64,000 nt of DNA from Owenia fusiformis (lineage: Eukaryota > Annelida > Polychaeta > Sabellida > Oweniidae), in contig CAIIXF020000006.1 of NCBI GenBank assembly GCA_903813345.2, positions 15,072,348 through 15,136,347 on the forward strand. Direction: 5' to 3'. Shown here piece after piece: positions 1 to 64,000 of the stretch (positions are counted from its first letter, which is position 1; every line of letters begins with the position of its first letter). The position numbers were made by a program, and so were the translations under genes. A model generated the notes under the pieces. It ran no database searches. It was not told where the DNA came from and saw nothing but the letters and a program-made list of their open reading frames with translations.

Positions 1-175
1 TTGTGTTCATTACTTTTTATTTCATGATTTTTTTTATTGAATGGGTCTTCAATTTAATACCAGCTATTTTTTAACACAAGAACTGGGTAAAGATTGAACT
101 ATAAAACGAATGTTTTCCATTTCTGTGAAAAATGTGAGATCGATTTATGGGCCAGTCCTTGAAAAAAACTAAGAG

Positions 176-618
176 AATAACCCAGATGCGAGTAGAAATA
201 ATCTTGATTTACGACATTAAAAATTCAAAATTCAGTCAAAGTGATGTCATATTTGAAATCTGCATGTAAAAGTATATCTAAAAATATGGTTTCGAAAATT
301 GTTTATCAACTTTGAAAATTTAATTTTTTTTGAAAATGTGACTTCTTGTTCGGGTTGATTCCCCATAGACCCCATGATACAAAATCACAAAAAGTGAAAT
401 ATCTTTTCTTGTATTGGATAGATAACATTTTCTTTTACTGGACATATTTCAGTTTGCATAACTATTAGATACATAAGGGTTATATGAAAATTGAATCATT
501 AAAACAGATGTGATTTAAGTTTAAGGGAACTTTCTCCTATACCCGCCATGCTATCTGACCCGAACGAGCCACCTGGTGGTGAATCTGGTAACTACCTACT
601 CGCATCTGCGTTATTGTA
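176..618. mobile_element. Small inverted-repeat element (about 440 bp)
   Basis: The left end (AATAACCCAGATGCGAGTAG) and the inverted right end (AATAACGCAGATGCGAGTAG) agree over 20 bases with one mismatch. The interior has no coding signal. A nonautonomous DNA transposon is likely. Confidence 0.5.
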
Positions 619-1654
619 TCTATGAATTTATTGCAAAAGTCCGAATCATATAACTTGTTCAAGTCGAATGTAAATTTTCACTCAAGTTTCACAAAATCAG
701 CTAGTTTTCAAAACAAGTCCAAAATAGGTTTCTTGATTAATCAACTGTACTCGAGCTTCCTCAATAAATTGCAAATCTCATCAATACCAAGGTGGTCGAT
801 GGACTCTAGCAAGATAAAAGCAGACGATACTTTCGACAATATTATTCTATAATTTGATTACAATTACACACATGTTTTATACATATAATACCCTCTGTAA
901 ATGAGAGGGTGCATGGTCCTTTATCAAACATCTTCAATATTTTGTACAGGGTGAGCCAAAAAAGGTAACCCAAACAAATCTGAATAACTCAGTCATCCAG
1001 TATGGGTTCATATTTGGCACAATTGAACCTAGTTCAATGTTCTTTCATTCTACAAAACAAAATGTTTTTATAATTCAGCGTTGATACAAGGGATTATTTT
1101 ATACACATGTATCATCATTATACCATGCTCTTATCAAGTCTATTACTGAGGTGGAACTGCCGGGATTTTATTTCAAATTGAATAGTTCATTGTACTTTCA
1201 AAATATTAAGCTTTTAGATTAAGATAAACAAAGTAAGTCAACAGAAATAAAAACCCGGCGGGAAATAATCACTGTGAATAATATATATAAGTTGTGGGAA
1301 TATACTGAAAGCATGATTATACATGTAATACGTATATACGCAACGTGTGTATTTACAAATACCCCGGCAAATTGTCCAAACATTCGGTATCGAATTTCAC
1401 TGATTTTTCCGGGATTTTGATGTATTTTTCCCATTTTCAGTGTTAAACAATTTTTCGGGCTAGGTGATTAAGTTCTGGACACTGAGAAGTCTGGTTATTT
1501 GACATGTTGAACTACCATTTTCCCTTGAATGTTATTTTCTTTAAATCATTCGTGGTTTAAACCTCCTTCGTCTTGTTTTGATATTTAGAAATTGTTTTCT
1601 CTGATGTGTATCTTAATGAGTCTACCGATACAGTTTGTGAGCTGTCACCTAATG
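619..1654. other. Downstream flank of ZP gene, no gene seen
   Basis: AT-rich sequence. The motif GTACAGGGTGAGCCAAAAA near 947 is a lone mariner-like end. The 76-codon frame at 622-852 has no recognisable domain and is probably chance. Confidence 0.5.
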
Positions 1655-2544
1655 CACCCTTGGTATACGCAGCTAACGTAAATTGACCGGTACGGGTCAA
1701 AAGCTGGACCGGTACGGGTTAACGGTTTTATTTGAATTTAAAATAGCCATAACTTGCTCAATATTGACTTCCTCGTGTCTAATTTGAAATATATGATGCC
1801 TCCCAATGCTTTTAAGTACCCCAATTTTTTACAGATTTTTAAACGGACCAAAACTCTCTAAATGCTCATTTATGCTCTTTTCTCTCGAGAACGACTGTCT
1901 CATTTTCACTATAACTTTTATTTAGTACTTCTAACATATAAGATCTATTTTTCCCCATCAAGGTATGATGTAAATGACATGCTATTTACATCTTGTGAGT
2001 TTCAATGACGCGCGTTTAATTTTATAAAAAATGCCAAACTTTGTGACAAAGAATTTCATCCTGCTTGCAGCGAGAAGACGGACCGGTTCGGGGCAATCTC
2101 CTTGCAGCGAGAAGACGGACCGGTTCGGGGCAATAGCTGATGAAATTCTTTGTCACAAAGTTTGGCATTTTTTATAAAATCAAACGCGCGTCATTGAAAC
2201 TCACAAGATGTAAATAGCATGTCATTTACATCATACCTTGATGGGGAAAAATATATCTTATATGTTAGAAGTACTAACTAAAAGTTATCGTGAAAATGAG
2301 ACAGTCGTTCTCGAGAGAAAAGAGCATAAATGCGCATTTAGAGAGTTTTGGTCCGTTTAAAAATCTGTAAAAAATTGGGGTACTTAAAAGCATTGGGAGG
2401 CATCATATATTTCAAATTAGACACGAGGAAGTCAATATTGAGCAAGTTATGGCTGTTTTAAATTCAAATAAAACCGTTAACCCCTACCGGTCCAGCTTTT
2501 GACCCGTACCGGTCAATTTTCGTTAGCTGCGTATACCAAGGGTG
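1655..2544. mobile_element. Foldback element, 890 bp, with nearly full-length inverted arms
   Basis: Ends are perfectly inverted (CACCCTTGGTATACGC...) and the two arms pair over roughly 400 bases each. Flanking TAATG occurs at 1650-1654 and 2545-2549, a likely 5-bp target duplication. The loop holds a direct repeat of about 40 bp (CTTGCAGCGAGAAGACGG). It is noncoding and lies about 120 bp past the ZP stop codon, so it may fall in the 3' UTR or just beyond it. Confidence 0.8.
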
Positions 2545-2662
2545 TAATGAGAATCAATGGAAGCAAAACTGATCTTGAGTGTGTACATGAATAACGTATG
2601 ACATTATGAGCTGTCGGACCATTCGGCAATATTCAAAATAGCGTTCAGTAGTCCTAATCTTC

Positions 2663-2931
2663 TCACTCATACGAAGGGTTGGACATCGAGGATTGATGGC
2701 GTATTCCAGGTATCATCTCATTCAGGCGGTAGTTTGGTTTTTCTGCAACCCTCTTGGCATTACGTTGTTCCAAACGACGACGCCTTCGTGCGCAAAAGCA
2801 AAATATGATCAAGACAACGTTCGACAGGAATAGTAAGCTTGCCATGATGGTCAAAGTTGCTATGTACTCCCAACTTGACCTGCATTGGCTGGTCATCACT
2901 TTTCCACCTCCTCCACTGACATCCAATCGGC
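2663..2931 (-). CDS. ZP gene exon 11: transmembrane helix, cytoplasmic tail and stop
   Basis: The acceptor TTTTCCAG joins in phase 1. A glycine-rich linker (SGGGGK) precedes a hydrophobic stretch of about 26 residues starting YIATLTIMASLLFL. A stop-transfer RRRRR follows, then a tail of about 40 residues ending NPSYE and TGA. The long hydrophobic helix plus charged tail argue for a transmembrane anchor rather than GPI. Confidence 0.82.
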
Positions 2932-5900
2932 CTGGAAAATGTTTTAGTGTTTAAGTACAAACATAGTTTTTTCCATAATGAAAACCAAAGGCAAATGGTT
3001 AATAGTGTAAGTTTAACAATACAACTTTATGTAATTAATATGGCTTGCAAACCCAATCTAATCATCCTTTTAGCTTTATCTCAGGTTTTATGCAAAATGA
3101 GATTTTTATTTTGCCTGTCGCATATATTCACGAGGATCATTATTTAATAGATAAATTCCAAAGCAACGTAGATTTAAAGTACCGTTTTCATCATTCCTTG
3201 TGTCTCTGTCGATGACTTTGATCATCTTCTCCAGTTCGAATCCAACCGTGTTCTCCAGAGTCGATCGTTTTTTTCTCGTAGTTGTTGCAGGACAGTCCTA
3301 TTAGGTATTGAGAGAATTCAAGTGAGTGTAATGTGAGAAGGAAGTGTACATTTAAAGGGAGCCCAAATAAGAAAATAAATGTCACTATGACATTATTCTG
3401 AGCTATTCTTTTTTATTTAGACTAAAATGAAATATTCATAATTTTTACATCGCAATATATATTTACTTTAGAATTTCGTTTGTAATTTTTAAACATTTGG
3501 AATGAGAAGATTTCTAATAAATAGTGCTGCCTTTAAAAGGAGATTCTGGCTCATTGCACTTGATATGACAAAAGTTCAATTTAGCAGACCTTAATCATGG
3601 TTGGTGTAATAATACTGAATTAACTTATATGCACATTTTTGATGTGATACTAATTTAAACTTACTATAGGGAAAATACATTCTGACATCTCGAAGCAAGC
3701 CTGTGCAACACCAGTCACCAGAACACTGTCAGTATTCGCAAATTTATGGGCGAAAATTTTGATTCGAATAACATTCTTGTCTGCTAAATGATTTACATCG
3801 TAGCCAGAGACATCTATAGGGTTAGGCTGGAGCACATCATAGGCATCCTCGTCGGGACATCTACTTGCAATATTGTAATGTATGATTAAGTGTAGTTTAT
3901 ATTGGTTGAATCAAATTATTTAATCAGTAAGAGATTCGTCCAAGTTGTTGAATTCATCAGTCGTGGGAAAAACTTTAAAGAAGATTAAGCTATATTTACG
4001 GAACATATGGGTAATTGTACTCTCAAAGATTTTTGAATACAAGTTCTAGAAACACTGGCTCGCCCCCCCTGGGTGGGCCCAGAAAAAAAATTGGGCTTAA
4101 AAAATTTTGGCCCAAAAAAGGCCTTAAGGCTCCAAACAGTGGGCCTTTTTGGTCACCAATGGGCCTTTTAAGGCCTTATTTTTTAATTTCAGGCAACATT
4201 TTGAAGAAAACGGGCCACAATTTTCAAAAGGAGGAGGGAAGTTAGCGCAACAGATTTTGGACAGTCATGTGTTTGATTTTGGCCATTTCCTGGGGATTTA
4301 AAGAGGTGCATATGTTAGGCAAATGCATTACCTCCAGGAAAATCACTTCTAGAGATGATAAAATAATTTTGACTTTGAGACAGGGTAGATGCAAACAACC
4401 CGCCAACATGTTTTTTCTGAAATGTTTTCCTGATTTTCAACCCCTTCCATCCTTGCTTTTTTAATTTTTCTTGCATCAATATGTTGCGTTTTGACACACA
4501 GTTAATCCCTTAAAAGGAATAAATGATTCCTTTTAGATAAAGTGGGAAACAATATTTCCCATGTTATTTTCCCATAGGAAAAATCATTGCTTTCAGCTAA
4601 GTTTGGTCACCCATAATGGGTATCTTTAAAACCCCTGAAGGAATCACTTATTCCTTTAAAGTGGTTAACTATGTGTCAAAATGCAACATATTGATGCAAG
4701 AAAAATTAAAAAAGCAGGGATGGAAGGGGTCGAAAATTAGGAAAACATTTCAGAAAAAACATGTGGGTGGGTTGTTTGCATCTACCCTGTCTCAAAGTCG
4801 AAATTATTTTATCATTTCTAGAAGTGATTTTCCTGGAGATAATGCATTGGCCTAACATATGCAATTGTTTAAATCCTCAGAAAATGGCCAAAATCCAACA
4901 TATGACTGTCCAAAATCTGTTGCGCTAATTTCCCTCCTCCTTTGGGCTCAATTTTGGGTTTTAGTTTGTTTGTTTTCTGCGCAAGCGAAGCGCAGAAAGA
5001 TCCACCCCTGAGAAAAGAAAAAACATCTTATTAGAAAGAAATGGGAAACAGGAACAGGAAAGAAATTATATAAATGTTCGTATGAAATGTATCAATTGTA
5101 AAATGGAACATGTCATGATTGAATAAAAAAATCTTTGTGTGAAATCACAAATATCATATGAACATAATCAAAGATAATTATTTTTTCTAATAAATAAAAG
5201 AATACGATTACCTTTCGTTTAGAAGCATTTTGCTCAAAAGACCAGGGCCACCAGAACTCATAGTTTTCAATTCGGTCACCATAAATGCCCTAAAAACTGG
5301 AAGAGAATAAATTATTATGTTGGTATTATTTCTTAAAAATTGAGGAAATGGTCAAGTTCAGCCAGGCCAGGAGACCACCTCTATTTCAATATGACTATTT
5401 TTGTAAAATATGAGCATAATCATTGTGGTTCAGCATTGTTGTGCAATCTGCTATTAGCTGTGTATTCCTTACCTTGTGTATTTAGAAGTGTAAACGTGAC
5501 GGTTAATTCGGCCCCCAGCTGAAACGTGTCCGGGTCTTTAATAGTCGTCCCTTCAATTTGCATTCCGATTACACTTTTAGTATCGAATATATTACCTCCT
5601 CGAGCCAAGTCCCTACACAGTAAAATATGAGTATCTTTTAAATAAACTCACTAAACATAAAAATATATTTTATAATACATTCATGATACTTCCTCTTTTC
5701 ATGTACTCTGCATGTTTGATAAAATATCACAAATCAAAAAAGGCAACGCTTGATGAACGAATCATGCAGCCAGTATAAGATTTATTTTAAATCCATTTGC
5801 AAAGCTGGACAAATGTCCAGGATACTTAAGGGGGATGACATGTTCAGTAATTAAATGATGAGCTTGTATATTCATATTTATACACGCTGTTGACAATGAA

Positions 5901-8900
5901 TTGCTTTTCAATATCCTTAAGTATTGAAGATAATACATCACTAACAAAAATGTTACAATAGATGGAAATATGTTCTTATTTTTTTACTTAACGAAAGGGT
6001 TTCCTGAACCTCCACCCACCTGAACAATCAGTCTGAACTGTATTTGACAGTCATACGTGGCTTAAATGACAGATATGAGACATATTGTGCCAGTTTTGAA
6101 AAAAACTGAGGTCAGATATGCTATATTATCCGAGGGAGACATGTCTTGCTTCTCCAAGAGATAACTACAATTGTTTTTATTGATGGAATTGTGTTGAGAC
6201 CATTTGAAGGGTACATATTGTATTGTATAAAAGATACTGTGTTTTCAGCAGTGATGTTTCAAGCAGAGAAAATTTGGAGATGTTTCACGAGCCACGCAGA
6301 ATACAGATCATGACCATGACAAGCCAAAAATAATCATAGATTCATATTTTTGTCTTTAACATTTTCACAAATAATCATTTTACCATTACCTGAATATTTG
6401 TCTATTGAACTTGTAATTGAAATTTGAAAATAAAGACAATTGAATAAATAGAAAAATGTTCCAATTTTTATTGGCCAACCCTGTACAGTATATGTTATGG
6501 ATAAACTATGAGTACTGGCTTCAGGAGGAATAATGAATAATGTAAATAGTTTTCCTGAGACCCAGTAATGATTTATCTAACTTAACACTTACACTGACTC
6601 TAATGAAAGGTAAATGACCCATGCTCCAAGTTGATTTCTTTTGTACAAATTATGAGGTATAAACTGTATTAAGAAGTGAGTGAGTAAGAATAGTTCAGTT
6701 TCAGTGCACTGCATGTAACAGGCAAGGTAAGTTTAACATTTGATTTCTTTTGTATTTACAATTGCAACTATTGAATGATTGAATTGGGTGTAATAGGATC
6801 AGCTTTAGTGCACTGCATCTGACAGTCAATCGTCTTTTGCGCAACACTGAATTCGGATAACTTGCCGAGAAGTGCATGTCAGTTGACCCTTTTCCATATA
6901 AATGGAAAAAAGATGGCATCGTGGGTATTGGTAGGGCTAGGGTAGGGCTTGAATACATGTAAATGTATTACCAGAGTCACTTATTTTCTTGATTTAAGAA
7001 GTAATTCCATTTGGATCAACTTAAAACACCATTGGAATGTAACTTTATAATCTTTTTGACACGTGGATTGTAATTTCACATTAAAATTGTGATCCTTATA
7101 AGAGTAAATGAACTTTTAAAGGTTTTTCAGCATTGTGCCAATGGGAATTTAGCCCGATCTTTTTTAGACAGCTAGAAAATCCTTAGAATTTGAATAAGGA
7201 TAAATAATGGTGCAATTCAAAGTTGTTTTGATAGAAAATTACACACAGAATTAATATGTGCCACCAAATAGAAGAAAATGTTAGTCTTTAATGGTTAAAA
7301 ATGCAGATCTCCTAAAATCTCATTAAAAACGAGACTTTAACGAGATTTCAAAGCTGTATGGAAAAAGGGCCAAAATTAAATCCCACTTGGGTAGCAACAC
7401 AATAGAATTTGCTGTGGTTTATTTTTAAGAATGTATGGTTTTATCAAAAGGAAAGTGCATTATTTTTCTATTGTTTTTAAAGAATGTACACTTGGCAAGC
7501 TATCAAAAACAAGTGAGACATAAATGACCATTGACAGTTTTTGATAGTTTTCATTCCCTAAAAGCAATATACAAAAATACATGTACCCTTCTCTTGTTAC
7601 TGTGCATTCTTTAGAATAAAATACATGTACCCTTCTCTTGTTACTGTGCATTCTTTAGAATAAAACAATTTATCTACATCATTGTTCTTATCTTACCTAC
7701 AAATATTCTGCTGTATTCAAATGCAATGTTGTGGACTGGACAGTCACCTGTAGTGCACTGAAGCTAGACTTATTATAGCCCACTCAGTCACTTACATCAA
7801 CTCACACTCATGAGGTCAATGCAACCAAGTCTTTTGTTGTTACAATTAATTGGCTATATAACTACATGAATAGTCAACTCAAAAGAACTCACTCACTTAC
7901 ATGTATCAAACCACTTACCCCTACATGAACAGTCAACACAAAAGAAATAAAATTTTCTAGATTAGATCATTGACCATTTACCTGCAATATACCATTTACC
8001 TGTAATAAGAATGTGTGTGATTTAAGTAAGATAAAGCATTCGAATTCGATTTGATAAGAAATAATAACCTCAGGCCTTCGGCCTTCGGTGTATTATTTCT
8101 TATAAAATCTCATTCTTATGCTTTATCCAGTACAGAACAGAAAAAGAATGTACTCTTCTTTGTTTCAACTATATATTCTTTAGAATGTAACACAAATTAT
8201 TCTACTGTGTTGCCACCTAAGTGGGATTTAAATGTAAACAAACATACAATCTCAGTGCACATACAGTATTGGGTTATGCATCATTGATAAAAAATGCCGA
8301 TAGTTTGACGATATTATGTAATAAAATAGCGGGGGATTTAAAAGTGAATTGATCACCCTCGTTAAACCAATCTATACGATTTATGTTATATTCATCATAT
8401 ATACACTCCCTCCATAAGTTTGACAACCTTTGCTCCCCCATTGAACTACGTGTTAAAGCCTCTTTACCTTTGAATTTTTATTTACTTAACATGCTATGAA
8501 AACACTTATACTATTGATGGAAACGTAGTTTGACTTAATTTCAAATACTTCCCAATTTTTTCAATTTTTTTCCTCAAAAACGAAAATTGATGATAAATTT
8601 GATGAATTTTCGAAAATCGACATTTCCATGTTAACCAATGGGAAATGGTAGGTTTGCCGCAAGTCTTATGACAGAATATCTATCTATTTGAGTCCTTGCA
8701 AAAACTTTAAGTTAGGTAGGTAATTGAATTTGCTAACTTTATTTAACAAAAAATTGACATGTTTCTCCAGGTTCAACAAAGTTATAGGGCTTTAAAGTCA
8801 AAATTGTTTTCCTGAAAACCTCTCCCATTGAAATAACACAGGAGGCGAAAGATGATTTTCAAAAATGACTTTGAAGCTCTGTAACTTAAGTATTCATCAA

Positions 8901-11900
8901 GTAAGCTAAACACTTATTGTACAAAAAATATAGACAATTCAATTTTCTATATAAAACTATCTTTGCTGGATCTTTTACTGAATAGATATCCCGACTTCTG
9001 ATTTGCCCCGATTCCACCATTTCCCATTGGTTTACGTGGGAATGACGATTTTTAAAAATTCATAAAATTTATCTCAATTTTCGACCTATTGTAATCGAGC
9101 AAAAAAAATGGGAAAATTTGAAGGTATTGGAAAAAAGTCAAGTTACGTTTCCATCAATGTTATAAATTATTTCATCGCAGGTTAAGTGAATAAAAATTCA
9201 AACGTAAATAGGCTTTAACACGTAGTTCAATGGGGAGCTAAGGCTACCAAACTTATGGAGGGGAGTGTATATAATAATGAGTAATGTAGTATCTGTAAAA
9301 TATGCAATATATGTAACAGATAAAAAACATTGGATGTTTACATCTGAACATTCTTGTTTGAAGCAAAAGATACATGGAAGCTTTTTTTTATCAGTATTAG
9401 TGCTAATAGAGTTAAAATATTACATAAGTGCATAATCAGCTGTCTAAAAAATGATAAAATATGTATGTATATATAATATTGTAAATAAAGATGAAGAAAA
9501 TTGAGTAGTTACAACTAAAAGAAATTTTTCTAATTAAATAATATAAAAACGCTTTTTATCAGTTTGAGTGCTAAAGGGGTTAAAATATCAAATAAGTACA
9601 GAATCAGTTGTCTGGAAATTATAAATGTATAATCTGTTACATTGTAAATGAAGATGAAGAACATTGGTTGTTTATGTCTGAGCATAATTGTTTGAAGACA
9701 AAAATATTTGAAATTTTTTAAACCTGTATTAGTGTGTAAAGGGTTAAATATCACAGAAGCATAGTAGAATTTGCAACCGAATACTCGAGTATTCGTTTCA
9801 CCCCAAGTAGGAAGTAATGTAGTATATGTGAAATATGTAACATTAAACATTGTAAATGAAGATAAATAACCGTCATTTATATTTACAGATGATTATAATT
9901 GTTTTGAAGACTATAATGTATGAAAATATTTTAATTCGGTATTAGTGTCCAAAGGGTTAAAGCAGCACACAAGCACATAATCCGTGATGTAGAAATTATA
10001 AAATCTATACTATGCGCAACATTTATAATGGAGATAAATAAATGGTGATGTTTACAACTGAACATAAATGTAATATTTTGGAAGGAATGAAAACACTTTT
10101 ATCAGAACTACTGTCCAAAGAGTTAACATATGACATCAGCATATAATTAGTAAGCTACCTATTGGAAATATGTGTGTGCAACATCCTTAGTTTAGCTAAA
10201 TGAACATTTAATGTTTACAACATAAAAAATCGTTTGAATAGAATATTCCATGAAAATATTTTGTAAGTATCATTGTTTGAAGGGTTAATATCCCCTAAAA
10301 TCAATAAATATAATAGAGAAAAGCAAAAACATTTAAGGAGAGTCATAGATTATATAAATATGTGATGTTACAAATATATTTTATATTTGTAAACAACTTT
10401 AAACAGTACTCTAAAGGAAATACAGGGCGTATAAAAAGATGCAACAAGTAGTAATCTCGTAAAATCACAAAACTAGTAATGACTACATCAATTTCATTCA
10501 ATGTACCATAAAGCCACGTCTCCTCGGGCACGTCTCTCCTTTTTGCAATGATATGTCATTCATTCGCATGTGGTAATGGTTGGATGAGAAATCTTTCCAT
10601 TTGCACAGTGGGTCAAAATCGGCTCTGGACCAAGTTTTAGATATTGAAAAAATCAGTGCAAGGGCTAAGTGCCAATGAAAGTTCCCCTGGCTTGAAGTGT
10701 TGTGATTTTTTCTTTTGGAGCTATCTCAGCATCATCTGTGCTCACAATTTCTCCACCGGATTTTGCAAAATCCCGAGAAAGAATTGCCCATGGGCTGCTT
10801 TTCTCTGCTTTAACCCACAGATGACTCAGGGCTGAACCATGCATGACGTGGACAGATGAGCGCGTCTTTATGTGCAAGGAAATGGTGGCAATTTGGAGGG
10901 GTATAGGATGTATTCTTGCAAGAGTATGATTAGAACACTTTACTAGTGTCTATGCCACACCTGTCACACCTTCTTCCAATAGCCCCCATGCCCCTTGTAC
11001 TCATCGTGAGATATCACAGCCTTCTCTCAGTGTCCTTCTGGAATTCTTGACATTCTTGTGCATAGCAGAGATGGTCTGAGTATCAGAATGCCTTGTACTG
11101 ACTTTTGCAATGTTTAAAACTTGGGTCCGAGCTAAATTTTGCCCCACTTTGCAATATTAATGATTATTCGGCCAGAGATGACTCCCTGTGAATGAATGAT
11201 ATTCCATTGGAAAGAGGAGTAATATTGCTTTTTGGTACATTGAATGAAAAGGATGCGGTAAGCATTGGTTTTATGTTTTCTTCCAATATTGCATCGGGCT
11301 CCGAACACTGACTTTTGCGATGTTTATAACTTGGTCCCAAGCTAATTTTGGCCCACTTTGCAAATGGAATGATTACTCGCCCAACCATGACCAAATATCA
11401 ATGAATGATATATCATTGTAAAGAGGAGACACTAGTTTTGTGCTTTTCGAGATAACAATCTGTAGATGAACAATCCATAAAAAATATTTTTTGAAGCCAC
11501 CCCTATGTCTGAAATTGGAAAGAGGGTGCCACTTTAATAGCTATTAATTAAAAATTCGCCGACCACTTTCAGACAAGCACCTCATATATTCTTGGACCCT
11601 GGGGTATGTGTTCAAGGTTGAGAAAGTCAAATTCCATGACTATTACAATTTCAGTAGAACACCCCCAGCAACTGGAGTATTATTTAAAAAGCTAACTATG
11701 TGCTTTATATATCATTCTAAAGTTATTTTTATTCGCATTTCATTGAAATTAATTTTCCTTGAAAAGTTTGATGGGATCTACCATATTTTTAAATGTACCC
11801 CGACATCGTCAAATACGCTGTAAGACGTAACATTTCACGCTTACATGGTTCGTTGAAATTGGGATAACTTTTGAAATATTGATCATTCAATAGAACATGT

Positions 11901-14900
11901 GCATTTATGACGTCACAATTGCATAACGGCTACAGTTCAAATTGTCCTATATGAACGCTTTTAAAATTTTCAAAGTTTTGTAAGGTTTTGAAGGCGAAGG
12001 AGACAAGCAAAAGTTCACCTTTATTTAACCTTCTAATTTTAGGTACTAAATCTATTTATTATTGATAGGGTAGTCTTTTCATAACTCGTTTCTTTAGATT
12101 TGGGCCCGTCACTTCATATATGGTGTAATATGTGCAACTTACCGAGGTGGATTAACTGAAGTCACGTGGCTTACTGAAAAAACGCTATTTGCCAAATGGA
12201 TACAACTGACGCGATGGATAATGTCATGCGATGTCACGTAATCCTTGTGAAATTGCACCACAATATCAACGTAGAAGTGTATATCACCATTCTGAAAAGA
12301 AAAATGAATGCATTATTTAACAACAAAAAACGTTTAAAATATATCCATGATATAATCTATTGTTGAAGACATTGACTGCTTGGCTAATAAGGAATGATGT
12401 TCACTCTGAAGCAATATTCGTTTATCAGAATGGCATAAATGATGATTTCGTTTGCGAAGAATGGTGAATTTTTGAACATTAAAGTGAATGACAAAACAAC
12501 ACTTTAAAAGCTTGTCTTTTGTAAGAGGAGGGAGACCATAATCGGACAGAATCCCAAACTAAACGATCACTTGTCAGTATCAAGCGAAGGTAACGGTTGT
12601 AACCTTCGCATCTAAGATTGCGGACGTAACTGTCGATATCAATATTTTTAGTTTTCATTGACTTGTTACATTATAGTTGACGTTATGCTTTGATATTTGA
12701 ACCATATCCGGCTTATATGAAATGGGAACTATGGAGTATGAAAATTTGTTCATATATTGTGCGTGGGTGCAACAGTCCAACGATATCTTCCACCGCTGGA
12801 GGGAAAGTAACTGGTATGATACGGCAACGGTCATGTTAGTTTTCGAGACGCTGTGAATGAACATCTTAGCTCTCCATTATGAACTATCATAACGTTATCG
12901 CTCCCGGACGAGCCCCCATTGTCAAGTTGTCAGGTTCAAAATAACTGCTAATAAAGAACATAACTATCTGATTACATTAAACACAAAGACTGTATTGTTT
13001 TTTAATAAACTATTTTCACTACAAATAAAGATAAAGTATACTAATCAGGCCCGTAGCCAGAATTTTCCAAGGGGGGTTCACTTTTCCAAAAAATTCTAGG
13101 GAGGGGGTTCACTTTGATTATATTGAATGATAAAACTTCGCGTTTGAATGCAACGCTAACCATACTTGACAATCACCGCTCAGTTATCATCTAGGAATCC
13201 TAAATCCCAGTTACCTTGGAAGAGATCGTTGAACTGTGGTGCGTTCACCTGGTATATGAATAAATAAGGGTTATGTACTGGGAGGTTTTGGATATGGGGT
13301 TTATCCAGAGGGAGATATGCATATCTACCTGAGGGACCGTAGGGACCGAAGGTAGATGTGCATACCTCACGAGGGATGAACCCAATATCCAAACCGACCG
13401 TACATAACTGCTTTATCCTATACCAAGTAGAGTTTTCTAATTTTCTTTCGATTTTTTCAATTTTTTCACATTTTTCTAATTTTTTTCAATTTTTTCAATT
13501 GTTTTCAAATTTTAATTTTTTTTCACATTTTTTCTTTTTTTCAATTTTTTAAAAAAAATTTAAAAAAAAATTTCGAAGCGGGAAGATATGCGCTGGAGCG
13601 GGAGATATGGCGGGAGATATGGAGGTTCAGGATATGGAAACCTCAATACGGGATATATCTTACCAACTTATCTCCCTAAAAGTCGACTTGGCATAGGATA
13701 AATGATCATACTCCAGAGGTTCCATGTCATATTTAAGCCTGATATGGGCTAGTTTAATTCGATGAAAACAAAAAATATCAAAATCGACACTTACCGCCCG
13801 CCATCTTAAATGCGAAGATTACGACCATTACATTCGCTTGATACTGACCATACGATACCAGTGACGATGGTATACAAAGTGTCATGGAACTTGTTCTAAA
13901 TTATAGCCTTAATGAGTGTGCTACTAGCTAGGAGGAATAGTATTTGATTCCACTTTTCCAGTCGGTAAGTACAGGGTGTCCGAAAAACTGTACCGATACA
14001 AACATGGATAACTCTGTGAGTGATGAAGGAATATTTTTAAAAGGTTATCTGATAGAATTTAGTCATCATAAACATCTGAATGTTTCAGTTGGTCGTGGTT
14101 CTATTTAGTTTTAGAGCCTCGGAAAACTGCCCTAGCACTATCACTCCTTGGAATCGCATTCAGTTACTCATTGATTCATTGATTGTGATGGAGGTCATGT
14201 TTAGAGCATTTAGAGCATACGTGCATATTATTGGTTTGTGGATACAAGTAAAGTATTTGTTTTTTTCAATGTCTTTAATTACGTACATGTATATGCAATT
14301 AATACACATTTGCAACCAGCCTTCAAAACCCTATGGGACATTTTTAGTTATTTAACATAATTGTTTCTAATATGAAAAATAATTTATGACTTTTTATTGA
14401 ATTTTGATTTAAGGTAAAACCAAATTTTTGAATGCATATAGTACAGCACTCTATGATAGATTATGTCAGATACTTTTAACATAGTTTTAGACTTTGTATC
14501 TTTCTGAAACTTGTATAATGAGTTTTCAATTTCTTATCAAATATGTTTACCGCAAGGAATCTTGGAGACCCATGAGATAGAGAGTTCAGTTTTACATTTT
14601 GATTGTTTCCTACTTACATCGTCTTCTTTACCGATGACACAATCATTAAGAAGTAAATCGGGAGTTGTTTGTACGAAATCAGATTGAATCACATTTATAT
14701 TACAATTGGATTTATGTGTCTTCCCATGTATGTACATCGACCCATTAAAAACTGGGACAACACTTTCCAGAGAATATGGTTCCAGACTGACGATCATAGA
14801 ATTAGCGTCACACACCTCAACTCTAACTGAAATAATAAAAGAAAAGTTTTCAGTTCTGACTCGGGATAACGCATTGATTTATATGAGTAAGGTTTGTAAA

Positions 14901-17900
14901 TGGCAATTGATATAAAATACACTCAGTGCGTTCAACTAAGAAATACTGTAGGTTATTGGAATTGGAATTTATGGCAAACTCTCAGACGAGGTCGATAACA
15001 GGTCCAGTTTCCTCGATATGGCTGAAAGTAGTTCTACTTCGACAAGCGGACTGGATTTTATGACACCGTTGTTTTAATTCCCACCTCTTTCGTCAGAGCA
15101 GGTCTCTCCCGTATAACCATATTTGCATTCACACAAAGAGTCAGGAGAACATGCGAAGGTCCCCGTCTTGTTGCAAATTTCACAACCGGCAGTTGTCAGA
15201 TCACTTATAAAACCACCACCTTCAAACAATATATCAGAAATGAACTCAGTAGTGATGTTTTGAACTTGAAATCAGCTTTATAGAAAACACTTTTTGGAGG
15301 TGAGCTGTTTCTTTTATATTTGCAGAAAAGAAGCGTAAGCCCTTCTGAACCCCCCCCCCCCCCCCATTTAGTTCAACCTCGCTTCAGTGGAACAAATGGG
15401 ACAGTGGTCTGGAGACATGGTGTACGATTAACAGGAATGTATCTGGCATTTCTTTCCAATGCTAATAAATGGGTCTTACACTACTTAAAAAGTGTGTCAA
15501 CCTCAACCCCCCTCCCCCATTGTACAATGTTTTTGTTACGCAAATAAAAAAACATATATGATATGATTTTTTCTATTAAATCAAGGAAAATTTGAAGCAC
15601 AGACAGTCCTTAAATAATCGGACTAGCCGAGAGATAAGTACCTGAATCGACACTCACAGTGCAGTCAAATCCTACTTTGTCTCCGGGACATTGACATGCA
15701 CCTGTGGTAAAATTACAAGTACCATGTCGGCAACCTTCATTCAAGCAGTTGAAGTAAGTCTCTACAAATATATGAAGCGATTTACACCAATATCTAAAAT
15801 ACAGGGTGTCCCCCTCCACAGCCCGGGGAAGGCACCAGATTTCTACTCACAATGTTTGCAACATTTTGGCCCGGTGATTAATAGTCTATCTGTATGCCCA
15901 CCCTGGGCAGCTTTGACAGCAGAACGTTGGCTTGGGAATGATAACAGCGGATTTTGTAAAATGTCTGTTTCCAGTATTTTATGACAAAAGATTTTGACCT
16001 ATGAAGTTTGTTAGCAACCCATTTCTTATTTATAAAATCGGAACATGCATCATCCCTTGCTTCACAGTATGCAATGCATCTGATTCTGTCAATAAAATGT
16101 TTCTGATCATCATCATAAGTTTTGTGCCATGTTGAAATGGTATATTACGGGCACATATAAGGGGTATATGGGAGGCATACTAGAAACAAAGTAATAATTT
16201 CTAGCAATACCGAATCAAAGTCAAATGAGAGTCATTTGATACAGAATTAAATGAGCTTTCATTTGATATATAGTTTGTGAGGGTACCTTCCCCAGTATTG
16301 GCTGTGGAGGGGGTCACAGCGCAAATTGAAAACCTGTACACTTTTTGCAATTATAATTTGGCGACTTGCAGTGTAGATGAATAAATAGATGGCAGTATTG
16401 ATTTTGGGTCCGGTTAGAATCAGTGGTGGATCCGGGGGGGGGGGGGGGCAGGGGGCCATTTCAGGCCAAATTTTGATGAAAATGGGCCTCAAAATTTCAA
16501 AAAAATTTCGCGTAAGCGCGGACTTTTTTTTCTCTGACCGTAAATTTGGGGCCCCTTGTTGGTTCCTGGATCCGCCCCTGAGAATGGCATTCATCATATG
16601 GAGACAACTGAAAAGTCAACTATCTCCACGCGCATGTAACTGGATGGTCGTTGACATGCGGAGTTTGATTTAAGGTTCAATTTCGGATCCATAAGAGTAA
16701 ACGATTTTTTATGTCAACTGGATCTTGTCCGATGGTCACCAATGTCAGGACTGAAAGTCACAAATAGTCCAAAGTGTCTAGAAAATGGAAACACAAAGTG
16801 AGAAATAAATTCCTTTACCTCGTTATATAGTTTAATACGTTTATTAATTTACATATTTTGTGTGAAATTGGTTTATAATTTTTTTAATTACAAAAGTTAA
16901 ACCACTTTGGTTTATATTTTAGTCTTAGTCAAAAAGATTCAAGATTCAAGATTCAAGATTCTTGAATCTTGAAATCTTGAATCTTAGTCAAAAAGTGGTT
17001 TTTCAAGAAATTTTCAGAGTGAGTTTTTGAAATGGTATATTACGGGCACATATAAGGGGTATATGGGAGGCATACTAGAAACAAAGTAATAATTTCTAGC
17101 AATACCGAATCAAAGTCAAATGAGAGTCATTTGATACAGAATTAAATGAGCTTTCATTTGATATATAGTTTGTGAGGGTACCTTCCCCAGTATTGGCTGT
17201 GGAGGGGGGTCACAGCGCAAATTGAAAACCTGTACACTTTTTGCAATTATAATTTGGCGATTTGCAGTGTAGATGAATAAATAGATGGCAGTATTGATTT
17301 TGGGTCCGGTTAGAATCAGTGGTGGATCCGGGGGGGGGGGCAAGGGGCCATTTCAGGCCAAATTTTGATGAAAATGGGCCTCAAAATTTCAAAAAATTTT
17401 CGCGTAAGCGCGGACTTTTTTTTCTCTGACCGTAAATTTGGGGCCCCTTGTTGGTTCCTGGATCCGCCCCTGAGAATGGCATTCATCATATGGAGACAAC
17501 TGAAAAGTCAACTATCTCCACGCGCATCTAACTGGATGGTCGTTGACATGCGGAGTTTGATTTAAGGTTCAATTTCGGATCCATAAGAGTAATCGATTTT
17601 TTATGTCAACTGGATCTTGTCCGATGGTCACCAATGTCACCACTGAAAGTCACAAATAGTCCAAAGTGTCTAGAAAATGGAGACACAAAATGAGAAATAA
17701 ATTCCTTTACCTCGTTATATAGTTTAATACGTTTATTAATTTACATATTTTGTGTGAAATTGGTTTATATTTTTTTTTAATTACAAAAGTTAAACCACTT
17801 TGGTTTATATTTTAGTCTTAGTCAAAAAGTGGTTTTTCAAGAAATTTTTGTTCGAAAAATCGTAAAATTTAAAAACTAACTTTGAGAGATCACACGTATC

Positions 17901-18760
17901 TAATAAGCGATAATTCATACCGATGCATAGCATTCATTCTCACTTGTTTTTGCCGAAAAAATAAGAAAATTGTTTTGAAAATAAGCGAGAAATGAACTTA
18001 TTCGTGCATAAAAATGATTCAGAAAAAAACATTTAGCAGCAAGTAACAATGGCCTACATAAGCATAAACTGTCCGTCGAATAACAGGTTGTTCGTTCAAT
18101 CAACTTCAAAATGACGGGTTGATTTATCAAAATCAATTTGTTAATCCAGTAACCGACAGCCAAAAGTTGCATTCGCGAATACAAGTTAAGTCATCTCACC
18201 ACATGCCGTATTGCCACTGTTGGCAGCGAATCCCCCTATACAGATGCATTCGCCTTGAGGTCCACAATAAGAGTCAGGCACGTCACAAGTGGCGGGGTCT
18301 TGGACGCCATAATCCAAACAGGAAGTCCCTAATCCACCTGAAAGGTCAGAAGAGAAGAACAAATAATAGACAATCATGTGACTATCTTCATGTAAAAGAT
18401 TAAAAACGAGGGGGCTATTATGACACCAATACCCCAAAAATTTGACCAATGAGCTTGATTTCATTAAAGGCCGTAGAGTCGCTGTGAAATTGTAACATGT
18501 TGGGGTTCGAACTTTTTCATTTCGACAGACACACGGTACCCCTGCGCCGCCTTGCGTCTGCTTTGGTATTAATTATAAAATAAAATATATGACCGTGGAA
18601 ATCCTACGGCGGGCGTATACTTGCTATGGGCCGTAGAAATATTAAATCGTACAGTTGCTGTATCAAAGTGTTAAGTTAGAAACACTCTAGAGTTACCTTC
18701 AGCCAGGCGAAAGTGGGATACTAAAACCAGGAGTAGAGTTACAAGATTTCCTCCCATCAT
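2663..18760 (-). CDS. EGF-like and ZP-domain single-pass membrane protein, complete 11-exon gene
   Basis: Predicted extracellular matrix or apical-surface protein of the zona pellucida (ZP) polymer family. Exons on the minus strand: 18760-18697, 18337-18200, 15761-15642, 15219-15085, 14826-14618, 12291-12143, 5612-5473, 5296-5212, 3860-3665, 3297-3183, 2931-2663. All junctions are AG/GT with matching phases, and the sum is 1620 nt (539 residues plus stop). Residues 1-21 are a signal peptide beginning MMGGNLVTLLLVLVS. Residues 22-152 carry three six-cysteine EGF-like segments, one per exon. The ZP domain spans about 154-412, starting at VEVCDANSM. RKKR at 420-423 is a furin-type site, as ZP proteins have before the membrane anchor. 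The helix is about 473-498, followed by an arginine-rich tail ending NPSYE. The overall plan is certain; the exact orthologue is not. EGF-ZP proteins such as uromodulin or OIT3 are relatives in architecture only. Confidence 0.88.
3183..14826 (-). CDS. ZP gene exons 5-10: ZP domain and furin site
   Basis: Six exons encode the ZP polymerisation module. The ZP-N half begins with VEVCDANSMIVSLEP and continues through GSMYIHGKTHKSNC. Exon 6 gives the VVVQF-type strand and the conserved VSC. Exons 7-9 give the ZP-C half, with the late cysteines in CPDEDAYD and ACFEMSEC. Exon 10 gives DCPATTT followed by RKKR at residues 420-423, the expected furin cleavage position. The 6.5-kb intron between exons 6 and 7 (12142 to 5613) is the largest of the gene and is full of repeats. 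Confidence 0.82.
4227..4944. mobile_element. Foldback element in ZP intron 8
   Basis: Left arm from AAAGGAGGAGGGAAGTTAGC and right arm ending GCTAATTTCCCTCCTCCTTT are inverted copies over about 270 bp. The flanks at 4060-4226 and 4945-5007 carry GGCCCA-rich sequence and a 'ccacccctga' end, as in the elements near 16430 and 58980. A larger composite element of 4060-5007 is possible. Confidence 0.7.
5613..7376. other. ZP intron 6, proximal part, no feature recognised
   Basis: AT-rich intron. There is a lone mariner-like end (GGCCAACCCTGTACAG) near 6473. No exon-like or structured element was seen elsewhere. Confidence 0.5.
7377..8240. mobile_element. Inverted-repeat element in ZP intron 6
   Basis: The left end AATCCCACTTGGGTAGCAAC is inverted at the right (GTTGCCACCTAAGTGGGATT). 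The interior includes a tandem duplication of about 50 bp (TACATGTACCCTTCTCTTG at 7579-7670) and a second hairpin at 8035-8125. Confidence 0.55.
8404..9267. mobile_element. Foldback element, 864 bp, flanked by TATA
   Basis: CACTCCCTCCATAAGTTTG at the left pairs with CAAACTTATGGAGGGGAGTG at the right. The arms continue inward past GAACTACGTGTTAAAGCC and TTTCCCATTGG for about 250 bp each. Flanking TATA on both sides suggests a Tc1/mariner-type target. Noncoding. Confidence 0.75.
9290..10290. repeat. Degenerate tandem array, about 180-200 bp period, five to six copies
   Basis: Each unit has the order: AAATGAAGAT..AACATTG, TGTTTACA.CTGAACAT, TGTTTGAAG, TTTTTATCAG, AGTG..AAAGGGTTAA, CA.AAGCACATAATC.G. 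Copies differ strongly, so the array is old. It lies inside ZP intron 6. Confidence 0.65.
10291..12142. other. ZP intron 6, distal part, with a two-copy tandem repeat
   Basis: Two diverged copies of about 210 bp start at TGACTTTTGCAATGTTTAAA (11099) and TGACTTTTGCGATGTTTATA (11309). The rest shows no coding or structural signal. Confidence 0.5.
12567..13855. mobile_element. Decayed inverted-repeat element in ZP intron 5
   Basis: GTCAGTATCAAGCGAAGGTAAC at the left is inverted near 13850 (TTCGCTTGATACTGAC), with further matches inward (ATCTAAGATTGCGG against CCGCCATCTTAAAT). The interior holds a tract of T-rich low complexity at 13430-13570 and a hairpin at 13313-13366. Boundaries are approximate. 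Confidence 0.45.
15085..18337 (-). CDS. ZP gene exons 2-4: EGF-like cysteine-rich segments
   Basis: Exons 18337-18200, 15761-15642 and 15219-15085 each encode six cysteines, and all begin and end in phase 1. This is the symmetric arrangement typical of shuffled EGF modules. The middle exon has the clearest EGF pattern (CRHGTCNFTTGACQCPGD). The third has CEICNKTGTFAC followed by CECKYGYTGETC. Its acceptor (TTTGAAG) has a weak pyrimidine tract, so this is the least certain splice site of the gene. The intron between exons 2 and 3 holds the duplicated block at 16136-17849. Confidence 0.75.
16136..17849. repeat. Direct duplication of about 0.8 kb in ZP intron 2, offset 895 bp
   Basis: 16136-17013 and 17031-17849 are near-identical. 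The first copy carries an extra 50 bp or so of GATTCAA/TTGAATC hairpin at 16935-16985. Each copy contains a small element bounded by GGTGGATCCGGGGGG and GGATCCGCCCCTGAG. The open frames in this block are products of the duplication, not genes. Confidence 0.85.
18697..18760 (-). CDS. ZP gene exon 1: start codon and signal peptide
   Basis: Two consecutive ATG codons open this exon. It encodes a hydrophobic leader (LVTLLLVLV core) ending LAEG at the donor GTAACT, phase 1. The first ATG is taken as the start. The promoter and any 5' UTR exon lie upstream between 18761 and about 20200, where no clear element could be recognised. Confidence 0.8.
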
Positions 18761-18969
18761 TTATATATCTGAAAAATAAGCGTAAAATAAATTCTGGTAC
18801 AATAATATAAAAAATAGTACCGTGGGTACTGGACTCATATGCTGTTGATTTTAAGTGAATAATGGCTAAAATGGAAGAAAATAAAAAAACGGATATATTT
18901 GTTTGCCGTTTTTTTTCAAAATTATTTCATACAACTACTCTTTACAGTGACATGGCTTTTTACAATGCA

Positions 18970-19190
18970 GGACATCTCAAACTATTTGAAAAGTTAGGAA
19001 ATTGGCCAAAAGTGAATTTCGCGAGACAAAAATGGCGGCCATTTTTAAAATAGGCGAGCTTTTGAACCAGGATACAGGACACCTAAAATTATTTGTAAAG
19101 CTATGAAAAGGGCAAAAAGTGAATTTCGCGAGACAAAAATGGCAGCCATTTTGAAAATAGGCGAGTTTTTGAACCAGGAGACAAAGGGGA
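18970..19190. repeat. Two-copy tandem repeat, about 122 bp, and simple TATTG repeat
   Basis: AAAAGTGAATTTCGCGAGAC recurs about 122 bp apart with surrounding sequence. A run of TATTG/TGTAT repeats follows at 19300-19435. No coding signal. Confidence 0.6.
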
Positions 19191-19439
19191 GTTTTCTGTA
19201 TTGATTTTGAACAGAAATAATTTAACACGGGAATCTTATCGAAAGAGGTTTTAAAACATGCCACTATTGTTGACAGACAGACGGACAGACGAACATGTAA
19301 TTGTATTGTACCGTACTGTACTTGTATTGTACTTTGATTATATTGTTTTGTGATGTTTTGTGTTGAATTGTATTATATTTTATATTGTGCTTGTTGTATT
19401 CTATGTGTATTGTATTGTATTGTATTGTATTGTATAAAC

Positions 19440-20213
19440 GAATAACGAATAAACTTCTTGTAAAGGTGTTAACATATTCTCGTGTCTAAATCAAAACTTT
19501 TGAATGACATAATATGAGGAGACTCTTATTATATTTTGCCGAATTTAAGAGTGTAAATGATAGTTTGAAAGAGACTATACCAATCATATTTTGTGGGACT
19601 TAACATTCTCAGATGATGAAAATATTCGAGTCGGTACATAGGAGAAGCTTTATTTTTGAACCTGGGTGAAAATGTGTGAGCCATTGTTCTTCTACGACAG
19701 GTGTACGACACGGTAGTTTGTCGTAGATTAACGATTTGACTTGCCCTGAAAACACAATTGAAGTTATGATATCGTAAGTCTACGACATTTCTGGAAATGA
19801 TTGGTTGGAAAATGTGTTAAAAAATTTCCAAGTTAAACATGTTGGTGTCAAATATGCAAAGCCCGACTCATGGGGCTGCAATTGCAAAGCTATTCATTTG
19901 AGAGGGTAGATCAATATTGTACTTTCTCTTGAATGACTTTTGAAATATGTCATTACAAAATGACTTATCAATGTTACTGAACCATTTAAGCCCAGAATGA
20001 CAAAAAATGTTATTAATTCTGCTGAAAAATAAATTTGCGACAACTTAAACGTTTCAACGTATTTGTGATGTTTGCGTGTAAGGGTTGAAATGAACTGAGG
20101 AATGAATGAAGCTATTTCCTAAGTAGATAAACTTGCTACAAATATGAGTGAGTTTTGCAAAGTTAAGTTGTTGCAATTGAAATTTAATGAACAGTAAAAT
20201 TATACAATGATTA
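19440..20213. other. Intergenic, no feature recognised
   Basis: AT-rich sequence upstream of the ZP gene. No exon, RNA gene or repeat structure could be identified. Confidence 0.5.
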
Positions 20214-20853
20214 GCCCTATTTACACTACACGCGACATTTCAAGACGTCTTAGCTGAACGTTTTAGTAAAATCATTTTCAAGACGTCTTACGAATTATGA
20301 TTGAGTTTACACCTGTTTTTCTAAAACATCTTAGAGATATGTAGGCATACATGTAAAATGAAAAAAGCAGTTCAACACTGGTTGAAGAATGGTTCGGTCA
20401 ACATAGCTATTCCTTTCCCGCTTCTATACTTTCTGCTAAAAAATGCATCGGTTACAAAAAATATGTCCTAAAGAGATTATTGTTAAAAGCATGAAAGAGG
20501 GCAGGATGATTTTGTCCATATATTAGGATTATGATAGAACGCTAGGCGAATTAGTTCTTCTCGATATTTTTGGATGATATTGGTAACAAAGGGATGAGAC
20601 ACCATGTAATCAGGAAGTTTCAAATTTTTCATTCAGCGCAACACAAAAAACGGGAGCTCTTAGCTAAAACCGATGAATTTACAGTCGCGTAACGCTAAGA
20701 CGTCTTGGCTATGACTAGGGTCCTAAAACGTTTTAGCTAAGCGCTCTTAGCCGAGAGCTCTTGAGAAATCGGGATTTACATTACATTTGTAAAACGTTTA
20801 AACGCTAAAACGTTTTGGCCAAGACGTCTTAGGGCGCTAGTGTAAATCCAACA
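20214..20853. mobile_element. Inverted-repeat element rich in AAGACGTCTT and AAACGTTT palindromes
   Basis: Ends ATTTACACTA.CGCG and CGCTAGTGTAAAT are inverted. The interior repeats self-complementary words (AAGACGTCTTAGC, AAAACGTTTTAGC, CTCTTAGCCGAGAGCTCTTG) many times. It is probably a nonautonomous DNA transposon; boundaries are approximate. Confidence 0.6.
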
Positions 20854-22373
20854 ATTGAATAACTACATTAAAATAAGGGAGTTACATTTTTGGATTGAGT
20901 TACATTAATGATGTTTATCTAAATGGATAAAATGAACTGTAAGTGGAGGCCTCACAGTGAACTCCAAATAACCTCACTCAGATCTGTCTGATTTTTAAAA
21001 AAGTAATTCGATAATCTGAGCTTTTGTCTAATTTCCAAACAAAAAATTTCAAAACACACAAGAAGGGATCGAGATATTGGTTCGAATCTTTTGGACTGTT
21101 GATTATTATACAGTTAAAATGTTAGAAAATAACGACATTCTGTCATTTACATTGTTGGAAAATATCGAGTTGCGTCCCTAGGAGCCAGACCTGCTTGTAC
21201 AAAATATATAAAAATCAATTCCAAAACTTGTTGATCAAATTGTGATTTCTAGATTTATGTAGTATAAAATCATCAGAATTGAGATATATTTCTTGCATTG
21301 GACAGATATCAGTTTCTGTTCCCGAACATATTTAAACGTTCAATGGGTTACTAATACAAATTATATATGGGTATTATCCAAATGACATTTTATTTTTTTG
21401 TGCTAAGTTTAACATAACATATTTTTCTAATGTAAAACGATGAATGTGTAATCTTACAATACACCCAGTAATAAATAAAACTTATTTCTTTAATCTTGTT
21501 TTATTCTATTTCACTTATACTTTTGCGATGCCATATGCATGGCGCTGCTCCAGCCGTGAGCTCGAAATATTAGACTGTCGAAACCTTAAAACCAAACGCA
21601 ACAAACAAAAATGAGCGTAATTTTTAAGATTGAAAATAATTTGGTAACGTCTTGTGCAGAAAGGATTTTTGAATCGTGGCTATACTCAGTAAAAATGGAA
21701 ACCAGAACGGGTTTGTTCAATGATTACTTCATGGAACAGATTTCTTAGAGACGTGAAAGATACGCATGGTAGCTTGTGTTCATTAAAGCGGCTCTAAGTT
21801 TGGTCCAACATCTTCTTCCTTATTCCTATTTTATAAAAATGTATGCATATGGCAATATTCATCAACCAGTAGAACTGGCAAATCGTTTAGAATCTACAAT
21901 TCCATACAAGGAGTCCCACTCATAGATTTTTCAAATTCTTTCCAAGTCGACGTCGAAACACCTAGCGGGTGAAATTGAAACTAATTTTTCTGGCTGCTCG
22001 AATCGATAAAATCTCTGATAGTGTGAGTCTTTTTATGAAATCTTTCTGATAGAAAACACTTAATTAATATTAGAAAGCATTAAATGTTGAATCCGAAGCG
22101 TAATCTGAAATAAAAGTGAAAAAACATTGCGCGGACGTCAGAGAAAAACTTCCGGTTTAATAAAAAATGGCGGACGTCGAAGGAGAAATTATGACGAAGA
22201 ATTAGAGGATTTTCCTTTGCCATTATCGATCGTTATAAGGTATGTGCACAAATTCTAGTAGCATACATGGAAAATAGATACATTTTTAAAGGCAACAACA
22301 TATTCAAAGCTTTCATTTTACGATAGGCCCAGGATCATTGGATACGACTCGGCAATCGATACTCCCACTTTAA

Positions 22374-22451
22374 TACCCTGCGTGCAGAGTCTAGTTAAAC
22401 TAAAGACGGAGCTCTCTTTTAAGAAGTGAAGTCAAACGAATGCAAAGGGTA
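22374..22451 (+). repeat. 78-bp segment with inverted relative at 34103-34169
   Basis: Starts TACCCTGCGTGCAGAGTC and ends GCAAAGGGTA, with short inverted ends (TACCCT). Its reverse complement, shortened internally, lies in copy B. See that entry. Confidence 0.6.
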
Positions 22452-22849
22452 CCCAAGAGCTAACCAAACACTTGAAAATTTAGAGCCTGTACTTTCAACC
22501 TCCTGCCTTAATCATGTGATATTTTACAAGATTTGTAATTATAACTGAAACGTTAGATATATTATTGAAATAAATAAAGTATTTATGAAAAAAGCTTATG
22601 AACTCGGCGAACTTAGACCAAAATTTAAATTCTTAATTTATTTTTCTCTCCTACTTTGTAAGGAAATTCGTCTTGATTGTTCCCGAGGGATTAGAAATCT
22701 AAAACGCTAAAGGGGTACGTTTTAAAACATTTAGACAATGGATCTTAAAGTTAATTTTTTTCCTCATTCAGGTTATAAAAGTGGAAATCTTTTTAAGCAT
22801 CCGTCGGCCATTCTTTCTGTCCCATTGGATCACATCGTGGGAAAAAACA

Positions 22850-23400
22850 TTTCAATTAATGGGAAACCTTGTTTTGCACTTCTTTTACTAATCATTTCCC
22901 GGTAATGGTTGGAACCAAATTTCCTGTTATAAATATTTGGGCATACTAGTACATCAAAACACTCTCAACGAACTGATGCAAACTAGACTGTTCTAGCACT
23001 TTTTATCGCCGAGATATTGGCAGTTTACTAACTTAGGGGGGGGGGTCAAAATATAAAGTGATTGCAAAAATGATTTTAAAACATTTTTGATAAGATTTAC
23101 ACTGGATAGTTATTTTATGAAAAATATCTTAAAAATTATTAAAATTGTTGACAGAAAAAAAACGTTCGTGAATTTAATTGCCCGATATACATTTTTCGAC
23201 CACCGGGCTAGTAGATTTCCAATATCTCGCGATAAAAAGGGCTAGAACCGTCTAGTTTGCATCAATTGAGAGCATGTACACCCAAATGCTTATAACAGAA
23301 AAACTGATTCCAACCATTCCCGACAAATGATTAGCAAAGAAGTGCGGAACAAGGTTTTCCATTGAAAAATGCAATGTAATCTTGGATTAACGTTATCCGA
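22850..23400. repeat. Inverted repeat within duplication copy A (also at 30540-31110 in B)
   Basis: The arm from about 22855 (AATGGGAAACCTTGTTTTGC...) is inverted in 23210-23370 (...ACAAGGTTTTCCATT). The arms also share GATGCAAACTAGAC and GCGATAAAAAG words. A G-homopolymer lies near the centre. Present in both copies, so it predates the duplication. Confidence 0.65.
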
Positions 23401-23634
23401 ATTTGTTGAAAAAATCTTTGAACACCCAGCACCATTTGTAACCCCATGTTAAAGGGTCGTTGTGATCTGAAAACATTCTTGAAAAACGAAACACCTTCTT
23501 TGGGTGTTTGTGCGAATAGTGTGAGTCACATTGGGATGATAAATCTTCAAAATGAGACGTTGCGTATCCTTACTTCCTTCGAAAGCTATTTGGATTTTGA
23601 TATAATAGCTTTCCCACGGAGCATTTGGACAGCT

Positions 23635-24070
23635 CAATGATCGTGACCTTTGAAATCGAATTAAGTCGATCCGCGGCTTACTTTCGGTCTCTAACTGTGT
23701 CTTACATCAGTATCATCAATCCGTGTAAGTATTGGAGCGCTGGAGTACTTCTTTTTCGATCAAGACTTGTAATTGTTAGTCGAGTGAATCGTTTTACTGC
23801 CAAATTCCAATACGGCGGTTTCTGCTCGGACATTTTCGTAAATCTCCGGTCATTTCGTTCGTTGCGTATCTCGCACCTAGCAAACCGCCATATTGGAAAT
23901 AGGTCTAAAAAACTTTCACTCGATGAACAATTTACAAGTCTTGATCGAAAAAGAAGTACTCCAGCGCTCCAATACTTACACGGATTGATGATACTGATGT
24001 AAGACACAGTTAGAGACCAAAAGTAAGCCGTGGATCGACTTAATTCGATTTCAACGGTCACTATTGATCA
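23635..24070. repeat. Foldback of about 430 bp, right arm reused in the tandem array
   Basis: The arm AAGTCGATCCGCGGCTTAC through GATCAAGACTTGTAA is inverted from 23930 onward. The inner parts also pair (TTCCAATACGGCGGTTT against AAACCGCCATATTGGAA). The symmetry explains why both strands show similar frames of about 120 codons. Confidence 0.8.
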
Positions 24071-25987
24071 GCTGTTCACTTCTCCGTTTGAGAGCCATAA
24101 GTTTCAAAATCTAACATGGCTCTCGAAGTGAGTAAGCGTATCCCATCTTACGTTCTGTTGTCAGGTGCGACAATGGCTTCGTATTCTGTACCATTACATT
24201 TTATTTTAATCTATGTAGTATTCTACGAGAAAAATAAGTTTTGTCATCAAATACGTCTGCTACTTTTATTAGACATTAATGCAAAAACAATCATCGTTGT
24301 AGACTGTTTTTTCAGAAAAATCCATGAATTTGATTTTTAAATCAGAATTAACTAAAATTCAGTGTTTAAATATATATACGTTCGATTAGATTGCCATTCC
24401 CAAAAAATGCTACAAAGCTGCAAAAGATTTAGCACATTTTTATATTTACGACATGATTCATGCCACGTGTCTAAACTGGTTCGACTCGTGAAGTACAATA
24501 TTTTCTATATTAGCGCCTGCCTGTCCACCCGCAAACCCAACAGAAGATGATAATTGTTAGCACTTTTTTATACGATAAAGTTCACAATGATCATGCTTTT
24601 AGTGAGATATACTGTATATTGATCATCAGCGAAGTACTCCAGCGCTCCAATACTTACACGGATTGATGATACTGATGTAAGACACAGTTAGAGACCAAAA
24701 GTAAGCCGTGGATCGACTTAATTCGATTTCAAAGGTCACTATTGATCAGCTGTTCACTTCTCCGTTTGAGAGCCATAAGTTTCAAAATCTAACATGGCTC
24801 TCGAAGTGAGTAAGCGTATCCCATCTTACGTTCTGTTGTCAGGTGCGACAATGGCTTCGTATTCTGTACCATTACATTTTATTTTAATCTATGTAGTATT
24901 CTACGAGAAAAATAAGTTTTGTCATCAAATACGTCTGCTACTTTTATTAGACATTAATGCAAAAACAATCATCGTTGTAGACTGTTTTTTCAGAAAAATC
25001 CATGAATTTGATTTTTAAATCAGAATTAACTAAAATTCAGTGTTTAAATATATATACGTTCGATTAGATTGCCATTCCCAAAAAATGCTACAAAGCTGCA
25101 AAAGATTTAGCACATTTTTATATTTACGACATGATTCATGCCACGTGTCTAAACTGGTTCGACTCGTGAAGTACAATATTTTCTATATTAGCGCCTGCCT
25201 GTCCACCCGCAAACCCAACAGAAGATGATAATTGTTAGCACTTTTTTATACGATAAAGTTCACAATGATCATGCTTTTAGTGAGATATACTGTATATTGA
25301 TCATCAGCGAAGTACTCCAGCGCTCCAATACTTACACGGATTGATGATACTGATGTAAGACACAGTTAGAGACCAAAAGTAAGCCGTGGATCGACTTAAT
25401 TCGATTTCAAAGGTCACTATTGATCAGCTGTTCACTTCTCCGTTTGAGAGCCATAAGTTTCAAAATCTAACATGGCTCTCGAAGTGAGTAAGCGTATCCC
25501 ATCTTACGTTCTGTTGTCAGGTGCGACAATGGCTTCGTATTCTGTACCATTACATTTTATTTTAATCTATGTAGTATTCTACGAGAAAAATAAGTTTTGT
25601 CATTAAATACGTCTGCTACTTTTATTAGACATTAATGCAAAAACAATCATCGTTGTAGACTGTTTTTTCAGAAAAATCCATGAATTTGATTTTTAAATCA
25701 GAATTAACTAAAATTCAGTGTTTAAATATATATACGTTCGATTAGATTGCCATTCCCAAAAAATGCTACAAAGCTGCAAAAGATTTAGCACATTTTTATA
25801 TTTACGACATGATTCATGCCACGTGTCTAAACTGGTTCGACTCGTGAAGTACAATATTTTCTATATTAGCGCCTGCCTGTCCACCCGCAAACTCAACAGA
25901 AGATGATAATTGTTAGCACTTTTTTATACGATAAAGTTCACAATGATCATGCTTTTAGTGAGATATACTGTATATTGATCATCAGCG
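23954..25987. repeat. Tandem array, three copies of a 678-bp unit
   Basis: Units start GAAGTACTCCAGCGCTCCAA at about 23954, 24632 and 25310. They are almost identical; the third has single-base changes, such as CATCAAATACG to CATTAAATACG, which closes a 74-codon frame. High identity indicates very recent amplification. No domain was seen in the repeated frames. Confidence 0.9.
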
Positions 25988-27364
25988 AACTCGGGTCCGC
26001 GACCTGATCATCCCTACGTCAAAATCATTGTTTAGATTAACTAAACCATGGGGAAATGCTCACCGAGAGAATAAAAATGTCTAAAGTAAGATTTCAATTG
26101 AAATGTGTGAATGCTTGCAGCAGGGAAACAGTATATGTAATTATCTTCATCTATATAGCATTGTCTTAATAGGCCATTTAAAAATAGTTATCAACGAATG
26201 AAAATGAAATTATTTTTAATTCAAATTTCAAATGAAATTATTTTTGATTCAAATTTCATTTAAAAGTGACAGATATTATGCATATTTATTCCATTTACCA
26301 ATAAACTTTTCTCAACAGTATTTTTTCAAATTAAATATGATATTTCTCTAAGAGTAAAAATATTTGTCTACTTTACCTGTGTTTCATATGATATGCCGTT
26401 TATACAATAACATGTTCTTTTATACAAGAATAAATCATACACCGTTGCTCATATATTTGGAATATTTTATGGGACCTGGTACTTTATATGTATTTATTCT
26501 GGAGATTTTAGAAATCTCAAATGCCTAGTTAATTATAGAGACGATTCTTCCTGGGGTAAATCCTACAAAAATATAATTCCCGTGTTCCATTTTTCAATGA
26601 AGCATACTTGCACAAGGTTTCATTTCAAGATTGTTCTTTGTATTTTTGATTAAAATATTCTTCAAAAATGGCTTTGATCCCCGGATATGATCAATACTGC
26701 GATTGATCTCATGGTTTGGGCACTTTCAACAAGCTAATCTAGAGTTCTCTACTGGATACAGTTCCACTCCTACGCGACTGTGACTAGTATAACACCCTAG
26801 GTTCAAGGGAAAAAGTCCTCACCCCACAAGTTCTTGATTGGGCTCTAATGGGTTCCCATTCTTCGGAATATTAGGTTCATGGTAGTTGGGGTAGTTGATT
26901 GCCTCATTGGCCCACTAAAACTGCCAGTGCTGCAAGATTCAGGAAAATCGGTTCCAGGGAAAGTTGCATTGTTCGTCCATTGGTCCCATTACGTTACCCT
27001 CCACCGTAAACTTATGTCTATTGACGGTTATTCCTGAAATTATATGGTTGGATGCATCTGGAACAAAGTATCATCATACTTTTCCCACGCCGAGCCACCC
27101 CATAAAGAACTATTTCGATTGCCGTCAAAATTATGGATACCGCCAATATCTTATTTAAACGCAGTCAAAAACAACGCCATATTTGACTCATGACACGAAA
27201 CACTGATTTTGATGAATTTTGATGCGCGAATGATATTACATAGGAAGTGATTGGTCGAGCTTAAATTGTGTTAATCGATGTTAAATGCTAAAAACTCAAA
27301 GTATTCCATAAATATGAGTAAAGGTGTGTATTTATATAATTTCTGCTTACGTCACCAAGAAATT

Positions 27365-27817
27365 CGGTTCGTTTTAGTAACAAAATGTCGGAACGTCGAA
27401 GGTACGATTTTTTTCTTTTCTTTATTTCAGACGTTGTAGGCAGAATTCCCACAACATTTTTTAACACAAACGTGTATGAGTATCATATGTTTAAGAAAAT
27501 GTACATATGTGTGAACAAATAGTTCAGAAGACAACAGAATCGTCGATTTAATTCTTCACTTAAGTTACATAAACGGTTTTTCGAAAAACAGTTAAGATAT
27601 GCACTTTTAACCTAAACCGTTTATGTAACTTAAGTGAGGAATTAAATCGACGATTCTGTTGTTTTTTTCGCAAACATGAACATTTTCTAAAACATATGAT
27701 ACTGATACACGTTTGTGAGAAAAAACGTCGTGGGTATTCTGCCTACAACGCGTGAAATAAGGAAAAAAGAAAAATCGTACCTTCGACGTTCCGACATTTT
27801 GTTACCAAAACGAACCG
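27365..27817. mobile_element. Foldback element, 453 bp, present in copy A only
   Basis: CGGTTCGTTTTAGTAACAAA at the left pairs with the right end (TTTGTTACCAAAACGAACCG). The arms extend almost to the centre at 27590. Copy B lacks it at the matching position (about 33660), so B gives the empty site, although the flanks also differ a little. Confidence 0.75.
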
Positions 27818-30800
27818 TTTCGGTAACCAGCGTAATCGAGTGGATCACCAGTGTCATTGAACTTAAGGAACGTTGGTATTTTGTTTACCACAATTTTTCG
27901 GAATATCGAAATCTTATTGGTCCCCTTCTCAACTGTCAGCCCTTTACGGTTGTCAGCCATCGCAATAGATACCAAATATGTTTTTCATGTTTAACATTAG
28001 GTTACATTGAATAATGTTGTCACCTTTCATATCGAATGTCTTGATTTATTCTATGCAAATCATTCTTGTCGTCGTCGGTTCCCACGCTCAATCATACGTT
28101 CTCTCTGGGACAGGTTCGAAGCTTGATAGAGCAAGATTCGTGCATAAACAACTAGTATACACTTGAAGAAATCTGCAAAAATGGCATGAATTTCCAATTC
28201 CCGGGATTTTGCATTGATTCATACATAACTTGACCTGGAATTTTCAAAATGCCATTCTTTACCCAACCTTTTTTCTAGACGAACGTAACCCGGATCACAA
28301 TTGTTTCCAATCTGGTTACATTTTGACATATCGATAAAAAACTTGATAACAACTCTTTCCCCCCTCCTTTGTCAAAGAAACGTATTTTAGATGCTTTTGT
28401 AATTTTTTCAACAGTCAGTCCAAGAAAGTAACTTAATAGGCCAAAGTAACGAATTTAGAAATGCCTAGTAGGATGTTTTTTCAAAAGTCGATGAAACAAA
28501 GTTAGATGCAAACAAAGTAACGTAAATTGGCCAAAATAGCAGTTCAGTTCAGTTCAGTTTAGTTCGGTTTCAGGATATAATTACACCTTAGAAATTAATG
28601 GAGTCATATCGTTGATATTTGCAATTCGATCCCCTCGCTAGGAAAACAAAACATTTCGTTTTAACTTTGATGAAACATGCACGTGCACGTATTTATTGTG
28701 CCACCATTCAATTTGTACAGTACGTAGCAAATAGTTGGGGAAGGTGTCAAGAACAGTTGTTGGAAAACGAAGGTAATTTCACCATTAATTTTTAACATTC
28801 TTACAACCACCTCCAACAACTATATGATTCCGAGGCTATAAGTTATTGAATGATTTGAAGTGCAATACAGGATATATTCTGCTCGAGAAATTCCGTATTG
28901 GAACGAGATGAAGTCGATGTCCCCTCCGTATCAATATTTTCTGCATTGCGACGGAGATGATCAATGGGGACAATCTCAGTAACAATACAGATTGGTACAG
29001 CACAAGAACTGACCAATCAGAAAGCTACTATCATACGATAAATTAAAATATTTTAAAAAATCATCCTGTGTCCCCTCCCGTCAACAAAATTAACTCCGTT
29101 AGTCCACAACTGGTACCTTTTGGACACCATCCCATCTAAATGGAGAGTCGGCCTTAATGATTATAGAGCACAGTACACAAAAATTTCCCAAGTTTCATAG
29201 TCGTTCACACACATATCTTATTTTTAGGATATAATCAAACGTTCTAAAGGTTTTAGTTTCTCCAACCTCAATTCACGATGAGACTATCTATCTGAATGGA
29301 TAAAATGAACTGTAAGTGGCCTCGCTCACAGTGAACTCCAAATAACCTCATCACTAACATTGTCTGATTTTTAAAAAAGTAATTCGATAATCTGAGCTTT
29401 TGTCTAATTTCCAAACAAAAACTTTCAAAACACACAAGAAGTGATCGAGATCAGGAGATATTGGTTCGAATCTTTTGGACTGTTGATTATTATAGTCAGT
29501 TAAAATGTTAGAAAATAACGACATTCTGTCATTTACATTGTTGGAAAATATCGAGTTGCGTCCCTAGGAGCCAGACCTGCTTGTACAAAATATATAAAAA
29601 TCAAGTTCAAAACTTGTTGATCAAATTGTGATTTCTAGATTTATGTAGTATAAAATCATCAAAATTGAGATATATTTCTTGCATTGGACAGATATCAGTT
29701 TCTGTTTCCGAACATATTTAAACGTTCAATGGGTTCACCATTATATATGGGTATTATCCAAATGATATTTTTGTGCTAAGTTTAAGATAACATATTTTTC
29801 TAACGATGAATGTGTCATCTTACAATACACCCAGTAATAAATAAAACTTATTATTTCTTTAATTTTGTTTTATTTTATTTCACTTATACTTTTGCGATGC
29901 CATATGCATGGCGCTGCTCCAGCCGTGAGCTCGAAATATTAGACTGTCGAAACCTTAAAACCAAACGCAACAAACAAAAATGACCGTAATTTTTAAGATT
30001 GAAAATAATTTGGTAACGTCTTGTGCAGAACGGATTTTTGAATCGTGGCTATACTCAGTAAAAATGGAAACCAGAACGGGTTTGTTCAATGATTACTTCA
30101 TGGAACAGATTTCTTAGAGACGTGAAAGATACGCATGATAGCTTGTGTTCATTAAGAAAGAGCGCTGCTAACCAAACACTTAATTGAAAATTTAAAGCCT
30201 GTAATTTCAACCTCCTGCCTTAATCATGTGATATTTTACAAGATTTGTAATTATAACTGAAACGTTAGATACATTATTGAAATAAATAAAGTATTTATGA
30301 AAAAAGCTTATGAACTCGGCGAACTTAGACCAAAATTTAAATTCTTAATTTATTTTTCTCTCCTACTTTGGAAGGAAATTCGTCTTGATTGTTCCCGAGG
30401 GATTAGAAATCTAAAACGCTAAAGGGGTACGTTTTAAAACATTTAGACAATGGATCTTAAAGTTAAATGTGTTTGCCTCATTCAGGTAATAAAAGTGGAA
30501 ATATTTTTCAGCATCCGTCGGCCATTCTTTCTGTCCCATTGGATCACATCGTGGGAAAAAAACATTTCAATTAATGGGAAACATTGTTTCGCACTTCTTT
30601 TACTAATCATTTCCCGGGAATGGTTGGAACCAAATTTCCTGTTATAAATATTTGGGCATACCGGTACATCAAAACACTCTCAACGAACTGATGCAAACTA
30701 GACTGTTCTAGCACTTTTTTTCGCCGAGATATTGGCAGTTTACTAACTTGGGGGGGGGGGGTCAAAATATAAAGTGATTGCAAAAATGATTTTAAAACAT

Positions 30801-31627
30801 TTTTTATAAGATTTACACTGGATAGTTGTTTTATGAAAAATATCTTAAAAATTATTAAAATTGTTGACAGAAAAAAACGTTCGTGAATTTAATTGCCCGA
30901 TATACATTTTTCGACCACCGGCCCAGTAGATTTGCAATATCTTGCGATAAAAAGGGCTAGAACCGTCTAGTTTGCATCATTGAGAGCATGTACACCCAAA
31001 TGCTTATAACAGAACAACTGATTCCAACCATTCCCGACAAATGATTAGCAAAGAAGTGCGGAACAAGGTTTTCCATTGAAAAATGGACGTCGCCCGCAAT
31101 GTAATCTTGGATTAACGTTATCCGAATTTGTTGAAAAAATCATTGAACACCCAGCACCATTTGTAACCCCATGTTAAAGGGCCGTTGTGATCTGAAAACA
31201 GTCTTGAAAAATGAAACACTTTCTTTGGGTGTTTGTGCGAATAGTGTGAGTCACGTTGGGATGATAAATTTTCTACGTTCTGTTGTCAGGTGCGACCATG
31301 GCTTCGTATTCTGTACCATTACATTTTATTTTAATCTACAGTATTCTACGAGAAAAATTAGTTTTGTCATTAAATACGTCTGCTACTTTTATTAGACATT
31401 AATGCAAAAACAATCATCGTTGTAGACAGTTTTTTTCAGAAAAATCCATGAATTTGATTTGTAAATCAGAATTAACTAAAATTTAAATATATATACGTTC
31501 GATAAGATTGCCATTCCCAAAAAATGCTACAAAGCTGCAAAAGTTTTAGCACATTTTTATATTAACGACATGATTCATGCCACGTCTCTAAACTGGTTCG
31601 ACTCGTGAAGTACAATATTTAGTATAT

Positions 31628-32171
31628 ACAGGGTGGGCCAAAAAAACGCCACTTTTTTTCAAAATGCTATAACCTTTTTATTTTTTGATATTAAATCATA
31701 ATTTGCATACCAAATAAAACTTGAGGTTGTTATCTAGCCATCAATCATAAATTATACACTTTTACTTTAATAAAATATGTCACCAGCGTCTCACTTAAAC
31801 ATGTGGTGTTCCATGAGAAATAGGCATAATTTGCAAAATGTTCCTGAACTGATACGGCCTGATGATCACCAAGATAATAGCCCTGATGCGAACACCAGTG
31901 AGTATAGGGTATGGGAAGGTCTCCGGGAGATTGTATGAAGGCATCCAATCTAGAAAATTGCTCAACTGGAGCTGGCAATCAAGACAGGTTGAAAAAAACT
32001 TAGCTAACATTTCATTGATACTGCGATATCAGCAAGGCGACTAAAACTAAAATATATCATCAATTAGGGCACTATATAACTGCAAAATTTGGGGTATGTA
32101 CAGAAATGAGGTTGGAAAATAAAAAAGTTGTAGTGTCTTGAAAAAAAGTGGCGTTTTTTGGCCCACCCTGT
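31628..32171. mobile_element. Nonautonomous Tc1/mariner-like element, 544 bp, TA target
   Basis: Inverted ends ACAGGGTGGGCCAAAAAAAC and its complement, about 33 bp, are flanked by TA/TATA. The corresponding site in copies of the 678-bp unit (TTTTCTATATTAGCGCCTG) is unoccupied, which proves insertion. The frames inside have no transposase motif. Confidence 0.85.
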
Positions 32172-34102
32172 ATATATTAGCGCCTGCCCGTCCACCCGCA
32201 AGCCCAACAGAAGATGATGATTGTTAGCACTTTTTATACGATAAAGTTCACAATGATCATGCTTTTAGTGAGATATACTACATATTGATCATCAGCGAAC
32301 TCGGGTCCGCGAACTGATCATCCCTATACTACGTCAAAATCATTGTTTAGATTAACTAAACCATGGTCACCGAGAGAATAAAAATGTCTAAAGTAAGATT
32401 TCAATTGAAATGTGTGAATGCTTGCAGCAGGGAAACAGTATATGTAATTATCTTCATCTATATAGCATTGTCTTAATAGGCCATTTAAAAATAGTTATCA
32501 ACGAATGAAAATGAAATTATTTTTAATTCAAATTTCAAATGAAATTATTTTTGATTCAAATTTCATTTAAAAGTTACAGATATTATGCATATTTATTCTA
32601 TTTACCAATAAACTTTTTTCAGCAGTATTTTTTCAAATTGAATATGATATTTCTCCAAGAGTAAAAATATTTGTCTACTTTACCTGTGTGTCATAGGATA
32701 TGCCGTTTATACAATAACATGTTATTTTATACAAGAATAAATCATACACCGTTGCTCATAAAATTGGAATATTTTATGGGACCTGGTACTTTATATGTAT
32801 TTATTCTGGAGATTTTAGAAATCTCAAATGCCCAGTTAATTATAGAGACGATTGTTCCTTGGGTAAATCCTACAAAAATATAATTCCCGTGTTCCATTTT
32901 TCAATGAAGCATACTTGCACAAGGTTTCATTTCAAGATTGTTCTTTGTATTTTTGATTAAAATATTCTTCAAAAATGGCTTTGATCCCCGGATAAGATCA
33001 ATACTGCGATTGATCTCATGGTTTGGGCACTTTCAACAAGCTAATCTAGAGTTCTCTACTGGATACAGTTCCACTCCTACGCGACTGTGACTAGTATAAC
33101 ACCCTAGGTTCAATGGAAAATGTCCTCACCCCACAAATTCTTGATTGGGCTCTAATGGGTTGCCATTCTTCAGAATATTAGGGTCATGGTAGTTGATTGC
33201 CTCATTGACCCACTAAAACTGCCAGTGCTGCTAGATTCAGGAAAACCGGTTCCAGGGAAAGTTGCATTGTTCGTCCATTGGTCCCATTACGTTACCCTCC
33301 ACCGTAAACGTATGTCTATTGACGGTTATTCCTGAAATTATATGGGTGGATGCATCTGGAACAAAGTATCATCATACTTTTCCAATTCACGCCGAGCCAC
33401 CCCATAAAGAACTATTTTGATTGCCGTCAAAATTATGGATACCGCCAATATCTTATTTGAACACAGTCAAAAACAACGCCATATTTGACTCAGGACACGA
33501 AACACTGATTTTGATGAATTTTGATGCGCGAATGATATTACATAGGAAGTGATTGGTCGAGCTTAAATTGTGTTAATCGATGTTAGATGCTAAAAACTCA
33601 AAGTATTCCATAAATATGAGTAAAGGTGTGTATTTATATAATTTCTGCTTACGTCACCAAAAGATTCGTCTCGTTCATTGAACTTTGGTATTTTGTTTAC
33701 CACAATTTTTCGGAATATCTTATTGGTCCCCTTCTCAACTGTCAGCCCTTTACGGTTGTCAGTCATTGCAATAGATACCAAATATGTTTTTCATGTTTAA
33801 CATTAGGTTACATTGAATAATGTTGTCACCTTTCATATTGAATGTCTTGATTTATTCTATGCAAATCATTCTTGTCGTCGTCGGTTCCCACGCTCAATCA
33901 TACGTTCTCTCTGGGACAGGTTCGAAGCTTGATAGAGCAAGATTCATGCATATACAACTAGTATACACTTGAAGAAATCTGCAAAAATGGCATGAATTTC
34001 CAATTCCCGGGATTTTGCATTGATTCATACATAACTTGACCTGGAATTTTCAAAATGCCATTCTTTACCCAACAATTGTTTCCAATCTGGTTACATTTTG
34101 AC

Positions 34103-34169
34103 TACCCTTTGCATTCGTTTGACTTCACTTCTTAAAACAGAGCTTCGTCTAGACTCTGCACGCAGGGTA
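34103..34169 (-). repeat. 67-bp inverted fragment inserted in copy B, 11-bp flanking repeat
   Basis: The reverse complement matches 22374-22451 apart from an internal shortening. It is flanked by TACATTTTGAC on both sides, whereas copy A has a single TACATTTTGAC at the same place (near 28317). It is either a tiny mobile element or a templated insertion made during break repair. Confidence 0.7.
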
Positions 34170-34689
34170 CATTTTGACATATCGATAAAAAAACTGAAAA
34201 CAACTCTTTCCCCCCTCCTTTGTCAAAGTAACGTATTTTGGATGCTTTTGTAATTTTTTCAACAGTCAGTCCAAGAAAGTAACTTAATAGGCCAAAGTAA
34301 CGAATTTAGAAATGCCTAGTAGGATGTTTTTTCAAAAGTCGATGAAACAAAGTTAGATGCAAACAAAATAACGTAAATTGGCCAAAATAGCAGTTCAGTT
34401 CAGTTCAGTTTAGTTCGGTTTCAGGATATAATTACACCTTAGAAATTAATGGAGTCATGTCGTTGATATTTGCAATTCGATCCCCTCGCTTAGGAAAACA
34501 AAAGATTTCGTTTTAACTTTGATGAAACATGCACGTATTTATTGTCCCACCATTCAATTTGTACAGTACGTAGCAAATAGTTGGGGAAGGTGTCAAGAAC
34601 AGTTGTTGGAAAACGAAGGTAATTTCACCATTAACTTTTAACATTCTTACAACCACCTCCAACAACTATATGATTCCGAGGCTATAAGT

Positions 34690-35000
34690 TATTGAATGAT
34701 TTGAAGTGCAATACAGGATATATTCTGTTCGAGAAATTCCGTATTGGAACGAGACGAAGTCGAGTGCCAATACAGAATATCGAGACAGAATATATCCTGT
34801 ATTGCACTTCAAATCATTCAATAACGTTTTTATCGTGTTATCCTCTGTATTATTGCTACTGAGATTGTCTCCTCCGTACCAATATTTTCTGTATTGCGAC
34901 GGAGATGATCAACGCGGACAATCTCAGTAGCAATACAGATTGGTACAGCACAAGAACTGACCAATCAGAGGGCTTCATTTTACAGATCATGCGATAAATT
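34690..35000. repeat. Dispersed palindromic repeat, also at 28850-29060 and 46985-47290
   Basis: ATGATTTGAAGTGCAATACA is followed about 100 bp later by its inverted copy. Then come ACCAATATTTTCTGTATTGC and its near-inverse AGCAATACAGATTGGTAC. The relative at 46985-47290 directly abuts the 5' end of the LINE. Confidence 0.7.
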
Positions 35001-35339
35001 AAAATATTTTTAAAAATCATCCTGTGTCCCCTCCCGTCAACAAAATATATCCGTTCGTCCACAACTGGTACCTTTTGGACACCATCCCATACATATTCTA
35101 AATGGAGAGTCGGCCTTAATGATTATAGAGCACAGTACACAAAAAATTCCCAAGTTTCATAGTAGTTCACACACATATCTTATTTTTAGGATATACAAGT
35201 ATATTAATCTTCATCTACAGAAAAACACGACATAGTTTAATAAATGACACAACAATACTCATTTATATTTTTTCTTTTATTCATCCATAATCAAACGTTC
35301 TAAATGTTTTAGTTTCTCCAACCTCAACGATGAGACTAA

Positions 35340-36857
35340 AGATAACATTAAATAAGATAATACACATTTATCATATCTCCGACGTCTTAAGTACTGTGTA
35401 ATATATTTAACAATTAGTGATATCATGGGCTTTCGACAGAGATATCATCCTTGGTCCAATGATATTTCAATGCTTTCTATATGGGTGCTATGGCAGTCAA
35501 GCTCGATCTAGGAGGATCTAGTGATATGTTTGGGAGTTACAAAATAACTTGCATGGTAGTTGCGTGTAAAATATTTGACATAAATAAACAAAGAATTCGA
35601 ACGTTTGTGATACTGTCCTCCAAAATACAGCTTTTTAAGTATAGTAAGTCCTTATTTGGTAAAGAAGTAGAATTGCATCAAATCCTTATGCCCTCTATTC
35701 TAATAATATTGCACCACTTCGCTTCTTAAAGGCCCACTTAGGGAATTTTCCATTTAAATTTCATAGTATGACCAATGTATTGATAAGAACCTTATCTTTC
35801 ATTTGACACCAACAACAGCTCAAATGGATTACATAAAAGCTTACAATAGATTCTCAAAAAATATTTATCAATTTCATTGAAAGATGGCAAAGTTATTCAT
35901 TTTTATAGAAGTGTCGCCATCTTTTAAATCAATAGTAATTTAAAACATGCACTTTGTTTAACATGTGCATGCATGTCTAATGATCCCTGAACTTCAAATG
36001 CTTTTTTCTATGTGAGTTATTTTTTCTTGGTCCAATATTAAAGCAAATCAAACTTTGTGTCATATTTGAGCGAGTGTGTGAGCAACATGTTTCAAATGAT
36101 TATTATTTTTTCTTCTAAATTAAGTATAGTGTGCCTTTAAGAGAGCTTTGTCCTCAGTAGCTTCTAGCTGAGACTAACATAATTTATGATGGTCTCAGCT
36201 TAGACTGCGCGGAGGGATGGTGGAGAACAAATAGGACAGATGGTTGAATTGATGCAAGGCTACTAAAATGCAACCTTTTTCAATACTTTTACTGAGTCAA
36301 TAAATCAGGATGAACTTCTTCCAATGTGAACATTAGGTTAAGTTGTTGTTGTCTCTAAAAGCCAAGTCCCTTGGAGATAACATTTTTATTTGTGAAATTT
36401 GGAGGTAAAGAGTAGTAAACACCCAGTATTAAAAGTCAGGTAAGCAACAGGTGCAATAATTGAAAAGCATATTGGATTAATGTCAGTAAAATTAGACATA
36501 TATAAAAAGAGAAAAAATGCGGTGGCATTAAAGTTTAAAAAAAGAAAATACAGAAATAAGCCATGCAGAATGTAATCGTTATAACATAAAATGATCTAAC
36601 ATTAGATTAGTGCATCTATATGAATGTTAGTGTATATTTATGAGATACATCGTGAAAGTTTTTATTAGAATTTTAAGTTTGGTTTTTGGAAAAATTATTA
36701 ATATGTACTTAACTTGTAAAGCAAAATATATACAGCAAAATCAATGTTGGTGGTAAATATAAAATACAATTTTTAATACTGTAGTTATTTGTGGGCAAAT
36801 TGTTTATGTTTTATACATATATGCACGGTAGGATTGAATTCATATAACACACTGTTA
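35340..36857. other. Intergenic or calumenin 3' UTR region, no gene seen
   Basis: AT-rich. The 82-codon frame at 35481 has no recognisable feature. Parts near 36715-36790 resemble 41045-41130, so this may be the far end of the duplicated calumenin 3' region. Confidence 0.4.
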
Positions 36858-37880
36858 TACGAGGGTTGATCATAAAGTTCTCATAATATCTTTCTAATTT
36901 CTTTATTTTTAAATATATTCTAATGAAATTTTCACAGAATGTGCAGCATAGAATGTCTTATGAATTCAGCAAAAAAATATTTAGTTTAACAGAAATATTA
37001 GATAAGAAATGGTTGCCATAGTAACCGGAAATCAAGGCACCCGGGGCAAATAAAAGTAATTGAGAGAATGAGCTTAATTAACCATGTTTACATACATAAT
37101 AAACTCTCATGAATTACCAAACACGTTAAAATGTTCCCTTGAATACATGTTGTTAAGTGCTTTTACTTTTAAAAAATTGATCATCTAGATTGTGTGATGT
37201 CATAGGGGATGCTTTCATGCTTCATTAGATGTGATACCAGAGTCTGAGACTCAAAGCTAATGATCAGAAATGACTGAGTAAGAGAATACAATAGATCTTC
37301 AGAAAAATAAAATTCATACTGATAAAATGTAATGTTAAGTTTGTAAGATCCTTTGGTCGGACTAAACATGATCTAAAACAAATATATTGCTCAGATATCA
37401 GCAAAGTTACACTCTGTGTGTGGTCTGTACATGTTAAAAACGATCTAAAGGGGCAAAATCAATTTTCCTCAGGATATTTGACAAAACAGTCATGGGGTCT
37501 AGCAGTCACTTCTAATGAAGCATAACAATCGTACATTATGAGATCACACAATTCACATGACCATTATAATAGTTCACAACAGCCAGGAGCACATATTATT
37601 TGACAATTTAATGTGTTTGATAGCTTATTTGACAACATATTATGTACTTAAACATGGTTAATGGGGGCTATTCTAGCTAGTTTTTTTTATTTGCCCCGGG
37701 TGCCTTGATTTCAAGTTACTATGGCAACCATTTCTTATTTAATGTTTCTGTTATTCTAAATATTTTTGCTGGATTAATAAAAAATTCTATGCTGCACATT
37801 CTGTGAAAATTTCATTGGAAAATATTGAAAAATAAAAAAGATAGAGAGATATTATGAGAACTTTATGATCAACCCTCGTA
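36858..37880. mobile_element. Inverted-repeat element, 1.02 kb, TA target, about 205-bp arms
   Basis: TACGAGGGTTGATCATAAAG at the left is inverted at the right end (CTTTATGATCAACCCTCGTA). The arms extend to GCACCCGGGGCAAAT. TA flanks both ends. It is Tc1/mariner-like in its target and ends. It lies 0.4 kb past the calumenin H2 stop and encodes no transposase. Confidence 0.82.
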
Positions 37881-38305
37881 TATAACATGCATGCGAAATC
37901 ATATTTGCATACAAGAACAGTAAGGTACATTATTTCAATCAATTGTAATTTCAACTTAGTCAAAGGGGAACAGTTTTCACCACTCCGAGCACTAATATTT
38001 AAGCCAAGACTGTCAAAAAGCTACTCCCATGGGCGAAAACCCCTCCCCTTGGTAAAAGCTGGTCACGGGCAAGGAACACTATTTTAAGGCACCAATGGTG
38101 TTATGCTTACACAGGTTTAACTGTAATTTGGTTTAGAGTTAAATGGAATTGCACCTTTAATTAAACATTCCATTGTGACAAAAATACATCAAAACAGCCC
38201 GTATGTTCTTAACCACTGTTTTATCTTGCCTTACTTCGAATGAAGTGATTTTAACAGTTTTGTGACACATACAGCTCCTCATCGTACTATATTCTAGTGT
38301 CAATT

Positions 38306-38413
38306 TTAAAATTCATCATGGGGTCGAGTCAAGGCATCACCAAAGTCTGTAGCTTGACTGCCAACAAAGAGATCATATTTGTTCATGATTTCCTGTTTTG
38401 AGAGCTTTTTGTC
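38306..38413 (-). CDS. CALU: Calumenin terminal exon H2
   Basis: Acceptor TTTTCCAG, phase 0. It encodes [20 protein letters not shown], then [15 protein letters not shown] and TAA. EF6 loop position 6 is lysine instead of the usual glycine, and position 11 is glutamine. The HDEF end is kept. Sequence after the stop resembles that after H1, so the duplication included part of the 3' UTR. Confidence 0.82.
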
Positions 38414-41400
38414 CTGGAAAAGATGAAATGTTAACATGAATTTAGTGGAGATGTCTTGTTATTAGTATATGAGGGGACGTGATGGGATAACACTACAGTG
38501 TTCACGAAACAAAGCTTGTGTGTTCACTATGCACAGCTTATGTGTTCACTATGGAAAGCTTATATATGTTCACTATACAAAGCTTATGTGTTCACTATGC
38601 ACAGCTTATGTGTTCACTATGGAAAGCTTATGTGTTCACTATGCAAAGCTTATGTGTTCACTATGCAAAGCTTATGTGTTCACTATACAAAGTTTATGTG
38701 TTCACTATACACTATACCATCAGCTTTATGTCACTTTATATGAGACTGCTGAAAATTAGTACACAGCCGAATTATCTCTTCCATGTCATGACTTTTTCTA
38801 AAAGCTGTAGCAGTTCTCATTTTATTTCAGGATAATCCTTCAATTTTTAAGGTTATCTAGTAAAAGATTTTAAAGTGGACGTCCTCTTTTTCAATTCTGA
38901 CAAATTTCTTCTATTTTTCAGAAATTACAATTAGGATAATAAGGGGAACGTGGATGCTTTTTGAAACGATCTCTTCCAACAGTTTACACACTCTGATCTG
39001 TGACTCTATTCCTTCTACTGTAATGGCTTAATAATAATTTCTGTACGGTACGTGAACACCCCCCCCCTTCCCCAATTTTTCCTGGCCCTTTCTGCAAGTA
39101 AGTCTACACGATTTATTAAAGATGAAATACTGAACGAGACCCTTCCTTTTGATGTACATACCCTGTCACTGTCAGCATGATCAAATAGATGAGCCACTTC
39201 ACCCTGTATGTGATCATAATCGTCAGGCATTATCCAGGCCTTGACCTCTGCTAAATCTAAGAACCCATTTTTGTCCTTATCACGCTCTTCTCTGAATGAC
39301 ACTCTCTCTTGGGCTACCCAGTCTGGTTCATCGGCGCCTTCGCCTCCTTCAACGTGGGAGTACATGTCACCTAGTAGAGTTAGTATAGGGATAAGTTAAC
39401 TTTCACATATTGATTTATTGTATTTTCCCAAATAAGGTTCTTGGCTCTTGAATTAAAGTGAGGCCTAAATATTTGTTATTCCTCATGAAAATTACCAATA
39501 CTTTAAAAATACCATCAGTAAATTGTCCAGTGGGAGTTTATTAGAAAACTTTCCTTGAGAAAATTTACTTGCAATAAATAAATCATATTCCAACAGGGCC
39601 AGCTTTTTCATTTTTGTTTTTGTTTCACCCAGACCTAATGAAAATTCATTTTGAATCAACTAAGGGCTATAAAAATACATTTTTGAGAAAATCTGGTAGT
39701 TTGCATTTTAAAAGTGACAATATACCATATTTTAATACCATGTAAAGGCAGGCCAGTATAAAAATATATATTATATACAGTCGCTGGGCTAACAATGGAT
39801 TTCTACTTGGGTAAGTGGAGAAAACTTTTACATTTTGAAAACAAACACAATCATATCTTTATGATAAACTATTTATTTTATTTTAAAATGTTACGATTCT
39901 TTTACGATACACTATTCAGTTCAACCAATAAAGATTAAAGAGAAAAAAGGATTTCAAAACTTTATAAAATGCTTTTTATAATATAACATGATAACTGATC
40001 AAGAATAGTATACACATGTTAATTTTCAATTAAACATAGAATGGCTCCAATTGAACCCTGAAACTTCTTCCAATTTCAATCTAAGACTAGTTCTACACTA
40101 TATCTACTATCTACAATTCAGCACTATAATTTAGCACAACCAAAAGCTTAGCACTACATTGTAGCACAACAAATGGCACAGCACTATAATGTAGCAAAAC
40201 CAAAAGCTCAGCACTATATGATTAATGGCTACAATTTACCTAAATATATAAATGATTTAAACATGGGACCTGATAAAACTGTTTAATGATAACATTATCA
40301 GCAGGTACTATACCATAGTATAGGGTGTCCAATAAGTCTCTTAACACTTTAAGAGATTTTGTATTATAATTGTAAGAAACTTTATGAACACCCTGTATTA
40401 TCTATGATAAGTCTAAGTACTAAGTTTGTTGAATAATTGGTGATATCTGGTGAGATAAAATAATTTATAATATTTCTGTAACTTGCATATAAAACGTTCT
40501 ACCCAACAATACAATGTACATGTACACAAAACTACTATTCAAGACAAGACTAGACTTATTGCTTATTTGTTCAAATAAAGTTTCAACATTAGTAAGTAAA
40601 CATTCAACTTTCCCAAACATCAAGAATGCTTAAACTTGGCATTTTCTTGGCAAATTAATTCCCAAATGTGGATTTCTAATTTGGATACAAACTAATTTCA
40701 ACTCCATCTATTTCAGTCATCTTGAAAAAATCTAGTCCAATTCATAATTTTTAGAATTACAAAATCTCAATTTGGTTAATATCATGAACTATTGCTTGCC
40801 TTTTGTCATTCTGATTCCTCGTAAAACCAAGATAGGCCAGTTCAAAATATCTGACTAGATATTTTTAAAACACATCTTATCACTAGTAAATGTGTGGTTT
40901 TAAAGCCGATAATGGATTTTTCAATTCTCAGTATTTTCAATTTACGGAACACAAGACATTAACTCACAAAATACATGCAAAATAACACAAAAAATATGGA
41001 TCTAATCTGATACTTGGAGGGCTTGTTCAGTTTTTCAGATTAAGTACATATTATATGCAGCAAAAGCAATATTCGGTAGTACATACATAATACTGAAAAA
41101 TATATATTAATTTTATGTCTACACTATTTGTATTACTTAATATTGTGAATTTGTACGTTTTAGCTCATACATATAAATTGCATTTATAGTTTAAATATTC
41201 AGATGATAACGGTTCTGAATAATATGTACATTTCCAAAACCCTGCCTTGAGTAAATAATTTCAGTACCTTAATGAAGAATGATATTATGTCAATTTAAAA
41301 TACTTTTTGATATGAGAATTCTTAAAATATTTTATGTATACAATTTATACAACATGTATTATTCTGCATATGTATTTTCAATCACACTTAGCTGCTTTTA

Positions 41401-44400
41401 GGCCACAGTGTTTAATTCTCCGATTCAAACAGTTTAAATATTGATGTATGAAACAAAACAAATCACAAGGCCTACATTGTATTGGACACACTGAATCAAA
41501 ATGATGATTTCCAGTACATTGTACTAATAAATACATGTTATTGATTTTAATTTAATGCACTATAACCACATGCATGTATTACTTGATCTATTGTACAATA
41601 GGAATCATTAAGCATTAGATAAGTACATATCTTTTTTTCATTAAATATTCCTAATTTAACCATTTAAAGCTCATTATATGTTTAACGTCGAATTTTCAGA
41701 GATACGAATCACCAATACAAATCACGATTGAAAATTGTGATCTACGACCATATTATAGTGACGGAGGTTTCTGGATTGAAAATTACATGTATTTCAATTT
41801 CCTGATTCTTTTCATGAAAAAGTTTATGCAAAATCAAGGATTGTATCATTTTATGAGTCATCTTTTTATGATCTATTACATTTGGTATTGTATAACATAA
41901 TACAAATCCCAATAAGAAAAATTATAAAGATTCTTTCACCCTCTGAATATTTTGGCCCACAACAGGACGTTGAACATATAATCAACTTTAAATGGCCTTC
42001 ATTCACTAGGATTTGTTCACTAATTCTACGTGTATAGCACCTCTCTGGTTAATATCCTCATTTTATAATTTAAAGTTGCTCTTAATACTCAGGTCCTATT
42101 GATATTGTTTGTGTTCTTAAAACCACTGTTTTGTCATGACTTAGGTTAATTTTTCTTTCAACAGTTGTGTGTTTCTATTTGTCTTTTGGCATCTACGGCT
42201 GTAAATTAGACTCTAGTGTCACTTTCCAAGTTAAAATTCATCGTGACGAGTCAAGGCTTCCCCAAAGTCTGTAGCTTGACTGCCGACAAAGACATCATAT
42301 TTGTCTAAAATTTCCTCCTTTGTGAGTTTACCATCCTGGAATAGAGAATTCAAATGCTGTTATTTACTTGGAAATGTTATGTATCAACTCAATTTAAAAT
42401 CTCATAACAAATTTGAAATTATTTACATTTTTTGGTATGATACTTAAGGATGTTCCCTGGTCAGATAGGAAAATATTCAATAGTATTTAACTTTTTCTCA
42501 AAAATGGTTTTCTGGGATTCTCACGGGCAACAAAGAATATTAAAACTTTAAAAACCATATGTTAGTGTGCTTTTTTCTGAGCAAGAGGCCTCTAAAGTGT
42601 CAATATTTGACAAAAGTGGGCGTGGCACTTTCTCATTGAAACCCATGTTAAAAATCAGGTTTTCACCCCAAAACACACTTTTGAATATTTAACTTTTTCT
42701 TAAACTCACAGAAACACTTAGTTATGCTATGTACTTCACATTTTTAAAAGAAAAATTAGGGGTTGGTGTTCATCGTTTTCAACTTCGTCCAGGGAACATC
42801 CTTAAAGGCTATACATAAATATTCAATTGAATTCAAATAACTTACATGTACACATATAAAGCATACACATTAAAATACATCTTATCTACATTAACTTACA
42901 TACCACTTTATTATTCAACACATAATAACCCTTAACCAACACTTAATTTATTACATATACATGTCAAAGAAGACTGGTGGTACTTAAACATAAGTAGTAT
43001 CTCATTTCTTTTTCTCATTATACAGGAAATAAATTTTCCAGAGCTGCAGACATACCGCATCTTCGTCAGATTCAGCGATGAGATGTCTAGCCTCAGCCTC
43101 AGAGTGGTCATAATCTGGGGGAATGATCCACTCTTTCACTTCGTCATGGTCCATATGACCATCCTTATCCTTATCACGGAAGCTTGTGAACTGTTCTCGT
43201 TCTGTTTTTACCCATTCTGGCTCTTCTTCATCCTCCCTGTTTGGCCACATATCACCTAGCAACAGCCAATCAGATTCAAGCTTATATAACCATAAACCAA
43301 TCACAAGAAAGCTTACATATAGGTTTATAACATATAAAATGCCCATCACCATGGTTTCAACACCCCAAATCCTCAGAATCCCTACAAGAATATCATAACT
43401 TTTATTAGGGACAAAAATAAGAAAAGTGGAACATGAAGTATACCTACAAAATATATATAGAACTGAATGACAATATATATTCTCAAGCATTTGTTTATAT
43501 ACAATGAGAATTGGATAACTTTAAGAAAATGTTTCACTAAAATCACTCACTTTTGACAAATATTTCATCTTTTCTAAAAATATATATTGCCTTCATGTTC
43601 CAAAGTGGAGGACAACATTTAGGACCAGCATCCACCAATACAACTTCTACAATATTTTGGGAGATTTCATCACCTTCAGGAGACAACATTCATGGGGACC
43701 CTTCTTCCTGGTGTACATATCTGTACCTACCCCATCTTTATCAGCGCTGTCAATAAGATGTGTAACTTCGCCCATGATATGATCATAATCATCAGGCATT
43801 ATCCAGTTTTTGACCTCTTCAAAATCTAGCAATCCATCCTTATTCTTATCATGGTCTTCTTTGAAGGCCTCTCTCTCTGATTCTACCCAGTCTGGTTCCT
43901 CAGTCCCTTCCTTGCTTGGATGCATGTCACCTAGTAGTGTTATTGTAGGGACAGTTTTGACATTGATTCTATATATTTTACAGTGAACATCATTCTGATG
44001 TTATCAATTGTGAAGAGGTACAAGTACATCACCTTATCATTTGTATTGAATAAACCTAAGCAGTTGGTACATTTCTACATCATTTATGTTACTCAGCATG
44101 CAAACATCATCAAAGAAAATGTGCAGCAGATACCTATCGCATTCTTCAATGGAACACAAAAAGAGACATGATACGCACATGGACATGACATGCACCAGTA
44201 ATAAAAAAAACTGCAGCCAATTGGCCAAAACTATTGGCAATCTTCACTTCTCTTCTTCACAAGGCCCAAGGGTGTGATGTACATTGTTTATATGATTAGA
44301 AGCCAATAGAGAAATAAGAAAAGCGAATGAGTAGAGAGGAGAAAAAGTTCATGATGCAATTCACTATAGAAACAGACAAAACACCTTTAAGTTCATGATG

Positions 44401-47400
44401 TAAATATCCCCTTTTCCTATCTTACATCTATTCTTGAACCATAAAATATACGCAAGTTCTCTCAATGATGGACATACAGTAAGAAGTGTGTAACAGTGAA
44501 TAGAGTATGAAAAGAACACCAGGATTAAATGGTATACTTTAGAAAGTATATGGGCTCTTGCGCCCAGTTATGTAGTGAAGAATCAAGCATGGTGAATAAA
44601 TTTTGAAAATTAAAAAAAATGTGTAATCCCCAATGTAATCACCAGGCTTTATTCTAATGAAAGCAAGAGGCAGAAATAACCAAGAATTCATATATGAACC
44701 TATCCCCATGGTTCTTAGGTTCATCTTTACATGGAGATAATTTCATCTCTGAATTCTGGGTTAATCTATCCAAAATGTTAATTTTCAAAGATTTGAATAG
44801 CCCATTGTTTTCATGCCTTTTCTCACTTTATAAGGCAAATGAATTTCCAGGAAGAGGAAATTTTTTTTCAAATTCCGAGAATCCGAGTGAGAGTGAGCGC
44901 AGTTGGCTCAATGCTAGAGTATTCCTTCACGTAAAGAAAAGTATTTTTGACAACAGTTGGGTCAAACTGGAAATTGAATAGAGTTTTATGATGCATTTTA
45001 TCCCCTAGAACTCCAGTTCAAATGACTTGCTATAAGAAGTACATTTCAGTTAATTCATGCCATTAAGATATACCCATGCATATATTTTATTTCATATCTT
45101 TTCATTAAACGCATACAAATATTACATAGAGCAAGAGTTGACAGACAAAAAGTGCCAATATGCCCATCATAGCTATAATAGAGAATCAGACAAAAACTGG
45201 TAAAATTTGAAAAATCTAGATAGTTTCAAAGAGGTAGTTCCATTCTTGCAATCTCTACTGAGAATATATAAGTCACCTTACAGAATAAAGAATTACAACT
45301 TCGTAAAAGTATGAAGAAGAATCAATACATGAACAATGTGTTATTAGTACATCCTTTTTCTATGCTACAAATCATCCAACCTGATCAAATTATAAACACC
45401 ATATATGTACATATTGCATTAATATTTTAATAATAAGTTTGTCTCGAAAATGTACAATTTGAGACTTTATTATCAGTAACACAATAAAACACCTAATTCT
45501 AATTAGTTAGTGAAAGAGGTTGACAATTTACCTAGTCTCATTCTGACTACTAACAGGATGATCGTTAATGTGTACCCAGGCCCATAGCCAAGGAGTCCTT
45601 TCAAAATAATGCAGTTTTCACGTTTCTAAGCATTTTTCATGTGATTTTGGGCCAAATTTGTCAAGGTGAACCCCCCTGAAGTTTTTCTGAAAAGTGAACC
45701 CATGCCCTTGGTAAAAGCTGGCTATGGGCCTGGTACCAATTCAATTGACAGCTAAGTAAATTGTATTTTCTCTTCTAAACCCTTCAATTGGTTTCATTTA
45801 TAACTGAGGTATATAATATATCCTGTCCACCTCTGGTGAGGTCAACAATTGTATACTGCAGTGTCGCTTGTATAATAAATGCGTACTTACCTATATATTC
45901 TGCTAAGCTAATTTTTCCATCTTTATCTTTGTCAATATCTTCTATGGTTTCCTGGGAATAGAAGAAACAAATGTTTAATTTTTGAAAAAATGTTAAACAT
46001 AAATAAATCTTAAACAAAGTGTCCTGTATGTGTAGTGAGGGAAATGGTTCACAAGAGACTGAGTCAGTTTGGTAAAAATTAAAATGAATGAATTTATATT
46101 AAGTGTTCAGATTTGAGTTAATTTCTTAAAGCAAATAAAATTATGGACAATTTTTGGTTGCAACTATAATACTGTTATAGTCTTTTAAAATCTCCTGGTA
46201 GCAAGACTAATAAGATCTGAGATTACTTTTCTTTTTTAATTTTTGTTATAAAAAGAGATGCATACCTCAACAACAATATCTCTCATGTGTGGTGCTTCTT
46301 CTGGGTGCAAGAAATCAGCAAATTCCTCCTGGTCTAAAGCTCCATCACCATTTTTGTCAGCCCTCTCAAATCGTCGCTCATCTCTTTTGATCATATCTTT
46401 ATAATTGTAAGATTCACTGTCTTCTTCTGCATTCATGTCTTGGTCTAGAATTGATTAGAAAGTTCATAGTGAATGACATTGTATATTGATATTGTGTTGA
46501 ATTGGTTGTCTACATTTTTGGTTGATTCATATAAGTATGGAGTCTTACACCTGTTGATGTTTGTACAGTAACATTGTCCAATTGTAATCCTAAGATACAA
46601 AGCCTTTGTGCATGGGCATTAACTTTAATTAAAGAAATCACATCAAAGGCGGTATATTGAAAGGAGTGATATGTGACAAGTAGTCATAAAAGCATTTAGT
46701 CACAATTGAACTAATTCCTTGCTTCGGTTGCATATACAGTAAAACCTGTCTCATCCTAACACCACTCAGACCAGGCAAAAGTGTTCAGATTGACAGGTGC
46801 TCATATTTCAAGGATTTTTTATACATGAGTCAATGATAGCGTATAAAATTGGAACTAAAAAACTTCACATTAAGAGGTGTTCAGATTAGAGAGGTGTTCA
46901 TATATATACAGGTTCCACTGCACTAGCAATCACAAAGATGCTTTGTAATTACTCTGACAGTGAGCTCCTGTAGCAGATATTATGAGTTGTTGAATGATTT
47001 GAAGCGCAATACAGGTAATCTCCTCGAGAAATTCCGTATTGGAACGAGACAAAGTAAAGTGCCATACAGAATATCGAGACATCTAATATATCCTGTATTG
47101 CACTTCAAATCATTCTATAACGTTTTTATTGTGTGATCCTCTGTATTGAGAATGTCCCCTCCGTACCAATATTTTCTGTATTGCGACAGAGATGATCAAT
47201 GGGGACAATCTCAGTAGCAATACAGATTGGTACGGCACAAGAACTGACCAATTAGAAGGCTTCATTTTACAGATCATACGATAATAGCCTAAATAGCACA
47301 AATTAATTGGGTACTAATTGCAATATACAGTTTTTCATCATTTTAACTACTGACAATTTGAAGTCCTGGTACTCATGAGTCCTGAGACATCATATTTAAA

Positions 47401-50317
47401 ATCTGGAAATGAGCTTAATAACCATCTCCAAAGTCTGGGTTTTTCGCAGTTAATTGACCAACCAACTCGCGTCACAAATAGAAGCCAATCCTGCATTGAT
47501 CTTCTTATTACTAATCAACCAAATCTTATATCCTCTTCAAATGTTACACCTCCAATCGGAAATACTGACCACAGCACTCTAGTCTGTACCTCATTTATTG
47601 GTACAGTAAAGGAACTGCCATACATTTGGTCATATTCCGAGGCTGATGTTCAAAATATCAACGACTCAATTAGAAATTCAAAACTTGATCAACTTATTGA
47701 AAATTCATATGATATGGACATGTTATGTGATCAATTTACTAACCAACTCTACCAAATATTTACTAATACCATTCCAAATAAACTTATAAAGGTCCGGAGC
47801 AATGATAAACCATGGTTCAAGCCTCACATTAAAACACTAATTAATAAACGGAATCGTCTACATTTCAAATACCGCCACAACAACAATCAAGAACGCTATC
47901 AAAAGTACATTGACCAGTGTGATATTGTTAACGAGGAAATAACAAAGGCCAAACTTGAGTATGAATCACACATGTATGAGAAATTAAACTCCCTTAAATA
48001 TGGCAGCAAGTCTTACTGGTCGGTCATATCTAAACTTTTATTCAAAACTAAAGTTGTTAGGATTCCTATTTTGACCAACCAAAACGGCTCTTCTATACTC
48101 ACCAGCACAGAAAAGGCTAATTTATTTCTTGACCATTTCATCAAAAATTTTCATTCTGATCATAACATAGATACAGACAGTGTTCAATTTGACCTTAGAA
48201 CTGATTCTTTTTTAAATATCCTTTCAACAAATGACAGAGAGATTTATGAAATTCTTTTATCACTCGATGTTAGCAAAGCTTTAGGTCCTGACAAACTAAG
48301 TAATAAAATGCTCAAGTTAGCAGCCCCATCTTTATCAAAATTATTTTCAAAATTTCTCAATAAGATGTTTGAAATGAGAAAATTTCCTAATTCCTGGAAA
48401 CTAGGGAATATTATCCCATGCCATAAAAAAAGTGACAAAAATCTTGTTTCTAATTACCGTCCAATAACTCTATTAAGCTGCCTTTCAAAGGTAGCCGAGA
48501 GAGTTATTTTTAAAAGGATGTTTGACCATTTGCTAACAAACAATCTTCTATTTAATTTTCAAAGTGGATTTCTCCCAGGTCACAGTACACAACACCAACT
48601 ACTAAGTATTCTTGATTTTTTAACTTCTAATATGGATAATGGTAATGATGTTCGTGCAGTCTTTCTTGATATATCGGCCGCCTTCGATACTTTACCCCAT
48701 AAGCTATTATTTAAGAAGCTACATGCATACGGTTTTGGTCCAAATATAATGCTACTTATTGAATCTTATCTTACCAATCGAAAAGTAAGAGTGCTTATTG
48801 ACGGTCACGAGTCTCCATGGTCAGCCAGCGACTATATCAATTCGGGAGTTCCCCAGGGGTCCATCTTAGGACCTCTGCTATTCTTAGTTTACATAAACGA
48901 TTTACCTGATGATATTTTAAGCAAGTGTTTTCTGTATGCAGATGACACTTCTCTTTATCAGCCCTTCAGCCATGATAATATGCCTGAATGTATAAACACC
49001 CTCCAATCTGATCTAAATTCTATAAACAATTGGTCTGATAAATGGCAATTAAAATTCAAACCCTCTAAAAGTGATGATCTGACATTTAGTAGTCCAAAAA
49101 AGAATGAAATAATAACCCCTGACCTAAAATTGGGAACTGAATCCATACCTAGGTGTGCTTCGCATAAACACCTTGGCTTTATCCTTGACTCTAAATTATC
49201 TTTCAATTTCCACATTACTCATCTTGCAAAGAAAATTGATAAGCTTTTAAATCTACTTAAAGCATTAAGTAAAAAACTTAGTGGAAACCATCTAAATCTT
49301 ATGTTCAAATCTTTTATCTTACCACATTTTGATTTCTGCGACATCCTCTATGGATGTGCAGATATTTCCAAATTAAAACGCATTGACCAACTCTACTACA
49401 AGGCAGCTCTGATTTGTAGTGGAACTATTCATGGGTCATCTTCTGAAAAGGTGCTCAATATTCTAAATTGGCCTAAACTAGAGATGAGGAGGAAGTTTCA
49501 TCGACTAACCCTCATGTTCAATGTCCAAAATCAGAAAGTTCCTTCATATGTTCAAAACATATTTGATAAATATAAGAGACAACAACCTCCTCTCTATTTG
49601 AGAAATCCAACTGAATTTGTCTTGCCCGCTAAAAGATCTGTGATATTAAAGAAAACATGCATTTTTACTGCTATCTCAGAATGGAACAAACTACCCCAAC
49701 AACTCCAAGAGATAGACAATTTAGGTACTTTCAAATCTAAATTGACACTTCTCATTTATCCAGAACCTATCATATCATCTACCTCATTGCATTTACCTAG
49801 ACCAGAGGAAATCAGTCTTAATAGGACTAGAGTCGACTTGATTTTTCAATCTCATTTTCATGCCCACAACTTTACTCTAGCTGATACACCAAAATGTAAG
49901 TGTGGATTCAAAAGTGAAACATCCAAGCATGTCATCTTTAACTGCAGACTCCGTAGGACCCTCCTAACTGACTTCGAAATTAAACTAAATAACCTTGAAA
50001 TCCAATATAAAAAGAATTTTAAGACCCAACAAGAGAAATTGAATTTCTTTCTTTTTGGCAGCTCAAAACTTAACTACGCTACAAACATAACTGTTCTTGA
50101 AACTAGTGCCTCTTTTCTCCAGAAGTGTGTAAGTGTCTGAGTGTTAGCAGCAATTATCAAACCTTCTATGCTTAATTTATTCACCAATTTGCTTCACCAA
50201 TTCGATTGTTTTTTGAAATAAAATTTTATAATTAACCCTGCGACTTATAATGTTAAACAAAGTCGCCTTTTTGGAAATTTTCTTTTTACATATATTATTG
50301 TATTAAATAAAACATGA

Positions 50318-50369
<52 letters not shown>

Positions 50370-53300
50370 TTAAAACACTAGAAATACACTGCTAGACGTA
50401 CTAGCGAGGTTATTTCTTGTGTTACGTTCCACCAACTAAAACTTTTTTCAGAAACTGATAGCAAGCACCTTATGCTCAATTTAAACCCAAAAGTCCAGTA
50501 TGCACAGAATAGAACCTTCCCCCTTGCAGAACAGCAACATATATTACACATAACACACTAACATAAACAGATAATATGATCCCTTTCTCTTCCACTGTAC
50601 CCCTACGAATAATTTTTACCATAACCAGACTTAAACCACAAGAATACATTGAGATATTTTCTATCTCATACAAAAAGACACTTCCTACACGGAGACACCT
50701 TCTACATGAAGACATCTACACAGAGACACATCATACACAGAAGCACCTCATAACCAGAGACACCTCATAAACAGAGACACCTCATGTAGAAAACCCTCCT
50801 ATATAGATACACCACTCAGTCCATAAAGATTATATAAGGAGAGAACTCATGTGTAGAGATACCTCCTAAATAGTGGTACCTCCCACATCGACAATAGACA
50901 TGTACTTAAAACATTACCATAGTTCAGCTTATTTTCCCACCTTAGCCCAATTTTCTGGCATTAACGTTTTGAGTTTTAACTACATGTCTGTCAACTACAC
51001 GTCTCTCTTCATTGTATCACAACATTTATTTTGCTTAAGAAAACCTCAAGTCCCATGCCTATAACACATTTTCATTACTCTCTTCAATCGGATCATCATC
51101 CTTCCTAACATATGTGCCTTTGTATTTAGCCCATTCATCTCCATAATTATTCTCCATGTAAATGTCCTTGGTTATTAGAGTCTCTGTTCTTCCCTCCATC
51201 ATGCCCTTCCACTCTTCTCTGGTATTTATCATATCAGACATACGTGACACATGCCTAATCCACGCATCTAACTCGCTTACATTGACAAATCCATCAGAAT
51301 CTTTGTCTATTTTATTTGTTATGATATCACTGCAATGAAGTGAGTAATAATATAAGGTGAGAAAATGAAGATTTTAAAGTTGTTTAAGCAAGACAGGACA
51401 TCTGGAAGCCAAATTTACAAGCATTGTATGATCATGTAAAATATTTTGGAGAATACATGTATTATAATACATAGAAGACAGAAAGCAAACAGTTGAGCCT
51501 TCAATGACCCGCTTGCTCTTAGCAAAGTGACTGTACAATTCTACTTCAAAGAGAGAACAAACTGACAGCTCATTTTACAACGTATTAGACAAGAAGACAT
51601 TAAATATTTCTAGCTAGATGCCATTCCTCAGCATACAGTTATACCACTGGGACAGATTGAAGAACCCCATCACATCCAATTATATACAACAATGCACTGT
51701 CATTTAACCAGCCCTGTTACAAATATATACAGTTTTTAAGTCAGACATATAGTACAGCAACACAACACTCAAATAAAATGCAAATATATTTCAGAGGTGC
51801 ATTTCTTTTAATGTTTCAAGAGGCATATGCTAATTCTAGCTAGACATCCCGAAAAATCACCAAAACAACAGCAAAAGCCTTACCATCTAAGAAGCCATAA
51901 GTTCTCTTTTTGTAAGCTTCCCAGACAAGCTTATTATCGGCAAGTTCACTTTGAAGCTCTTTCCACTGTTTATCTGCATCATTTTGAATGTAGCGATTTT
52001 GAACATATTTGATCCAGACTTTCAGTTCATCTTCTGTGACGAGGCCATCATTATCTTTATCAATCTTTTCTACAATTTTGCTGCAATGTGATTTACAACA
52101 TTCAATAGACCGGTTTTAAGTAGATATGTATAGAAACAGAAACATGTCAATTAGGGGTACCACAAGAAATGATATACAATAGTGATGCATCATTGCTCCC
52201 ATCATTTGAAGCACCTTGTGAGAGTTGTATAGGTACCGATGATCCATGTATTGTGATACCCCTAATGTCAACTTATGCTTATAAAATGTCCTGTTGGCCT
52301 TTTTTGTTTCAAAAATAATATTTCTAGTGTCTTTTCTTCTAGTTTTATGTGTACTTGAGCATGTCATTTCTTTATTTTTGAAATTTCTAAGACTTCCATA
52401 TTTTGGATATGACTTTCAAGACATTTCATATTCATAACCATCCTTTCCTTCATAAAATGCCCACATTTATATAGTTACATACATGTACATTTATTTTTAA
52501 GTTAAACGAACACTAAACGAGCAGTTTCAGAATTCCACCACCTTAAAACCTCAAGAAACCACAAATACACACAAAGAGAATATGTACATGGACATGTTTC
52601 ATAAGTTTTTTCAATTGTTATATATCTGTCAGCAATTGATTTACCTCAGAGATCTACAAAATATTTGTACCGTAGTTTTGAGAGAAAATAGAAGAAAACC
52701 TTGAACCAATTTCTTTAATCTCCAATTTCACCTACCCAAGTCTCATTTTGCTCTCTTCTGGTGTGAGTTCATCAAATGATTTTGCTTCCTCCTTCCCAAG
52801 GAATGCTTCATGATCATAGTCTGGGTTGTGTTCATCATCTGGATTGTGTTCTACATCACTGAGATCCTATATAAGATAACAATACATGTATACATGTATA
52901 TTATGACATGTATATTTTGATAACATATAATTCATTAACCTTTTGCAGGATAGCTTAGGGATGCATGAAGGATATAAGTAAATATTGTAAAATTTTTCAG
53001 GCACACAACTTCTACAATTTTATTTTTATCTTATTTTATTTGAGATTTAAAATTTTTAAAAACACAGTTCAATGAATCAATATTGATCATTTTATCACTG
53101 GCATTTTGATACAAATCTTGTTTATTTGAGATTTAAATTTTAAAAATACACTTCATTATAAAATATTGATTCTAAAAAATACCCTGATGCGTCATTGTGA
53201 ATTTGCAACTTTTAAAAAAATTAAGAATCATTAAATGGGGAATTACCATATGTTTTAATACTTTGGTGAAATAATTTTGATTTTAGAAATCCCACCCTTG

Positions 53301-56300
53301 TAATAAATACGAACTAGACCATTACACTGCATTATATGCAAAATTGGTATCTTAGCAGAATATGGCCATCATTATTGAAAGCTGTAATTCTAAAGGATAC
53401 TGATGAGGGGCAACAAGGCCCACAGAGAGAAAATTTGATTTTTTTTACTCTGGGCTATCAGGTCAACATCAGGCTTAACATTAACCAAACCCATCTGGCC
53501 CAGTAATCTTCTCCCGATTCTGAATTGTCGTAGATCTAGGGCCAGACAAGGTCCAATGCAAAAAAGGGGGTATTTACTCCGGAAAAAACATGTCGCTGAA
53601 TCATCACTTATTATTCATTCCCTATTAGCCATCCAACCAAAACATCAGGTACCATGTAAACCCAAGTATTTATTTGAAATAAAGAGAACATAACTTATGC
53701 GTAAATGTGGTGTTTTGTTTGTTATATTGATGTTGAAATGGGCACAACATTTCGTCAATATTTCGTCAGTTCTCCGCACCGAATAAAGTCACGTGATGTG
53801 ACGTAACACGAGTGTGACGCGATAATTTTTAAACTTTCATGGAACGAAAATACATTTCCCGGGAATCAATACATTCCAAGTATTACGATTTGTTCAGCAG
53901 ATTTGTTATCAAAACGTAGATTACTTTATAAAACAGACGTGTCTGTGTTGTATTTAAACTGGAAAGAAATATGGTGGACATTAAATACGATTTTTCAATT
54001 TGTTGAACTGACGGAATGTAGTACTGAACGAAATAAGCAGCCGAGACTTCTCGATATTTTACGAGATCACGAACAGATTGCAGAAGAATTTTTCTTTTTG
54101 CTGCGTTTAGACGTTTCGTTCTTATTTATTAGCCGTCATCCAGCGATGGAAACCTAATATAAATACAAAGTTTGATACAAGGAACAAACACGTAAGTGAT
54201 TTTTATGATGTTTATTCATTTATCAGCACGTATTATACATTGAAAAACCAGTGTGTTCTTTCCGGAGTAAATACCCCATTTTTTGCATTGGATCGAGTCT
54301 GGCCCAGATCTACGACTCAGGAGTAGATAACTGGGCCAGACGGGTTTGGTTAGCTTAACATCTTCTTTGACATACCTATTTTCTTAAAATGTATGGATAA
54401 CTATCAATTTCAGCATTAAGAAGTGTAAAATAAGTTCAAAGTTTCTATAAAGGGAGTCCCACTTATAGATTTTTAAGATCCACCAGGGGGTTTCTTTATA
54501 GATTATAATAAAAATTATGTAGCATCCAAATTAAACCCCCAGTGGCTACAGGCATGTTAAACATAATAAGGGTTTTATTTTTTATATCATTAATTATTAA
54601 ATCATGAGCTTTCAAAAAATGCCATGCATGAAGCAGCAAATGACAGTAATAGTAATAATGACTTTTTTGCACTAATCATTTTAAATCCACGTAGCTATAA
54701 TCAATTGGCTGCTTCGGTTGAAAACACACATCATCAAACCAGAAACATTCATCATTAATAACTGTTTATTCAGTGGTTTATTTCAGTTTGCTATTATCAT
54801 TTAATTATGTATACTAACTACTAAATCAAACCATACATATTTCAACGTATAAACCATTGTTAAAATTATCATGCATTTATCAGACAAAAAAAATGAAATG
54901 AAGTTGCAAATTAATAACGAAAATGTATTGGATCTGTATATTCTTCCTTTTTTATGGAAGTCTTATTTCAATAAAATATTCTGTTCACTACACCAGATAA
55001 TCTTTATGCCTTAATGTTGCCATTTTCAGGATTTTCACTGGGATTACAAAGTTATAACCATTAAGCATTTTCTCCAAATATAACAACATCTAAGTGTAAG
55101 GTAAGCTGTGACAACCCTATTATGACATCACGCCTCCCATGCTTGGCTTTAGGAAATATATCTCACTAATAAAATCATACATTTATGTTCTTACATCCTT
55201 CTTCAAAGGACTTCATTTATGCTTATGGAAAAAAGTGAAATATCCTTGGACCAAGGATGACGTTCTTACCTTATTCAATACTCTGTCTTTATGTTCATCT
55301 GGTTTTGGAATAGCTGATGAGAAGGAGGTAGAAACACAAAGCAAGACTAGGCACCCGACATACACCTTCATTGTGTTAGTTTGGGAGAACATCTAGTATG
55401 ATCTACAAAAGCCAACAAACTAGTATTAAATAACATAACTTGTGCAATGTATGAATGAAAATGAGGGAGGCTTGAGTGAAATGTTTTGAAACATGCTGAA
55501 TCGCCATACTCTGACTCCATACCCCAGGGTCCATACCCTAAATTGCTGAAGTGAGAATCCAATAGAATAAATTCACTTTGAACTAGTATCATGATGTTGA
55601 AATAAGAATTTGTAGCTTATAAAATGTTATCAAACATACTGAACCCGGTCTCTTATACCTTATGTTATTGAACCTGTTATAGACCTAATCTCGATATATA
55701 CCCCCCCCCCCCCAATTATACCAATTAGCACAAATGTACTCAATGAACATGTGTTATTTGACCTCTGTGCCAGATTTAGGGAATATAATCAAAAGTGAAG
55801 TGATAGTACTATGAAAGGTAACCTCTCACTATAACAACCTCAATGTGCAGCCACAAATATCAACAATTTCCTGTTTCAAGGAAATTCCAATAATTCCACT
55901 GTCATAAATTTTTTTTTCATAATCACATTAATGGAATCCAGTTTTAAGTAGACTTAAATATCAATATATTATTTGCAGAGAATTTTGACAGATGCCCTGA
56001 TCAAAGCTATGAAGATGGCTTTAATAAAGCTCCTAAAAATGATGAAAATATGAACTTCATCATTCTACGGGCAAGAAAACGGAGTCCTTAGCATCATGTT
56101 TCTGGAAGTCCTCTAAAATGAATTTGGACAAAAACCTGTTAATTGAACGTTTTGTTTTTATATTGCTTCATTAAAAAATTCTATTCATTATTTTCATCAA
56201 AGTTCCTTTCAATCAATTACTGCTTTAAGACCTGCTAACGAATATTTATATGATCAACTGATAAAGTAAACAGAGAATATGCTAATGCACATGCCCGACC

Positions 56301-57055
56301 AACCTATATTTATTATGCTTGAACTGGAGGTGTGAAAACTGAGAGCTTATAAATAATTTATAAAGATAAGTAAATGGGAAACAGGGTATCTATGGTATCC
56401 TTATGAGTGGAATTCTATACTATGTGTATCCGTAAAATCCACCAAGATAAAATGTGTTGTCAGTGTTCTCAGTTCTGAGATACTGCTGGTGAGGTGTAGG
56501 TGGTGTCACAATGCCCGAAGCCATAAAAGGTTCAAAGCAATGTTAAGACATTAACTAAATTTAATGGCTTTTAATTTTGGCATAAATACATTATCTATTG
56601 ATTTGCCTTGAACAAAGATAGATATTTGGCTATGATGGCTTAATAATGAATTCTTCCATCCAAACCTGCAAATCTTGCCTTGAGGGGTGGGGGAGGCGAG
56701 GGCCAAATGATTTCCTAAGATGTGAGACATTTAATCAGATATGTGAAGTAGAGAAATTGTGATGAAATAATAAACTGGGAATAGCATAATCATTTCATGA
56801 GCAACATGCTAAAATTAACTGGATTTTAAAGACAGTCTAACAAACGAGCGCCAAGATGCATCTAAAATAAAAAAGATCCAGGTCATGCTGACATACTTTC
56901 TCCTGAACCCTAGTCTTATTTTCAGCGTTATCCCCTGCTGGTGTTTCAGAATCATTATCGCTGTCATTTTTTTCCTCTGAGATTGGGACAACAGCAGAGT
57001 GCATGGGATGAACACTCAGCAACCAGCATATCAAAATAACTTGCCACCTCCTCAT
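38306..57055 (-). CDS. CALU: Calumenin, multi-isoform EF-hand protein of the secretory pathway
   Basis: CREC-family calcium-binding protein of the ER/secretory lumen. The canonical chain uses exons 55371-55270 (signal peptide), 52866-52736, 52080-51884, 46444-46266, 45951-45891, 43255-43056 and 42335-42231. The joined frame is 975 nt, 324 residues; human calumenin is about 315. EF-hand loops are at residues 85-96 ([12 protein letters not shown]), 173-184 ([12 protein letters not shown]), 210-221 ([12 protein letters not shown]), 251-262 ([12 protein letters not shown]) and 287-298 ([12 protein letters not shown]). The EF2 position is degenerate. The chain ends [23 protein letters not shown] is the calumenin-type ER-retention signal. 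Extra exons, annotated separately, are an alternative first exon, an alternative EF1 exon, two alternative EF5/6 exons and a second terminal exon. All phases match. Family assignment is secure; isoform use is inferred. Confidence 0.9.
38500..38712. repeat. 22-bp minisatellite in the intron before calumenin exon H2
   Basis: About ten imperfect copies of AGCTTATGTGTTCACTATGC plus two bases. The period is not a multiple of three and the unit has no stop in any forward frame, so three overlapping frames of 81-105 codons appear. These are artefacts of the repeat. Confidence 0.85.
39162..39370 (-). CDS. CALU: Calumenin alternative EF5/6 exon G3
   Basis: 209 nt, three codons longer than G1 and G2, same phases (donor GTATGT). 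It encodes [18 protein letters not shown], the EF5 loop [12 protein letters not shown] and [13 protein letters not shown], and ends DSDR at EF6 loop position 4. It can join only to terminal exon H2. With H2 it forms a duplicated 3' module of the gene. Confidence 0.78.
39371..42230. other. Calumenin intron and H1 3' UTR, no further exon seen
   Basis: AT-rich. The part just below 42231 resembles the sequence after the H2 stop (for example CTTAA.CCACTGTTTT.TC near 42115 and 38209). A short inverted pair (TAGGGTGTCCAATAAGTC and its partner ACACCCTGTATTA) at 40320-40400 is a small decayed element. Confidence 0.5.
42231..42335 (-). CDS. CALU: Calumenin terminal exon H1
   Basis: Acceptor ATTCCAG, phase 0. 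It encodes [20 protein letters not shown], then [14 protein letters not shown] and TAA. It supplies EF6 loop positions 5-12 with glycine at position 6, and the HDEF retention signal. G1 or G2 can splice to it; G3 lies downstream and cannot. Confidence 0.86.
42448..42801. mobile_element. Small element with TTAA target duplication, 354 bp
   Basis: Ends GGATGTTCCCTGG and CCAGGGAACATCC are exactly inverted and flanked by TTAA at 42444-42447 and 42802-42805. A TTAA target is typical of piggyBac-group elements. It sits in the calumenin intron between exons G2 and H1. Confidence 0.75.
43056..43255 (-). CDS. CALU: Calumenin EF5/6 exon G2 (canonical version)
   Basis: 200 nt, phase 1 in, phase 0 out (donor GTATGT). 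It encodes [13 protein letters not shown], the EF5 loop [12 protein letters not shown] and [19 protein letters not shown]. This is the closest of the three to vertebrate calumenin ([26 protein letters not shown]). It ends at loop position 4 of EF6. Confidence 0.85.
43731..43930 (-). CDS. CALU: Calumenin alternative EF5/6 exon G1
   Basis: 200 nt, phase 1 in, phase 0 out (donor GTAGGT). It encodes [15 protein letters not shown], the EF5 loop [12 protein letters not shown] and IMPDDYDH, and ends with the first four positions of the EF6 loop (DKDG). It is most similar to exon G3, sharing IMPDDYDHI and the intron sequence just before the acceptor. G1 and G3 are therefore the more recent duplicates. 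Confidence 0.78.
43931..45577. other. Calumenin intron before exon G1, no feature recognised
   Basis: AT-rich intron. The frames at 43983-44981 lack splice context and domains. The bases just past G1 (TAGTGTTATTGTAGGGA) match those past G3, evidence of the exon duplication. Confidence 0.5.
45578..45733. mobile_element. Short inverted-repeat element, about 155 bp
   Basis: CAGGCCCATAGCC at the left is inverted at the right (GGCTATGGGCCTG). Related single ends occur near 13048 (CAGGCCCGTAGCC). It lies in the intron between calumenin exons F and G1. Confidence 0.6.
45891..45951 (-). CDS. CALU: Calumenin EF4 exon
   Basis: A 61-nt exon encoding [20 protein letters not shown] with a complete loop, [12 protein letters not shown]. 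The donor GTAAGT leaves phase 1. This is the branch point: its phase fits all three alternative EF5/6 exons, each of which begins GTGA(C/T)ATG and restores the glycine of YIGDM. Confidence 0.87.
46266..46444 (-). CDS. CALU: Calumenin EF3 exon
   Basis: 179 nt, phase 1 in, phase 0 out (donor GTATGC). It encodes [14 protein letters not shown], the CREC hallmark seen as FNYKQMMVRDERRF in vertebrates, then the EF loop [12 protein letters not shown] and FLHPEE. It is constitutive in every reconstructed isoform that continues past EF1. Confidence 0.87.
46735..46925. mobile_element. Short inverted-repeat element, about 190 bp
   Basis: ACAGTAAAACCTGT at the left and the inverted ACAGGTTCCACTG at the right bound a segment containing GTGTTCAGATT twice. 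It lies in the calumenin intron after alternative exon D. Confidence 0.5.
47355..50366 (+). mobile_element. 5'-truncated non-LTR (LINE) retrotransposon, Jockey/CR1-like
   Basis: Contains the 921-codon reverse transcriptase frame at 47375-50140, a short 3' UTR, AATAAA at 50306-50311 and a 33-base poly(A) tract at 50334-50366. The 5' end is lost inside the endonuclease domain: its C-terminal part (GNTDHST) remains but the N-terminal catalytic part is missing, with a stop at 47351 in the same frame. It lies in the calumenin intron between alternative exon D and the EF3 exon, in the opposite orientation, as is common for tolerated insertions. No target-site duplication could be identified. Confidence 0.9.
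47375..50140 (+). CDS. Reverse transcriptase of truncated LINE element
   Basis: A 921-codon open frame. Residues 1-70 are the end of an APE-type endonuclease ([20 protein letters not shown] and TDHS). The RT domain runs from about 300 to 560: [31 protein letters not shown] near 430-440, [11 protein letters not shown] near 490-500 and the catalytic YADD at 521-524. The C-terminus has a Cys/His cluster, CKCGF...KHVIFNC, near 841-857. The frame is intact, so insertion was recent or the copy is selected. The ATG is probably not the native start, because the element is truncated upstream. Confidence 0.92.
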   Translation: MSPETSYLKSGNELNNHLQSLGFSQLIDQPTRVTNRSQSCIDLLITNQPNLISSSNVTPPIGNTDHSTLVCTSFIGTVKELPYIWSYSEADVQNINDSIRNSKLDQLIENSYDMDMLCDQFTNQLYQIFTNTIPNKLIKVRSNDKPWFKPHIKTLINKRNRLHFKYRHNNNQERYQKYIDQCDIVNEEITKAKLEYESHMYEKLNSLKYGSKSYWSVISKLLFKTKVVRIPILTNQNGSSILTSTEKANLFLDHFIKNFHSDHNIDTDSVQFDLRTDSFLNILSTNDREIYEILLSLDVSKALGPDKLSNKMLKLAAPSLSKLFSKFLNKMFEMRKFPNSWKLGNIIPCHKKSDKNLVSNYRPITLLSCLSKVAERVIFKRMFDHLLTNNLLFNFQSGFLPGHSTQHQLLSILDFLTSNMDNGNDVRAVFLDISAAFDTLPHKLLFKKLHAYGFGPNIMLLIESYLTNRKVRVLIDGHESPWSASDYINSGVPQGSILGPLLFLVYINDLPDDILSKCFLYADDTSLYQPFSHDNMPECINTLQSDLNSINNWSDKWQLKFKPSKSDDLTFSSPKKNEIITPDLKLGTESIPRCASHKHLGFILDSKLSFNFHITHLAKKIDKLLNLLKALSKKLSGNHLNLMFKSFILPHFDFCDILYGCADISKLKRIDQLYYKAALICSGTIHGSSSEKVLNILNWPKLEMRRKFHRLTLMFNVQNQKVPSYVQNIFDKYKRQQPPLYLRNPTEFVLPAKRSVILKKTCIFTAISEWNKLPQQLQEIDNLGTFKSKLTLLIYPEPIISSTSLHLPRPEEISLNRTRVDLIFQSHFHAHNFTLADTPKCKCGFKSETSKHVIFNCRLRRTLLTDFEIKLNNLEIQYKKNFKTQQEKLNFFLFGSSKLNYATNITVLETSASFLQKCVSV
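50690..50900. repeat. Imperfect minisatellite of about 18-20 bp (GAGACACCTCATA-type)
   Basis: Repeated words ACAGAGACACCTCATA, with variants, run for about ten copies between the LINE and alternative calumenin exon D. Noncoding. Confidence 0.6.
51025..51030 (-). promoter_or_regulatory. AATAAA polyadenylation signal after alternative exon D
   Basis: A canonical AATAAA hexamer on the minus strand, about 30 bases past the TAG of alternative exon D. It supports, but does not prove, that exon D can be the last exon of a short calumenin transcript. Confidence 0.4.
51059..51329 (-). CDS. CALU: Calumenin alternative EF1 exon, version D (terminal or mutually exclusive)
   Basis: The acceptor TTGCAG enters in phase 2 exactly as version C does. 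It encodes [20 protein letters not shown], a full EF-hand loop, then a diverged segment ending [19 protein letters not shown]. Two outcomes are possible. Read through, it stops with TAG at 51059-51061, and an AATAAA signal lies at 51025-51030, giving a truncated protein of about 167 residues without HDEF. Alternatively, a weak donor GTAATG after 51079 leaves phase 1 and would join the common downstream exon in frame. It is clearly a paralogous exon; which use is real cannot be told from sequence. Confidence 0.6.
51330..52735. other. Calumenin introns around exon C, nothing further seen
   Basis: Intronic AT-rich sequence flanking the EF1 exon at 51884-52080. The 83-codon frame at 52116-52367 is unsupported. 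No complementary exon-pairing element could be identified by eye. Confidence 0.4.
51884..52080 (-). CDS. CALU: Calumenin EF1 exon, version C
   Basis: 197-nt exon, phase 2 in and phase 1 out (donor GTAAGG). It begins [19 protein letters not shown], a complete EF-hand loop, and ends [10 protein letters not shown]. The second loop position ([11 protein letters not shown]) has lost its usual calcium ligands. It joins to the exon starting QDMNAEED. It corresponds to the mutually exclusive EF1/EF2 exon of vertebrate CALU. Confidence 0.82.
52736..52866 (-). CDS. CALU: Calumenin constitutive exon (linker before EF1)
   Basis: Encodes [20 protein letters not shown], then [20 protein letters not shown] and MRLG. 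This is the conserved CREC stretch DYDHEAFLG...LTPEES, entered in phase 0 after ATATAG and left in phase 2 at GTAGGT. The phase-2 exit fits both alternative downstream EF1 exons. Confidence 0.85.
53482..54352. mobile_element. Mutator-like nonautonomous element, 871 bp, 9-bp target duplication
   Basis: Long inverted ends of about 105 bp start TAACCAAACCC and include GTCGTAGATCT and GGTATTTACTCCGGA. The flanking GCTTAACAT is exact on both sides (53473-53481 and 54353-54361). A 9-bp target and long inverted ends fit the Mutator superfamily. An 84-codon frame at 53903-54157 lies inside but has no transposase motif. Located in calumenin intron 1. Confidence 0.82.
55270..55371 (-). CDS. CALU: Calumenin proximal first exon, canonical signal peptide
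   Basis: A 34-codon exon. The signal peptide [20 protein letters not shown] is followed by [14 protein letters not shown]. The latter resembles the mature N-terminus of vertebrate calumenin (KPTEKKDRVHHE). The donor is GTAAGA, phase 0. This is the better match to known calumenins and probably the major start. Confidence 0.82.
55372..56896. other. Between the two calumenin first exons, no feature recognised
   Basis: This must hold the promoter of the proximal first exon if it has its own. No TATA box or clear motif could be assigned. A C-homopolymer lies near 55700. Confidence 0.4.
56897..57055 (-). CDS. CALU: Calumenin alternative first exon (distal), signal peptide plus acidic linker
   Basis: ATG opens a 53-codon exon. 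It has a hydrophobic leader ([10 protein letters not shown]) and an acidic, serine-rich linker ([17 protein letters not shown]), and ends NKTRVQEK at the donor GTATGT, phase 0. The end matches the proximal first exon (HKDRVLNK) in position and phase, so both can splice to the exon starting DLSDVEHN. It contains an N-glycosylation sequon, NKT. This version would give a 343-residue canonical-length protein. It implies an alternative promoter, or alternative splicing from a shared 5' UTR. Confidence 0.65.
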
Positions 57056-58436
57056 AATTTCTTGCAGTTGTCTTATCAGTTTCGATAAAGTAAACCTAAA
57101 ATGTACCTACAACAGATATATTATTGATTTCCCATGTAGTTCAGGTCTTTTTCGATCAGGAGATAATTTGTCATGTATGACATTTACCATTACGTCATTC
57201 GGGCATAATTCTACTTCAAAGTGAACAGCTGGTATTTGCTCAAAATGTTCAACAATATTCAGAGGAGTAAAGTTTTAGTTATTGAAAAGCAATGTACAAC
57301 CCAAACAAAATAGGAAATTAATGGCTTAGAACATTCTGATACTCATAGCATCTTTCTGTTTCACCAAAAACAGCTCAGGGCTGAGAAAGAAATGAGATGT
57401 CATGGTTTATCATGATGGGCTTAGAGGGTCACCTAAATTTGAGTTATTTTTATAGCTTTAATGCTCATCAGAATCATAAATTTTCAGGAGAAGATCTTGC
57501 CATCTTGGCTAATCTGCAATTCATTCATACAGTTTATCTGTACAAACAGTTGAATCGTTTGCGTAAGTCGCTTTGTTTGAATATATGCCAATATACAACC
57601 ATTGCAGTCAGAAAATGCAAGTGATCAAATTTACAAATGAAACTGCAAATATATATCCATACTAATATTCGTACATCGAGGACAATATTGACAAAGAAGA
57701 TAATTGTTGGACAAATACGCAGCTGTGCAGAGTGGCCAGTATACATGTATATACATATGTTCTTTACCTCTTGTATGAGCCAGTAAAAATGTAAGCCTAT
57801 GAAGTAGGCAATCAAAGGGCCACAGTATAATATGATGGGCATAGCCCGGGGGGCTTAGCTTTGCTCGCAGTGATGCAAACCCCAAATTACGCACCCTCCT
57901 TGCCCCTCCTTGACAATGCCTGACTACACCCCTGAATATCCTGTATATTATAAATTCTGTATAACGTGCTCGGTTGAGACCAATAATGCCAAATGCCTAA
58001 TAGGCTACATGTAGGTCCATCAGCCATTATTCATTGAAGTATAGACTAAGCATGGGCATTCAATAGAATTGAGAGAGTGTAAGAAATCAACTTTGCAAAA
58101 GTCAGTCATAATGCATAACCCTAATGCCTATATAATATCAACAAAAGAAATTTACAAATAAATCGTGATAAAATAAAACCCTGAAAATGAAAAAATGTAT
58201 ATCAAAACTACAAAATGAAATTGAAAATCATGCAAATAAAATTTTTTGGGAAAAAATTGATTTGACAAATTTGCATTTCAGTTGAAAAATAGCATAAACT
58301 AACCTTTGAGCGACTTATTTCGTGATTCCTTTGATGCCTTGAATATTGGCATATGCAACTGCAAGCTCGATTTTAATCAATACTCTTCTGATGACGAGAT
58401 ATTCAGAATATACAGATGAAAACACATCAAACTTAC
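57056..58436. other. Upstream of distal calumenin exon, no coding feature
   Basis: The overlapping frames at 57397-57894 have no domain or splice context. If the donor at 58437 is real, most of this is a 5' UTR intron. Confidence 0.4.
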
Positions 58437-58560
58437 CTGCAACGTGGACCGAAATATAATCTGCCAGTGATCATCCAATAAGAATCCTGATTTTAGCCCA
58501 CGTGTCTTTTGTTGGCCAATCACATTTTGCAAACGTGGAAATGTGCCAACTTGGCATTTC
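58437..58560 (-). promoter_or_regulatory. Possible calumenin 5' UTR exon and promoter
   Basis: A near-ideal donor, GCAG followed by GTAAGT, ends at 58437 on the minus strand, 1.4 kb upstream of the distal first coding exon. The 120 bases before it hold two ATTGG/CCAAT boxes and an ACGTG core, as promoters of ER genes often do. No exact ER-stress element (CCAAT-N9-CCACG) is present. This may be a shared noncoding first exon. Confidence 0.3.
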
Positions 58561-58799
58561 ATAGCCTTCTTTGTTGGACACTGTGCAAAGTCTCATATAA
58601 TGTGATTAATTTAGATCCAATTGAAAAGACTACAACTATATTTTAGTCTAGTGTAAAATAATATCAGGCACATTCCCGGGTTTATTTCTAGAATAATCAA
58701 CTATTCTGTCAGCATCAGAGACAATCCCCAGTGTTGTTAACTGTTTTTTCATAGGCTATTACCTCTTGATAAGATTATGTTAACACTTTTTCTATTTAC

Positions 58800-59210
58800 T
58801 GCACCCACTCACTGGTGGGTTTTTGATAATTTGGCCCCTATAAGACACAGTCGAAGAGAATGTTCTGGCAAAAGGAGATTGGGATTCTAAGTTAGAATAA
58901 GTTAGAAGAACTTAAGAGGCCTAAAAGGCCAAATTATGCCCAAAAAAGGCATATTTTGTGAGGGCCTACAAATTTTTGGGGCCCCAACATTTTTTCTGGG
59001 CCCACAAAAGGAGGGGGGGGGGGGTCCCATGGCCCCCCTGGATCCGCCAGTTAGGGGGCGAATGGGGGGGGGGGCAAATTGGGCCTAAAATAAAATGTTG
59101 ACCCAAGAATTCTTTAGGGCCTTTTTGGGCATTTCTGGGCCTTGTTTGTTTTTGGTTTGCCCCCCCCCCCCCCCCCCTTGTTAGCTTCCAGATTCACCCC
59201 TGATTCAAAG
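58800..59210. mobile_element. GGCCC-rich repeat with G and C homopolymers
   Basis: Contains GGGCCC/GGCCCA words, 'ccccctggatccgccag' and long G and C runs, like the segments near 4060, 16430 and 17320. This looks like a remnant of one DNA transposon family whose ends read GGATCC.CCCCTG. Boundaries are unclear. Confidence 0.45.
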
Positions 59211-60460
59211 GCTAGGTAGCACAGGCCCAGCTTATATTTCAAAATCTGTCTCTGATCTGTATCCGAATAGCACTGTGAATAGTGAATAGACAAAAAAATA
59301 GGCCCACAACATGTATAATTAATGCAAAAGTTTGTTCATTTGGAGACTGATTCTCCCTTTTACTTCAATTCTGTATTAACATTCCCAGGCCTATGGATGA
59401 TCAAGTTGGTAGTAACTTCTGAAAGTGTCACACAATATTATTTTTGCTATCATTCCATGTTATGCCTTCTTTCTAAAAAGTCCAACAGTTCTGACTTCAT
59501 TTGAGGATAATCCTTAGATTTTAAGGTCATCTGGCAAAAAATTGAAAAGGTATATCCTCATTTCTTTTTCGTAAAAATTCAAAAATTGGAATGATTTTTG
59601 AAGATTGCTTTCACAATTTTACAATTCAGCAAACAGCTACCATCTGAATATGGGTGTATGTACCCTCAGAGTTTTTATGTTTGATTTGGTGTTTTGAAAA
59701 GAGCTTCATCTGTTAGTGTATACGCAATTACAGCTATATTCTCAAATTATTAGTATTCTAAAATGCCCAAAACCTTTGAGTGGCATGGGCACTAAATCAG
59801 GATTTGGTGCCTGGAAGGTCAATGTCACATTTATAGAAGTCTACTGTAAGTAAAAAATATATAAGTTTATAATTAATATATGAATGTTACTATATTTTCT
59901 AAGTTCTAAAATGACCCACAAATGGCAGAAAATAATCAAAAACGACCACAGAGTACTTAATGTTAAGTTCCCATTTATTTGTTCAACATATATTTTAACA
60001 GCATACACAAAATAACATGTACTGAACTTTCTATTGGTACATCTACAATATATTTTAACTTGAAAGTCGCTTTAATGTTTACAATGTTTGGATTGTCTTA
60101 GAAAATGCCTCCATAACTATCTAATATTGCCAAGATTTTATTGATAAATATGGATCGAGGACACATGAACATTCACAATCTGACTCATACTATGGGCTTC
60201 CTTGAGAAAGCACAATTCACATGTACAACGTATTATTGAATAATGCTATTCAGACTTAAATATGTTAATATAATATGAATACTTTATACATATGAAGAAA
60301 AAGGCTCCATGTTTAGTAAAAAGGCTACATGTAGATAAAACACACATTGACTCTACCAGCTAAATTTTGAAGAAGTCAAATTCGTCCTGAGAATAACATA
60401 TAACAAGGCATTAACATGACAAAATGTCACCACCTAGTTGCTAACAATATTATATGAGTT
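59211..60460. other. Intergenic, no feature recognised
   Basis: AT-rich sequence between calumenin and the FANCE-like gene. No exon or structured element was identified. Confidence 0.5.
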
Positions 60461-60464
60461 CAAC

Positions 60465-61010
60465 CTAAGTAAGATTTGAATTTCTGAGAACTTGTAGATG
60501 ATTTTAAAAAATAAATTGGTCACTTTAAAGCAAGTTGAAAAAATACCTTTTTTGACCCTGAGAAAGTCATTGAAGGTGAAATCTCAAATCTAAAGTTAGA
60601 TTTGAACTTCTAAGAACTAGAAGATGATTTCGAAAAAAATTGGTCAATTTGGAGCAAGGTGAAAAATACTTTTTTGACCTTGAGAAGGTCATTGAAGGGC
60701 AATCTTTTTAACCTTGGGAATGACAAATCTGAAGTCAGATCTGATAATTTTGAAAAATTGGTCAATTTGAAGCAAGTTGAAAAAATACATTTTTGACCTT
60801 TTTTACCTTGAGAAGGTCATTGAAGGTCAAATCTTAAATTTAAAGTCATATTTGAACTTCTGATAACTTGCAATGATTTTGAAAAAATTGGTCAATATGA
60901 AGCAAGTTGAAAAAAGACCTTTTTTGACCTTAAAAAGGTCATTGAAGGTCAAATCTTGAATATAAAGTCAGATTTGAACTTCTGATAAAATTTGTAGATG
61001 ATTTTGAAAG
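60465..61010. repeat. Tandem array of about 120-bp units containing AGGTCA pairs
   Basis: Four to five diverged units follow the order: TTTGAACTTCTGA.AACTTG, GATGATTTTGAAAAA.TTGGTC, GAAGCAAGTTGAAAAA, TTTTTGACCTT, AAGGTCATTGAAGGTCAAAT. A different short repeat (CACCACTTTTTGGTGGTGACA) follows at about 61130. Confidence 0.75.
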
Positions 61011-62064
61011 TAATTGAAGTCAGTCTAAATAGTATTTGTTAAGTTATAGGAAGTTGTAAGAATTTGTTACAGATGCCGATCGCCAACCGCCAACCACCAA
61101 CAGCCGTCAAATAGATCATTACAATATGTCACCACTTTTTGGTGGTGACATAAAAATTACAACATCATATTGGAACCAATGTATTATCATGCAAAATGTT
61201 ACCACCTGCCATTTTATTACAGATGCCAAAACCAAATGCTGAACAGTTAGACTATAACAATATGTCACAACACCACTTCTGGTGATGGCATAAAACGGCA
61301 CATGTCTTACTTGGCTAACATAATGCAGTGCTACATACAATATATTACATGTCCTTAACTACAAAGGAAAGATTAAACAAGAATTATATGCTTGAGTTGT
61401 AAAAAACAGTCTTGGCATACAGAGCTCAATTGATTGACTGGTTTGCACCAAAAACTTCACAATATTCAAAAGAATCACAGCTTTTGAGTTGGATAGAAAT
61501 CAGTAAGACACTCTCATTGTTGTGAGAGATTTAAATTATACCAAATTAGACCAAACCAGTTAATCTCTTGTACCAAACCAGTCAAGTTTTGCCAGCTCAG
61601 TATATCAAGGGTGATTTTAATAGCATTTGAATATAGTTGGCCAAAATGCTACAAAATATTTTCAACAAATTAGGAAATTCCACACAAATAACCTGATCCC
61701 TAAATATAGGTCCATTTCAGAATTCTTTATTAATGTAATGTAAACCAAGTCACAACATTTAAAAGCATCACAACATTGATAATATGTATCTGTAATCTAA
61801 ATGAATACATTTTAATCATAATGCTTGTACATATAATTAATTATAACATATTTTGCATTTGCATGGACATAAATGTAAATTGCAAAGTTAAATGTCTCCC
61901 AAGCAAAAGTTTGGAGAGACAGAGAGGGAGAAAAAAGGAAAGGTATACCAGGTATACAATAGGTAGATATATATAGGCTATGTATACCAGTGCAGGTATT
62001 ATTTTTAACCACTATAGATCAATTTCTGAATACATAAACTCCACATTAATTAATAAATAAACTG
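61011..62064. other. Intergenic, no gene recognised
   Basis: AT-rich. It contains only a short hairpin (CACCACTTTTTGGTGGTG near 61130) and two related GTCACAACACCACTT words. Confidence 0.4.
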
Positions 62065-62067
62065 TAT

Positions 62068-62337
62068 TATCCTACACTTAGTGTACTAAATATATAATAA
62101 CATTAAAAAATAAATTTGATATTTATTGGCAAAATGAATATCCGGAGGATATCGTAACGATATACTCCGGGCGGAGGATATCGTGACGATATACTCCGGA
62201 AACCCCAATATGCGGAGGATATTGTGACGATATACTCCGCTTGTTGATTTCCCGCCAAATTGACTCTATTTGGCATGGAATTCATTTTGCAATGATATTA
62301 TGCATTTAGTACACTCCTTGTAAGTGTAGGATAATAA
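62068..62337. mobile_element. Small inverted-repeat element with three CGGAG..CTCCG palindromes
   Basis: Ends TATCCTACACTTAGTGTAC and the inverted TACACTCCTTGTAAGTGTAG bound about 270 bp. Inside are three near-identical 26-27 bp palindromes of the form CGGAGGATATCGT.ACGATA followed by TACTCCG, at about 62133, 62175 and 62214. Confidence 0.7.
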
Positions 62338-62339
62338 GA

Positions 62340-62480
62340 ACATCCTATGATTTTTTCAGAATATCATTTTAATCTACTCGGTGATATTGATATATGCACT
62401 CGTTCGCTTCGCTCTCTCGTGCAGATATCAATCACCTCGTAGATAAAAATGATATTCCTCAAAATCATAGGATATCCTAT
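62340..62480. repeat. Hairpin repeat, about 140 bp
   Basis: ATCCTATGATTTTTTCAGAATATCATTTT at the left (positions 62342-62370) pairs with the inverted right arm around AAAATGATATTCCTC and ATCATAGGATA. The loop is TGCACTCG..CGTGCA. It abuts the preceding element. No coding signal. Confidence 0.6.
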
Positions 62481-62924
62481 AAATATTCAATGATTACTAA
62501 ATATATAACTCTAATGATTATTGAATACATAATACTACATGAAAAATACCAATATATAATACCAATACCTAATGATTAGGGAGCATTTCAAAAGATAGAT
62601 GTCCAAAAATTAACTGTATTTGAACAGCAAGGTCATTCGCCTTAAATGTTAGCTTTCCAACATCGTTAATTACCGTTATTATTGTAAAAATTACAAAAAT
62701 GACTGTATTACATTGAAATGATGCATATCAACATTTCTCAAAGACAGTTATGAGGGGGAGGGGGGGATTTGACGGATTAACTGTTCAAATACAGTAAGTA
62801 ATCCTACATCAAACTTTTGAGATACTTCCTTACTGAAATGAATTGGATATATACAAAAAGTAGAAGAATCCAAGATCTAAATAACACATGCATGTAAAAA
62901 AAATTTATCTTCAGGTTTGAAACA

Positions 62925-62930
62925 TTTATT
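62925..62930 (-). promoter_or_regulatory. AATAAA polyadenylation signal of the FANCE-like gene
   Basis: Canonical hexamer on the minus strand about 100 bases past the stop at 63032. A cleavage site would be expected shortly below 62915. Confidence 0.4.
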
Positions 62931-63031
62931 GCCTTCTCAGAGATAAATTTTTCACTACAAACAAGCGCTTTCACAATTTTGTTGCATTGTATAATCACTA
63001 TAATCCTTCAAATTCCCGCATCTCTTTTACG

Positions 63032-63789
63032 TTAATTGAGCTTCTTAAGACTGGCTTCTGCAGATTTCTTAAGAAATGTTTTGTGACAAGCAAGTATCCT
63101 TGACAGGCTAACTTTGTGTTGTGTAGTCAACTGAAATAAACAAGTAAATAAAACTAAATACGTGTTCAGACACTGCATGTGAACTTTTTTAGAAGTTTCA
63201 GATATAAAAATCCATTTGATAAGCAAGTTGTTGAAAGCTCAGATAAAATGATACTAATAAATCAGGCTTGTAGCTAAGAATATTATATTAACTCATTATA
63301 TCTGATCCTGTTTGTTAAAACCAGTTTTCAAATTTCACATGTTTGTTTCACGAAAAACATACCTTATGAGAAAACTTCTGTATGATTGCAAGGGTAAGTT
63401 TGCCAAATTTTTTACTGTCCGCCATATTGAATGCTGACCTCTCCATACACGTTAGAGAGCCATTTAACAGCACCTCTGACAACTCAGTCTGAAATATATG
63501 GATACAAACATTATGCTTATGTATTCCAAAGTAAACAAGGTATATGCATTTTATCGTGAAATATGGGTCATCACTGCAGTTACGGATTCTGTATTAGTGT
63601 TAGTCAACTTTAATTTAATCCAGGTTTCAGGAGGTATTTCTTATTTAGAGATAATAAAGTTAAACAAACGTTTGCATCAAGTATAGACTGCAGACACAAG
63701 ATGACTGATTCTGTCCAGATAGATCCTGCACAGATCAATGTCTCCAATAGCAACTGTCTCTGTGACGATGACAACATCTCCTTAGTCAC
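63032..63789 (-). CDS. Last three coding exons of a FANCE-like gene (5' part outside window)
   Basis: Exons 63789-63670, 63488-63363 and 63130-63032 join in one open frame (115 codons with stop). Donors are GTTTGT and GTATGT. They encode LLLETLICAGSIWTESVI, then KKFGKLTLAIIQKFSHK, then VSLSRILACHKTFLKKSAEA and a final SLKKLN. The helical pattern and the KFGKL and TFLKKS motifs recall the C-terminal helical domain of FANCE. FANCE is the Fanconi anaemia core-complex subunit that bridges FANCC and FANCD2 in interstrand-crosslink repair. The assignment is from memory of the family, not an alignment, so only the existence of the exons is well supported. An AATAAA at 62925-62930 could end the transcript. 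Confidence 0.5.
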
Positions 63790-64000
63790 CTTGCAGAAAA
63801 GCTCAGTTTGAAAACTATCTGGAAATTACACATGAAACTTCCAATTATAGACTACAGTCCAATTTATTTTTAAAAAAAACTCAGTTTTACAATGCCATTT
63901 GAATTACTAGCTTAGTTTACCAAATGATCAAGGTAAATATAACATTGATCAGACTGCTAATTCATATAATTGAAGAATCCTTTACCAAGCCTGGGAATTA

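Follow-up and report, generated by a model that had tools for sequence, protein, structure and literature searches.

The 3a/3b exon pair of vertebrate CALU encodes an EF1-type region. It appears in a published table as a tandem homologous pair regulated by U2AF (PMC5224494), and the available passages of that paper describe no triplication of an EF5/6 exon, no duplicated terminal exon and no EF1 copy ending in a stop in CALU. For human CALU, the available sections of PMC12516920 attribute isoforms 1-15 to alternative splicing and present two main forms, worded as two gene copies, which have exons 1 and 3-6 in common and differ in exon 2. The same sections describe a truncated product, Cab45-C, and a secreted product, Cab45-S, of SDF4/Cab45. 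Human genes with multiple clusters of mutually exclusive exons, and the Drosophila gene pip with eight tandem terminal-exon clusters, are described in the available text of PMC5740500 and PMC9013439, with 0 occurrences of CALU in the main text of each. EF-hand loops split between exons would permit new permutations if they were alternatively spliced, as stated in the part of PMC9177970 available.

Here we describe a calumenin-type gene of Owenia fusiformis whose layout, judged from DNA, is best read as an elaboration of the exon swap known from vertebrate CALU. This single gene lies on the minus strand of a 64 kb stretch (the window). As with vertebrate CALU 3a/3b, from the same gene family, duplicated tandem exons would be chosen singly; in contrast to that pair, the EF5/6 exon is here triplicated, the terminal exon is duplicated and the EF1-type copy, exon D, runs to a stop. 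The locus resembles human CALU in the number of alternatively spliced products predicted, but its diversity would arise at the tail, where homologous exons are present in additional copies. With the multi-cluster genes it has in common tandem homologous exons, joint inclusion that breaks the frame and duplicated terminal exons, and it differs from them in that an internal and a terminal exon were apparently duplicated together. SDF4/Cab45, a CREC gene that also yields a truncated and a secreted product, offers a parallel to the D-ending form, although here the stop belongs to D, a duplicated exon of EF1 type. The parts of the open-access literature searched did not describe swapping of an EF5/6 or a terminal exon in calumenin; such isoforms may already be present in database gene models of other invertebrates. 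On balance, exon choice at three or four points would probably enable this one gene to make a family of ER-luminal calcium-binding proteins.

Exon borders were fixed and all exons were translated (Table 1). Eleven exons, all except D, have GT-AG borders and compatible phases and join in frame, among them the two first exons, three EF5/6 exons and two terminal exons of the original prediction. Its further statement that every exon has good splice sites and matching phases holds for these 11 and fails for D, which has no good exit; the donor of A is the weakest. In tblastn comparisons within the 64 kb, the copies match one another with E values of 2e-26 (G1 and G3), 7e-23 (G1 and G2), 6e-15 (H1 and H2) and 2e-9 (C and D), and their homology is far above chance. 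The same search with all 12 exons found no further exon copies in the window, with only matches of E 0.08 or worse outside the known exons, at a sensitivity that could overlook very short exons such as F. A weak match to exon C recurs three times at 24364-25818 with a spacing of 678 bases, which suggests a tandem repeat of ~678 bases, a period above the 500-base limit of the tandem-repeat finder.

Table 1. Exons and 3' regions of the calumenin-type gene, with positions in the window; a slash marks the exon-intron border.
Feature	Position	Strand	Description
Exon A	57055-56897	minus	Alternative first coding exon; signal-peptide-like start, acidic linker; phase 0 out; donor AAA/GTATGT
Exon B	55392-55270	minus	First coding exon; signal-peptide-like start; phase 0 out; donor AAG/GTAAGA
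Exon L	52866-52736	minus	N-terminal linker, common to all forms; phase 0 in, phase 2 out
Exon C	52080-51884	minus	EF1 and degenerate EF2; phase 2 in, phase 1 out
Exon D	51329-51059	minus	Second EF1-type exon; same entry phase as C; reads to stop
Exon E	46444-46266	minus	EF3, common to full-length forms
Exon F	45951-45891	minus	EF4, common; phase 1 out; joinable to G1, G2 or G3; donor TAG/GTAAGT
Exon G1	43930-43731	minus	EF5 and first third of EF6 loop; 200 nt (3n+2)
Exon G2	43255-43056	minus	EF5 and first third of EF6 loop; 200 nt (3n+2)
Exon H1	42335-42231	minus	Remainder of EF6 loop, HDEF C-terminus, stop
Exon G3	39370-39162	minus	EF5 and first third of EF6 loop; 209 nt (3n+2); nearest to G1
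Exon H2	38413-38306	minus	Remainder of EF6 loop, HDEF C-terminus, stop
H1 3' region, start	41931-42230	minus	Homologous to H2 3' region
H2 3' region, start	38006-38305	minus	Homologous to H1 3' region

The predicted protein has several features of a calumenin. Pfam EF-hand models match the spliced protein. Of the six EF-hand motifs typical of calumenins, five have loops that conform to the PROSITE EF-hand pattern given in the available part of PMC9177970, namely EF1 (in C and in D), EF3, EF4, EF5 (in all three G exons) and EF6; EF2 of C and of D has no match to it. Both A and B supply the hydrophobic start of a CREC-family signal sequence, as judged by a hydropathy threshold, and both H1 and H2 end in the retrieval signal HDEF. 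We enumerated 96 combinations of first exon, C or D, G and H, with D taken to end at its own stop, and 10 of the 96 give full-length reading frames: A or B, followed by C, followed by G1-H1, G2-H1, G1-H2, G2-H2 or G3-H2. By DNA structure there would be two short forms besides, ending in D and without HDEF. Up to 20 full-length products had been forecast; the sequence supports 10 instead, since D has no good donor and runs to a stop. Each G exon had also been thought joinable to H1 or H2, but G3 lies downstream of H1 and the G3-to-H1 junction is impossible in linear order.

Donors were scored with a generic metazoan weight matrix and are expressed as the share of strand GTs that score equally well or better. 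Among nine exons scored, eight have donors within the best 0.3-2% of GTs, with that of B in the best 0.3%, and A is the weakest at 6.5%. Exon B also contains an internal ATG at 55371 that may be the actual start. If A were a spurious first exon, B alone would start the protein and, with the G and H copies genuine, five full-length forms would result. Consistent with such a reading are the weak donor of A and the frequency of signal-like phase-0 first exons, which the hydropathy threshold finds at seven places in the window including A and B, so that five others exist (seven rows in all; one repeat accounts for two of these places). We consider a spurious A unlikely: its phase is correct, it lies directly upstream of B and its last nine residues are, by inspection, identical to those of B at 5/9 positions. 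Its donor aside, exon A is credible, and promoter choice would set whether A or B begins the transcript. Near-identical signal-like open frames at 47265-47277 and 34978-34990 are apparently copies of one dispersed repeat.

Exon D aligns with C at 31% identity over 61 residues (tblastn) and has the acceptor and the correct entry phase, but it falls below the Pfam EF-hand cut-off (19.9 vs 25.4 bits). Its frame is open to a TAG stop at 51059, with AATAAA at 51030, and its protein end lacks HDEF. Two frame-compatible donors precede the stop, one at 51078 (AGA/GTAATG), whose score 23% of all strand GTs equal or exceed, and one at 51243 (CAC/GTATGT), for which this share is 6%. The latter is about as weak as the donor of A, and splicing from it would leave out the EF2 region. 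These borders do not make D the second complete EF1 exon, well spliced at its 3' side, that was first proposed. Judging by its stop, the single AATAAA and the weakness of its donors, D is probably an alternative terminal exon that gives a short protein without HDEF, which we hold likelier than an internal exon.

An internal D, mutually exclusive with C as in vertebrate CALU 3a/3b, would leave through 51078 or 51243 and restore up to 20 full-length products. The site at 51078 is in phase 1, would yield a full-length protein and would place D in the 3n+2 length class of C (251 vs 197 nt), while the site at 51243 likewise preserves the frame, with a score similar to that of the A donor; a regulated duplicated pair exists in vertebrate CALU, as the available passages of PMC5224494 describe. 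This arrangement seems somewhat unlikely to us, given that AGA/GTAATG lacks G at -1 and +5 and scores no better than so many other GTs, that the frame continues to a stop followed by AATAAA and that 51243 would drop EF2. With D as a terminal exon, splicing of L to C would let the gene continue, and splicing of L to D, which has a poly(A) signal close by, would bring an early end and a short form without the retrieval signal. The introns preceding C and D gave no sign of shared ancestry (188/300 shuffles were as good).

The G exons show several sequence hallmarks of a mutually exclusive cluster, namely homology, agreeing phases, similar length and frame incompatibility on joint inclusion. All three are entered in phase 1 and left in phase 0, and they are 50-62% identical in amino acids, G3 being 62% identical to G1 and 50% to G2; G2 is the G exon that we take to be most like vertebrate CALU. 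H1 lies between G2 and G3, so only G1 and G2 are adjacent in the strict sense. Each G exon is of 3n+2 length, and two together or none at all break the frame. In the B-C series, the stop falls 152 nt ahead of the final junction in double-G combinations (4/4) and 361 nt ahead of it in the one triple-G combination; skipping of all G exons gives a stop inside the last exon, 8 or 41 nt in. Nonsense-mediated decay follows a 50-nt rule, under which the joint-G stops at 152-361 nt would be expected to trigger it. F would join G1 or G2, mutually exclusively, and then H1, with frameshift and nonsense-mediated decay removing double inclusion. The G1-G2 intron, at 475 nt, would be too long for steric exclusion.

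Pairing between intron RNAs, of the docking/selector kind found in Dscam, was assessed at several levels of stringency. In a strict test of 10 intron pairs none stood out, and the best was equalled by 12/200 shuffles. Looser tests had paired the G2-H1 with the G3-H2 intron (0/40 and 0/200 shuffles as good) and, with 200 shuffles alone, the F-G1 intron with the stretch before G3 (5/200, against 18/40 in the other test), and neither signal was reproduced in the strict test. The looser 200-shuffle test is too permissive, since it allows near-global alignments, and we rely on the strict test; the looser signals were probably caused by a tandem array and base composition. We considered 25 of 39 listed inverted repeats as candidates for competing RNA structures, and Rfam gave 0 matches at gathering score. 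With no pairing signal in the strict test, frame incompatibility is the sole exclusion device for which we have evidence.

Selection on the copies was assessed by Nei-Gojobori counting with Jukes-Cantor correction in our own script. Differences between G1 and G3 (dN 0.24, dS 1.24) and between H1 and H2 (dN 0.12, dS 0.68) are mostly synonymous, with a dN/dS ratio of ~0.2 in both; synonymous change is saturated in G1-G2, G2-G3 and C-D. A model in which one copy evolves neutrally is rejected for G1-G3 (P 3.5e-12) and H1-H2 (P 1.8e-5), as the probability of the observed nonsynonymous differences or fewer; the corresponding probability for C-D is 2.6e-6 with dS = 2 by assumption. Intact frames are weaker evidence: in neutral simulations the frame stays open in 7% of cases for G1, 38% for H1 and 4% for the 65 codons of C. 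Judged against G2, G3 has 5 lineage-unique residues and G1 has 2, a non-significant difference, so G3 is not significantly faster. G1/G3 and H1/H2 therefore look to be under strong purifying selection, with both members of each pair apparently functional. As G3 and H2 show no first or middle exons of their own in the window, selection on them would be best explained by splicing to the shared upstream exons.

The G3-H2 block lies ~3 kb beyond the H1 stop, and the flanking DNA bears on its origin. Homology extends into the 3' regions of H1 and H2 (alignment score 231 against a shuffle mean of 164; 0/300 shuffles reach the score). Flanking introns, which should also be similar after a block duplication, show little, and this counts against it, with similarity between G1 and G3 equalled by 12/300 shuffles upstream and 13/300 downstream, and similarity upstream of G1 and G2 equalled by 20/300; in the intron before H1 and H2 no footprint of block duplication was found (101/300 shuffles as good). 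Weak or absent intron footprints could be expected at the synonymous divergence seen. The closeness of G3 to G1, together with the homologous H 3' regions, fits a duplication in tandem that took in the end of the gene, from a G1-type exon through H to the 3' UTR, after the G1/G2 split, followed by loss of the second G2. In this locus, then, one duplication event apparently copied an internal exon along with the terminal exon and 3' UTR that follow it.

A decaying G3-H2, a partial duplicate never or rarely spliced while only G1 or G2 with H1 are used, is an improbable alternative in our judgement. Its distance past the H1 stop, the lack of upstream exons of its own in the window and a 22-bp tandem array in its intron would accord with decay; the low dN/dS of G1-G3 and H1-H2, the rejection of one-copy neutrality and the preservation of open frames, splice borders and HDEF speak against it. 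A separate gene was also considered and rejected, as the window holds no other first or middle exons and the genome matches include no other CALU-type locus. Rather than a free combination of any G with any H, the 3' end is better seen as two putative terminal modules, one of G1 or G2 with H1 and the other of G3 with H2. F would, as the alternative to G1 or G2, skip H1 and join G3-H2. This needs read-through past H1 and would, in the manner of alternative last exons, be in competition with cleavage there. Candidate poly(A) signals after the H2 stop are ATTAAA at 145 nt and AATAAA at ~615 nt; after the H1 stop, ATTAAA occurs from ~680 nt and AATAAA only at ~2.3 kb, a distance that weighs against this scheme.

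Several other elements lie in these 3' parts. AAAACAGTGGTT is common to the H1 and H2 3' regions at matching places (42121-42132 and 38211-38222) and is a possible regulatory site. The 22-bp repeat in the G3-H2 intron (38498-38708) has 9.5 copies and lies ~85 nt before the H2 acceptor; it could differ in length among individuals and influence splicing. A 30-nt inverted repeat in the H1 3' region (41660-41995) has arms that are 90% complementary and 276 nt apart, and parts of it match C5 (75%) and C10 (79%) of the genome, so it may be a repeat element.

The proposed multiple-choice layout is present in the DNA at three positions (the 5' end, EF5/6 and the 3' end), with selection keeping the G and H copies; at the EF1 position it is doubtful on account of D. 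Residue 4 is the last of the EF6 loop to be encoded by a G exon, the rest coming from H, and the loop varies among G1, G2 and G3 at positions 2 and 4 and between H1 and H2 at positions 6 (Gly in H1, Lys in H2), 9 and 11. Choices of G and of H would therefore both alter the loop, probably tuning calcium binding by EF6. We tentatively suggest, as a possibility, that combinatorial splicing lets this single calumenin gene do the work that in vertebrates is divided among several CREC paralogues: the N-terminus would be set by the promoter used, D would give the short form without the retrieval signal, and G/H choice would rebuild EF5 and EF6, composing the EF6 loop from two chosen pieces and tuning calcium affinity per tissue or stage. 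If true, a luminal calcium-binding protein can be diversified inside one gene, down to a single EF-hand loop, in contrast to vertebrates, which use several CREC genes and one exon swap.

The spliced protein had 15 matches in the genome, of which 10 fall at the locus and the weaker remainder on contigs C1 (2), C486 (2) and C9 (1). Read by eye, the C1 paralogue has HDEL at its end, and a single exon encodes its EF5, EF6 and C-terminus, without the split; no second copy of this exon was seen within the 3.3 kb examined. Genome searches for further loci of the G3-H2 or D type found none (8 and 2 matches), and the 15, 8 and 2 matches include no high-identity multi-exon match of the kind expected of a retrocopy, sought as indirect proof of splicing. 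A genome-wide search for the EF-hand family (127 matches, 150/504 candidates scored) was too general for use. No relatives were confirmed among 26 pattern matches in viral contigs and 52 in bacterial or archaeal genome contigs. Among solved structures, the best 60 of 200 matches are calmodulins and calmodulin fusions. Equal-scoring EF-hand matches at C486:6534-6728 and 46719-46913, ~40 kb apart on a contig other than C1-C12, may reflect a gene duplication or an assembly artefact. Within the window, the D-E intron contains an antisense retrotransposon-like frame of 928 aa (47354-50140, plus strand) that encodes a reverse transcriptase domain (Pfam RVT_1, 2.2e-33); downstream of it, at 50324-50366, is a run of 43 A bases.
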